DNA of 44,873 nucleotides, taken from positions 1 through 44,873 of the forward strand of contig JANXOV010000039.1 in the NCBI GenBank assembly GCA_025357635.1, given 5' to 3'. The stretch comes from Pseudomonadota bacterium. Its GTDB lineage: Bacteria; Pseudomonadota; Gammaproteobacteria; Steroidobacterales; Steroidobacteraceae. Under the pieces are notes generated by a model. The model was not told the origin of the DNA. It saw only the letters and a program-made list of their open reading frames with translations, and searched no databases. Shown here one piece after another: positions 1 to 44,873 of the stretch; the first letter of the stretch is position 1; every line of letters starts with the position of its first letter. The position numbers and the translations under genes were made by a program.

Positions 1-1
1 C

Positions 2-94
2 CGTGACGGCAGCGGCGGCGGGGGCGGTCAATCCGATTTCCTCTGGCGGCTCTGCGCCAAGGAGTGGCTCGACCAGCGAAGGGCTGCCGGGTAG
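2..94 (+). CDS. C-terminal tail of an unidentified protein, cut at the IS end
   Basis: One frame is open from the window edge and ends at TAG 92-94. It reads about 30 residues: a glycine-rich stretch followed by a charged tail rich in Trp, Arg and Lys. The TAG consists of the first three bases of the insertion sequence's left inverted repeat, so if the frame is real the element truncated the host gene and supplied its stop. Bases just beyond the right IS end (after 2120) do not restore a convincing continuation. I do not recognise the family, and the open frame could be chance in GC-rich DNA. Confidence 0.25.
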   Translation, partial: RDGSGGGGGQSDFLWRLCAKEWLDQRRAAG

Positions 95-113
95 CCGAAC
101 TTCGCGGATTCGC
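92..113 (+). repeat. Left terminal inverted repeat of the IS
   Basis: Starts tagccgaacttcgcgg and is the exact reverse complement of 2099-2120 over 22 bases. The match ends at position 91/2121 outside and 114/2098 inside, which defines the ends of the element. Confidence 0.9.
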
Positions 114-169
114 CGCTTTGAAGACGGTAAGCCGTTGACGCAATTGAGGTGACCCCCCAAAGGTCTGCA

Positions 170-1951
170 CTACACGGCGCTGGCGAGGGTGGCTTGGGCG
201 GCGCTGATTTTGGGGGGCGGTTGGGCGGGCAATTCAAGGCGCAAGCGTTCAAGCAGGAGCTTCAGTTCCGGCTCGGGTTGGGTATAACGGGTGAGCAGAA
301 GTTCACGCCCGTCGGTGGTTGGGATCAGCACATCGACCATCTGCACAGCGGCAAATTTCTCCAGCGCGCTGCGACTGGTGAGTCCTGGGGCAAGGCTCTT
401 CAGTTGCTGGCCCAGGGTGACGTACAGGCAATAGGCGAGGAAGGAGATGAACACGTGCGCCTCGATGTTGTCCATTTTTTGATGGAAGATCGGGCGGATC
501 GCCAGATCGCTCTTCAAGGTGCGGAAGGCTTCTTCGACCTGCACCAGTTGCAGGTAGTAATTCCATAATTTCACCGGATCGGTTTCGGTGAGATTGGTGC
601 GCAGTAAATATCGGCCTTCGCGGCGCAGCACGATACGAAGCTTCTGACGATTCAGCCGATACGTGAAGCTGGAGCCGGTTTCACCGACTTTCACATCCAG
701 GATTCGCCAGGCGGCAGGGACTTTGCTTTTCGCGCTGCCCAGTTTCATCAGCAGCTCATCGCGCGATAGTTGCATCCCTTGCAATTGAGCGAGCCGCGCC
801 CACAACCACTTCAGTTTTCGCCGCCGCATCGAGCGCTCTTTGCCGATTCGATCCTGGCTTTGGGCGAACACGTACAGTTCGTTATCCTGCGGCAACAGCT
901 TCACCTTCACCCCGGGCCGGGCGCTGTGCCAGGGCTTCATCAGCAAGGATTTCTCGAGCCGATTGAGCCGGCCCTTGGGCGTGCCGACCAGATACTGCAC
1001 CGGCGGATCACTGCGGCGCATCTCCCCGAGCACCGCCTCGGTGGGGATGCCCCGATCCATGCACCAGATGCGGCTCGCCTTGCCGTATTGATGCTCGATC
1101 TTGGCCAGGAAGGCGCGCAAGGTGCTTGAGTCGTTGGTATTGCCCGCCAATACCTCGTAGGCCAGCGGCAGCCCTTGCGGGGTGACGATGAGCGCGATCA
1201 CGATCTGTACGCAGTCAAAGCGATGATCGCGGCTGTAGCCGTGACGGCGCTTATCCTTCTCATCCAGCGGCGGATCGGACTCAAAGTAGGTGCTCGTCAA
1301 ATCATACAGCAGGACCTCGAAGCTCACGTTGAACAGGTCGCGCCAGCGCCCCATCAGATGATTGAACAAGGCCTCTTTGTGCTTAAGCAGCCGGCTATGA
1401 CAGCCATACAGCAGATGCGGATCGGCCAGCGCCTCATCGGCACCGAGTAAATCGGCGAGCGCCGTGCGACCAAACCACTGCCGGTGCAACCGCCACTCGC
1501 TGCCCGGTTCGATCAGCCGATACGCGGTGAGTACGAACAAGACCAGATCCCAGCGCGTGCCTTTGCGCGAGGCGGGCAACGCGTGCGCCCAAAACACATC
1601 CAGCTCCAGTGTTTGCCACACCCTCAATGCCAACCAACACGCCCCCCACTGGCGCGGCCGATGCAGCTGCAGGGATTTGAGCTGCAGGCGCACGATCGAC
1701 TCATCGGGCAAGACCCCTTCGCAGCGATCCTCGGGAAACAGTGCGTAGGTGCGCGGTGCGGAGCCGGAGCCCTTGCTATCCAAGACCTGGATCGATTTGC
1801 GCCACGCGAGTGCTTGCGAGGAGTTGATCTCCCCCAGATACAACACGTGTCGCTGCACCACGCGCCCGCCGGCGACACGACGGTTCTCCACGATGCTCCA
1901 GTAATTGTGCAGCTTGCCGTCTTTCTTACGAGTGGTGGCGCGCAAAAACAT
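170..1951 (-). CDS. IS1634-family DDE transposase
   Basis: Transposase of 593 aa that catalyses excision and integration of the surrounding element. The N-terminus (MFLRATTRKKDGKLHNYW) and the following basic region are typical of IS1634 transposases. RNase H-fold acidic residues are visible: Asp in LLYDLTSTYFESD (about 215), Asp in WCMDRGIPTEA (about 300) and Glu in QVEEAFRTLKSDL (about 475), followed by the alpha-helical segment ending LAYCLYVTLGQQL. Length is normal for the family, with no internal stop or frameshift. No clear Shine-Dalgarno sequence precedes the ATG, which fits the low expression usual for transposases. The gene lies between the 22-bp terminal repeats and is the only gene of the element. 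Confidence 0.92.
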   Translation of the reverse strand: MFLRATTRKKDGKLHNYWSIVENRRVAGGRVVQRHVLYLGEINSSQALAWRKSIQVLDSKGSGSAPRTYALFPEDRCEGVLPDESIVRLQLKSLQLHRPRQWGACWLALRVWQTLELDVFWAHALPASRKGTRWDLVLFVLTAYRLIEPGSEWRLHRQWFGRTALADLLGADEALADPHLLYGCHSRLLKHKEALFNHLMGRWRDLFNVSFEVLLYDLTSTYFESDPPLDEKDKRRHGYSRDHRFDCVQIVIALIVTPQGLPLAYEVLAGNTNDSSTLRAFLAKIEHQYGKASRIWCMDRGIPTEAVLGEMRRSDPPVQYLVGTPKGRLNRLEKSLLMKPWHSARPGVKVKLLPQDNELYVFAQSQDRIGKERSMRRRKLKWLWARLAQLQGMQLSRDELLMKLGSAKSKVPAAWRILDVKVGETGSSFTYRLNRQKLRIVLRREGRYLLRTNLTETDPVKLWNYYLQLVQVEEAFRTLKSDLAIRPIFHQKMDNIEAHVFISFLAYCLYVTLGQQLKSLAPGLTSRSALEKFAAVQMVDVLIPTTDGRELLLTRYTQPEPELKLLLERLRLELPAQPPPKISAAQATLASAV

Positions 1952-2067
1952 CTTGGGCTCGCATTATCCGCTACCCTGCGCCGTTGACCAGACAGTAGGT
2001 CTTCACTACACGCGCTTTCGCACAAACGCGGGCACTGGATTTGAACAAAATCAAAAACATAATGCGC

Positions 2068-2089
2068 GGCCACCCCGGACGGGGTGGCC
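2068..2089 (-). terminator. Perfect hairpin inside the IS upstream of the transposase
   Basis: A 9-bp perfect stem (ggccacccc / ggggtggcc) with a GGAC loop lies about 10 bp inside the right inverted repeat and upstream of the transposase start. Read in the transposase direction it is followed after 8 bases by a short T run (gtttttg). By analogy with other IS elements it could stop or mask transcripts entering from outside. Terminator function is inferred. Confidence 0.35.
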
Positions 2090-2098
2090 TAATCAGGT

Positions 2099-2120
2099 GC
2101 GAATCCGCGAAGTTCGGCTA
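2099..2120 (-). repeat. Right terminal inverted repeat of the IS
   Basis: Exact 22-base reverse complement of 92-113. The outer end at 2120 is followed by gcgaccgacc, unrelated to the left flank. Confidence 0.9.
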
Positions 2121-2231
2121 GCGACCGACCGATCCAAAACGGTGCCTTTACCGCGCGCCCACGCGCCAAACAGATTCCCCTCAGACAGACAGAGCGGCGA
2201 GGTAAAAAGCAGGAGTCAGCACGCGCCGATG

Positions 2232-3485
2232 TCAGGAATTCTGAACGCGCTCGTTGCGGCGCCGTTCGAAGCGGCCCGTCTGCAGGGTTTGGTACTCCGC
2301 TTCCATGACCACCACCCGATTGCGGCCCTGTTCCTTGGCGGCGTACAGCGCTTCATCGGCGAGCTGGATCAGGCCTTCATGCGTGCGGTTGGCTCCGGGC
2401 AGCACGTAGGCTGCGCCGATGCTGACTGTTAGCCGGCTCGCCACCCGCGATGCTTCGTGTGGAATGTTCAACTCGGCAACCGAGCGCTGGATGCGGGTGA
2501 GCACCTCGGCCACGTATTCGCGCGTGGCCTGGTACAGCACCAGCGCGAATTCCTCCCCGCCATAGCGCGCGACCACGTCCAGCGGCCGGCGTGCGCACTG
2601 ATTCAGACACACGGCCACCGCACGCAGGCATTCATCGCCGGCCTGATGCCCGTAGCGGTCGTTGTAGTCCTTGAAGCAATCGATGTCGACCAGGAACACC
2701 GCAACGCGCTGGCGTTCGGACAAGGCCAGCTGCCAGGTGCGGTGAATGTGCTGGTCGAACATGCGGCGATTTTGAATTCCTGTGAGGCCGTCGCGCGCCA
2801 CCATGTCACGCAGCAGGTGGCCTTCGAGGAATCGGGTGCGTACCGTCCTCTCATGCATGTAGATGACGGAGGCGCAGAACACATTGGCCGTAAACAGCGA
2901 CAGCGCGTTGAAGGCAAACAGACTGCCCGGCAGACTCAACCCCGCCGCGGTGATCAGGTAGCTGACGAGCACGATCAAGTTGATGGTCAGTGCGTGATAG
3001 AAAACCAAGCCGGTCAGAAGATACAGGTACGCTGTCGTCAGGATCAGGCAGGGGAACAATAGGGTGATTCCGCCCTGCGCACTCAAGATCTGCTCCGCGA
3101 CGACGCAGAGTCCGGCGATGGTTCCCCCGGCCATCATCATCTGCGCAAAATAGCGCTTGCCGGTCTGCGTGAACGTCATGGCGAACAGCAACAGGGTTGC
3201 CGGCGCAATGATCAGAAAATGCAGCAGGTTGGGAATGCGGTTGAGCGTCGGGCCCAGGATCATCGCCTGCATGACGGCGAAGCCAATCAGCGCGAGAAAT
3301 CCGAGCAGCATGTTGATGCGCAGATACTGAAGATTGTCCGTCAGGTATTGGCGGCGAAAGTCCGCCTCCAGATCCGGTGCAAAGGTCAGCCACGGAAACC
3401 CCTCGCGCAATTGTCGGGCGTGCGGAGCATCCGGCAAATCTTCGATGGAAAAGCGGTTTTCGGGATTCATCGCAGGGGTGAACAT
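2232..3485 (-). CDS. Membrane-bound diguanylate cyclase (GGDEF)
   Basis: This 417-aa protein makes cyclic di-GMP from two GTP, controlling surface versus motile behaviour. Residues 1-50 are cytoplasmic, and about 55-210 are hydrophobic and hold roughly six membrane helices of no obvious named sensor type. The C-terminal GGDEF domain starts at DGLTGIQNRR (about 232). The active-site motif is GGEEF at 309-313, a functional variant. An inhibitory I-site RPLD (300-303) lies exactly five residues upstream, so product feedback inhibition is expected. It follows gshA on the same strand with 88 bp between, so it may be read through or have its own promoter. The signal sensed by the membrane part is unknown. 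Confidence 0.9.
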   Translation of the reverse strand: MFTPAMNPENRFSIEDLPDAPHARQLREGFPWLTFAPDLEADFRRQYLTDNLQYLRINMLLGFLALIGFAVMQAMILGPTLNRIPNLLHFLIIAPATLLLFAMTFTQTGKRYFAQMMMAGGTIAGLCVVAEQILSAQGGITLLFPCLILTTAYLYLLTGLVFYHALTINLIVLVSYLITAAGLSLPGSLFAFNALSLFTANVFCASVIYMHERTVRTRFLEGHLLRDMVARDGLTGIQNRRMFDQHIHRTWQLALSERQRVAVFLVDIDCFKDYNDRYGHQAGDECLRAVAVCLNQCARRPLDVVARYGGEEFALVLYQATREYVAEVLTRIQRSVAELNIPHEASRVASRLTVSIGAAYVLPGANRTHEGLIQLADEALYAAKEQGRNRVVVMEAEYQTLQTGRFERRRNERVQNS

Positions 3486-3573
3486 AACACTCCGATCGCC
3501 GGGAATAAGGCCTCAAGGCACAGTTTTCAATTTACCTGTTATGTCAAAACAACGCTTTCAGTGATGCGGCGCG

Positions 3574-5154
3574 TCAGTGCCGGAAATACTCGGCAAGGTA
3601 GGCGTCAAAATCGACTTTATCGGAGGCTTCAATGCTGCGCTGCGCTTCGAGGGACTCGGCCGCAGCGGCGCTGAAGGTATTGAGCCGCTGTTCGTTGGGC
3701 GGGTACAGGTCGAGGAAATAATCCTTGTGCACCTTGGACATGCGCTGCGCGAACTCGAAAAACGACTCTCGTTCCTGCCGCATTTCCGCCAGCATGCGCG
3801 CCGATGGCGTGCGCTCGACATCCTCGATCTTTGCCCGCTGATGCTCCAGGGCAGCCATATACGGACGCTGCGGCTCGCTGTAGTCAAGCATTTCACACAG
3901 ACCCTGCATGGAATCGAGCAGCTCACGAGCCCAGTCGAGCATGCGGAAGCTGCGGCCCTCCCGTTGCAGCATCAATCCGGGCTCACGGCCGCGCCGCGCC
4001 ACCAGCACGTGATTCTCATCCAGCCGGTCCTGCTCGCTGCGCCCCAGCGGCTCGCTGTCCTTGAGCAGGCACAGCGCCAGGAACGCTTCGAGAAACCGCA
4101 GCTTGTTTTGATTGACGCCCACCGGATCAAACGCGCTCACATCCAGCGCGCGCACCTCGACGTATTCAACGCCGGCGCGCTGCAGCGCTTTGGTCGGACG
4201 TTCGCCGGAGCCTGCCACGCGCTTGGGACGGATGAAGCTGTAGTACTCGTTCTCAATCTGCAGAATGTTGGAGTTCAATTGGCGATAGTCCCCATCCACT
4301 TTCACGCCGAGTTCTGCATAAGGCGCGTACGGCGTGTTGATGGCCTTGGACAAGTCGCGCACATAATCCTCGATGCTGTTCACCGAAACGCTCACGCCAG
4401 CCTGGTTCTTGTTGCGGTAGCCAATGTCGCTCATGCGCAGCGACGTGGCATGGGGTTCGTAGTAGGTGTGCGCGTCAAATTTCGGCATCGCCACTTCGCG
4501 GCCCGCAAAGAAGCCCTCGCCCACGGCCGGCGACGTGCCAAACAGATACAGCACGATCCAGCCATAGCGGCGGTAGTTGCGCAGCAGCGCGAAATACTGC
4601 TCGGACATGAAGTCCTGACGCGGCGCGGAAGATTTGCTGACGTGCTGCAATACGTCCCACAGATGAGTGGAGAACGAGTAGTTGAAATGCACGCCGGAAA
4701 TCGCCTGCATGATGCGCCCGTAGCGGAGCCCAAGTCCGTTGCGGTACACGGTTTTCATGCGGCCGATGTTGGACGTGCCGAACTGCGCGATGGGAATGCT
4801 GTCATCGCCGTGCAGCGCGCTCGGCATGCTCGTGGCCCACAGCAGCTCATCGTTCAGATGGCGGTAGACGAACTGATGCATGTCGCACAGGTACTGAAGC
4901 AGCTCCCATGACTCGCCGAAGGGCGGCGTGACCAGTTCGATCAGGCTTTCGGAAAAATCGGTGGTGATGTTCTCGTTGGTCAGCGCCGAACCCAGCGCCT
5001 CGGGGTGGCGGGTGCGCGCGATCTCGCCGTCCGGCATGACCCGCAGCGATTCTTTTTCCACGCCCTTGCGTCCGCCGCGCAGAACCTTCCGCTCGCCAGA
5101 GTTCGTCAGGCCCGCCAGCCGACGCTCGAAATTCCGATCGATAAGATTGCGCAC
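3574..5154 (-). CDS. gshA: Glutamate-cysteine ligase (GshA)
   Basis: First step of glutathione synthesis: ATP-dependent joining of L-glutamate gamma-carboxyl to L-cysteine in the cytoplasm. The sequence is of the E. coli GshA type, with landmarks GRKGVEKESLRV near the start, TTDFSESLIELVTPP, GRIMQAISGVHFNYS and LQIENEYYSFIRPKR. I chose GTG at 5152-5154 as start: it follows the ridA-like stop by 10 bases, has an AGG six bases upstream, and gives 526 aa, close to the 518 aa of E. coli. An ATG at 5196 would overlap the upstream gene by 32 bases. The gene is the third of a minus-strand run behind two lipoprotein genes. The second enzyme, GshB, is not in this window. Confidence 0.95.
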   Translation of the reverse strand: MRNLIDRNFERRLAGLTNSGERKVLRGGRKGVEKESLRVMPDGEIARTRHPEALGSALTNENITTDFSESLIELVTPPFGESWELLQYLCDMHQFVYRHLNDELLWATSMPSALHGDDSIPIAQFGTSNIGRMKTVYRNGLGLRYGRIMQAISGVHFNYSFSTHLWDVLQHVSKSSAPRQDFMSEQYFALLRNYRRYGWIVLYLFGTSPAVGEGFFAGREVAMPKFDAHTYYEPHATSLRMSDIGYRNKNQAGVSVSVNSIEDYVRDLSKAINTPYAPYAELGVKVDGDYRQLNSNILQIENEYYSFIRPKRVAGSGERPTKALQRAGVEYVEVRALDVSAFDPVGVNQNKLRFLEAFLALCLLKDSEPLGRSEQDRLDENHVLVARRGREPGLMLQREGRSFRMLDWARELLDSMQGLCEMLDYSEPQRPYMAALEHQRAKIEDVERTPSARMLAEMRQERESFFEFAQRMSKVHKDYFLDLYPPNEQRLNTFSAAAAESLEAQRSIEASDKVDFDAYLAEYFRH

Positions 5155-5164
5155 GGCGAACCTG

Positions 5165-5641
5165 TTACGGCAACTCCGCCACGACTTCGATTTCAATCAT
5201 GAAACCGGGATCGATAAGCCGCTGCACCTGAACCCATGAGGCGGCCGGCAGCCGCGCCTTGTCGTAGAAATCCAGCCGCACATTCTTTTCCTTCAGGAAC
5301 GCATCCATATCCGTGGTGTAGATCGTCTCCTTGACCACCTGCTCAAAGCCTACGCCGTGCGCGGCCAGTGTGTGCTGCACGTTGATGTACGCAGCGCGCA
5401 TCTGATCGGCCATGTTGCCCGGTGCAACCAGGCGCCCCTGCGCATCGGCGGAAACGGAACCCGACACGTACAAGGTCTTGTCAATGAGCACGGCCTGCGC
5501 GTAGCCGAAGTCCTTCTCATAGCCGTTGAGGTGGAACACTTCCTTGATGCGCGGCGGCGGCGGCGGGGACTCGCGGTCGCAGGCGCCGGCTGTGCAGGCG
5601 AGCGCGGCAATCGCGGCCCATGTCAGGATACGGATTTTCAT
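5165..5641 (-). CDS. RidA/YjgF-family protein, predicted lipoprotein, without the catalytic Arg
   Basis: This 158-aa protein has an N-terminal signal ending in a lipobox-like AGAC (Cys about 21) and a proline run, then a RidA/YjgF fold (about 35-158). RidA proteins usually act in the cytoplasm as trimeric enamine/imine deaminases that use one conserved Arg. Here the corresponding segment reads LPAASWVQVQ, so the family pattern PARSxVEV has Ala in place of Arg, while the following IEIEVVAEL is kept. This suggests a different, possibly non-deaminase, role outside the cytoplasm. The start overlaps the stop of the DUF885 gene in an ATGA, indicating translational coupling, and gshA follows after 10 bases. 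Confidence 0.85.
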   Translation of the reverse strand: MKIRILTWAAIAALACTAGACDRESPPPPPRIKEVFHLNGYEKDFGYAQAVLIDKTLYVSGSVSADAQGRLVAPGNMADQMRAAYINVQHTLAAHGVGFEQVVKETIYTTDMDAFLKEKNVRLDFYDKARLPAASWVQVQRLIDPGFMIEIEVVAELP

Positions 5642-7458
5642 TGCGGCGGATTATAAGCCTTACTCTTTATCCAGCGATCCATTTTCGCATCCAGGACCTC
5701 CAGCGGCAGGCTGCCCTCGTTGAGCAATGCGCCGTGAAACTCACGAATATCGAACCGCGGCCCCAGCGCCGTTTGCGCGCGGACCCGCAATGCCTTGAAT
5801 CGCAGTTCACCGACCATGCCGGCCAGGGCGCGGCCTGGCAGCGCCAGCATACGGTCCACCTCGATGGAGGCTTCGCCGTCGCTGATCGGCAGTTGCGCGC
5901 GAAGATAGTCGATCCCCTGGCGCCGGCTCCAGCCCTTGGCGTGCAGACCGGTGTCCGCCACCAACCGCGCCGCGCGGCGCAGTTCCCCGAACAGCGCGCC
6001 CACCCGCTGGTAGGGATCGGCATTGACGCCTAGTTCATCGCCCAGGCTCTCCGAGTACGCAGCCCAGCCTTGCACAAACGCGTCCACCGCGCCGAAGCGG
6101 CGGAAACGCGGCAGATCAGTGCGTTGACGTTGAAGGGCACTCTGCAGGTGCCGGCCCGGGATCCCCTCATGCAGAAACAGCGCCGAGACCGCAAACCTTG
6201 GACGCGAGGGAAGATCGGCGGTGTTCACGTACAACAGCGCCGCATGCCTGCCATCCGCAATGCCCGGATCATAGGCAACAGCGGGTGCGCCGGCATGGCG
6301 GAAATCCGGCATGGCGAGGATCTGCAGATCCGCGGCCGGCGCGGCGGCGAACAGTGCCGGTGCCGCCGCCGTCACCTGCGTCTTCAGCGCGCCGTAAACA
6401 TCAAGCAGTTCCTGCGCTGATTGAAAATAAAATCGCGCATCGCGCGCAAGAAATTCAATGAACGCAGGCAGATTCCCGGCAAAACCTGATTGCGCGGCGG
6501 CATCCAGCAGGCGCGCACGCACGCGCTCCACTTCGGCAGCGCCCAAAGCATGCACCTGCGCAGGCGTCATCGACGTCGTGGTCGCGCGGCGCACGCAATA
6601 CGCGTACCACGCCTCGCCCATTGGCAACTCATTCAAGCCGGCGCTGGCACGCGCCCGCGGCAAATACTCATTGCGCAGAAAATCGTGCAGGTTTCGATAG
6701 GCCGGCAACACCCTGTTCTTGATTGCGGTGTTCAAACGCTGCGAAATGTCGGTACGGTTCGCGGCCGAAATGCCGGACGGGAACATATTCAACGGCCGGT
6801 AGAAGGGATTGCCGATGCGATCCTGCCCAAGCTCGGCAAGCTGCGGCAGCAGTCTGTCGACCAGGACTCGCGGCAAGGTGTAGCCGCGGCGCTCACCCTC
6901 ACGCAGGTTGTCGATGGCCTGGCGCGACCACGCCTCGAACGCATCGATGCGGCTGAGCCAGTCTTCGTAGCCTTTCAGGTCGGCGAATGAATGCACACCG
7001 CCGCCGCTGCCCATTTGCGCGAAATCCTGCGGCATGCCCTCGAAAGGATTCACCGGCAGCAATTCCTGTGGATACACGAAGCCCTGGATCGCCGCTTCAC
7101 GCTCGAATTTGAAAATGTCGAAGTTCAATCTCGCATCCGCGTCCAGGATTGCGGCCGGAACCAGGTTCAGTTCGGCCAGGGCGCCGCGCTCGAGCGCGAG
7201 CGAATCCGCCAGGTACTGCAGCGAGACGGAGTTTTCCAGCTGCGCATCCAGGTGGCGGTCTCCGATCGCGCTGGCCTGCGTCGGATTCAATGCCAGATAA
7301 GCGGCAAAGTAGCGTTCGAGCACACGCTTTAATTCAATGGCCGCGGCGCGGGCGCTGGGCGCAGCGGCCTGCACCGGCGCGGGCGGCTGTGCAGTACGCT
7401 GGCAGCCGGCTGCGAGCAGCAGCAATCCCAGCGGAATCAGTCGGGCGCGTGACACCAT
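5638..7458 (-). CDS. DUF885 family lipoprotein, putative metallopeptidase
   Basis: A 606-aa exported protein. I start it at the ATG 7456-7458 because the residues that follow (MVSRARLIPLGLLLLAAGC) form a lipoprotein signal with lipobox Cys 19; the frame is open further upstream but without any signal-like sequence. The DUF885 domain fills the rest, with the HExxxGRH motif HEGIPGRHLQ in the C-terminal half, typical of zinc-peptidase-like members. The substrate is unknown. It heads the minus-strand run DUF885 - RidA-like - gshA and shares an ATGA overlap with the next gene. A perfect TATAAT lies only six bases before the chosen start, so the transcript could be leaderless or the start could differ. 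It is divergent from the thiolase gene across 85 bp. Confidence 0.88.
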   Translation of the reverse strand: MVSRARLIPLGLLLLAAGCQRTAQPPAPVQAAAPSARAAAIELKRVLERYFAAYLALNPTQASAIGDRHLDAQLENSVSLQYLADSLALERGALAELNLVPAAILDADARLNFDIFKFEREAAIQGFVYPQELLPVNPFEGMPQDFAQMGSGGGVHSFADLKGYEDWLSRIDAFEAWSRQAIDNLREGERRGYTLPRVLVDRLLPQLAELGQDRIGNPFYRPLNMFPSGISAANRTDISQRLNTAIKNRVLPAYRNLHDFLRNEYLPRARASAGLNELPMGEAWYAYCVRRATTTSMTPAQVHALGAAEVERVRARLLDAAAQSGFAGNLPAFIEFLARDARFYFQSAQELLDVYGALKTQVTAAAPALFAAAPAADLQILAMPDFRHAGAPAVAYDPGIADGRHAALLYVNTADLPSRPRFAVSALFLHEGIPGRHLQSALQRQRTDLPRFRRFGAVDAFVQGWAAYSESLGDELGVNADPYQRVGALFGELRRAARLVADTGLHAKGWSRRQGIDYLRAQLPISDGEASIEVDRMLALPGRALAGMVGELRFKALRVRAQTALGPRFDIREFHGALLNEGSLPLEVLDAKMDRWIKSKAYNPPQ

Positions 7459-7543
7459 GTTCGAATTATAGGGGCTCCTGGGTCCATAATACCGGTACGC
7501 ACCTGCGGTATCATTTCGCAACGCTTCGCAAAGGATCAACGTC

Positions 7544-8830
7544 ATGCTGGTTGGAGCCAATACTCGACGAGTCGCCATCATCGGCGGGTCCCGCATTCCC
7601 TTTGCGCGCGGCAACACCGCGTACACGCAAGTCGGGAATCAGGAGATGCTGACCGCGGCGCTGGCCGGCGTGGTCAATCGATTCGGTTTGAACGGCCAGC
7701 GCCTGGGCGATGTGGCAGCGGGCGCCGTCATGAAGCATTCCAGCCAATGGAACCTGACGCGGGAAAGCGTGCTCGGCAGCGGTCTGTCGCCGCAGACGCC
7801 GGGCGTGGATCTGCAGCGTGCCTGCGGCACCAGTCTCGAAGCGGCCATCATGATCGGCAACAAGATCGCGCTGGGCCAGATCGACTCCGGCATTGCCGCG
7901 GGCGTGGATACGGTGAGTGATCCGCCGGTGGTGTTTCCGAAGAGCTTTCAGCAGTTGCTGCTCAAAGCCTATCGAAGCAGAAGCACGGGCGAGCGCATCG
8001 GCGCTTGGCTTAAGGTCCGGGCCAGACATTTCAAGCCGGTGCTGCCCGGCGTCACCGAACCGCGCACCGGACTGTCCATGGGACAGAGCACCGAACTCAT
8101 GGCAAGACAATGGGGCATCACGCGCGAAGAGCAGGATCAGCTCGCTCTGGAAAGTCATCAAAAGGCCGCGGCAGCCTATGCCGAGGGCTTTTATGATGAT
8201 CTGGTGATCCAATACCAGGGATTGAAGCAGGACAACAACATCCGCGCCGACACCAGCCTGGACAAGCTGGCCAAGCTCAAGCCCGCGTTCGATTTTTCCG
8301 GATCGGGCACGCTGACGGCTGGCAATTCCACACCGATGACCGATGGCGCCTCCGCCGTGCTGCTGGCCAGCGAGGAGTGGGCCCGCGCCCACAACCTGCC
8401 GGTGCTCGCCTATCTGGCCTACGGCAAAGTCGCGGCGGTGGATTTTTTCGACAAGTCTGACGGATTGTTGATGGCGCCGGCCTTCGCCGTGCCGGCCATG
8501 CTCACCGATGCAAACCTGAAACTGCAGGACTTCGACTTCTATGAAATTCACGAGGCCTTCGCCGCGCAGGCCTTGTGCACGCTCAAAGCCTGGAACGACC
8601 CCGCGTTCTGCCGCGACAAGCTGGGGTTGAAATCCCGGCTCGGAACCATCGAGCGCAGCAAGTTGAACGTCAAAGGCGGGAGCCTCGCGTTGGGACATCC
8701 CTTCGGCGCCACGGGCACACGCATCGTTGCCAGTCTTGCCAAACTGTTGGATCAGCAAAAAGCCAAGCGCGGGCTGATCTCCATCTGCACGGCCGGCGGC
8801 ATGGGCGTCACGGCCATTCTGGAGAGATAG
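7544..8830 (+). CDS. Thiolase, FadI-like acetyl-CoA C-acyltransferase
   Basis: Last step of beta-oxidation: thiolytic cleavage of 3-ketoacyl-CoA by CoA (or the reverse condensation). The length of 428 aa fits FadI-type thiolases (436 aa in E. coli). The nucleophilic Cys 94 lies in LQRACGTSLEA; the EIHEAFAAQ block, GHPFGATGTR and the second active Cys in ICTAGGMGVT are all intact. An AAAGGA Shine-Dalgarno stands nine bases before the ATG. The dehydrogenase gene follows after 6 bp, so the two are probably co-transcribed. No FadJ partner is present nearby, so the exact chain-length preference cannot be told. The symbol fadI is likely but not assigned for that reason. Confidence 0.9.
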   Translation: MLVGANTRRVAIIGGSRIPFARGNTAYTQVGNQEMLTAALAGVVNRFGLNGQRLGDVAAGAVMKHSSQWNLTRESVLGSGLSPQTPGVDLQRACGTSLEAAIMIGNKIALGQIDSGIAAGVDTVSDPPVVFPKSFQQLLLKAYRSRSTGERIGAWLKVRARHFKPVLPGVTEPRTGLSMGQSTELMARQWGITREEQDQLALESHQKAAAAYAEGFYDDLVIQYQGLKQDNNIRADTSLDKLAKLKPAFDFSGSGTLTAGNSTPMTDGASAVLLASEEWARAHNLPVLAYLAYGKVAAVDFFDKSDGLLMAPAFAVPAMLTDANLKLQDFDFYEIHEAFAAQALCTLKAWNDPAFCRDKLGLKSRLGTIERSKLNVKGGSLALGHPFGATGTRIVASLAKLLDQQKAKRGLISICTAGGMGVTAILER

Positions 8831-8836
8831 CCAATC

Positions 8837-10261
8837 ATGAATCTCAAAGATCCCTCGTTACTCAGCCAGCGCTGCTACATCGACGGCGCGTGGAGCGACG
8901 CCGACGGCGGCAAGACCATCGCAGTGACCAATCCGGCCAGCGGCGCCGTGCTCGGCTCGATTCCCAACATGGGCGCCGCCGAGACGCGCCGCGCCATCGA
9001 TGCGGCAGCGCGCGCCTTCCCGGCCTGGGCGGCGAAGACGGCGAAGGAACGCGCCATCATTCTGCGCCGCTGGTTCGATCTGCTCATGGCCAATCAGGAA
9101 GACCTGGCCGTGTTGATGACGGCCGAACAGGGCAAACCGCTGGCAGAGTCAAAAGGCGAGATCGCCTACGCAGCCTCCTTCATCGAATGGTTTGCCGAGG
9201 AAGGCAAGCGCTTGTACGGCGATGTGATACCCGGACATCAGGCCGACAAACGGCTGGTGGTGATCCGTCAACCCGTGGGCGTGGTGGCGGCGATCACGCC
9301 GTGGAACTTTCCCTCGGCGATGATCACGCGCAAGGCCGGTCCGGCACTGGCCTCGGGCTGCACCTTCGTCTGCAAGCCGGCCACACAGACGCCATATTCG
9401 GCGCTGGCACTGGCGGAGCTGGCGCATCGCGCCGGGATTCCGGCCGGCGTGTTCAACGTCATCACCGGTTCGGCCACAGCCATCGGCGCTGAGATGACAT
9501 CCAACCCCATCGTGCGCAAGGTCACCTTCACCGGCTCCACGGAAATCGGCAAGAAGCTGATGGAGCAATGCGCCGGCACCATGAAAAAGCTTTCTCTCGA
9601 ACTGGGCGGCAACGCGCCATTCATCGTCTTCGACGATGCGGATCTGGACGCGGCCGTCGAAGGCGCGCTGGCCAGCAAGTACCGCAACACCGGGCAGACC
9701 TGCGTGTGCGCCAACCGGCTGCTGGTACAGGCTGGCGTCTACGACGCTTTCTCCGGAAAACTGGCGCAGGCGGTGCGCAAGCTGCGCATTGGCGACGGCC
9801 TCGCCGGCGCCACCGAGCAGGGCCCGTTGATCGATGCGAAAGCGCTGGCCAAGATGGAGGAGCACATACAGGACGCGATCGCCAAAGGCGCGCACATCAT
9901 CCTCGGCGGCAAGCGCCACGCGTTAGGCGGCACGTTTTTCGAGCCCACGATTCTCGCCAACGTCACGCGCGACATGCTGGTGGCCCGCGAGGAGACCTTC
10001 GGGCCGCTCGCGCCGCTGTTCAAGTTCGACACCGAGGCACAGGCCATCGCCATGGCCAATGACACCGAATTCGGCCTCGCACCTATTTCTACACCCGCGA
10101 CCTTGCCCGTTCCTGGCGCGTCGCAGAGAAGCTGGAGTACGGCATCGTCGGCATCAACACGGGCATCATTTCCACCGAAGTCGCACCCTTCGGCGGCATC
10201 AAGGAATCCGGCGTCGGACGCGAAGGCTCGAAGTACGGCATCCTGGATTACACCGAATTGA
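8837..10261 (+). CDS. gabD: Succinate-semialdehyde dehydrogenase-like, frameshifted near the 3' end
   Basis: NAD(P)-dependent aldehyde dehydrogenase resembling GabD, which oxidises succinate semialdehyde to succinate. The frame reads normally to residue 415: [15 protein letters not shown], the active Glu 255 in LELGGNAPF and the nucleophile Cys 289 in [11 protein letters not shown] are intact. After ANDTEFGLA the frame switches to an unrelated Ser/Pro-rich tail that stops at 10261. The expected C-terminus continues in another frame to TAA 10288-10290 (see next entry). One missing base at about 10081-10082 explains this. Either the gene is a recent pseudogene lacking the last 68 residues, which contribute to oligomerisation and the catalytic loop, or the sequence has an error. 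It lies between the thiolase and VOC genes. Confidence 0.85.
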
Positions 10262-10290
10262 AGTACATGTGCATCGGCGGAATTTCCTAA
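10082..10290 (+). pseudogene. gabD: Displaced C-terminal coding segment of the frameshifted gabD-like gene
   Basis: In the frame beginning with TAT at 10084 the sequence reads [17 protein letters not shown], then [26 protein letters not shown] and KYMCIGGIS, ending at TAA 10288-10290. This is the normal C-terminus of the aldehyde dehydrogenase, and its start fits exactly after GLA if one base is added between 10081 and 10082. All 68 codons are well preserved with no further damage, so the shift is either very recent or artefactual. A corrected gene would run 8837-10290 and end 7 bp before the VOC start. Confidence 0.85.
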
Positions 10291-10297
10291 GCGGCCG

Positions 10298-11020
10298 ATG
10301 CTGGGACGCTTCCTGGAATTCTCGGTGCAAAGCGCGGACATTCCGCACTCGCTGGAATTCTATGCAAAGCTGGGCTTCACGCAGGCGCAGGTGGGCGATG
10401 CCTGGAATCACCCTTACGCCGTCGTCACGGACGGCAGGATCTGCGTGGGCCTGCACCAGCAATCCCCGGCCACGCCCGCCCTGACCTTCGTGCGGCCCGA
10501 CATCCTCAATCAGGCCGGGCTGCTGGAAACCGACGGCGTGGAACTGCAGGTGCGCCGGCTCGGCAATGCCGTGTTCAATGAAATCGGCTTCCTGGATCCC
10601 TGCGGCGTGCTGGTGCGCATGATCGAAGCGCGCAGCTTCTCTCCCAGTGAACGCAAGGCCACGCAGGTGTCCCATTGCGGCTACTTCGAGGAAATCGCGC
10701 TTCCCGCCGCAGACATGGATGGCGCCAAGGCCTTCTGGGAAGGCAAGGGTTTCGTCGGCATGGACGCACTCCAGGCGCGCCTGCCGCACATCAGCTGCAC
10801 CAGCGACTTCATCGACATCGGCTTGTACGACGCGCGCCATCTGCCACAGCCAACGCTGGTATTCGAAGCCGACGACATCCACACCCGCATCGCCACGCTC
10901 GCGGCCGCCGGCATCGAGGCGCATCGGGACCTGCCCGCCGTGCTGCGCGGCACGCCGTCGGCGCTGTTCATTGCGCCTGAGGGTACCCGCATATTGATGC
11001 GAGGCATCACCGACGAATAA
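10298..11020 (+). CDS. VOC (glyoxalase/bleomycin-resistance fold) protein
   Basis: A 240-aa cytoplasmic protein with two VOC-type beta-alpha-beta-beta-beta modules. The first is about 1-120 (FLEFSVQSADIPHSLEFYAKLGF ... DPCGVLVRMIE, split here for length) and the second about 125-235 (EIALPAADMDGAKAFWEGKG ... FIAPEGTRILMRG). The fold covers glyoxalases, dioxygenases and other metal-dependent enzymes, and no motif here fixes the reaction. It follows the gabD-like gene by 7 bp, so it probably belongs to the same transcript as the thiolase and dehydrogenase, which suggests an accessory role in carbonyl or acyl-CoA metabolism (inference). It ends 10 bp from the convergent lipoprotein gene. Confidence 0.8.
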   Translation: MLGRFLEFSVQSADIPHSLEFYAKLGFTQAQVGDAWNHPYAVVTDGRICVGLHQQSPATPALTFVRPDILNQAGLLETDGVELQVRRLGNAVFNEIGFLDPCGVLVRMIEARSFSPSERKATQVSHCGYFEEIALPAADMDGAKAFWEGKGFVGMDALQARLPHISCTSDFIDIGLYDARHLPQPTLVFEADDIHTRIATLAAAGIEAHRDLPAVLRGTPSALFIAPEGTRILMRGITDE

Positions 11021-11030
11021 GCCCGGCGGG

Positions 11031-11759
11031 TCAGCCGCGGGTCGCAACGATGCGGAACTTGATGCGCATCTGATCCTGCACCTGCAAAGCGCCCAGCATG
11101 ATGCTGAAGGGCTTCAAGCCCAATTCGGACTGGCGCAGATCCAACTGGCCGCTGGCGATGAGCCGGGTGGCCGTCTCTTCCAGCTTGAATTGCGCGCTCA
11201 CATTGGATTCGTGGCCCGCCACGCTCAAGTGCACAATGGCCGTGAGCGTATCGCCGTGCGCGGCGATGGCGGCGCTGCGAATGACCAGCAGCGGGTAATG
11301 CGACGCATCCAGCAAGGCCTCGCCCAGCATGTTGCGTGCCGTGCCCTGCTTTGCCTCTTCGGGAATTTCACCCGCGAAATCCGCGCCTTCCTGCCGGCGC
11401 AGCGCCGCGTCGTCGACAATCACCCGCTCAAGGGGAACTTGCACATAGAACGAGGAGCCTGAAATCGGCGCGGCGGATTCGATCCAACCGCGATCCGGAC
11501 GCAGCGCAAGCACATGATTGTGGCCCAGATTGGCCAGCGCACCCGCGCGGTACACCAGCACGATAATCTGCGAGCTCTGCGCATCGACCCGGTACAACCT
11601 TGCGCCGGAACGCAGCGCCGGCTCGGCGGGGCCGGTCGGACCGGGACTCATGGGCGGCGCCGGGTTTGCGCCCGGCGATCCGGTGCCTGAACGCGGCGGT
11701 GGCGCTGTGCACGCGCAGGCGAGCATGCAGGTCAGCGCCAATCCAATGGAATTTTTCAT
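11031..11759 (-). CDS. YceI-like domain lipoprotein
   Basis: A 242-aa protein with a signal peptide and lipobox-like LACAC (Cys about 17), a Pro/Gly-rich linker to about residue 50, then a YceI-like lipocalin beta-barrel. This opens with YRVDAQSSQIIVLVYRAGAL and LGHNHVLA, the typical start of YceI domains, which bind isoprenoid-type lipids in the periplasm. The GHNH motif marks the His-containing YceI subgroup. It is divergent from the cytochrome b561 gene (83 bp between), which is followed by another YceI protein. The grouping suggests a shared quinone or isoprenoid-linked redox role in the envelope (inference). Confidence 0.8.
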   Translation of the reverse strand: MKNSIGLALTCMLACACTAPPPRSGTGSPGANPAPPMSPGPTGPAEPALRSGARLYRVDAQSSQIIVLVYRAGALANLGHNHVLALRPDRGWIESAAPISGSSFYVQVPLERVIVDDAALRRQEGADFAGEIPEEAKQGTARNMLGEALLDASHYPLLVIRSAAIAAHGDTLTAIVHLSVAGHESNVSAQFKLEETATRLIASGQLDLRQSELGLKPFSIMLGALQVQDQMRIKFRIVATRG

Positions 11760-11842
11760 GGGCTATTCCAAAATCCGGCCGCAGCATCGCGACTTGCTAC
11801 ACTATCGCGGCCACCGACCCTGCGCAAAGATTAAGGAGCCCC

Positions 11843-12406
11843 ATGCCCGATTCAACCGCCAAGCACCGCTACGATGGAATCGCTCAGCTGCTGCATTGGG
11901 TCATCACCGGCCTCATCGTGACGCAGTTTGTGCTCGCAAGCCTCGCCGAGGACACCCCTTCGAAGATGCAGCAGCTGGCGCTGCTCACCCGCCACAAGAG
12001 CGTCGGCATGACGGTGCTGATGCTGGCCGTCGTGCGGCTGATCTGGCGGCTCATGAATCCTGCGCCGGCATTGCCCGGCGGCATGAAGGGCTACGAACGA
12101 ACGCTGGCTCGCCTCACCCATGTTCTTTTTTATGTGCTGCTGTTCGCGGTTCCCCTGTCCGGCTGGCTGATGTCCTCGGCGCGCGGCTTCACGGTGAGCT
12201 GGTTCGGATTTTTTCCCTGGCCCGATCTGATTGCGCGCGATCAGGGTCATTTCAAGCTGCTCCAGGAGGTTCACGAGGTGCTCACGACCACGCTGCTCAT
12301 CCTGGCCATACTGCACATTCTGGCTGCGCTGAAGCATCATTTTTGGGACAAGGACGATGTGCTCAAGCGCATGCTTCCCTTCACGAACACGCGAGGCAAG
12401 TCATGA
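11843..12406 (+). CDS. Cytochrome b561
   Basis: A 187-aa inner-membrane di-heme b protein that moves electrons between quinol and other acceptors. Four membrane helices are visible with His ligands in LLHWVITG, LLTRHKSVGM, RLTHVLFYVLL and ILHILAALKHHF. The start ATG 11843 is preceded by AAGGAG four bases upstream and gives the usual bacterial b561 length; longer open frame upstream lacks a ribosome site. Its stop overlaps the start of the following YceI gene in ATGA, so the two are translationally coupled. This is a widespread b561-YceI pairing. Confidence 0.93.
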   Translation: MPDSTAKHRYDGIAQLLHWVITGLIVTQFVLASLAEDTPSKMQQLALLTRHKSVGMTVLMLAVVRLIWRLMNPAPALPGGMKGYERTLARLTHVLFYVLLFAVPLSGWLMSSARGFTVSWFGFFPWPDLIARDQGHFKLLQEVHEVLTTTLLILAILHILAALKHHFWDKDDVLKRMLPFTNTRGKS

Positions 12407-13008
12407 TCAAGACCGCCGTACCAGCGTTTGTGTCCTGCGTCCTACTGATGGCGAGCGGCGCGTTCGCCGAAGCATCCAAGGGCCCGGTTCCTGCTGCCGC
12501 GGCGGCGACGCCACCCTCCTATGCCTCCGATGCGGTTCGCAGCCGGCTGGAATTCTCCGGCATGCAGGCGGGCGCTGCGTTCAAAGGCGTGTTCAAGAAG
12601 TTCGCCGTGACCGCCCGGTTCAATCCGGCGCAGCCGGAAGCAGGCCGCATCGAGGTGCAGATCGATGTTGATTCACTGGACTCGCAGGATGAGGAGCGCG
12701 ACAAGGCCCTGCGCGGCGCGGAGTTCTTCGACACGGCGAAAATCCCCGGCGCGCACTATGTGACTCGCGGCATCACCAGGACGGCGCAAGGCTTTGCCGC
12801 CGTCGGCACGCTGACCTTGCGCGGCGTCAGCCGCGACGTTCCCATCGACTTTCAGTTCACGCCCGTCGCCGGTGCAGCAACCCTCATCGGCAACTCCACG
12901 ATCAAGCGCCTGGATTTTGGGGTGGGTCAGAGTGAATGGAAAAGCACCGAGTGGGTGGGCGATGAGGTGAAGATCCATTTCTCGGTAAGCCTGAAACCTG
13001 TTCCCTGA
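12403..13008 (+). CDS. YceI family periplasmic protein
   Basis: A 201-aa secreted protein: Sec signal peptide of about 22 residues (MIKTAVPAFVSCVLLMASG, then AFA), an Ala/Pro linker, then a YceI lipocalin-like barrel with RSRLEFSGMQAGAAFKGVF, VDSLDSQDEERDKAL and EFFDTAKIPGAHY. YceI proteins bind polyprenyl-type lipids. Coupling by ATGA to cytochrome b561 suggests that it supplies or senses a lipid or quinone for that cytochrome. The CoA-transferase gene follows after 5 bp, although a functional link there is doubtful. Confidence 0.92.
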   Translation: MIKTAVPAFVSCVLLMASGAFAEASKGPVPAAAAATPPSYASDAVRSRLEFSGMQAGAAFKGVFKKFAVTARFNPAQPEAGRIEVQIDVDSLDSQDEERDKALRGAEFFDTAKIPGAHYVTRGITRTAQGFAAVGTLTLRGVSRDVPIDFQFTPVAGAATLIGNSTIKRLDFGVGQSEWKSTEWVGDEVKIHFSVSLKPVP

Positions 13009-13013
13009 CCGCA

Positions 13014-15176
13014 ATGTCCAAAACGCCACGCTACGTCGACGACGTCGCCGAATGCGTGGACGCCACGCTGCAGCGCCTCGGCGGCAAGATCGTGCTGGCG
13101 CTGCCCATCGGTGTGGGCAAGGCCATTCCGGTCGCGAACGAGTTCTACCGGCGCGCACAGCGCGACCCGGCCATTTCCTTGAAGATCTTCACCGCCTTGA
13201 GCCTGCGCAAACCGCAATGGCACAGCGAACTGGAGCGGCGCTTTTTGCAGCCGCTGGTGGAGCGCGTCTTTGGCGGCACCGTGGAGCTGGACTATGTGCG
13301 GGACCTGCATGCCAACACCCTGCCCGCCAACGTCCAGGTGATCGAGTTCTTCTTCGAACCGGGCGCCTCGCTGAACGTGGCGCATTCACAGCGTCACTAC
13401 GTCAGCAGCAACTACACCCACGTGGCGCGCGATCTGCTGCGCGCCGGCGTCAATGTCATGGCGCAGCTGGTGGCCCGGTCCGGGCCCGGCGGGCGCGTCC
13501 GCTACAGCTTCGGCTCCAACCCGGATATCAGCGTCGACTTGCTCGACGCCCTGGCAGCGCAGGGCGCGGCGAATGTGGTAGTGATCGGCGAGGTGAACCG
13601 GCAGATGCCCTTCATGTTCGGGGCCGCTGAAGTCGAGGCGGAAACCTTCGACTTCATCCTCGAACATCCGCGCTATGAGTACGACCTGTTCGCGCCCCCC
13701 AATACAGCCATCGCCACGGTGGACTATGCGATCGGATTGCATGCTGCGGCGCTGGTGCGCGACGGCGGAACTCTGCAACTGGGCATCGGCGCGCTGGGCG
13801 ATGCAGTGGCCTACTGCCTGCAGCTTCGTCACCAGCAGAACGGCGAGTTCCGCGAGATCATCCAATCACTCGGGATCAGCGAACGATTCGCGGATGAAGT
13901 GGGCGAACTCGGCGGCGAGGAGGTGTTCGAGGAAGGGCTGTACGGCTGCACCGAGATGCTGGTCGATGGCTTCATCGACCTGTACCGCAGCGGCGTGCTC
14001 AAGCGCCGCGTCTACCCGGATCTGCGCATTCAGCAGTTACTGAGTGCGCGCAAAATCGGTGAGCAGATCGATGAGCGGATGCTGTGTGCCCTCGCCGATC
14101 GCGGCCTGAGGGGAACGCTCAGCGCCGCCGATTTCGGCAGCCTGCAGCGCTGCGGCGTGTTTCGATCCGAGTGCCGCTTCGATGAGGGCAACATCATCGG
14201 CGGCGAGGCACTGGCCGCGGCGCGGCTGGACGACGCGGCAAATCGCGCGCGGCTGCTCAAGTACTGCACGGCACGGCAGTTGAGCGGCGGCGTGCTCCTG
14301 CACGGCGGCTTTTTTCTCGGCCCGCGCGGCTTTTATGCGGCCTTGCGCGACATGCCAGAGCCCGAGCGCCGTCAGTTTGAGATGTGCGGCATCGCCTACA
14401 TCAACGACTTGTACGGTGATGCCGCGGTACTCAAGGCGGCGCAGCGGCGCGACAGCCGCTTCATCAACACCACCATGATGGTGAGCCTGCTGGGCGCATC
14501 GACGGCCGATGCGCTGGCCGATGGCCGTGTCGTCAGCGGCGTGGGCGGACAGTACAACTTCGTGGCCATGGGGCATGCACTGCCGGGCGCGCGCACCATC
14601 CTGGTTTTGCGCAGCACGCGCGGGCACAAGGACAAGCTGCAGTCGAACATCCTGTGGAACTATGCACACACCACCATTCCACGCCATCTTCGCGATGTGG
14701 TGGTGACCGAATACGGAATCGCGGACCTGCGCGGCAAGACCGACGAACAGGTGATCGTGGCGTTGCTCAACATTGCCGATTCTCGCTTTCAGGAAAACCT
14801 GAGACTGCTGGCCGTGCGTGCGGGCAAGTTGTCCGCAGATCATGCCATCCCGGCGGCGCACCGGGACAATCACCCAGGCCGCCTCGAGCGCCGCTTCGCG
14901 CTGGCCCGCGCCCGGGGACTGTTTTCGGAGTTTCCGTTTGGAACGGATCTGACTGCGCAGGAAATCGAGCTGGCGAAGGCTTTGACGCATCTGAAGCAAA
15001 GCACCGCCACCCTGTGGCCGAGAATCCGGGCCGTGGCCGGCGCGGTACTGCGCGCGCGCACGCCGGCCGCATGCCGGCCGGCGCTGGAGCGAATGGGTTT
15101 ACAGAAGCCTGCGTCGCGTCAGGAGTGGCTTTGGCAGCGGCTGCTCGTGCGCTCACTGGAGCACAGCAGCGACTAA
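13014..15176 (+). CDS. Acetyl-CoA hydrolase/transferase family protein, long form
   Basis: A 720-aa cytoplasmic member of the class I CoA-transferase / acetyl-CoA hydrolase family, which moves CoA between carboxylic acids through a glutamyl-CoA intermediate. The likely catalytic Glu sits in YGCTEMLVDGFIDLY, the equivalent of HTEM in 4-hydroxybutyrate CoA-transferases. The C-terminal half has GVGGQYNFVAMGHALPGA and VVTEYGIADLRGKT. It is much longer than the usual 430-550 residues, with added sequence around 330-460 and a C-terminal extension past about 620. Acceptor and donor acids cannot be told from sequence. It starts 5 bp after the YceI gene; folE follows 117 bp downstream. Confidence 0.85.
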   Translation: MSKTPRYVDDVAECVDATLQRLGGKIVLALPIGVGKAIPVANEFYRRAQRDPAISLKIFTALSLRKPQWHSELERRFLQPLVERVFGGTVELDYVRDLHANTLPANVQVIEFFFEPGASLNVAHSQRHYVSSNYTHVARDLLRAGVNVMAQLVARSGPGGRVRYSFGSNPDISVDLLDALAAQGAANVVVIGEVNRQMPFMFGAAEVEAETFDFILEHPRYEYDLFAPPNTAIATVDYAIGLHAAALVRDGGTLQLGIGALGDAVAYCLQLRHQQNGEFREIIQSLGISERFADEVGELGGEEVFEEGLYGCTEMLVDGFIDLYRSGVLKRRVYPDLRIQQLLSARKIGEQIDERMLCALADRGLRGTLSAADFGSLQRCGVFRSECRFDEGNIIGGEALAAARLDDAANRARLLKYCTARQLSGGVLLHGGFFLGPRGFYAALRDMPEPERRQFEMCGIAYINDLYGDAAVLKAAQRRDSRFINTTMMVSLLGASTADALADGRVVSGVGGQYNFVAMGHALPGARTILVLRSTRGHKDKLQSNILWNYAHTTIPRHLRDVVVTEYGIADLRGKTDEQVIVALLNIADSRFQENLRLLAVRAGKLSADHAIPAAHRDNHPGRLERRFALARARGLFSEFPFGTDLTAQEIELAKALTHLKQSTATLWPRIRAVAGAVLRARTPAACRPALERMGLQKPASRQEWLWQRLLVRSLEHSSD

Positions 15177-15293
15177 GACATTCGCAGGCGGATGCGTTTT
15201 GGATTCAATCGCGACGCGATCGGATTCGGCGCTTCGCGCTACCGGCTCAATGGTGTAAGGTCACGCCATCCAATCCGACGATGCAAGGTATTT

Positions 15294-15905
15294 ATGGCCA
15301 AGAAAGAGCAGGAATCAGCGGTCACGCGCGAGTCGGCCGAAGACGCGGTGCGAACACTGTTGCGCTGGGCCGGCGAAGACCCGCAGCGCGAGGGATTGCG
15401 TGACACGCCCAAGCGCGTCGTGAACGCCTATCGTGACTGGTTCTCCGGTTATGCCTCGGACCCGGGCGAATACCTGCGGCGCACGTTCGAAGAAGTCGAA
15501 GGCTATGACGAGATGGTGGTGTTGCGCGACATCTCCTTCGAGTCCTATTGCGAACATCACATGGCTCCCATCATCGGCCGCGCGCACGTCGGCTATCTGC
15601 CCACCGACCGTGTGGTCGGCATCAGCAAACTGGCGCGCGTTGTGGACGGCTACGCGCGCCGCTTTCAGGTGCAGGAAAAGCTCACGGCGCAGATCGCCGC
15701 ATCCATCCACGACGTGCTCAAGCCGCGCGGCGTGGGCGTGGTCATCGACGCCGTGCACCAGTGCATGACCACGCGCGGCGTGCACAAGCGCGGCGTGTCC
15801 ATGGTCACCAGCAAGATGCTCGGCACTTTTCGCGCCGATGCCAGCACGCGCGCCGAGTTTCTGCGCTTCATCGGCATCGAGGGCGTCGGATCGTCGGGAC
15901 GCTAA
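15294..15905 (+). CDS. folE: GTP cyclohydrolase I (FolE)
   Basis: Converts GTP to 7,8-dihydroneopterin triphosphate, the first step to tetrahydrofolate. The start at ATG 15294 (MAKKEQES) has AAGG five bases upstream and gives 203 aa, close to the usual 180-220; the frame is open further upstream but with no family sequence. Zinc and active-site residues are in [12 protein letters not shown] (Cys, His) and [14 protein letters not shown] (second Cys). The block RDTPKRV is the usual N-terminal signature. Its stop overlaps the stop of the convergent cyanophycinase fusion gene (15902-15905). Confidence 0.95.
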
Positions 15906-17899
15906 GGCGCAATGCGTTCATCGGCATAGATGGCCGTTGCCGATGCGCTCTGCGAACTGACCCAGCCACGGTACATCCCGACGCTGTTCATTGAAAAAGC
16001 GACGTGGCCGCTGCCGTCCATGCCCATCACTGCGCCGTCGCCACCGAGAATTTCGATGTCCTCGATGGTGTCGTCGACCGCGTCCTGGATGCTTTCCCCC
16101 TGCCATTCCACGCGATCGCGCACCTGACGCGCAGCGGAACTGCGGATGAAGTATTCGCCCGTGCCGGTGGCGGACACCGCGGCGATGCCGTCTTCGGCAT
16201 AGGTGCCGGCACCGATCACGGGCGAGTCGCCGATACGTCCCCAGCGTTTGCCGGTCAGCCCGCCGGTGGAGGTGGCGGCGGAAAGATGCCCGTCCCGGTC
16301 CAGGGCCACGGCGCCGACGGTGCCGTACAAATGCGTGCGCTCGGGCGTGACTTTCTGAGTGGCGCGCCACTGCAGATACTGCTGCCATCGTTCCTCGGTG
16401 CGAAAGTAGCCGGCGTCGACCTGTTCCAGGCCGCGCAGCTTGGAATACGTGTCGGCGCCCTCACCGGCCAGCATGACGTGCTCGGATTTTTCCATCACGG
16501 CACGCGCCAGACTGACGGGATTCTTGGTCCGCGTCACGCTTGCCACCGCACCCGCCCTGCGCGTTCGTCCATCCATGATGGCGGCGTCCAACTCGTTCCT
16601 GCCCTCGGCATTGAACACCGCGCCCTTGCCGGCATTGAACAGCGGATCATCTTCCAGCACGCGCACCGCCGCTTCGACCGCATCCAGGCTTGAACCGCCA
16701 TCGCGCAACACCTTGCCGCCCGCGTTCAAGGCATTGGTCAACCCGGCGCGATACAGCGCTTCTTTCTGCGGCGTCAGAGCGCCCTTGTCGATCACCCCGA
16801 CGCCGCCGTGAACGCCCAGCGACCAATGCGGCTCTGAGTTCAGGCGGGCCGCGGCGGTGCGCTCATTGCCGATCAACACGCCCTGCTTGACGCTGACCGT
16901 GAACTCAAAGGCCGGCTGCTCGATGACGAAGCGGTTCAGATCCACGATGCTCGAGGTGCCGGCGGCGACGATGGGCAGCGCGCTCATCTCCAGAGGCTTG
17001 TTCGGCGTCAGTTGCTCGGGCCCGTGCATCGGGCGCACCACCCAGGCCAGACCCGCGCCCGCCGTGAATACGCGCCCGAGGCCGCTGCTGTCGACGCACA
17101 GCACCGTGTCCTCATCCACGCCGATGCCGGTGATGGCCGGGTTCTTCTCCTCGGCTGCCAGCCGCGCCACAAAGGTGATGAGCCGGCCGAGCCGATCGCG
17201 CTTGGCGAAATGGGTGTCGGTAATGACATTGCTCAGGAAAGGCAGGTGCAGAAAGTTGCGCACCAGCGTGACATGCGGACCGGCGGGATCGGACAACGCG
17301 AGGCGCGAAATCAGGCTGCCACCGTCCATTGCGCCATAGCTGTAAGCACCAAGGATCGCCAGACCCGCGCTGGTTCCGCCGATCGGCTTGCCCGCCTTCA
17401 CATGCGCATCCAACGCAGCGCTCAACGGCGTGTCTTTCCAATAGCGCACATACCGGGATTGATCGCCGCCGCCGAAGTAAATGGCATCGGCATGCTTGAC
17501 GATATCCAGCACCGCCGGATCGCTGGCAGGTTTGCGATCGTGAAACACCAGCGTTTGTGCGGAGGCGAAGCCGCCGCCGTCGCGGAAAATCTCGCGCTGC
17601 AGATCATCCGCCCCCGAAGCGCGCAGAATGACCAGATGACCGTGACCGGCTTTCTCGGCAAACCAGCCGAAGGCATCGGGCAGCCACTGGCCGCCGCCGG
17701 AGAGCATGAGGCCCAATTGTGTCGGAGCGGGCCGTGAGGCTTGCACATTGCCGATGGCGTAGTAGTCGTAGCCATCGCGCTGGCGCGCGGAAGCGGCCGA
17801 TGAGGCGGCGCGCGCACCGGGGCTGGCGCTGAGAACCAACAGCGCGAGCGCGACATACGGCAGCCGGGTCAACACGATTTTTCTCTGTTTCACTGGCAT
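15902..17899 (-). CDS. Secreted fusion of cyanophycinase and isoaspartyl peptidase/L-asparaginase
   Basis: A 665-aa protein of two hydrolases in one chain. The ATG 17897-17899 has GAAGGAGA five bases upstream and opens a Sec signal peptide (cleavage near ARAA, about 31). Domain 1 (about 40-345) is a cyanophycinase-like serine peptidase of family S51: FGGGDQ (142-147), nucleophile Ser 177 in GGTSAG, and the [13 protein letters not shown] block (228-240). Domain 2 (about 368-665) is an N-terminal-nucleophile isoaspartyl peptidase: [17 protein letters not shown] and GTVGAVALD with Thr 527, where autocleavage is expected. Cyanophycinase releases beta-Asp-Arg dipeptides and isoaspartyl dipeptidases split them to Asp and Arg, so one secreted protein could do both steps. 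It is transcribed with the Lrp-type regulator, whose stop lies in the ribosome site. Substrate other than cyanophycin is possible. Confidence 0.9.
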
Positions 17900-17904
17900 C
17901 TCCT

Positions 17905-18366
17905 TCAACGCACCGGCAGCTCTCGCGATTTCTGCACGGTGCGCAGCGCAAAGCTCGACTGGACCCGCGCCACATTTGGCAGCCGCGTCAGGTGCTGACT
18001 GTGCAGACGTTCGAAGTCCGCCGTGTCGGCCAGCACCACGCGCAGAAGGTAATCGTATTCGCCGGACATGAGGTAGCACTCCATGACCTCCGGCACTTTA
18101 CGCACCGCCTCTTCGAATTCGTGCAAGTGCGCCTGTTCCTGCCGCTCCAGCGTGATGTTGACGAACACGTTCACGGGACAGCCTACTTTTTGTTGATTGA
18201 TCACGGCCGCGTAGCCTTCGATCAATCCGCTCTGCTCGAGTCCGCGAATGCGGCGCAGACACGCGGATTCGGACAGGTTGACCCGCTCGGCCAACGCGCT
18301 GTTGGTGATACGGCCATCAAGCTGCAGGGTGCGCAGAATGGCGTGATCGAATGAGTCCAGTTTCAT
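17905..18366 (-). CDS. Lrp/AsnC family transcriptional regulator
   Basis: A 153-aa DNA-binding regulator: N-terminal winged helix-turn-helix (about 5-55; DHAILRTLQLDGRITNSALA, then RVNLSESACLRRIRGLEQSG) and a C-terminal RAM/AsnC ligand-binding domain (about 65-145; EVMECYLMSGEYDYLLRVV). Members sense amino acids and form octamers. It is divergent from alanine dehydrogenase with 150 bp between, the arrangement of AldR/Lrp regulators that activate ald, and lies 5 bp before the cyanophycinase fusion. I infer that it controls both genes in response to an amino acid such as alanine, aspartate or arginine. Confidence 0.93.
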   Translation of the reverse strand: MKLDSFDHAILRTLQLDGRITNSALAERVNLSESACLRRIRGLEQSGLIEGYAAVINQQKVGCPVNVFVNITLERQEQAHLHEFEEAVRKVPEVMECYLMSGEYDYLLRVVLADTADFERLHSQHLTRLPNVARVQSSFALRTVQKSRELPVR

Positions 18367-18400
18367 ATTCGGCAGATTCTTGCGTCATATTGCATATAGT

Positions 18401-18438
18401 TGGCATTTTAAGCCATTTACCCATCCAAACGTGAATGG
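18401..18438. promoter_or_regulatory. Candidate Lrp-type operator between lrp and ald
   Basis: The 150-bp divergent region is AT-rich against a GC-rich background. It has two overlapping dyads: TGGC (18401-18404) with GCCA (18412-18415), and CCATTTAC (18413-18420) with GTGAATGG (18431-18438), which pair at 7 of 8 positions. Lrp-family proteins bind degenerate palindromes of this size. Function is inferred from position and symmetry. Confidence 0.4.
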
Positions 18439-18516
18439 TTTAGCAATTTTTGCCGCTTCGCTTGGCTCTACGATCTCTGGCCTGCCTCCAACCGTCTCAA
18501 CCCGCGGGAGATCGCC

Positions 18517-19626
18517 ATGAAAATCGGTGTGCCTCAGGAAATCAAAGTGCATGAGTACCGTGTCGGGCTGGTGCCTGCAGGCGTACGCGAGTTGGTCAAC
18601 GCAGGACATTCGGTGGTGGTGCAGACCGGCGCTGGAGCAGGCATCGGCTTTGGCGACACCGACTACAAGGCCGCCGGCGCCAGCATCGCAGCATCGGCGG
18701 CGGATGTGTTCAACGGCGCGGATCTGATCGTCAAGGTCAAAGAACCGCAATTGGCCGAGTGCAAGATGCTCAAAGGCGGACAAGTGCTGTTCACCTATCT
18801 GCACCTCGCCGCCGACAAGGCACAGGCGCAGGCGCTGATCGATTCGGGCGCCACGGCGATCGCCTATGAAACCGTCACGGCGGCCGACGGCTCCCTGCCG
18901 CTGCTGACGCCGATGAGCGAAGTGGCGGGCCGCATGTCCGTGCAAGTCGGCGCCAGCTCCCTGCAGAAGGCCAACGGCGGATTCGGTGTGCTGCTCGGCG
19001 GCGTACCAGGCGTGCCGCCGGCGAAAGTGGTGGTTCTGGGCGGTGGCGTCTCCGGTACGCACGCCGCGGAAATGGCGGTCGGCCTCGGCGCCGACGTCAC
19101 GGTCGTTGACCGCTCAGTGAAGCGGCTGCGAGAACTGTCCGCGCTGTACGGCAATCGTCTCAAGACGGCCTACTCCACCGCTCACACCATCGAAGAACTC
19201 GTGCGCGATGCCGACCTCGTCATCGGCGCCGTGCTCATCGCCGGGGCGGCGGCGCCTAAGCTTGTGACACGCGCCATGGTCAAGAGCATGAAATCCGGCG
19301 CCGTGCTCGTCGACATCGCGATCGACCAGGGCGGATGCTTCGAGACCAGCCGCCCCACCACTCACGCCGAACCCACCTACATCCTGGACGGTGTGATCCA
19401 CTATTGCGTGACCAACATGCCGGGCGCCGTTCCACGCACGTCCACGTTCGCGCTCACCAATGCGACCCTGCCGTATGTGCGCTCGCTGGCGGATCTGGGC
19501 TGGCGCGCAGCGCTGGCCAAGGACATCGGACTGGCACACGGCTTGAACGTGCATGCGGGCAAGATCACGCATGAAGCGGTGGCGCGCGCGCTGGAGTTCA
19601 AATTCCAGGCGTTTGCCGCCGCGTAG
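18517..19626 (+). CDS. ald: Alanine dehydrogenase
   Basis: Reversible NAD-dependent deamination of L-alanine to pyruvate and ammonium. It has 369 aa, the usual length. The N-terminus [33 protein letters not shown] (substrate region), the Rossmann motif [21 protein letters not shown] and [15 protein letters not shown] are all typical. A strong GGGAGA ribosome site lies five bases before the ATG. The divergent Lrp-type gene is its likely regulator. Together with the cyanophycinase fusion this suggests regulated use of amino acids as nitrogen and carbon source. Confidence 0.96.
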
Positions 19627-19698
19627 CGGGCAGAGGTTTCCGCGGCAACGCCACAATGCGCACGATGGCGGTCGCGCCTCGTCACCGCCCATGTTGCT

Positions 19699-19716
19699 AT
19701 TGTACGATCGCTCAAT
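19699..19716. promoter_or_regulatory. BetI-like palindromic operator upstream of the TetR gene
   Basis: ATTG-TA-CGATCG-CT-CAAT is a dyad with 14 of 18 positions symmetric, centred on CGATCG, about 100 bp before the regulator start. BetI-type TetR proteins bind ATTG...CAAT dyads, and autoregulation through such a site is common. Function is inferred. Confidence 0.45.
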
Positions 19717-19761
19717 TACCCTCGCGTGCTTGCGTCTTCACTGCTGCCCGAGGAATTGCCC

Positions 19762-19818
19762 ATGGCGCGAAACCCGCGCTTCGACGCGCTGTCCGATCCT
19801 GTCCGCGCCGGCCAATGA
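19762..19818 (+). pseudogene. 18-aa ORF resembling the start of a trimethylamine-dehydrogenase-type flavoprotein
   Basis: ATG 19762 is preceded by GAGGAAT and reads MARNPRFDALSDPVRAGQ before TGA 19816-19818. This matches the very N-terminus of trimethylamine/dimethylamine dehydrogenase-type NADH:flavin oxidoreductases (pattern ARDPKxDxLFEPxxIG), where the next residues would form the FMN barrel. Its stop overlaps the TetR start in ATGA. It looks like the stub of a deleted flavoprotein gene that now acts as a translated leader feeding ribosomes into the regulator gene. It could instead be chance. Confidence 0.5.
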
Positions 19819-20450
19819 GCAAGTCGCAACCCAAGTTCCGCCGCACCGCGCCTGCGGTGCGGCGCGAAGCATTGGTTGATGCGACGCTGCGATGCTTGAA
19901 AAAATATGGCCACGACGGCGTGTCCATCCGCAAAATCAGCGCCGAAGCCGGCGTGTCCATCGGCCTGATCAACCACCATTTTCCCAGTAAATCAGGCCTC
20001 ATCGCCGAGACCTACGAGTCCCTGGCGCGCTCGCTGCGTGAGTCTGCGAGCGAACAATCCAGCGGCAAGAATGCAACGTCCCGTGAGCGGTTGAGCGGAT
20101 TTTTCCAGGCCTCGTTTGCGCCAACCCTGGCGGACCCTGAACTGTTCAACGTGTGGATCGTTTTCTGGAGCATGGTGAGGCATTCTGAGGAAATCCGTGC
20201 CGTGCACGATCGGACCTATGACGACTACCGCGGCGTGCTCGAATCGCTGCTGAGCGAACTGGCGCGCTGCGGCGATGCGCCCAAGTTCAAGCTCAGGCAG
20301 GCGGCCATCGGTCTGTCGGCTTTGATGGACGGACTGTGGGTCGAGTTGAGCCTGAGTCCTGCCACCGTCAAACCCGCCGACGCCATCGCCTTGTGCGAGG
20401 ACTGGGTGAGCGCGTTATGCGCAGGCAGTTTCGCCCGCCTGCTGAAATAG
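19815..20450 (+). CDS. TetR/BetI-like transcriptional regulator
   Basis: A 211-aa repressor. The N-terminal helix-turn-helix is at about 15-60 (ALVDATLRCLKKYG ... SIRKISAEAGVSIGLINHHF), and the C-terminal ligand domain resembles BetI, the choline-responsive repressor (LFNVWIVFWSMVRHSEEIRAV, LMDGLWVELSL). The ATG at 19815 overlaps the stop of the 18-aa ORF as ATGA. The FAD oxidoreductase gene begins directly after its stop with no gap, so the two form one unit, probably autoregulated through the palindrome at 19699-19716. The natural ligand is unknown. Confidence 0.9.
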   Translation: MSKSQPKFRRTAPAVRREALVDATLRCLKKYGHDGVSIRKISAEAGVSIGLINHHFPSKSGLIAETYESLARSLRESASEQSSGKNATSRERLSGFFQASFAPTLADPELFNVWIVFWSMVRHSEEIRAVHDRTYDDYRGVLESLLSELARCGDAPKFKLRQAAIGLSALMDGLWVELSLSPATVKPADAIALCEDWVSALCAGSFARLLK

Positions 20451-22070
20451 ATGGCCGCGCACTGCGATACAGACGTGGTCATCATCGGCGCCGGCCACAA
20501 CGCGCTAGTATGCGCATCGTATCTGGCAGACGCCGGCCTGAGCGTCATGCTGCTCGAGCAGCGCGCGGTCGCCGGCGGCGCAGCCGTCACCGAAGAGTTT
20601 CATCCCGGGTTTCGCAATTCCGTTGCCGCCTACACCGTTTCGCTCCTGCATCCGCAGGTCGTGCGCGATCTGGACTTGATGGGTCATGGGTTGCGCATCG
20701 TGGAACGATCGATCGCGAATTTTCTTCCCCTGCCGGATGGGCAGTATCTCAAGATCGGCGCAGGGATCACGGCGCAAGAGGTCGCTAAATTCTCCTCGGG
20801 CGACGCGGCACGATTGGACGAGTACGGCAGGCGGCTTGAAACGGTTGCGGATGTGCTGCGCGATCTGACGCTGCAGACCCCGCCGAATGTCACGCAAGGA
20901 TCCTGGCTGCAGACGCTGCCGGACCTGCTGCGCACCGCCGCCCTGGGCAAGCGCGTCAGCAGACTCGATCTGCCGATGCGGCGCGAGCTGCTGGGTCTGT
21001 TCGTCAAGTCGGCCGGCGACTATCTGGACGACTGGTTCGAAAGTGCGCCGATCAAAGCGGCCTTCGGATTCGACGGCATCGTCGGCAACTACGCCAGTCC
21101 CTACGCCGGCGGGTCGGCGTATGTGCTGCTGCATCACGTGTTCGGCGAGGTCAACGGCAAGAAGGGTGCGTGGGGACATGCCATCGGCGGCATGGGCGCT
21201 ATTGCGCAAGCCATGGTGAAAGCAGCCGAGTCGCGTGGCGTGGCGATCCGCCTGTCATCACCGGTTCGCGAAGTGATCGTGGAACGCGGGCACGCGGTGG
21301 GGGTGGTCACCGGCAGCGGCCAGCGCATCCGCGCACGTTGTGTGGTGTCGAACACCCATCCAAAAATACTGTACGAACGGCTGATCGATCCCGCCGTTCT
21401 GGACCCCGCGTTCAAAGAGCAGATCGGCAGATATCGCAGCGGCTCAGGAACCTTTCGCATGAACGTGGCGCTGGCGGAACTGCCCGACTTCACCGCGCTG
21501 CCCGGAAGGAGCGTCGCCGAACATCACGGCGCCGGAATCATCATGGGCCCCAGCCTTGCCTACATGGATCAGGCCTACCTCGACGCGCGCGCGCACGGCT
21601 GGTCGCGCAAGCCCATCGTCGAGATGCTGATTCCCTCCACACTGGATGACAGTCTTGCGCCACCCGGACAGCATGTGGCGAGTCTGTTTTGTCAGCACGT
21701 GGCGCCGGTGCTGCCAGACGGCATGTCCTGGGACGACAAGCGTGACGAAGTGGCCGAGGTGATGATCGATCTCGTGAACGACTATGCGCCCAACTTCAGG
21801 GCCTCAATTCTGGGACGGCAGGTGTTGAGCCCGCTGGATCTGGAGCGGCAATTCGGACTCGTGGGCGGCGACATCTTTCACGGCTGCCTGAGTTTGGATC
21901 AACTGTTTTCAGCCCGGCCCATGCTCGGTCATGCGGATTACCGCGGTCCGCTCAAGGGGTTGTACATGTGCGGCGCCGGCACGCATCCCGGCGGCGGGGT
22001 GAGCGGCGCGCCGGGACACAACGCGGCGCGCGAGATCCTGGCAGATTTCCGGCGTCGGCGATTGCGTTGA
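20451..22070 (+). CDS. FAD-dependent oxidoreductase, phytoene-desaturase-like
   Basis: A 539-aa flavoprotein of the amine oxidase/phytoene desaturase group. The N-terminal dinucleotide-binding motif VVIIGAGHNALVCASYLA runs from about 9 to 26, followed by LLEQRAVAGGAAVTEE. A C-terminal FAD-contacting block YMCGAGTHPGGGVSGAPGHN is typical of CrtI-like enzymes and PYROXD2-like relatives. The substrate cannot be told; no carotenoid genes are nearby. The ATG directly abuts the TetR stop, indicating co-transcription and control by that regulator. No separate ribosome site is evident, so translation is probably coupled. Confidence 0.87.
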   Translation: MAAHCDTDVVIIGAGHNALVCASYLADAGLSVMLLEQRAVAGGAAVTEEFHPGFRNSVAAYTVSLLHPQVVRDLDLMGHGLRIVERSIANFLPLPDGQYLKIGAGITAQEVAKFSSGDAARLDEYGRRLETVADVLRDLTLQTPPNVTQGSWLQTLPDLLRTAALGKRVSRLDLPMRRELLGLFVKSAGDYLDDWFESAPIKAAFGFDGIVGNYASPYAGGSAYVLLHHVFGEVNGKKGAWGHAIGGMGAIAQAMVKAAESRGVAIRLSSPVREVIVERGHAVGVVTGSGQRIRARCVVSNTHPKILYERLIDPAVLDPAFKEQIGRYRSGSGTFRMNVALAELPDFTALPGRSVAEHHGAGIIMGPSLAYMDQAYLDARAHGWSRKPIVEMLIPSTLDDSLAPPGQHVASLFCQHVAPVLPDGMSWDDKRDEVAEVMIDLVNDYAPNFRASILGRQVLSPLDLERQFGLVGGDIFHGCLSLDQLFSARPMLGHADYRGPLKGLYMCGAGTHPGGGVSGAPGHNAAREILADFRRRRLR

Positions 22071-22121
22071 GAATTCAACAACCGGGCGGGGCGTCACTCG
22101 AGATTAGAGCGATCAACTGTC

Positions 22122-22577
22122 TCAGTTATTCTGAATATTCGAGCGCGATTTGCCGATCTTCGCTGCCGCGGTATCAACCGCCTCCGGCGTCGTTCCAATC
22201 GCCAGAGTGACCCCGGATTCGTCAATCGTAAGGATATTTTGTCGCGGCGCGCCGCGGCTCAATTCGATCGTGATGGAGAGCGGCTTGTGCATGCGCTTGG
22301 CCGTGGCCTGGCCCATCGCAACGTCCCGTGGACTCACCACGGTGTATTCCAGATTGACGTTGCTCGGAATGACCCTGCCTTGCGCATCGCAGATCAAAAC
22401 GGAATACTGGCCAGCAGTCAGAGCATCGACGACGCACGCGCCGGCGGGACATTGCACAACGCGCGTCTCACCCTTGGCATCCTTGATCTGCAGGTAGAAG
22501 TCCGCGGCAGCGAAAGCCAGCCCCGGCAGCAACACGACGGTGCACAGCTTCACCCAACTCGACAGAACGTTCTTCAT
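22122..22577 (-). CDS. Small secreted protein of unknown function
   Basis: A 151-aa product with a Sec signal (MKNVLSSWVKLCTVVLLPG, then LAFA; cleavage near residue 23), then a compact beta-rich domain with two Cys (CPAGACVVDAL, about 43-48) and a third Cys in VLICDAQG. The latter half has the segment ITIELSRGAPRQNILTIDESG. I do not recognise the family. It is transcribed alone: 127 bp separate it from the upstream CoA-transferase gene on the same strand, and it converges on the FAD oxidoreductase gene. A periplasmic carrier or structural role is possible but unsupported. Confidence 0.7.
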   Translation of the reverse strand: MKNVLSSWVKLCTVVLLPGLAFAAADFYLQIKDAKGETRVVQCPAGACVVDALTAGQYSVLICDAQGRVIPSNVNLEYTVVSPRDVAMGQATAKRMHKPLSITIELSRGAPRQNILTIDESGVTLAIGTTPEAVDTAAAKIGKSRSNIQNN

Positions 22578-22704
22578 CGCGGTGACTCCGTTAGCATGCG
22601 CCTGTGGCGTGTGGGCGAATATAGGGCGGAGTCAGTCTTGCCGCAAGGAGTAACTGCGCCTGTCTCAACCACGGGTCGGGTACGGTCTAAACGTTCCAGC
22701 CCCG

Positions 22705-24021
22705 TCAGATAAAGCGCTTGGGAATCAGTCCGTGCTCACGCGCTTCGCGTTCCAGCCCATCGCGAAAGTCGGGGTGAGCCAGCGAAATCATCGCCTCAGC
22801 CCGTGCCGGCACGGACTTGCCTTTCAAATTGACGATTCCAAACTCGGTGACGACGAACATCATATCCGAGCGCGGCGTCGTCACCACATTGCCGGGCGTG
22901 AGGTTCAAGGCGATGCGGCTCTTGCGAATGCCATGGCGCTCATACGTGGACGACAGGCAAACGAATGACTTGCCGCCCTTGGATGCGTACGCGCCGCGAA
23001 CGAATTGCAGCTGGCCGCCGGTTCCACTGATGTGGCGATGACCCGAGGACTCCGAGGATGCCTGCCCCTGCAGATCCATTTGCGTGGTGTTGTTGATCGC
23101 CACGACACGCTCATTCTTCATGATGGTGTGCGGCAGGTTCGTATAGTCGAGGTCACAGCAAAGGAAGTCCGGGTTCCGGTCGATCGACCGATACAGAGTG
23201 CTTGAGCCGAGCGCGAAGCTGAACACGATCTTGCCGGGGTCCAGAGACTTTTGTGTACCGGTGATGAAGCCGGTCTTGTACAAATCGATGAGACCGTCGG
23301 TCAGCATTTCGGTATGCACGCCCAGGTTGCGCACACCGCTGTGCAAGAGCAGCGAACAGACGGCATTGGGCATGGCGCCGATGCCGACCTGCAGACAGGC
23401 GCCGTCCTGCACTTCGGCGGCGATCAGCTTCGCAACCGCGCGGTCGGCATCACTGGGGGGCGGGTTGGGCAGCTCCGGTGGCGGCACCTGATCGCCGTCA
23501 ATCACATAGTCCACCTCGCTGATGTGCAGGCCATTGTCGACCCCGTACACATAGGGCAGCGACTCACCGACTTCCACCACCACGATTCTCGCGCGTGAGG
23601 TGATGGCGCGATGCCATAGATTGTTGGCGCTGAGATTAAAAAATCCGTCGGCATCGACGGCGCAGGTCTTGAGAACGACGATGTCCACCGGCTCGATGAA
23701 GCGCCGGTAGTAATCGGGAATCTCGCCCAGATTGCAGGGAATATAGTGGCACAGGCCGGCATCGTGCTTCTTGCGCTCATAGCCACTGAAGTGCCAGCTG
23801 TACCAGTGAAAGTGCTCGCGCTGCGGATCCACCTCGAGCACGGCGCGCGGGCGCATGCTCAGGCAGGCGCGGATCTTAACGTCCCGCAGTTCCGACTTGC
23901 GAGCGGCCAGTGCGCGGTCGAATGCATCGGGCTGCGCCAGCACGGCACCGTAATCCACCCAGTCGCCCGATTTGACCAGTCCTGCCGCTTCGGCAGCGGT
24001 GATGCGGCGTGCCTGTCTCAT
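22705..24021 (-). CDS. CoA-transferase of the acetyl-CoA hydrolase/4-hydroxybutyrate type
   Basis: A 438-aa class I CoA-transferase. The catalytic Glu lies in GVHTEMLTDGLIDLYK; LQVGIGAMPNAV and SGTGGQLQFVRGAYASKGGK form the CoA-binding regions; MMFVVTEFGIVNLKGKS is the C-terminal block. This pattern fits 4-hydroxybutyrate or butyryl-CoA:acetate CoA-transferases, which exchange CoA with acetate. It is the last gene of acs - TfoX-like - CoA-transferase, its ATG overlapping the preceding stop as ATGA. Acs would recapture the acetate released, so the operon could cycle acetate for acyl-CoA formation (inference). It is a distant paralogue of the 720-aa protein at 13014. Confidence 0.88.
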   Translation of the reverse strand: MRQARRITAAEAAGLVKSGDWVDYGAVLAQPDAFDRALAARKSELRDVKIRACLSMRPRAVLEVDPQREHFHWYSWHFSGYERKKHDAGLCHYIPCNLGEIPDYYRRFIEPVDIVVLKTCAVDADGFFNLSANNLWHRAITSRARIVVVEVGESLPYVYGVDNGLHISEVDYVIDGDQVPPPELPNPPPSDADRAVAKLIAAEVQDGACLQVGIGAMPNAVCSLLLHSGVRNLGVHTEMLTDGLIDLYKTGFITGTQKSLDPGKIVFSFALGSSTLYRSIDRNPDFLCCDLDYTNLPHTIMKNERVVAINNTTQMDLQGQASSESSGHRHISGTGGQLQFVRGAYASKGGKSFVCLSSTYERHGIRKSRIALNLTPGNVVTTPRSDMMFVVTEFGIVNLKGKSVPARAEAMISLAHPDFRDGLEREAREHGLIPKRFI

Positions 24022-24356
24022 TTACGTTTTTTCCCGGCCGGCTTTGCCTTCGGCACCAGATCACGAAGCGCGGCGACAACCACCTGAGCCATCAGGTCAT
24101 TGTCCTCCAGTTCGCCCTCGGTCAGCATGAAAGCGGGCTTGGCGCCTTTATAAGGATGGCCCAGCTTCACGCGCGCCGCGAGCAGCGCACCAGTGCCCTC
24201 GGTCACCTTGATGAACACGGTCTGATCGCACACCAGCCCAACGACGATCTCGTTCGCGTACATGGCGTATTCGCCGAACATGGCCTTGAAGCGCAAGCCC
24301 CGTACATGGCCCAGGCAGTCCTGCAGGTAGAGGATAAAGTCCTTGCTGGTGGCCAT
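24018..24356 (-). CDS. TfoX N-terminal domain protein
   Basis: A 112-aa protein made of one TfoX_N domain (SKDFILYLQDCLGHVRGL, FKAMFGEYAMYANEIVVGLV), the part found in the competence regulator TfoX/Sxy, but without the C-terminal TfoX domain. Such short forms are common and of unknown function. It ends in a basic tail (PKAKPAGKKRK) like that of the upstream Acs. I start it at ATG 24354-24356, 7 bp after the acs stop; an in-frame start at 24386 would overlap acs. It is coupled by ATGA to the CoA-transferase. Confidence 0.82.
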   Translation of the reverse strand: MATSKDFILYLQDCLGHVRGLRFKAMFGEYAMYANEIVVGLVCDQTVFIKVTEGTGALLAARVKLGHPYKGAKPAFMLTEGELEDNDLMAQVVVAALRDLVPKAKPAGKKRK

Positions 24357-24363
24357 TGCCGCA

Positions 24364-26466
24364 TCAGCGCCGTTTGGACTCACCACGCCGCGCAGGCTTT
24401 GCCGGTCGCTTCTTCACGGCGGTTTTGCGCGGCGGCTTCCTGGCCGCCTTCACCTTAGCCTTTGGCGTTGCTTTCTTCGCCGGTGCCGCACTCGGGCTGT
24501 GCTTCGCGCCGCGCAACTGCTCCAGAATCGCTGGATTTTCCAGCGTGGAGACATCCTGCGTGATGGCCTCACCGCGCGCCAGTGCGCGCAGCAGCCGGCG
24601 CATGATCTTGCCGGATCGGGTCTTGGGCAGGTTATCGGTGAAGTGAATGTCATCGGGTCTGGCGATGGGACTGAGCTGGTCGGCGACCCAGCGCCGCAGT
24701 TCGTCCGCGAGCGCATCCGCTGCCGCCCCCTGGGGCCGCGCCTTGTTCAGCACCACATAGGCGAACACCGATTCGCCTTTGATCTCATGCTGCCTGCCGA
24801 CCACGGCGGCCTCGGCGACATGGACATGCGCCACCAGCGCGGATTCGATTTCCATGGTGCCGAGGCGGTGTCCGGCGACATTGAGCACATCGTCGATGCG
24901 GCCCATGATCCAGTAATAGCCATCGGCATCGCGATGCGCGGAATCGCCGGCAACGTAGAAGCGGTTGTGAAACTTCTCCCAATAGGTGTTGAGGTAGCGT
25001 TCGTTATCGCCCCAGATGGTGCGCAGCATGGAAGGCCAGGGGCGCTTGATGACCAGGTAGCCGCCGGCGCCGACTTTGTTGACCGAGCGGCCTTCGTCAT
25101 CGACGATATCAGCGAATATGCCGGGCAGGGGCCGGGTGCAGGAACCGGGTTTGGTGGCGGTGACGCCGGGTACCGGCGTCATCATTATCGCGCCGGTTTC
25201 GGTCTGCCACCAGGTGTCGACGATGGGACAACGTCCTGCGCCGATGACGCGGTGATACCACATCCAGGCTTCGGGGTTGATCGGCTCGCCGACGCTGCCC
25301 AGCAGCCGCAGCCTGGACAAGTCGTACTTCTTCGGCACCTCATCGCCCAGTCTCATGAGCGCGCGGATCGCGGTGGGCGCGGTGTACAGGATGGTGACGC
25401 CGTGCTCCTGGCAGATTTTCCAGAAGCGGCCGCCGTCGGGATAGGTCGGCGCTCCTTCGTACATGAGCAGCGTCGTGCCGGCCGCCAGCGGACCGTAGGC
25501 GACATACGAATGGCCGGTGACCCAGCCGACATCCGCCGTGCACCAGAACACATCATCGTCTTTCAGATCGAACACCCAGCGGCTGGTCAACTTGGTCTGC
25601 AGCAGATAGCCGGCGCTCGCGTGTTGAATACCTTTGGGCTTACCGGTCGACCCGGAGGTGTACAACAGATACAGCGGGTGCTCCGCATCCACCCACTCGG
25701 GTTCGCACTGAATGCGCTGGCCGGCGGCGAGTTCGTGCCACCACGAGTCCCTGCCCGAACGCATGACGCAGGGGCGGCCGGTGCGGCGGTACACGATGAC
25801 CCTCTCGATCGTGGGGCAGCCCGCCTCCAGCGCCTTGTCGGCCGCGGCCTTCAGCTCGACGCTGTGCCCGCCGCGCCAGCCGCCGTCGGCCGTGATCAGA
25901 AGCCGCGCGCCGGCATCGTTGATGCGATCAGCAAGCGAATGCGCCGAAAAGCCGCCGAACACCACCGAATGCACGGCGCCGATGCGCGCGCAGGCCTGCA
26001 TGGCGATGACGGCTTCGGGAATCAGCGGCATGTAGATGACCACCCGGTCGCCCTTGTTCACGCCCTGCTGTTTCAACACATTGGCGAACTGACACACTTG
26101 CCCATGCAGCTCGCGATAGCTGATGCGGCGGGTATCGCCGGGTTCGCCTTCGAAAATGATGGCCGTCTTGTCGCCGCGCTCGGCCAGATGAACGTCCAGG
26201 CAGTTGTAGGAAACGTTCAGAAATCCGTCGGTGAACCAGCGGAAGTTGGGGGCCTCGGTATCGTCGAGTTCACGCGTGAAGGGCCGCTGCCATACGATTT
26301 CCTCGCGGGCAAGGTCCGACCAGAAGCCGACATAATCATTGGCCGCCCTGGCATACAGCGCATCCAGATCTTTGGACTTGAGATTGGCCTTGCGGGCAAA
26401 GGCCGCCGGCGGCGCGAACTTGCGTTCCTCGTGCAGCACGGATTGAATGTTCTTCTGTTTCGCCAC
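24364..26466 (-). CDS. acs: Acetyl-CoA synthetase with a lysine-rich C-terminal tail
   Basis: AMP-forming acetyl-CoA synthetase: acetate + ATP + CoA to acetyl-CoA. Start is GTG 26464-26466 with GGAG six bases upstream. Motifs are complete: [11 protein letters not shown] (P-loop-like), [30 protein letters not shown], and TRSGKIMRR with the lysine that is acetylated by Pat-type enzymes. The core ends near residue 654; ordinary Acs has about 650 residues. A 46-residue tail (about 655-700) follows with 19 Lys/Arg and Ala/Pro repeats ([20 protein letters not shown]), like histone H1 or AlgP tails. The tail could bind nucleic acid or be an acetylation target; this is inference. It heads the minus-strand operon with the TfoX-like and CoA-transferase genes. 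Confidence 0.95.
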
Positions 26467-26597
26467 GTGATCTCCGCACCCTTGGTCCCAGTGGCCGCAA
26501 GTCTAACAACGACGCGGCTCCGGGGCATACTGGGATTCAAACCCTTTAACCGGTTTGCGCATCCAAACCACGAAGACCACGCATGGGAGTCCTGGAG

Positions 26598-27221
26598 ATG
26601 AACACCAACGCTGTTGTATTGATCGCCGCTGCACTGACGGGTCTTGCCGCCTGTGCGCCCGCCCACGCCTGGCCCGGCAATGACTGCAAATTCAAAGCCG
26701 ACCGGCTGGCGCACGCCTCGGTCGCGGGCGCCAAGAGCATCGTGATCCGGGTCGGCGCCGGCGATTTGATCATTCGCGGCCGGCAAAACGGCGCCGAGGT
26801 CACCGTGCACGGCAAGGCCTGCGCGCAGACGGCTGAACAGCTGCAGAACACCGATGTGCGCGCGGCGCTCGAAGGCGATGTGGTGGTCATCGGTTCCGTC
26901 ATTCCGACGGGCGCGAAGCCCGCCGTCGGCAACCTGTGGGGCGCGTCCGACCCCTACATCGACATCGACATCGATCTGCCGCAGAACATTCCGATCAGGC
27001 TCGAGGACTCCAGCGGCGACCTTGCGGTGTCGGACAGCTCGGGCGATATCAACTTAGTCAACTCAGGCGCCAATGTGACTGTCGAGGCTGACAGCTCCGG
27101 TGATCTGACGGTGGACGGCGTGGCCGGGAATTTCACGCTCGGTGCGAAGGGCTCTGGCGATGTGAGCGTACACGGCGTGCGCGGCAAGGCATCGATTCCG
27201 GACTACAAGAAAGAGAACTAA
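26598..27221 (+). CDS. DUF4097-like secreted beta-repeat protein
   Basis: A 207-aa exported protein. I start at ATG 26598 (MNTNAVVLIAAALTGLAAC), with GGAG eight bases upstream; an ATG at 26583 is in frame but has a weaker site. The signal ends in a lipobox-like LAAC or at AHA, so it is a lipoprotein or periplasmic. The rest resembles the DUF4097 or auto-transporter-adhesin-head repeat fold: short beta strands separated by repeated SSGD or GSGD turns (EDSSGDLAV, SDSSGDINL, ADSSGDLTV, KGSGDVSV). Function unknown. It is divergent from acs, and its stop overlaps the convergent exonuclease stop. Confidence 0.75.
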   Translation: MNTNAVVLIAAALTGLAACAPAHAWPGNDCKFKADRLAHASVAGAKSIVIRVGAGDLIIRGRQNGAEVTVHGKACAQTAEQLQNTDVRAALEGDVVVIGSVIPTGAKPAVGNLWGASDPYIDIDIDLPQNIPIRLEDSSGDLAVSDSSGDINLVNSGANVTVEADSSGDLTVDGVAGNFTLGAKGSGDVSVHGVRGKASIPDYKKEN

Positions 27222-28135
27222 AACCCGGCGGCTGCGATGCGCTGGGTCTGTGTCCGCAACACCCGCCCGAAGCCATGCGTGTCAAAGAAGCGCTCCAACA
27301 GCGCACTGTCGGGGGCTCGCCGTTTCAAGTCATCGAGGCTGGCCTGCAGCGGAATGTCGCAGACGATGCCGGTCAGCCGGCGCGCAAAGTAGGCCGTTTC
27401 CTTGTGCGCTCGCAGCTTGGCGGCAACGCCGGCGGCGCCGCGCAGCTTCAGCGTGGCGACCCGATCCAGGTCTGCATACAGGTCATCCAGGCTGGAAAAC
27501 ACCCTGAATAATTCACAGGCCGTCTTCTTGCCGATCCCGGGTACGCCCGGAATGTTGTCGACGCTGTCGCCGGTGAGCGCCAGAAAATCCGCGATGCGTT
27601 CGGGCCGCACGCCGAAGCGCGGGCCGATGTCGTGATAGTGATAGCGCGCATTGGCGCTGTAGTCCCAGAACACATCGCCGTCGCGCACCAGCTGCGACAG
27701 ATCCTTGTCGCGCGTCACCAGCACGCTGGCAAGGCCGGCGGCATGCGCTCTTGAAGACAGCGTGCCGATGATGTCATCGGCCTCGTACTCGTCATGCGCG
27801 AACTCCGCCAGACCCAGGTGCCGGCAAAATTCGCGGCACAGCGCGAACTGCCGCGCCAGATCCGCCGGCGGCGCTTCGCGATTGGCCTTGTAAGCGGGGT
27901 AGATGCGGTTGCGAAACGAGGTTTCGCTGCGCAGGCTGGTGTCGAAGGCCACGCCGATGCGCTGCGGGCGTACCTGCTCCAACAGATCCGACAGGAACCG
28001 CGCAAAGCCGTACAGCGCATGCGTGGCATTGCCTTGCGCATCGGCCATGTCGGAGGGCATGGAGTAGTAGGCCCGGAAAATGAAGTAGCTGGCATCAATG
28101 AAGTACACGACGCCGGATTGACCGGGTGCGGTCAC
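27218..28135 (-). CDS. 5'-3' exonuclease / flap endonuclease, Xni-like
   Basis: A 305-aa nuclease equivalent to the 5'-nuclease domain of DNA polymerase I, present as a separate protein. Acidic metal ligands are visible in VYFIDASYFIFRAY, GVAFDTSLRSETSFR, DEYEADDIIGTLSS and LVTRDKDLSQLV. The helix-hairpin-helix/H3TH region is GDSVDNIPGVPGIGKKTA. It removes 5' flaps during replication or repair. Start is GTG 28133-28135, overlapping the HNH gene's stop (GTGA), so the two nucleases are translationally coupled. The length exceeds E. coli Xni (251 aa) and fits the longer stand-alone forms. Confidence 0.9.
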   Translation of the reverse strand: MTAPGQSGVVYFIDASYFIFRAYYSMPSDMADAQGNATHALYGFARFLSDLLEQVRPQRIGVAFDTSLRSETSFRNRIYPAYKANREAPPADLARQFALCREFCRHLGLAEFAHDEYEADDIIGTLSSRAHAAGLASVLVTRDKDLSQLVRDGDVFWDYSANARYHYHDIGPRFGVRPERIADFLALTGDSVDNIPGVPGIGKKTACELFRVFSSLDDLYADLDRVATLKLRGAAGVAAKLRAHKETAYFARRLTGIVCDIPLQASLDDLKRRAPDSALLERFFDTHGFGRVLRTQTQRIAAAGF

Positions 28136-28806
28136 ATCCGCCAGCGTTGGATGCGTTCGTGCAGCGGGCTGGTGCGCGGGAAATGCGCCACCAGGTATTC
28201 CATCTGATCCGCCAGCACGCGCCGGCCCTTGAGGAAGATGTATTCCGCGTAGGTGGGCGTGAACGGCACGGCGAGCAACTGCATGCCGGCCTGTTCAGGC
28301 GTGCGCGAGGCCTTGGCGTTGTTACAACGTCGGCAGGCCGTCACGACGTTGTTCCAGACGTCCTTGCCGCCGCGGCTGAAGGGCGTTACGTGATCGCGCG
28401 ACAGCAGGCTGTAGGCGAAGCGCAGCCCGCAATACAAACACAGATAGGCATCGCGCCGGAACAGCGTCTGGTTGTTGAGGGGTGGCACGTAGCCGGCGCC
28501 GCGACGATTGCCCGGGTTGCCGGTGTGTCCCACCGTGGCGATGATGGAATTGACGTCGACGATGGTGCGCTGACCGGTCTTGGCGCTGGTGCCGCCGTAG
28601 AGCCGGTACAGCAGGCTGCCGCAGGTATAGGCCACCTGCTCGGTGTGGTAGAGCCGCGCCGCTTCCTTGTAGTCCACCCACTCCAGGGGCATGCCGGAAA
28701 CATCGGTGCGCAGGATTTGCTGCGACAACGGGACCCCCTGCGGGGAACTGACCGCATCGTCATGCCAATCCATCAGCTCGAGTGTCGGATCGATGTCAGG
28801 CTTCAT
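28132..28806 (-). CDS. HNH endonuclease family protein
   Basis: A 224-aa protein with a central HNH domain (about 115-165): zinc pair CLYCG, catalytic SRDHVTPFSRGG, WNNVVTACRRCNNAKASR with the second CxxC. The N-terminal 100 residues are conserved in a common group of bacterial HNH proteins found on chromosomes. They are not restriction enzymes in any obvious way, and the role is unknown. It is transcribed with the Xni-like exonuclease (4-bp overlap) and divergent from the pnt operon. No methyltransferase or phage gene is nearby, so I see no defence system. Confidence 0.88.
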   Translation of the reverse strand: MKPDIDPTLELMDWHDDAVSSPQGVPLSQQILRTDVSGMPLEWVDYKEAARLYHTEQVAYTCGSLLYRLYGGTSAKTGQRTIVDVNSIIATVGHTGNPGNRRGAGYVPPLNNQTLFRRDAYLCLYCGLRFAYSLLSRDHVTPFSRGGKDVWNNVVTACRRCNNAKASRTPEQAGMQLLAVPFTPTYAEYIFLKGRRVLADQMEYLVAHFPRTSPLHERIQRWRM

Positions 28807-28812
28807 ACACTA

Positions 28813-28841
28813 TTAAAGATAATCGACCCTTATGCCATAAT
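28813..28841 (+). promoter_or_regulatory. Candidate sigma-70 promoter of the pnt operon
   Basis: The 62-bp region between the HNH gene and pntAA is AT-rich. CATAAT (28836-28841; 5 of 6 to TATAAT) stands 17 bp after TTAAAG (28813-28818; weak -35). A GGGGGAGA ribosome site follows at 28853-28860, eight bases before the ATG. Confidence 0.4.
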
Positions 28842-28868
28842 TCAACGCTTTTGGGGGAGATCAGCTTC

Positions 28869-29993
28869 ATGACAGTCATCGTTGGTGTGCTAGCAGAGAC
28901 TTCAGCCAACGAAACCCGTGTCGCGCTCGTTCCTGAAATCGCCACCAAACTGAAGGCTGCCGGTGCACGTGTGCTCATGGAAGCTGGCGCCGGTGTTGCC
29001 GCCCAATTCCCCGACAGCGGCTACAAAGACGTCGAATTCGCCCCCGCCAGCGCCATTTTGGCCCAGGCAGACATTCTGCTGAAAGTTCAGCCGCCCACCG
29101 TGGAACAGATCAACGCCCTGAAAGCCGGCGCCGTGGTGGTCGGTTTCATGCAGGCTTATGCAAAACCGGAGATTGTGCGCGCCCTCAAAGACCGCGGCAT
29201 CACCAGCCTGGCGATGGAATTCGTGCCGCGCATTTCCCGCGCCCAGTCCATGGACGCGCTCTCCTCGCAGGCTTCCATCGCCGGTTACAAGGCCGTGTTG
29301 ATGGCCGCCAGCACGTTGTCCAAGTTTCTTCCCATGCTGACCACCGCGGCCGGCACCATCCGCCCCGGTTCGATCCTGGTCATCGGCGCCGGTGTCGCCG
29401 GCCTGCAGGCCATCGCCACCGCCAAACGGCTGGGCGCCATCGTCGAAGCGTATGACGTTCGTAGCGCCACCAAGGATCAAGTCAAGTCGCTCGGTGCCAA
29501 GTTCGTCGACACCGGCGTGTCGGCTGACGGTGCGGGGGGCTACGCGCGCGAGCTGACCGAAGAAGAGAAGGCCAGGCAAAAGGAAATCCTGGATGCGCGC
29601 ATTGCGGCGGCCGATGCCGTCATATCAACCGCTTCCGTGCCAGGCCGCGCCGCGCCGCGCATCATCAGCAAAGCCACAGTGGAGCGCATGAAGGCAGGCT
29701 CGGTGATCATCGACGTGGCCGCCGAACAAGGCGGGAATTGCGAGCTGACGCGTGCCGGCGAAACGGTTGTTCACAACGGCGTGAAGATCGTCGGCCCGCT
29801 GAATCTGCCGGCGCAGCTGCCCTACCACGCCAGCGAAATGTACGCGCGCAACCTGTTCAATCTCATCAAACCGGCGCTCAACAACGGCGTGTTCGCCATC
29901 GACTGGAAGGACGAAGTCTTTGCAGGCTCGGTGCTGACGCACGAGGGTCAAATCAAACATGAAGCAACGCGCAAAGCCGTGGAAGGACAATAG
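28869..29993 (+). CDS. pntAA: NAD(P) transhydrogenase subunit alpha, part 1 (NAD-binding)
   Basis: The NAD(H)-binding domain I of proton-translocating transhydrogenase, which uses the proton gradient to reduce NADP with NADH. It has 374 aa from ATG 28869, preceded by GGGGGAGA. Motifs: ETRVALVPEIATKLKAAGARV, the RPGSILVIGAGVAGLQAIATA Rossmann loop and SAEGAGGYARELT-like text (here SADGAGGYARELTEEEKARQ). In E. coli this domain is fused to the membrane part; here it is a separate gene, followed 12 bp later by the short membrane subunit. It is related in fold to the Ald protein at 18517. Confidence 0.95.
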   Translation: MTVIVGVLAETSANETRVALVPEIATKLKAAGARVLMEAGAGVAAQFPDSGYKDVEFAPASAILAQADILLKVQPPTVEQINALKAGAVVVGFMQAYAKPEIVRALKDRGITSLAMEFVPRISRAQSMDALSSQASIAGYKAVLMAASTLSKFLPMLTTAAGTIRPGSILVIGAGVAGLQAIATAKRLGAIVEAYDVRSATKDQVKSLGAKFVDTGVSADGAGGYARELTEEEKARQKEILDARIAAADAVISTASVPGRAAPRIISKATVERMKAGSVIIDVAAEQGGNCELTRAGETVVHNGVKIVGPLNLPAQLPYHASEMYARNLFNLIKPALNNGVFAIDWKDEVFAGSVLTHEGQIKHEATRKAVEGQ

Positions 29994-30005
29994 AGGGTAA
30001 CAATC

Positions 30006-30311
30006 ATGATCGACGGCATCATCGCGCTTTATATTTTCATGTTGGCGGCATTCACCGGTTACGAGGTCATCTCGCGTGTGCCGGTGATTCTGCACACACC
30101 GCTCATGTCAGGTTCGAACTTCGTTCACGGCATCGTGCTGGTCGGCGCGATGGTGGCGCTCGGCGGCGCCACCTCCACACTCGAACAAGTCATCGGCTTC
30201 ATCGGCGTGATCCTCGCCGCGGGCAATGCGGTGGGAGGCTATGTCGTCACCGAACGCATGCTGCAGATGTTCCTCGCCAGCGGCAATCGTCAGAAGAAGG
30301 GGCACGGCTGA
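30006..30311 (+). CDS. pntAB: NAD(P) transhydrogenase subunit alpha, part 2 (membrane)
   Basis: A 101-aa membrane subunit with three to four helices (ALYIFMLAAFTGYEVISRV, NFVHGIVLVGAMVALGG, VIGFIGVILAAGNAVGGYVV). It corresponds to the C-terminal membrane part of E. coli PntA. Together with PntB it forms the proton channel. It ends in a basic tail (NRQKKGHG). The stop and the pntB start share one base (TGATG), implying coupled translation in equal amounts. Confidence 0.93.
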   Translation: MIDGIIALYIFMLAAFTGYEVISRVPVILHTPLMSGSNFVHGIVLVGAMVALGGATSTLEQVIGFIGVILAAGNAVGGYVVTERMLQMFLASGNRQKKGHG

Positions 30312-31702
30312 TGGGCGTGTTCTCCTCGCAATCGATGATCCAGGTCAGCTATCTGGTCGTTGCCTTCCTGTTCATCGTGGGACTGAAGCGCATGAGCTCC
30401 CCGGTCACCGCCGCCAGCGGCATTCGCTGGGCGGGTCTGGGCATGCTGCTGGCCACGATCGTCACGCTGGCCTTCATGGGAGCCTCGCAGACCAACCTGA
30501 TCCTGGTGGTATCGGCGATTTTAATCGGCAGCGTGCTGGCCTGGGTCACCGGCAAGCGGGTCGCGATGACCGATATGCCACAGATGATCGCGCTGTACAA
30601 CGGCTTCGGCGGCGGCGCTGCTGCCGCCATCGCGGCCGTGGAGTTGTTCCGCGGCTCCGAGCACAGTCTCACGCATCTGGCCCTTGCAGTGATCGGCGGC
30701 TTCATCGGCGCCGTGTCGTTCAGCGGCAGCCTGATCGCCTTCGGCAAACTCCAGGGGCTGATCACCAAGTCCATCCGCTTCGCCGGCCAGAAGTTCGTCA
30801 ATCTATTGATCCTCATCGGCACCGTGGGGCTGGGTGTGGTGGTCGTGTTTGGCATCAATGACGCACCGCCGGCAATTTCCTTGTTCTTCGCGCTGGCGTT
30901 GGTCCTGGGCGTCGCGATGACGCTGCCCATCGGCGGCGCCGACATGCCGGTGGTCATCTCGCTGTACAACGCGCTGACGGGCCTTGCCGTCGCCTTCGAA
31001 GGCTTCGTACTCGACAATGCAGCCATGATCATCGCCGGCACGGTGGTGGGCTCGGCGGGCACACTGCTGACACAGCTGATGGCCAAAGCCATGAACCGTT
31101 CGCTGGGCAATGTGCTGTTTGCCAATTTCGGCGAAGGCTCCAGCGCGGCGTGCGCCGGCGTCAATGGCACGCAAAAGGCCATCGAGGCATCGGATGCCGG
31201 CGTGATGATGGCGTTCTCGCAGAAGGTCATCGTGGTCCCCGGCTACGGTCTGGCGGTGGCACAGGCTCAACACAAAGTGTGGGAACTGTGCCAGCTGCTG
31301 ATCGAGCGTGGCGTCACGGTGAAGTTCGCGATTCACCCGGTGGCGGGCCGCATGCCCGGGCACATGAACGTGCTGCTGGCCGAAGCCGGCGTGCCGTATG
31401 AACTCATCGCCGATCTGGAAGAGATCAATGCGGAGTTCGAGACCACCGACGTGGCGCTGATCATCGGCGCCAACGACGTGGTCAATCCGCTGGCGCGCAC
31501 CGACCCCAGCAGCCCGATCTTCGGCATGCCCAGTCTGAATGCCGACAAGGTCAAGAACGTCATCGTCATCAAGCGCGGTCAGGGCCAGGGTTTCTCCGGC
31601 ATCGACAATGCGCTGTTCGTTCTGGATCAGACGCGCATGCTGTATGGCGACGGGCAGGCCGCTGCCAATCAGCTGATTCAGGCGGTCAAAGCGGTCGAGT
31701 AG
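30311..31702 (+). CDS. pntB: NAD(P) transhydrogenase subunit beta
   Basis: A 463-aa protein. The N-terminal half (to about 265) holds eight or nine membrane helices, including IALYNGFGGGAAAAIAAVEL and SFSGSLIAFGKLQG. The C-terminal domain III (about 285-463) binds NADP: VPGYGLAVAQAQHKV, VAGRMPGHMNVLLAEAGVPY, IGANDVVNP and the signature DQTRMLYGDGQAA. It completes the three-gene Pnt complex, a major NADPH source. Glutathione reduction is one consumer (gshA is in this window but not linked). Confidence 0.96.
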   Translation: MGVFSSQSMIQVSYLVVAFLFIVGLKRMSSPVTAASGIRWAGLGMLLATIVTLAFMGASQTNLILVVSAILIGSVLAWVTGKRVAMTDMPQMIALYNGFGGGAAAAIAAVELFRGSEHSLTHLALAVIGGFIGAVSFSGSLIAFGKLQGLITKSIRFAGQKFVNLLILIGTVGLGVVVVFGINDAPPAISLFFALALVLGVAMTLPIGGADMPVVISLYNALTGLAVAFEGFVLDNAAMIIAGTVVGSAGTLLTQLMAKAMNRSLGNVLFANFGEGSSAACAGVNGTQKAIEASDAGVMMAFSQKVIVVPGYGLAVAQAQHKVWELCQLLIERGVTVKFAIHPVAGRMPGHMNVLLAEAGVPYELIADLEEINAEFETTDVALIIGANDVVNPLARTDPSSPIFGMPSLNADKVKNVIVIKRGQGQGFSGIDNALFVLDQTRMLYGDGQAAANQLIQAVKAVE

Positions 31703-31753
31703 CCCCCTCTGCGCGCGCATTCCTTCAGCTCACGCATCCTCCTGCGCACGCTC

Positions 31754-32053
31754 GTGGCGGTGGCCCTTGCGACACAGGTCGCCTGCGCGGCGAAGACCAC
31801 CCAGACTGAAAAGCGTGACGCGCAGATGCTCAAGAAGATGCAGTCGTACGTCGGCTGGAACATCGGTTCGTTCATGTCGGACTGGGGATTGACGCCAACG
31901 CAAACAACGGCGGTTGCCGATGGCAACATCTATCAGTTCGACAAGCAGCAGACCTCGCTCCAGTGCATCTGGATCATACGAACCAACAACCTGGGCAACA
32001 TCGTGCAATGGTCGATGCGCGGCACCGCGTGCCCGAACGCTGACGGCCCCTGA
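31754..32053 (+). CDS. Small secreted protein, frameshifted
   Basis: The frame gives 99 aa from a GTG at 31754, but the true start is uncertain: in-frame upstream codons (LLRTL) extend the signal peptide without an ATG. After the signal (VAVALATQVACAA) the mature part reads KMQSYVGWNIGSFMSDWGLTP, then NIYQFDKQQTSLQCIW and RGTACPNADGP, a layout seen in many small proteobacterial envelope proteins that describe a glycine/aromatic strand and paired Cys. It stops at TGA 32051-32053, while convincing coding sequence continues in another frame (next entry). It lies 51 bp after pntB on the same strand. Function unknown. Confidence 0.6.
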   Translation: MAVALATQVACAAKTTQTEKRDAQMLKKMQSYVGWNIGSFMSDWGLTPTQTTAVADGNIYQFDKQQTSLQCIWIIRTNNLGNIVQWSMRGTACPNADGP

Positions 32054-32139
32054 GCCGGTGCGCGACGCGTCGCCGCGACACGGTGATCTGGCAGCGCGAA
32101 GGCGAGACATGGAAGTTCCAGGCCGCCCTCTGGCACTGA
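32050..32139 (+). pseudogene. Displaced C-terminal segment of the small secreted protein
   Basis: In the frame of CTG 32050 the sequence reads 29 residues including RRRDTVIWQREGETWKFQAA and ends LWH at TGA 32137-32139. The run of four C at 32047-32050 would join the frames as GGC CCC CTG AGC if it had one more C. This points to a one-base loss in a C run, either a real mutation or a homopolymer error. The restored protein would have about 128 residues. Confidence 0.6.
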
Positions 32140-32181
32140 GCGCTGCGCTGCAACGGCGCTTGATGACCGTCTCGTAACACC

Positions 32182-32230
32182 CACAACGCGCCCCGCGGGG
32201 GCGATTGTGCGGCGTGTCGCAAAAGCGACA
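32182..32230 (+). other. Two tandem hairpins in the intergenic region
   Basis: First: CACAA / TTGTG enclosing CGCCCC-GCG-GGGGCG (32182-32209), with small bulges between the two stems. Second: TGTCGC-AAAA-GCGACA (32215-32230), a perfect 6-bp stem followed by ATTT. They sit between the small secreted protein and the terminator described next, upstream of bactofilin. They could be processing or attenuation structures. Their role is unknown. Confidence 0.5.
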
Positions 32231-32235
32231 ATTTA

Positions 32236-32265
32236 CCTGTCGTCCGCCCCCGACAGGCGTGTTTT
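32236..32265 (+). terminator. Rho-independent terminator before the bactofilin gene
   Basis: CCTGTCG (32236-32242) pairs perfectly with CGACAGG (32251-32257) across an 8-base loop and is followed by CGTGTTTT. The T run is short. It would end transcripts from the pnt operon and the small secreted protein, leaving about 50 bp for a bactofilin promoter. Confidence 0.6.
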
Positions 32266-32318
32266 GAGCGCGCGACTTACCTTATCCTAGGCAACCGAAA
32301 CCCAAGGAGACTCAAATC

Positions 32319-32819
32319 ATGGCCCTGTGGAAAGAATCGACTCCCCTGCCCTCGCCCGCCCCTGCGGCGCCGACGCCCATCAACGTGCACCGAGAGATGC
32401 CGGCGCGCGAGCCTGAACGAGCCAGCCCCTCGCCGGTAGGCGCCGCCGCGCCGCGACCCGTCGAAAAGCGCGTCGAGCAAAAAGAATCCGTGATCGCCTC
32501 CGACCTGTTGATCGAAGGCAAGATCGAAGGCTCTGGGCATGTGCGCATCGCCGGCAAGTTCAAAGGCGATGTCCGCGTCGACGGCAATCTGACCATCGAC
32601 CAGGGTGCGCAGCTCACGGGCCAGGTCATCGCCGCGGTGGTCATCGTTGCCGGTGAACTGCACGGCAACATTACCCAGGCCAAGCGTGTCGAGCTGCTCG
32701 AAACCGGCGTCATTGCCGGCGACGTCAAAGCGGGCTCACTGACCGTGGCTGCCGGATCGCGCATGCGCGGTCAGGTGGAATTCGGCTGGGACGAAAAGGG
32801 TTCCGGTAACAAGTCGTGA
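32319..32819 (+). CDS. Bactofilin (polymer-forming cytoskeletal protein)
   Basis: A 166-aa bactofilin. Residues 1-55 are a Pro/Ala-rich disordered N-terminus. About 58-155 form the right-handed beta-helix (SVIASDLLIEGKIEGSGHVR, GKFKGDVRVDGNLTIDQGAQ, ITQAKRVELLETGVIAGDV) that polymerises without nucleotide into membrane-associated filaments for cell shape, stalk or cell-wall work. A strong AAGGAG stands nine bases before the ATG. Its stop overlaps the GTG of the zinc-ribbon gene (GTGA), so the two are made together. There is no adjacent M23 peptidase gene, the usual bactofilin partner. Confidence 0.93.
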   Translation: MALWKESTPLPSPAPAAPTPINVHREMPAREPERASPSPVGAAAPRPVEKRVEQKESVIASDLLIEGKIEGSGHVRIAGKFKGDVRVDGNLTIDQGAQLTGQVIAAVVIVAGELHGNITQAKRVELLETGVIAGDVKAGSLTVAAGSRMRGQVEFGWDEKGSGNKS

Positions 32820-33154
32820 ATGCGAGTCGTCCCACCACGGTGGGCCGAACTCGGGTTTGTCCGCACTGCAAGGCCACGATTCTCGACAGCGCCGCCGTTT
32901 GTCCGGGCTGCAATCATCATTTGCGGTTCGGCAAACTGGCGCTGAGCGAGCAGCGAGTCGCAAAGTCGGCGCTGCGTATCGAAGGCACGGTGCGGCAACC
33001 GCCCGATGCGCAGGCCTGCGAATACAGCGTCGTGATCGAGGTGCGCAATGAGCGCGGCGAGCAGGTGTCGCGCCAGGTGGTGGGCGTGGGTGCGCTGCAA
33101 CCGCAGGAGCTGCGCACCTTCAGCCTGTCGGTCGAGCTGCTCAACAAGGGCTGA
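32816..33154 (+). CDS. Zinc-ribbon protein coupled to bactofilin
   Basis: A 112-aa protein. A zinc ribbon (about 15-36; CPHCKATILDSAAVCPGCNH) with two CxxC pairs is followed by a beta-sandwich-like region (about 45-110) rich in alternating hydrophobic residues (YSVVIEVRNERGEQVSRQVV, FSLSVELL). Start is GTG 32816-32818, overlapping the bactofilin stop; the nearby ATG at 32820 is out of frame. I do not know a named family for the second part. Coupling suggests a bactofilin partner, perhaps for assembly or membrane targeting. Confidence 0.8.
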   Translation: MNASRPTTVGRTRVCPHCKATILDSAAVCPGCNHHLRFGKLALSEQRVAKSALRIEGTVRQPPDAQACEYSVVIEVRNERGEQVSRQVVGVGALQPQELRTFSLSVELLNKG

Positions 33155-33163
33155 ACTGAAGAT

Positions 33164-33988
33164 TTAATTCCAGAGCGCGACGGCGGCGCCGGCCGCGATC
33201 AATGCGATGCCTGCGGCAACGGCGGTGCGTTGGCCGAACGGCGCCAGTTTTTCCAGCAGGACGAACAGCGTCAGCGCCGCGATGCACAGCAGATTCATGA
33301 CGCCGCCCGCGAACAGCAGCAGCATCAGCGCCCAGCAGCATCCCAGGCAATGAACACCATGCAGCGCGCCCATGCGCGCGGCGCCGGCGACTCCGGGTCG
33401 CCAGTGATTGCTGATGAAGAAAGCCGGCGCGCGGCAATGATGCAGACAGCGGCGCTTGAGCGGCGTGAGCTGATACACACCGGCGATGACGAGTATTGAC
33501 GCCGACAGCCAGCGGTGCCGCAGTTCCATCATGGGCGACAGCCACAGCAGCGTGCTCAGGCTGCGTTGCAACGCCGTTGCGGCCAGACTGAACGCCGCCC
33601 AACACAGAAGGTAGCCGCACAAAAATGCGTACACGCGCGCAGCCGGGGCTGCGCCACCGTCATCCTTGCGCACGACGCGCGCATACAGCAGCAGGGTGGG
33701 CGCCGCCGATGGCAGCATCATGCCCACCATCATCACGAGCCACATCGCAAACAGCAGCGCAAGATGTGCAGCGTCCCACTGTGCGCGCATCATCCACACC
33801 GATGCACCGGTCATTGTCCCGTACATGTCACGGCTCATGGGAACGATCCACGCCCAGCACAGCGCGCAGATGCCGGCGAGTGCGAGACCGACGATCCAGG
33901 AATCGCGGACCAGCAGCCGTTCGGCCAGGCTGCGCTCGTCAGCGGACGACGCCGTGGGTGCTCCAGTGAATGGCCGCCAGATGCGCAT
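33164..33988 (-). CDS. DUF2182 integral membrane protein
   Basis: A 274-aa membrane protein with about six or seven helices and the DUF2182 hallmarks MWLVMMVGMMLPSAAPTLLL, LTPLKRRCLHHCRAP and MGALHGVHCLGCCWALMLLL. The last two hold Cys and His clusters suited to metal binding. DUF2182 is annotated as a predicted metal-binding membrane protein of unknown function. The start overlaps the end of the DUF1326 gene by 50 bases and there is no later good start, so the overlap seems real. The two families often occur together. It converges on the zinc-ribbon gene. Confidence 0.88.
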   Translation of the reverse strand: MRIWRPFTGAPTASSADERSLAERLLVRDSWIVGLALAGICALCWAWIVPMSRDMYGTMTGASVWMMRAQWDAAHLALLFAMWLVMMVGMMLPSAAPTLLLYARVVRKDDGGAAPAARVYAFLCGYLLCWAAFSLAATALQRSLSTLLWLSPMMELRHRWLSASILVIAGVYQLTPLKRRCLHHCRAPAFFISNHWRPGVAGAARMGALHGVHCLGCCWALMLLLFAGGVMNLLCIAALTLFVLLEKLAPFGQRTAVAAGIALIAAGAAVALWN

Positions 33989-34574
33989 GCGTGTCGTGGA
34001 AATCCAGATCGATCGCTCCGCTGCACCTGGCCGTGCCGCTGGTCATCTCGGCGTCTTGAAACTCGAAACCGCTCGGCAGCGTCAGGCGTGGACGATGCGC
34101 CGCACCGGTCACCGGATTGGTGATGGGCCGGGAGGATGCCTCGAGAAAATCAGGGATGCGCAGCGACGCGGTGCCCGCGGCTTTGTCGATCCGCAGATCG
34201 ATGGGCCGTACCAGCGTCGGCAGCACCTGAGTGACAGTGGTTGAAAACACCTGCCAGATCAGCGCGCCGACATCGGTCTCGCGGCCGTGTGAAATCGCTT
34301 CGATGGCGGCCCGCTGCTTCTCGTCGGCGCGCGAATCCACGACGGTTTGGAACGTGCCATTGCCCAGATGCACGGCCTTGGGCCACGCGGCGAATATGCC
34401 CCATCGCAGCCCGTCGAGTTTGAGGTCGCCGAAGTGGCCGCGATCGATCTGAACGAAACACAGTGCGCGGCAATCCCCGTGACTGGGAAGGGAATTGAAC
34501 TGGCAGGGACAGCCCCAGTTGCAATTGCAGTTGTTGTACTCGACGCCCTGCATGGACCATTCTACGTGCGCCAT
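33939..34574 (-). CDS. DUF1326 domain protein
   Basis: A 211-aa protein without a signal peptide. The N-terminal DUF1326 signature is a cysteine cluster, YNNCNCNWGCPCQFNSLPSHG, with CRALCFV shortly after, suggesting a metal site made of up to six Cys. Later conserved parts include GLRWGIFAAWPKAVHLGNGT and ALIWQVFSTT. The function of the family is unknown. It is co-transcribed with and overlaps the DUF2182 membrane gene, so the pair probably works as a soluble metal-binding partner and a membrane partner (inference). Confidence 0.87.
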   Translation of the reverse strand: MAHVEWSMQGVEYNNCNCNWGCPCQFNSLPSHGDCRALCFVQIDRGHFGDLKLDGLRWGIFAAWPKAVHLGNGTFQTVVDSRADEKQRAAIEAISHGRETDVGALIWQVFSTTVTQVLPTLVRPIDLRIDKAAGTASLRIPDFLEASSRPITNPVTGAAHRPRLTLPSGFEFQDAEMTSGTARCSGAIDLDFHDTHAHLAAIHWSTHGVVR

Positions 34575-34599
34575 GATGACTCCCCTCGCTGCGTGTGAT

Positions 34600-35673
34600 T
34601 CAGTCGGGTTTGGCCTTGGAGAATACCGCCCGCATCAGCTTGTTCACATTCATGCGCAGCTCATTCAGCTGGCCCAGGCTGACAGCGGTCTTTAGCGCTT
34701 CGCGCAACGGCTGCAGCGGATAGCCGCCGTAGGCGCCGGATTCGCGGATGTCGTTGGTGACATTGGAGCGCCCCTGCAGCATGACATTGTCGGCGATGGT
34801 CACGTGCCCGGTGACGACGGAATTGCCGCCCGTCTGGAACTGCCGGCCAATCTTGGTTGATCCACCCATCATGAAGCCCGCGGTGTACATGCCGTTCTCG
34901 CCCAGATCGCAGTTGTGCGCGATGTGGCAGATGTTGTCGAGCTTGACGCCGGAGCGGATGAAGGTGGAGGACAACTTGGCCCGGTCAATGGCGCAATTGC
35001 TGCCGATCTCCACCTCATCGCCGATCACCACATTGCCCAGATGCGGAATCTTGACGGACCGCCCGTCGCGCCCCGGCGCATAGCCGAATCCATCGCTGCC
35101 GATGCTGGTATGCGGATGGACTTCGCAATCCCGGCCGATCTGGCAATGCGCTCCCACGAACACGTGCGGGTGAAGCGTGGTGCCCGCGCCAACACGGACT
35201 TGATTCTCGATCACCACGTGTGAGCCGATGCGGCACCCTGCGCCAATGACGGCGCCGGCGCCGATGACGCAATACGGTCCCAGCAGCACGTTGTCGCCGA
35301 TGATCGCCGTCGGGTGCACCAATGCCGTCGGATGCCTCGTCCCCCATTGGGTGAAGCGCTCGGACTTGTGATCGAAATAAGGCAGCAGCACGGCCATCGC
35401 CATGGGAATGCCGCGCACCGAGAAAAAACAGCTCGATGGAGCGATGAGCTCACCCACGTGATACGCGATCTTGGCGTCCACGATGAGGATCGGAGCCTTG
35501 AGGTGATGGGCCTCGTCCAGCTGCGCGATCTCGTTGACATAAACGAGACTGTCGAGCGAAGCCTCGGCCGAGCTGTTGCAGGTATTGGCGCGCATGGCCA
35601 GATTGCCCTGCAAAAACGTGAAAATGTCGGAGTGATCGTTCTGTATGGTTTGAGCCGACAGCATGGGAATCAC
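34600..35673 (-). CDS. lpxD: LpxD-type UDP-3-O-acylglucosamine N-acyltransferase, stand-alone
   Basis: LpxD adds a 3-hydroxyacyl chain to UDP-3-O-acyl-GlcN in lipid A synthesis. It has 357 aa: an N-terminal uridine-binding domain (about 40-100), a left-handed beta-helix of hexapeptide repeats (about 110-300; [20 protein letters not shown]), the catalytic His 253 in [13 protein letters not shown] and the conserved SDGFGYAP, then a C-terminal helix. Start is GTG 35671-35673, with AAGG close before it, or ATG 35664. The usual bamA-skp-lpxD-fabZ-lpxA neighbours are absent, so this may be a second copy or a relative acting on another sugar. Confidence 0.85.
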
Positions 35674-35864
35674 TGAACCTTTTTATAGGGGGAATTGAAG
35701 CGCGATCGTGTCATTTGGACGTCGACGCGCTGTCAAATCAACCGCAAAGGCACAGCGCAATGCCCGAATCAGGCCAGCCAACGGCAATTCAAGCACAAAG
35801 GGGCGCGAAAGATTGCAATATTTTCATTGCATCGCCGGTCTGCCGGCCCGGTCCGGGGCACGCC

Positions 35865-36284
35865 CTACTTCAACCCGGGTTTCTCCATATCGCGCAGATT
35901 GGTGTTGAATACCGTGCCGGTCTTGACCTGCGTGGCCTTCACCAGCGCACCCCCATGCTTGCCGTTGCGCAGGGGATTAAGTTCAATGATGACCTCATCA
36001 CCCGCCGCAAACGCGCGCCGCGTCCAACCCGTGCGCGTCAGGTTGCCGGGGCTCGTCAACTCCAGCGACCAGGTACCCGCCGTCTCGCCCGCCGCTGCCG
36101 GCACATCGACCCACAGCACCACATGCGGATTGGTCCATTGGAATTCCTTGACGGTGCCGTGAATGGAGATCTGCTTGCTGAACTCGAACATGGCGAAGGA
36201 ATGGTGGGCGGCGGCCAGACCCGTCAAGCCGGCGCATGCCAGCACGGCGGCAAGCGCCCTGGATCGAAGAACTTGAATCGTCAT
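35865..36284 (-). CDS. DUF6152 family secreted protein
   Basis: A 139-aa protein. Signal peptide of about 26 residues (AAVLACAGLTGLAAA) followed directly by HHSFAMFEFSKQI, the hallmark of DUF6152: two His at the mature N-terminus, then a small beta domain (GTVKEFQWTNPHVVLWVDVP, FAAGDEVIIELNPLRNGKHG, ending LRDMEKPG). An N-terminal His pair would suit copper or heme binding, though this is inference. It is the last of five minus-strand genes. 190 bp without a recognisable gene separate it from lpxD. Confidence 0.85.
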   Translation of the reverse strand: MTIQVLRSRALAAVLACAGLTGLAAAHHSFAMFEFSKQISIHGTVKEFQWTNPHVVLWVDVPAAAGETAGTWSLELTSPGNLTRTGWTRRAFAAGDEVIIELNPLRNGKHGGALVKATQVKTGTVFNTNLRDMEKPGLK

Positions 36285-36302
36285 TGCATTTCTCCGCTCA
36301 AA

Positions 36303-37163
36303 CTACTTCGGCGGCGCCGATTCGATCGGCACCGGATTTCCATCCGCCTGCGGCACCGGAACGAACACGGCATTGCCGTTCTTGTCCACCCGCTCGGCAA
36401 AACTGCCCTGCAGGCACACGCCTTCGACGATGTCATATTTGCGCGCACGCTGGCGAAAGTAAATGCGCGTGGTCTTCCATGGGCGGGTGAGGATGCGCGG
36501 CGCGATGATTTCCAGGTCATCGTACAAGGTTTCCGAATCGGCCAGGTGAATGCGCTCGATCACGTGCAGATCGCCGTTGTTGGGCATGCCGACCGCTTCG
36601 CTGACTGCGAGGAAGGTCTGCGGCAGCACCCCGACGGTGTCGACCACCAGCGTCTCGCCGTCCCAGCGCCCGATGGAATGCCCGTGAAACGTGGGGTCCG
36701 GATCGACCGGATGGCCACGGCCATCGGTGTAGATGCGGCGCAGCCGGTTGCCATCGGATTCACCGAGCAGCGTCACGCGCCCCGGCGTGAACAGGATCTC
36801 CATCGCGTTGTGCGTGATCAGCATCCAGCTGGGCATGGCCTCGGGCAGGCAGTCGATGAACAGGCCGCGCGGATTGCCGGCCGCCTCGTCGGCTGCCATT
36901 GTCGCCACCTGCTTCGCGGCCTGCGGATTCCAAGGCATCGGATCCGCCTTGATCCGGCGATTCTGATCGCTGATCTTTGGCGTCCACACGCCGCTCCAAT
37001 CGGGGAGTTTCGCAAGAGCCGCCCAATCCTGCGCCGTGGGCGCCGGGTTGAGCACGGTCTCGGCGGCGCTCGCGCAGTTGCCGCACAAGGCCAAGACCGC
37101 GATGGCGCAACCTGTACGCCGGCGCCAGCGCGCTCGGGCATCGAACGATGAATGATTCAACAT
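36303..37163 (-). CDS. Secreted protein of unknown function, associated with DUF6152/DUF6644
   Basis: A 286-aa protein with a signal peptide (about 1-34: RTGCAIAVLALCGNCASAA). The mature part starts WSGVWTPKI-like text (LPDWSGVWTPKISDQNRRIK) and has DCLPEAMPSWML, IYTDGRGHPVDPDPTFHGHS, GRWDGETLVVDTVG and YDIVEGVCLQGSF. This set of blocks recurs in proteins found next to DUF6152 and DUF6644 genes in environmental proteobacteria. No enzymatic motif is evident; the HGHS and repeated Trp-Asp-Gly suggest a beta-rich ligand or metal protein. It lies 6 bp after one membrane gene and 18 bp before DUF6152 in transcription order. Confidence 0.8.
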   Translation of the reverse strand: MLNHSSFDARARWRRRTGCAIAVLALCGNCASAAETVLNPAPTAQDWAALAKLPDWSGVWTPKISDQNRRIKADPMPWNPQAAKQVATMAADEAAGNPRGLFIDCLPEAMPSWMLITHNAMEILFTPGRVTLLGESDGNRLRRIYTDGRGHPVDPDPTFHGHSIGRWDGETLVVDTVGVLPQTFLAVSEAVGMPNNGDLHVIERIHLADSETLYDDLEIIAPRILTRPWKTTRIYFRQRARKYDIVEGVCLQGSFAERVDKNGNAVFVPVPQADGNPVPIESAPPK

Positions 37164-37169
37164 GGACTA

Positions 37170-37670
37170 TCAGCCTCCTATCATCGTAAATCCGATCCAG
37201 CGTCCGCAGGCGATGACCCCGATCCACAGCAGCAAGGACACCACGCCGACGACACGGTCAGAGACGGGCACGGCGCGACCGCTGGAGTCGCGATTGGTGT
37301 TGGGGTTCAGGAGCAGATGAAAGATCGCCATGTTAATGCCGGCCATCGCGATCAGCACCATCTTGCGGAAGAAAAAGTCGTTGTGCGCATATTTGGGCGC
37401 ATTGGAGGCGAACAGCAGCGCACCGCTCACCACTGCCGCGGCAAATGCAACCCAGGTGACCGGCAGCACCGAGCGCGCCACCTGATCGACGCTGCGCTCG
37501 CGCCAGGCGAGGCCGATCAGACGCATGTCCATGATGGAAATGCTGCCGAACACCAGCGTGATGGCCAGCACATGCACGCCCTCAACGAACGGGAACAGCG
37601 TTTCGTTTTCACGCAGCGTGACGGCCAGCGCCGTCGCCTGCAACCACTCCAACTGCGGATCGAAAATCAT
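37170..37670 (-). CDS. DUF6644-like small membrane protein (2)
   Basis: A 166-aa inner-membrane protein with four helices: FVEGVHVLAITLVFGSISIM, VTWVAFAAAVVSGALLF, VLIAMAGINMAIFHLL and VVGVVSLLLWIGVIACGRW. The His in helix 1 (EGVHVLA) and the His in IFHLL could hold heme b. It resembles the preceding gene product in layout and in the closing LLLWIGVIACGRWIGF (LLLWVGIVFAGRWIAY there), so the two are tandem paralogues. Start is ATG 37668-37670, overlapping the preceding stop as ATGA. Confidence 0.8.
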   Translation of the reverse strand: MIFDPQLEWLQATALAVTLRENETLFPFVEGVHVLAITLVFGSISIMDMRLIGLAWRERSVDQVARSVLPVTWVAFAAAVVSGALLFASNAPKYAHNDFFFRKMVLIAMAGINMAIFHLLLNPNTNRDSSGRAVPVSDRVVGVVSLLLWIGVIACGRWIGFTMIGG

Positions 37671-38158
37671 GCGACGCGAACGTACGCGATCCAGCGGCCC
37701 GCAAACACGATGCCGACCCAGAGCAGCAGCGACAGCAGCGCAAAGCCGGTGCGCCACAGCCTGGCCGAGGAGGCCCATCGATTCGTGTCGATGCGCCGCT
37801 GCACGGCGAACGTAAGCGCAACGATGCTCAGCAGCATGATCATTTTGAGCTGGAAGGCGCTGTTCTGAAGCGACCGCGCCGGTTCAGCCGAGATCATCAG
37901 CAGGCCCGTCACCAGCAGCACCGGCAGCGTCCACCACACCACCGGCAGGAACCGTGCCGCGATGCGCATGACGGGCTGATCCTGGCAGGCGAGTTCCAGC
38001 AGCCGCAGATTCAGCATGAGCACCGCCGACAGCAGCAGACCGATCGCCAGGATATGCAATGTCTGAACCGCCGGGACGATCCACTCGATGCTCTGCAAGG
38101 TATGGCTCAGCGGCGTGGATTCCAGCCAGGCGCAAAATGGGTCGAGCCAGGCCTGCAT
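37667..38158 (-). CDS. DUF6644 family small membrane protein (1)
   Basis: A 163-aa inner-membrane protein. Four helices: IVPAVQTLHILAIGLLLSAV, WWTLPVLLVTGLLMIS, KMIMLLSIVALTFAVQ and LLSLLLWVGIVFAGRWIAYV. The LHILA of helix 1 matches VHVLA in its tandem paralogue. The start ATG 38156-38158 lies 2 bp after the stop of the FMN dehydrogenase, so translation is probably coupled. The position directly after an exported dehydrogenase suggests a membrane anchor or quinone-side partner (inference). Confidence 0.82.
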   Translation of the reverse strand: MQAWLDPFCAWLESTPLSHTLQSIEWIVPAVQTLHILAIGLLLSAVLMLNLRLLELACQDQPVMRIAARFLPVVWWTLPVLLVTGLLMISAEPARSLQNSAFQLKMIMLLSIVALTFAVQRRIDTNRWASSARLWRTGFALLSLLLWVGIVFAGRWIAYVRVA

Positions 38159-38160
38159 GA

Positions 38161-39396
38161 TCAATACTTCGCCCAGACGACGGCGCCGTTCGTGATCGCC
38201 GCCAGCGAGGGCGTACCGGCCTGGCGCATGATGATCTTCAGCTCGCGATCCAGGATGTCGATGACCGCCGCCACGCCCTGTTCGCCGAACGCCGCCAGTC
38301 CCCAGCCTTGCGGACGGCCCAGACCGACGCCGGTTGCACCCAGCGCCAGCGCCTTGAACACGTCGGTGCCGCGGCGGATGCCGCCGTCGATGAACACCGG
38401 GGCTTTGCCGCCGACGGCGGCCACGACTTCGGGCAGGCATTCGATGGTAGAGCGCAGCGTCTCTTCGGCGCGGCCGCCGTGATTGGAAACCACCACGCCA
38501 TCGGCGCCGTGTTCAAGCGACATCGCGGCATCCTCGCCGGTGACGATGCCCTTGACGATCAGCTTGACCGAAACGATGTCGCGCAGCCGCCGCAGGTAAT
38601 CCCAGGAGATCGCCGTGGGCGCGTGTTCCTTGACGCGCGATACGTCGATGCCCGCATACAGAGGCGCTTTACGCACCTGATCATGCGTATTGTTGATGTG
38701 GCATTGCGTGCAGTCGCGGGTGTCGCGCTGCATCGCCCGCGACAACGTCTCGGTATTGCGGCCGGGCATGACGTCGACGGTGAGCGCAATGGCGGTGCAG
38801 CCGGCCTGTTGCGCCCGTTTCACCAAGGCCTGTGTCACGCTCCAGTCATCGGTGGCGTACAGCTGCTGCCACAGCGGCGCCTGCCGCGCCGCCGCGATAT
38901 CCTCCACCGCGAAGGAGGCGAAGCTGGAGGCCATCAGCTGCACGTTACGGGATGCCGCCGCCCTTGCGACGGCCACTTCGCCTTCCGGATGAAAAGCGCG
39001 CATGCCCGACACCGCCGACATATACAGGGGGGATTGCCAGTGCCGGCCGAAAACCTCACGGCTCGTATCGAGCTTGCTCACATCGACAAATCGGTGTGAG
39101 CGGATCTGCAGGCGCGAATACGCCTCGTGGTTGAGCACGACGGTGCGGTCGTCGTCGATGCCGGTGGCAAGGTAGCCGAAATGCGCCGGCGGCAGTTTGG
39201 CGCGCGCCAGCGCCTCAAAATCGGCGACGTTGAGCACCTGGTCGGCGCGCAGGATGCCGAGTGCATCGGCCGGATTTGCAAGCGCTTGCGCCAGACTGCC
39301 GGCAGGCAGCACCGCCAGCGCGGGGAAGCAGGCCAACGCGCGCAGCACCCGTCGGCGGGCGTCGGAAACAATATCGGCATCGAGCATCGAACGCAT
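38161..39396 (-). CDS. Exported FMN-dependent alpha-hydroxy-acid dehydrogenase with a CxxCH motif
   Basis: A 411-aa member of the lactate/glycolate/mandelate oxidoreductase family. Residues 14-40 look like a Tat signal (ARRRVLRALACFPALAV). The FMN barrel follows: FGYLATGIDDDRT (Tyr 75), LYMSAVSGMRAFHPEGE, LWQQLYATDDW, catalytic Lys 292 in LIVKGIVTG, His 306 and Arg 309 in VVSNHGGR, and FIDGGIRRGTDVFKAL. Between strands, where family members have loop 4, an insert carries CTQCH (Cys 229, Cys 232, His 233; codons 38698-38712), a c-type heme motif. This suggests intramolecular electron transfer from FMN to heme, an arrangement different from flavocytochrome b2, whose heme b domain is N-terminal. 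It heads the five-gene operon. Heme attachment is not proven; Tat export and Ccm heme attachment are an unusual combination. Confidence 0.88.
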   Translation of the reverse strand: MRSMLDADIVSDARRRVLRALACFPALAVLPAGSLAQALANPADALGILRADQVLNVADFEALARAKLPPAHFGYLATGIDDDRTVVLNHEAYSRLQIRSHRFVDVSKLDTSREVFGRHWQSPLYMSAVSGMRAFHPEGEVAVARAAASRNVQLMASSFASFAVEDIAAARQAPLWQQLYATDDWSVTQALVKRAQQAGCTAIALTVDVMPGRNTETLSRAMQRDTRDCTQCHINNTHDQVRKAPLYAGIDVSRVKEHAPTAISWDYLRRLRDIVSVKLIVKGIVTGEDAAMSLEHGADGVVVSNHGGRAEETLRSTIECLPEVVAAVGGKAPVFIDGGIRRGTDVFKALALGATGVGLGRPQGWGLAAFGEQGVAAVIDILDRELKIIMRQAGTPSLAAITNGAVVWAKY

Positions 39397-39479
39397 CCCC
39401 AGTCATTCCGCCCGACAGCAGAATACTACACGCGGATGCCAAGGGCTCGCGCAGCGGTCCCGCGAATCATCTCAACGCA

Positions 39480-39881
39480 TCAACCCGGCGTTCGCGTTTG
39501 CGCGCGCCGGGGCAGCGTACCCAGCCCCGCCTCCCAATGAAGCGCATCCTGTGTCCAGATGTGATCCACCGGCACGAGCGCGTTTGGATCATCCAGAGTG
39601 CACAGGGTCACGTCGATCTCATCGGCGCGGTGCCGGTTCCAATAGGTCAGCGGCGTGCCGCAGTGAGCGCAGAAGCTGCGCATCACGCCGGGGGAGGAGG
39701 CGAATGCAACGGGCAGCGCCGCTTCGTACTCGAGCGACGCGCGCGGCACCGTCACCCACGCGACCGCATGCGCGCCGGCGGCGCGTTGACAGGAACGGCA
39801 ATGGCATAGTGTGGGCGGATACAGTGGCGCGGCGGCGCTGCGATAGCGGACGCTCCCGCACAGGCATCCGCCCTTCAACAC
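39480..39881 (-). CDS. GFA family protein (CENP-V/glutathione-dependent formaldehyde-activating fold)
   Basis: A 133-aa zinc protein. The GFA cysteine pattern is complete: GGCLCGSVRY, CHCRSCQRAAG and FCAHCGTPLTYW. The family was named for S-hydroxymethylglutathione synthase (Gfa), but most members have unknown function, and the fold only shows two zinc sites. The start is GTG 39879-39881 or TTG one codon later; no ATG is available. It lies just after the DUF3106 gene (10 bp) on the same strand and may share its transcript. It ends about 80 bp before the FMN dehydrogenase start. Confidence 0.9.
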   Translation of the reverse strand: MLKGGCLCGSVRYRSAAAPLYPPTLCHCRSCQRAAGAHAVAWVTVPRASLEYEAALPVAFASSPGVMRSFCAHCGTPLTYWNRHRADEIDVTLCTLDDPNALVPVDHIWTQDALHWEAGLGTLPRRAQTRTPG

Positions 39882-39891
39882 GACCGGCGCC

Positions 39892-40344
39892 TCATCGATT
39901 CAAGCGCCTGCGCCGCTGTTCCGGCGTCATCTGCTTCCAGCGCTTGCGTAATTCCATGCGTCTGTCCGGCGGCAGTTGCTGGAAGCGCTTGAAGGATTCG
40001 CGCACCCGCGCCTGCTGCTCCGGCGGCAGGCTCTTGAAGCGATGCCAGCGCTCGCGCAATTGCTGACGTTGCTCGGGCGGCATCGTTCGCCATTGACCGA
40101 AACGCTGGCGTGCCTGACCGCGTTCGTCCTCCGACATGCCAAGCCAGCGCTGGCTGCCGCGCGCGAGGGCCTGCTGGCGCTCGGCCGGCAGTGCACTCCA
40201 GGTATCCTGGTAGCGATGCAGCAGCTGCTGCTGATCGGAACTCAGTGCCTGCCAGCTTTGCGGCGCAGCCGGTTCCTGCGCCCGCGCGAGGCCGCCGGCC
40301 AGGCCGGCACACAAAGCAGCGGTTAATGCCAAGGCTTTAATCAT
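39892..40344 (-). CDS. DUF3106 periplasmic helical protein
   Basis: A 150-aa protein. Signal peptide (MIKALALTAALCAGLAGGLA, then RAQ; about 1-23) followed by an Arg/Gln-rich helical domain with repeated LPPEQR, MPPEQRQQL, LPPEQQARV and LPPDRRMEL units spaced about 13-20 residues, ending in RRRRLNR. The repeats resemble LTxxQ/CpxP-Spy/CnrX-type periplasmic sensors only in general form. It is the last gene of the sigma/DUF3619/77-aa/DUF3106 set and overlaps the 77-aa gene by ATGA. A sensing or regulatory role with the sigma factor is inferred. Confidence 0.87.
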   Translation of the reverse strand: MIKALALTAALCAGLAGGLARAQEPAAPQSWQALSSDQQQLLHRYQDTWSALPAERQQALARGSQRWLGMSEDERGQARQRFGQWRTMPPEQRQQLRERWHRFKSLPPEQQARVRESFKRFQQLPPDRRMELRKRWKQMTPEQRRRRLNR

Positions 40345-40574
40345 TGCTTCTCACCCTCGCCCGGCGGCGCATCTTCGATCTCGTCGCGATCGTGCTGCGC
40401 CGAGCGCTTGAAGAACTCCCACCACGTTGCATCCTCGACATCATCCTGACCCAGAAACTCCAGGAAAGAATCATCCGGCGGCGGCGCCTTCGCCGGCGCA
40501 TCGGCGCGCGTCGCCGCGCCGAGCAGCAACGACCCGGCCAGCACCGCTGCAGAACCGACGCGGCTGGCCCGCAT
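40341..40574 (-). CDS. Small exported acidic protein in the sigma-factor cluster
   Basis: A 77-aa product with a short signal peptide (SAAVLAGSLLLGAATRADA) and an acidic mature part (DDSFLEFLGQDDVEDATWWE, FFKRSAQHDRDEIEDAPP). No named family is recognised, although similar small genes sit between DUF3619 and DUF3106 genes in related bacteria. TGATG overlap with the DUF3619 stop and ATGA overlap with DUF3106 imply strict co-translation. Its acidic mature part and the very basic DUF3106 protein could bind each other in the periplasm. Confidence 0.75.
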   Translation of the reverse strand: MRASRVGSAAVLAGSLLLGAATRADAPAKAPPPDDSFLEFLGQDDVEDATWWEFFKRSAQHDRDEIEDAPPGEGEKQ

Positions 40575-40957
40575 CAGCCCGAGCCGGCCGGCTCAGCTGC
40601 CGGGGATTTGTCGATCCAATCGTAAAACTCGATGTCGTCCTGCAGCAGTTCGAGCTGATCGTTGCTGGCCACGATTTCCAGATCCTCAAATCCAGAGCGG
40701 CTGTCGGCGCTGGCAAGCACTCGGTCCGGGGTGGAATGCCCGATCCACAGCGTGATGCCCAGCACCAGCGCGGCGGCGGCGCCGTACACCGGCGCCCAGG
40801 CAAGCCAGCGCACCGACGCCGGCTTTTCAGCGATGGCAAGCGCGGCGTGACGCGCCTGAGTCAGGCGCGAGCGAATGCGCATATCGAGATTGTTGACGCT
40901 CTCGTCATACAACACGCGGCTGCGGCGTTCAATGTCCCGTTCGCGTTCGTCGCTCAT
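40574..40957 (-). CDS. DUF3619 membrane protein, probable anti-sigma-like factor
   Basis: A 127-aa protein. Cytoplasmic N-terminus (ERRSRVLYDESVNNLDMRIR, then SRLTQARHAAL) matches DUF3619, followed by one membrane helix (WAPVYGAAAALVLGITLWI, about 55-75) and a periplasmic acidic tail (QLELLQDDIEFYDWIDKSP). This is the layout of an anti-sigma factor; the position after a sigma gene supports that. ATG 40955-40957 overlaps the sigma stop as TGATG. In-frame GTG codons at 40958-40963 are less likely starts. Confidence 0.85.
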   Translation of the reverse strand: MSDERERDIERRSRVLYDESVNNLDMRIRSRLTQARHAALAIAEKPASVRWLAWAPVYGAAAALVLGITLWIGHSTPDRVLASADSRSGFEDLEIVASNDQLELLQDDIEFYDWIDKSPAAEPAGSG

Positions 40958-41574
40958 CACCACACCTCGCTCAACTGTTCGCGCAGTGCATGCACGGCGC
41001 GGGAATAATGCGTCTTGACGCTGCCCTCGGTGCAGCCCATGGCGGCCGCCGTCTCCGCCACGTCCATGCCCTCGAAGTTGCGCAGCATGAACGCTTCGCG
41101 CTGACGCGCCGGCAATGCGCGCAGCGATTTCTCAAGTTGATGCATGGCCTGGTCCTGCATCAGTACGTCGGTCTGCGTCGGCGCAGCGTCCGCCACATTA
41201 TCCAACGGATTCTGCGCCTCACCATCCGGATCTTCCTTCGGTCCCGGCAGCCAGGCCATGAAGCGGCGACGCACCGTGTGCCGGCGCTGCAGGTCGCGGA
41301 TGCCGTTTTGCAGGATGCGAAAAAAAAGTGGTCGCCATTCTTCGCTCGGACGCGCCGCGTAGCTGCGCGCCAACTTGAGCATCGCGTCCTGCACAACATC
41401 CAGCGCATCGTCCGCGTTGCGCAGCGCGACCTGCGCCATGCGAAACGCGCGCCGCTCGATATGTGCCAGGAATTGATCCAGTTCGCGCGAGTTTTGCAGG
41501 GCAAAGTCCTTGGCATCGGCGGCGGGGTCGTCCCACTGCGTCCATCGGTTGGAAAGCGTAGCAAAGCTCGACAT
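40957..41574 (-). CDS. RNA polymerase sigma-70 family factor (ECF type)
   Basis: A 205-aa sigma factor. Start ATG 41572-41574 (MSSFATLSNRW), with AAGGG about eight bases upstream. Region 2 is about 40-100 (RMAQVALRNADDALDVVQDA ... WRPLFFRILQNGIRDLQRR), region 4 about 145-200 (LPARQREAFMLRNFEGMDVA, MGCTEGSVKTHYSRA). A linker of about 40 residues (WLPGPKEDPDGEAQNPL) separates them. It is followed without gaps by DUF3619, a 77-aa gene and DUF3106, suggesting an envelope-signal regulon. The gene is divergent from priA across 118 bp. Confidence 0.9.
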   Translation of the reverse strand: MSSFATLSNRWTQWDDPAADAKDFALQNSRELDQFLAHIERRAFRMAQVALRNADDALDVVQDAMLKLARSYAARPSEEWRPLFFRILQNGIRDLQRRHTVRRRFMAWLPGPKEDPDGEAQNPLDNVADAAPTQTDVLMQDQAMHQLEKSLRALPARQREAFMLRNFEGMDVAETAAAMGCTEGSVKTHYSRAVHALREQLSEVW

Positions 41575-41612
41575 ATCTCGTACCCTTAACTCGGGTGCTC
41601 CTTCCAGGTATA

Positions 41613-41644
41613 AACGCGCACCGCCTGTGCGCGTTGACGCAACG
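41613..41644. promoter_or_regulatory. Adjacent perfect palindromes between the sigma gene and priA
   Basis: AACGCGCAC (41613-41621) and GTGCGCGTT (41627-41635) form a perfect 9-bp inverted repeat with spacer CGCCT. Next to it CGTTG-ACG-CAACG (41632-41644) is a second 5-bp dyad overlapping the first by four bases. They lie about 40 bp before the sigma start and 50 bp before priA, so they could be an operator for either gene or a 5'-leader hairpin of the sigma transcript. Function is inferred. Confidence 0.45.
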
Positions 41645-41692
41645 GCTTCGCAGACCGTAGATTTCTTGTAACCCATTGAATTAAAAGACTGG

Positions 41693-43888
41693 ATGACCAA
41701 TTCGATCCTGCATGTCGCGCTCGATACCCCACTGCGGCGGGCGTTCGACTACCGATTGCCGCAAGACCGGGCCGGCATTTCGGTGCCCCTGCAAACCGGA
41801 ATGCGGGTGCGGGTCCCCTTCGGACGGCGCAGTCTGATCGGCATCCTGGTGGGCTGGGCGGCGGGCTCCGAGGTACCGGCGGGCAAGCTTAAGGCCGCGC
41901 TGGAATTTCTGGATGCGGAGCCGGTGTTCGATGCCGTCACCTTCGATTTGCTGCGCTGGGCCGCCGACTACTATCACCACCCCATCGGCGAAGTGTTCGC
42001 CGCCGCCATGCCCGCCGCTGTGCGGCAGGGACGCCCCCTGTCCTCGCGCATCGAGGAATGGTCGCTGAGCGAGGCCGGGCGGGCAGAAATCCTCTCACCG
42101 AGTGACCGGCGCGGTCCGAAACGGCGGGCACTGCTGCAATGGATGCAGGACCAGCCGCCGCTGACGGGCGAGGACATCGTCGCTGCCGGCTTCGCGCTGG
42201 ACCAATTGAAGGCCGTCGCCGGGCGCGGCTGGGCGGAGGCGCATGAACGCGCGCCCGTGCCGCAAACGCCACGGGTTGCTGCCAGCGAAGTGGCGCTGAC
42301 GCAGGCGCAGACCGAAGCGGTGGACACAATCACCGGCTCACTGGGCCGCTTTGAAGCGCATCTGTTGTTTGGAGTCACCGGCAGCGGCAAGACCGAAGTG
42401 TACCTGCGCGCCATCGCTGAGGTCATCGCGCGCGGCGGACAGGCGCTGGTACTCGTGCCCGAAATCGCGCTCACACCGCAATTGCTGGAGCGATTTCGCA
42501 AGCGCTTCAGCGCCGGCATCGCCGTGATCCACTCCGGCCTCACCGGCACGGATCGCCACGAAGCCTGGAGCGCCGCGCGCAGCGGCCTGGCGCGCATCGT
42601 GATCGGCACACGCTCCGCCGTGTTCACTCCGCTGACCGATCTGGCCTTGATCGTGGTGGACGAAGAGCACGACACCTCGTTCAAGCAGCAGGAGGGCTTC
42701 CGCTATTCCGCACGCGACATCGCCGTGCTGCGCGCGCAGCGCGCCGCCGTGCCGGTGGTGCTGGGCTCGGCCACGCCCTCATTGGAAAGCCTGGAAAATG
42801 TGGCCTCCCAGCGCTATCGCCAGCTGCGCCTGCCCGAACGCACCGGTGCCGCGCACGACACGCGCATGACGCTGGTGGACCTGCGCGCGCATGCCAATGA
42901 GCAGGGGTTGTCACAGCCGGCCATCCACGCCATGGCGGCGCACCTGAAGAACGGCGGCCAGGTGATCGTGTTTCTGAACCGGCGCGGCTACGCACCGACG
43001 CTGTTCTGCTGCGCCTGCGGCTGGGTCGCCGCCTGCGCTCATTGCGATGCACGCATGACCATTCACCGCCGTGTCGGTCGGCTGCGCTGCCACCACTGCG
43101 GCGCCGAAGGCCTCATCCCCACACTTTGCGGCGCCTGCCAGCAGCCGCTGATGCCGGTGGGCCAGGGGACTGAACGCGTCGAAGACGCATTGGCCCAGCT
43201 GTTTCCTGATTTTCCGCTGGCACGCCTGGATCGCGACAGTGTCAGCGTGCGCGGCGCCATGGAGGAGGTGCTGGAGAGCGTGCACAACGGCAGCGCACGA
43301 ATCCTGGTCGGCACACAGATGCTGACCAAGGGCCATCATTTCCCCGACGTGAGTCTGGTGGTGATCCTGGATGCCGACCAGGGTCTGTTCGCAACCGACT
43401 ACCGTGCCACCGAAAGGCTGGCACAGATGATCACCCAGGTGGCGGGGCGCGCAGGACGTGAAGCGCGCGCCGGCGAGGTCATCATCCAAACGCAGTTTCC
43501 AGACCATCCGCTGCTGAACCGGCTGATCCACAGCGGCTACGAAGGCTTCGCCGTGGATGCGCTGGAGGAACGGCGCGCCGCCAGCTGGCCGCCGTACTCG
43601 CGGCTGGCGCTGCTGCGCGCCGACGCCCGCGATCCGAAGCGCGTGGACGAGTTCCTGCGCGATGCACTGCGCAGCGCTGCCGGGGCGCGCGAAGTCAAAT
43701 TGCTCGGCCCGGCCACAGCGCTGATCGCCCGCCGGGCCGACCGCCACCGTGCGCATGTGCTCATCGAGGCGGCCACCCGTCCGCAACTTCAGAAGTTCCT
43801 GAATGTCTGGCTGCCACGGGTGGATTCGCTGCCGATCAAGCAAGGACTGCGCTGGAGCATCGACGTGGACCCGACGGAAGTCGACTGA
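41693..43888 (+). CDS. priA: Primosomal protein N' (PriA helicase)
   Basis: PriA restarts stalled replication forks: it binds the fork, unwinds the lagging arm and loads DnaB with PriB/DnaT. It has 731 aa, like E. coli (732). The N-terminal DNA-binding part is about 1-195, Walker A GVTGSGKT starts at residue 227, and DEEH (323-326) is the Walker B/DExH motif. A zinc-binding insert has eight Cys (FCCACGWVAACAHC, LRCHHCG, TLCGACQQP). Helicase motifs continue with GTQMLTKGHHFPDVSLV and ITQVAGRAGREARAG. It is followed by argS after 22 bp. Confidence 0.97.
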   Translation: MTNSILHVALDTPLRRAFDYRLPQDRAGISVPLQTGMRVRVPFGRRSLIGILVGWAAGSEVPAGKLKAALEFLDAEPVFDAVTFDLLRWAADYYHHPIGEVFAAAMPAAVRQGRPLSSRIEEWSLSEAGRAEILSPSDRRGPKRRALLQWMQDQPPLTGEDIVAAGFALDQLKAVAGRGWAEAHERAPVPQTPRVAASEVALTQAQTEAVDTITGSLGRFEAHLLFGVTGSGKTEVYLRAIAEVIARGGQALVLVPEIALTPQLLERFRKRFSAGIAVIHSGLTGTDRHEAWSAARSGLARIVIGTRSAVFTPLTDLALIVVDEEHDTSFKQQEGFRYSARDIAVLRAQRAAVPVVLGSATPSLESLENVASQRYRQLRLPERTGAAHDTRMTLVDLRAHANEQGLSQPAIHAMAAHLKNGGQVIVFLNRRGYAPTLFCCACGWVAACAHCDARMTIHRRVGRLRCHHCGAEGLIPTLCGACQQPLMPVGQGTERVEDALAQLFPDFPLARLDRDSVSVRGAMEEVLESVHNGSARILVGTQMLTKGHHFPDVSLVVILDADQGLFATDYRATERLAQMITQVAGRAGREARAGEVIIQTQFPDHPLLNRLIHSGYEGFAVDALEERRAASWPPYSRLALLRADARDPKRVDEFLRDALRSAAGAREVKLLGPATALIARRADRHRAHVLIEAATRPQLQKFLNVWLPRVDSLPIKQGLRWSIDVDPTEVD

Positions 43889-43910
43889 TCGGTTAAACTG
43901 CGCGACTTTT

Positions 43911-44873
43911 ATGAATACCCTCATCGAACAACTGCTGGCCACCGCACTCAAGGCCCTGCCTGAAGACCTGCTGCCGCCCGACGCGCGCGCCATGCCCATC
44001 GAAGTGGAGCGCACGCGCGACAGCGCGCATGGTGACTTCGCCAGCAACCTGGCCATGCGGCTGGCCAAGGCTGCGCGCCAGAATCCCCGCAAACTGGCAC
44101 AGGCCCTGGTTGCCGCCCTGCCCGCTCACGAGTCCATCACCAAGGTCGACATTGCCGGGGCCGGGTTCATCAATTTCTTCCTCGCGCCCGATGCCTACCA
44201 TCGCCAGGTGCTCGAGATTCTGAGCGCAGGCGCCGCCTATGGCCGCTCCAACAGCGGCGGCGGCAGGCGCCTGATGGTGGAGTTCGTCTCCGCCAATCCG
44301 ACGGGGCCGCTTCATGTCGGCCACGGACGGCACGCCGCATTCGGCGCCACGCTTGCGAACATCTTTGAAGCCACCGGCTACCGCGTCGCGCGCGAGTACT
44401 ACATCAACGATGCGGGCCGGCAGATGGAAATCCTCGCCGTCAGCCTGTGGCTGCGGTATCTGCTGGAATGCGGCGAGCGCTTCGACATTCCCGCCAACGC
44501 CTATCGCGGCGATTACATCGTGCCCATCGCCAAGACCCTGTACGCCACCGCAGGCGATTCCCTGCGCCGCCCGATGCTGGAAATTTTCGCCGGGCTGCCC
44601 GCGGATGAACCGCAAGGCGGGGACAAGGACGAATTCATTGATGCGCTGATCGTGCGCGCGCGCGCGCTGGTGGGCGATGCACAGTTCCTGAAAATGCTTG
44701 ATCTGGTGCTCGGCGATATCCTCGGTGATATCCGCCAGGACCTCGAAGAGTTCGGCGTGCGCTTCGATTGCTGGTTCTCCGAACGCAGTCTCGCCGAGAA
44801 CGGCTCCATCGATCGCCTGATGGAGCGACTGAAGGCCTCCGGTCACGCCTATCTCAAGGACGGCGCGCTGTGG
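43911..44873 (+). CDS. argS: Arginyl-tRNA synthetase, N-terminal part (runs off the window)
   Basis: Charges tRNA-Arg. The reading frame is open for 321 codons from ATG 43911 to the window end. The N-terminal Add1 domain (about 1-115; EVERTRDSAHGDFASNLAMR, DIAGAGFINFFLAP) recognises the tRNA D-loop. The class I catalytic core follows with EFVSANPTGPLHVGHGRHAAFG, containing the HVGH signature, and YYINDAGRQM. No Shine-Dalgarno is clear; a short AT-rich stretch (CTTTT) precedes the start. It lies 22 bp after priA, and read-through from priA is likely. The C-terminal half, including KMSK-type and anticodon domains, is outside the window. Confidence 0.96.
   Translation, partial: MNTLIEQLLATALKALPEDLLPPDARAMPIEVERTRDSAHGDFASNLAMRLAKAARQNPRKLAQALVAALPAHESITKVDIAGAGFINFFLAPDAYHRQVLEILSAGAAYGRSNSGGGRRLMVEFVSANPTGPLHVGHGRHAAFGATLANIFEATGYRVAREYYINDAGRQMEILAVSLWLRYLLECGERFDIPANAYRGDYIVPIAKTLYATAGDSLRRPMLEIFAGLPADEPQGGDKDEFIDALIVRARALVGDAQFLKMLDLVLGDILGDIRQDLEEFGVRFDCWFSERSLAENGSIDRLMERLKASGHAYLKDGALW

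Follow-up and report, generated by a model that had tools for sequence, protein, structure and literature searches.

A predicted exported FMN dehydrogenase with a CxxCH motif beside a recurring DUF6644–SEC–DUF6152 gene module in a gammaproteobacterium

The FMN-dependent alpha-hydroxy-acid enzymes are a well-studied flavoenzyme family. In lactate oxidase the active site is covered by loop 4, part of which is disordered (PMC4908395). The available part of PMC8491902 names two known variants of the family, one with an extended loop 4 and one with a domain resembling cytochrome b5, and no CxxCH motif is mentioned there. A search of one literature library found no paper on an "FMN-dependent dehydrogenase" with CxxCH, and none that combined Tat export with c-type heme. 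The same search found no paper naming DUF6644 or DUF6152, so that the original prediction, in which all genes of the present locus other than the dehydrogenase lacked a known function, holds at the level of names.

The window analyzed here is a stretch of 44,873 nucleotides, contig JANXOV010000039.1 of a Steroidobacteraceae genome. A reading-frame check found five minus-strand ORFs at 35865–39396, referred to below as DH, TM1, TM2, SEC, and DUF6152 (Table 1). In that order the intergenic gaps are +2, −4, +6, and +18 bp, which bears out the predicted run of five genes on one strand with short gaps and an overlap. The same-strand run may be longer than first stated. The end of a GFA-family gene lies 83 bp upstream of DH, and downstream of the five genes, after 191 bp, come genes for an LpxD-like protein, a DUF1326 protein, and PpoB2; the literature search found no paper on DUF2182 or DUF1326. 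Hydropathy analysis detected a single N-terminal hydrophobic stretch in each of DH, SEC, and DUF6152. An assembly artifact at the DH–TM1 junction would be in keeping with a genome in 182 contigs and an arrangement seen once, but the reading frames are coherent, the two genes are 2 bp apart, and the stated contamination is 0.42%; we regard this explanation as barely credible.

Table 1. Position and predicted nature of the five genes and their motifs (window coordinates)
Feature	Coordinates	Strand	Description	Basis
DH	38161..39396	-	411 aa; predicted Tat-exported FMN-dependent alpha-hydroxy-acid dehydrogenase, CxxCH in loop 4	FMN_dh match
DH N-terminal signal region, twin arginine R14 R15	39277..39396	-		RR motif in alignment
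DH CxxCH (CTQCH, residues 229-233)	38698..38712	-	between barrel beta4 and alpha4	placed by alignment to oxidases
TM1	37667..38158	-	163 aa; DUF6644 four-helix membrane protein, first of pair	PF20349 and hydropathy
TM2	37170..37670	-	166 aa; DUF6644 four-helix membrane protein, second of pair	PF20349 and alignment
SEC	36303..37163	-	286 aa; secreted, predicted calycin/FABP-like beta-barrel	alignment, model, fold search
DUF6152	35865..36284	-	139 aa; secreted, predicted OB fold	PF19649, model, fold search
DUF6152 H27-H28	36201..36206	-	at expected signal-peptidase cut	alignment and gene calls
DUF6152 NPH motif, residues 52-54	36123..36131	-		alignment and gene calls

The first gene was predicted to encode an exported flavo-dehydrogenase with a CxxCH motif, and the comparisons agree. 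DH matches PF01070 (FMN_dh) in Pfam at E 4.2e-105 (352 bits against a cut-off of 24.9), and among solved structures L-lactate and glycolate oxidases come closest to it, sharing the same barrel by alignment. After removal of duplicates and of ORFs shorter than 330 aa, 79 ORF hits gave an alignment of 46 rows, in 43 of which, the window included, CxxCH is kept (42 of the 45 homologs). Within this CxxCH group of 43 rows the motif is invariant amid variable flanking residues, and all five DH hits from other phylum genomes carry it as well. The catalytic positions Y180, D208, K282, H306, and R309 are kept in 43/43 rows of the group, Y75 in 40/43, and the twin-arginine motif likewise in 40/43, with R14 and R15 each present in at least 95%. 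By its sequence, DH belongs to a putative subfamily of Tat-exported FMN dehydrogenases whose active-site loop 4 carries CxxCH. Oxidation of a 2-hydroxy acid is its putative activity, and the CxxCH is a candidate heme c site in an exported protein. The window genome has three matches to cytochrome c assembly families.

The next two genes had been described as paralogous four-helix membrane proteins, and both indeed belong to DUF6644. With a PF20349 cut-off of 27 bits, TM1 scores 48.2 bits (E 1.7e-12) and TM2 57.6 bits (E 2.2e-15). They are 29% identical and share an LLLW...GRWI end. By hydropathy, TM1 has four hydrophobic stretches and so does TM2, the second stretch of TM2 being split into two overlapping windows. 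Across 45 aligned rows H33, G83, K103, and R157 of TM2 are invariant, the histidine lying in helix 1.

Both remaining proteins appear to be secreted, also as predicted. SEC has no Pfam or NCBIfam family match; in its alignment C250 is invariant and C105 nearly so. Its model is predicted to be a barrel of the lipid-binding (calycin/FABP-like) type. Foldseek returned seven matches at E ≤0.001 (best 2.3e-4), while the best fold comparison reached Z 8.4 (rmsd 3.3, 120 aligned), which is middling by the tool's own note. DUF6152 matches PF19649 at E 2.8e-29 (101.5 bits, cut-off 27), and its model is predicted to be an OB fold. The N-terminal histidine pair singled out earlier, H27-H28, is invariant in 28/28 aligned rows, as are N52, P53, and H54. 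In a wider set of 72 distinct gene calls HH occurs in 67, directly preceded by Ala in 61 of these 67, and NPH likewise occurs in 67. From this AxA|HH junction the mature protein is predicted to start His-His. A search for solved structures related in sequence to DUF6152, SEC, or DUF6644 gave none that was convincing, the best E of 0.0055 being chance-like.

The last four genes, the DUF6644 pair with SEC and DUF6152, are a recurring and widespread module. DUF6644 genes come in 38 runs, 35 of which are tandem pairs. Twenty-six of these 38 runs touch SEC or DUF6152, against a mean of 26% and at most 40% in label shuffles, and DUF6152 touches SEC in 23/29 cases (shuffle mean 6.1, at most 13). The full quartet TM-TM-SEC-DUF6152 is found in 10 of the 18 loci with close SEC orthologs, and parts of the same module occur on sphingomonad plasmids. 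These three uncharacterized families form a single gene module, which is seen in two pseudomonadotal classes. A shared catabolic partner was sought among the neighbors of the module (sets of 41 and 59 proteins), which proved diverse, with no family in more than four.

Among the genomes seen, DH and the module stand together in the window genome only. Module parts adjoin none of 39 distinct CxxCH-DH genes elsewhere (40 gene calls, one a duplicate), and DH adjoins 0/40 DUF6644 loci and 0/18 loci with close SEC orthologs. Genes in the fetched loci were called by a codon-usage script, which missed DH in L117, L126, L130, and L146, the TM genes in L040 and L049 (where raw ORFs show them), and probably one TM in L200; L211, L214, and L208 run into contig ends. 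The original prediction had read the spacing as a sign that the five genes act together, in a dedicated membrane-anchored dehydrogenase complex passing electrons to quinone. The tight gene spacing speaks for such a five-subunit complex; against it, the five-gene set appeared in no second genome, and the only further genome of the same genus covered by the search, 82% complete, lacks both DH and a close SEC. Because DH and the module occur apart in other genomes, the five genes are rejected as a conserved complex, and we consider a conserved five-subunit dehydrogenase very improbable.

What stands before TM1 in related loci is a different CxxCH protein. In seven of ten close quartets the gene just before TM1, −3 to 66 bp away, encodes a protein of 176–197 aa with a C-terminal CxxCH, whose C162, C165, and H166 are invariant in 14 rows. 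Searched as a profile, these slot-1 proteins hit solved cytochromes c' (E 3.9e-6); against PF01322, three of five and one of three tested matched below the cut-off and the rest gave no match. CxxCH occurs in 11 of 37 co-directional DUF6644 flanks outside the window, whereas among 1185 non-core genes 43 have it (Fisher p 1.6e-8, a value that is too small since the loci are related by descent, seven of them in one family). DUF6644 is present in 28 of 31 genomes with a slot-1-type cytochrome versus 53 of 246 genomes, a comparison that assumes the same 246 genomes in both searches, whose E-value limits differ. In one search the cytochrome profile finds the very 14 genes from which it had been made, so that this hit list is no independent test.

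In the first set, 28/38 DUF6644 clusters have no CxxCH gene as an immediate neighbor, and of the ten that do, two have a CxxCH protein there that is large and unrelated. On sphingomonad plasmids, four stretches with module parts are free of CxxCH genes altogether. Some 40 of the 48 cytochrome rows were not seen beside DUF6644, the DUF6644 places of three genomes being missing from the listing. In the window genome itself, the fusion partner of the cytochrome domain is an amidohydrolase and no redox enzyme.

In the window, one CxxCH protein, DH, thus seems to replace another, the cytochrome, before the DUF6644 pair. That a dehydrogenase with CxxCH sits where several relatives keep a small cytochrome hints that the module handles electrons, and the electron-transfer part of the original prediction is indirectly supported by the fact that, in other genomes, the DUF6644 pair has class II cytochrome-like genes next to it. 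The reading that we prefer, plausible though short of probable, is a periplasmic redox module feeding the membrane, with DH in the first slot of a hybrid operon. As we infer its working, DH would oxidize its 2-hydroxy acid substrate in the periplasm at FMN; electrons would exit through a heme c on the loop-4 CxxCH, which would take over the cytochrome's role; the DUF6644 pair, with its invariant His, Lys, and Arg and its weak likeness to HemJ and CopD, would accept them in the membrane and hand them on; and SEC and DUF6152 may be periplasmic ligand- or metal-binding partners. Counted against the redox model is that Tat exports folded proteins, whereas the usual targets of c-type heme attachment are Sec substrates that are still unfolded. 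Also entered on that side are the single genome with DH plus module, the DUF6644 clusters and plasmid loci lacking a CxxCH neighbor, the amidohydrolase-fused domain, the cytochrome rows away from DUF6644, and the flanks of DH elsewhere, where CxxCH occurs in 1/79.

Alternatively, DH may be a chance neighbor that merely shares a transcript, while the module would serve to bind small molecules, perhaps lipophilic ones, and to take them up or sense them. The SEC barrel would then be the ligand binder, DUF6152 its partner, and the DUF6644 pair the membrane partner, often near TonB-dependent receptors. DH is solitary elsewhere, for example between mutS and cinA-recA-recX, with module parts beside none of the 39 distinct genes, and TonB-dependent receptors do lie near the module at some loci. 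The SEC model resembles fatty-acid and retinoid binders, though the middling fold scores weaken this point. DUF6152 has at least 124 scored matches in four genomes of one family, which fits a diversity of ligands better than one redox task. What speaks against a chance neighborhood is that close relatives have class II cytochrome-like genes in this slot and that the DH of the window carries CxxCH too. We hold this account to be plausible without being probable.

A copper module is an improbable third reading. Here DUF6152 would be a periplasmic copper carrier with mature N-terminal histidines and the DUF6644 pair would be CopD-like, the whole working like CopC-CopD without homology. It would make sense of the AxA|HH junction and the invariant HH and NPH, and a PpoB2 "copper chaperone" gene lies 1.9 kb downstream in the window. 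CusF and SilF are among the weak OB matches of DUF6152, but the CusF-like proteins rank 29, 31, and 46 at E 0.02–0.03, behind many DNA-binding OB folds, and do not occur in the 50 rows of a second fold search. CopC is absent among the listed matches, an absence that excludes nothing. DUF6644 aligns weakly with UPF0093, His and Lys included, and with CopD, yet the CopD profile comparison gave a probability of only 0.6 (E 0.096). More than 100 DUF6152 copies per genome also fit a copper carrier badly.

To return to the redox reading, its boldest form would be a new type of flavocytochrome, in which DH bears a covalent heme c on a flexible active-site loop and replaces the class II cytochrome of an undescribed redox module, the mature His-His of DUF6152 forms a metal site, and the DUF6644 pair is the membrane electron acceptor. 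This form strikes us as unlikely. If the CxxCH does bind heme, the family would join flavin and heme in a third manner, and how heme c comes to be attached in a loop of a Tat-exported protein would become a testable problem. For the three uncharacterized families, their shared module and the cytochrome-like gene that accompanies it in many genomes of this order offer the first concrete handle on function.

Among known families, DUF6152 fits PF19649 without difference, the family itself being uncharacterized. The four-helix DUF6644 proteins resemble UPF0093/HemJ weakly, with the helix-1 His and a Lys in alignment (hhalign probability 30.4, E 5.4e-4, against six UPF0093-side sequences, two of them checked as UPF0093); unlike UPF0093/HemJ and CopD, they nearly always occur as tandem pairs. 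The likeness to class II cytochromes c (c', c-556) belongs to the slot-1 proteins of relatives and is absent from the window operon. With lactate oxidase, glycolate oxidase, and (S)-mandelate dehydrogenase, DH shares PF01070, the catalytic residues, and by alignment the barrel, but it differs from these enzymes in its predicted Tat signal and in the invariant CxxCH inside loop 4. A membrane-binding loop 4 is a feature of (S)-mandelate dehydrogenase; at the hydropathy threshold used, DH has no hydrophobic stretch beyond the N-terminus. The flavocytochrome b2 architecture was considered for DH and set aside, as no cytochrome b5-like domain is among its Pfam matches up to E 1. Like flavocytochrome b2 (L-lactate:cytochrome c), DH would couple the same FMN chemistry to heme, but where flavocytochrome b2 carries its heme in an N-terminal cytochrome b5 domain, the candidate in DH is a c-type site in loop 4.

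The five genes encode, in order, an FMN_dh enzyme (DH, a CxxCH-bearing alpha-hydroxy-acid dehydrogenase), two DUF6644 membrane proteins (TM1 and TM2), a secreted protein (SEC) for which Pfam and NCBIfam searches gave no match, and a DUF6152 protein. The original prediction described them correctly, down to the CxxCH, the paired His and the LLLW...GRWI end common to TM1 and TM2; its interpretation, a five-gene membrane-anchored complex passing electrons from periplasmic hydroxy acid oxidation to quinone, survives only in part, as DH and the other four are separate in the other loci examined and the five do not form a conserved unit. The same strand carries a GFA-family gene and a DUF3106 gene upstream and LpxD-like, DUF1326 and PpoB2 genes downstream, so the operon may exceed five genes.

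Features with coordinates in the window and in locus L215 of its genome
Feature	Coordinates	Strand	Remarks
DH, TM1, TM2, SEC, DUF6152 genes	39396 to 35865	minus	gaps +2, -4, +6, +18 bp
DUF1326 and PpoB2 'copper chaperone' genes	33164-34574	minus	overlapping; both downstream of LpxD-like gene
Amidohydro_3 open frame	L215:5223-7325 (G000:C113)	minus	C-terminus is a CEQCH-bearing domain resembling class II cytochromes

DH is found at none of 40 DUF6644 places hand-picked from the best rows of a search that covered 246 genomes in the order and gave matches in 53, and at none of the 18 loci with close SEC orthologs (18 other genomes; 216 searched in the family). Conversely, no module gene (TM1, TM2, SEC or DUF6152) immediately adjoins any of 39 distinct CxxCH-DH genes with surroundings read, and DUF6644 is in none of their surrounding stretches. 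Because DH occurs without the module, and the module without DH, in the loci examined, the window unites two things that stand apart elsewhere. Of 296 genomes searched in the order, 92 hold a DH relative (E <= 1e-60); SEC or DUF6152 lies ~2.5-7.2 kb from CxxCH-DH in 7/40 stretches, mostly in genomes rich in SEC or DUF6152 genes, and at loci L105 and L106 a DH sharing up to 70% identity with that of the window is solitary, followed by cinA, recA and recX.

The uncharacterised module itself is recurrent. Its called DUF6644 genes form 38 runs (35 tandem pairs, two singles and one run of four), 26 of which touch SEC or DUF6152 (label-shuffle mean 26%), and 23 of 29 DUF6152 genes touch SEC (shuffle mean 6.1). 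The exact order TM-TM-SEC-DUF6152 is kept at 10 of the 18 close-ortholog loci; one other has a single called TM and seven have none, contig ends cutting three of the seven. Module parts recur on sphingomonad plasmids, as in Sphingobium sp. TomTYG65 (L224), where a TonB receptor and a DUF6644 pair accompany DUF6152-SEC-DUF6152-SEC repeats; two Novosphingobium have DUF6644 pairs with DUF6152 and SEC, and Croceibacterium has DUF6152-DUF6152-SEC-TonB receptor without the pair. The L224 parts adjoin sulfonate and monooxygenase genes, most unnamed in the record. Another set of close SEC orthologs (L208-L210, L212, L213) has SEC-DUF6152 without DUF6644; at L212 it comes after genes for an RlmL-like methyltransferase and an exonuclease-domain protein. 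DUF6152 reaches at least 124 scored matches in each of the genomes G071, G089, G120 and G132 (family f6; 2.6-4.6 Mb), while two further genomes have 98 and 92. For so small a secreted protein this is an extreme expansion, and SEC copies are often arranged alongside.

Directly before TM1, where DH stands in the window, 7 of the 10 close quartets carry a gene for an exported 176-197 aa protein with CEACH at its end. A profile of this protein hits solved cytochromes c' at E 3.9e-6, although single members fall below the PF01322 cut-off or lack a match. Among the 38 DUF6644 clusters first collected, 8 have a relative of this slot cytochrome alongside, including some from other families of the order. 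CxxCH genes make up 11/37 close co-directional DUF6644 flanks outside the window versus 43/1185 non-core genes, and DUF6644 is present in 28/31 genomes with the slot cytochrome versus 53/246 overall, kinship being ignored in both comparisons. The best fit, held tentatively, is a redox module that is partnered by a CxxCH protein over part of its distribution; in the window DH, occupying the slot, would supply the CxxCH itself. Against a cytochrome-module link, however, stand the 28 of 38 clusters without a CxxCH immediate neighbour, four sphingomonad stretches with no CxxCH gene, the few cytochrome rows near DUF6644 (at least 8 of 48, and probably not many more, within ~3.3 kb), and the fusion of such a domain to an amidohydrolase in the window's own genome. 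Level with the redox reading, and likewise possible rather than probable, is that a ligand-binding module has DH beside it by chance.

The SEC model (pLDDT 80.2) is a barrel resembling fatty-acid and retinoid binders, at a middling score. Across 45 aligned DUF6644 rows H33, G83, K103 and R157 never vary, and the family's profile bears a weak likeness to UPF0093 (HemJ) and a weaker one still to CopD. DUF6152 is modeled as a five-stranded OB fold (pLDDT 86.7), with its best Z, 8.7, to PriB (rmsd 2.6, 82 aligned) and a best Foldseek E of 2.4e-3; this predicted likeness does not bear on whether DUF6152, being exported, binds DNA. Since Ala directly precedes HH in 61/67 cases and position -3 is mostly Ala or Val, the signal-peptide cleavage rule predicts that mature DUF6152 would begin His-His; together with an invariant NPH, this start looks like a metal site.

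The nearest solved proteins to DH are L-lactate and glycolate oxidases. In an alignment with 45 homologs, Y180, D208, K282, H306 and R309, presumably catalytic as in the family at large, are kept in 43/43 CxxCH rows, and twin arginines in 40/43. Alignment to lactate oxidase places the CxxCH between beta4 and alpha4, in loop 4, whose length and sequence vary around the constant motif; the three rows without CxxCH lack the corresponding stretch. Elsewhere in the phylum, a search of 397 genomes gave five DH hits, each with the motif. It recurs in a DH on a Methylobacterium bullatum plasmid, where a cytochrome c gene lies upstream. Because Tat export of a folded protein fits poorly with the usual attachment of heme c, heme on this CxxCH is hypothetical; a mobile loop left exposed on the folded enzyme may offer one route. 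In the literature searched, no report of a CxxCH in loop 4 of FMN-dependent dehydrogenases was found. In Aerococcus lactate oxidase a partly disordered loop 4 shuts over the active site (PMC4908395). Known acceptor variants of the family, as named in one source, use oxygen, cytochrome c via a b5-like domain, or quinone with a longer loop 4 (PMC8491902); the window's DH, with its loop-4 CxxCH, is a variant of this known family that differs from those named there.
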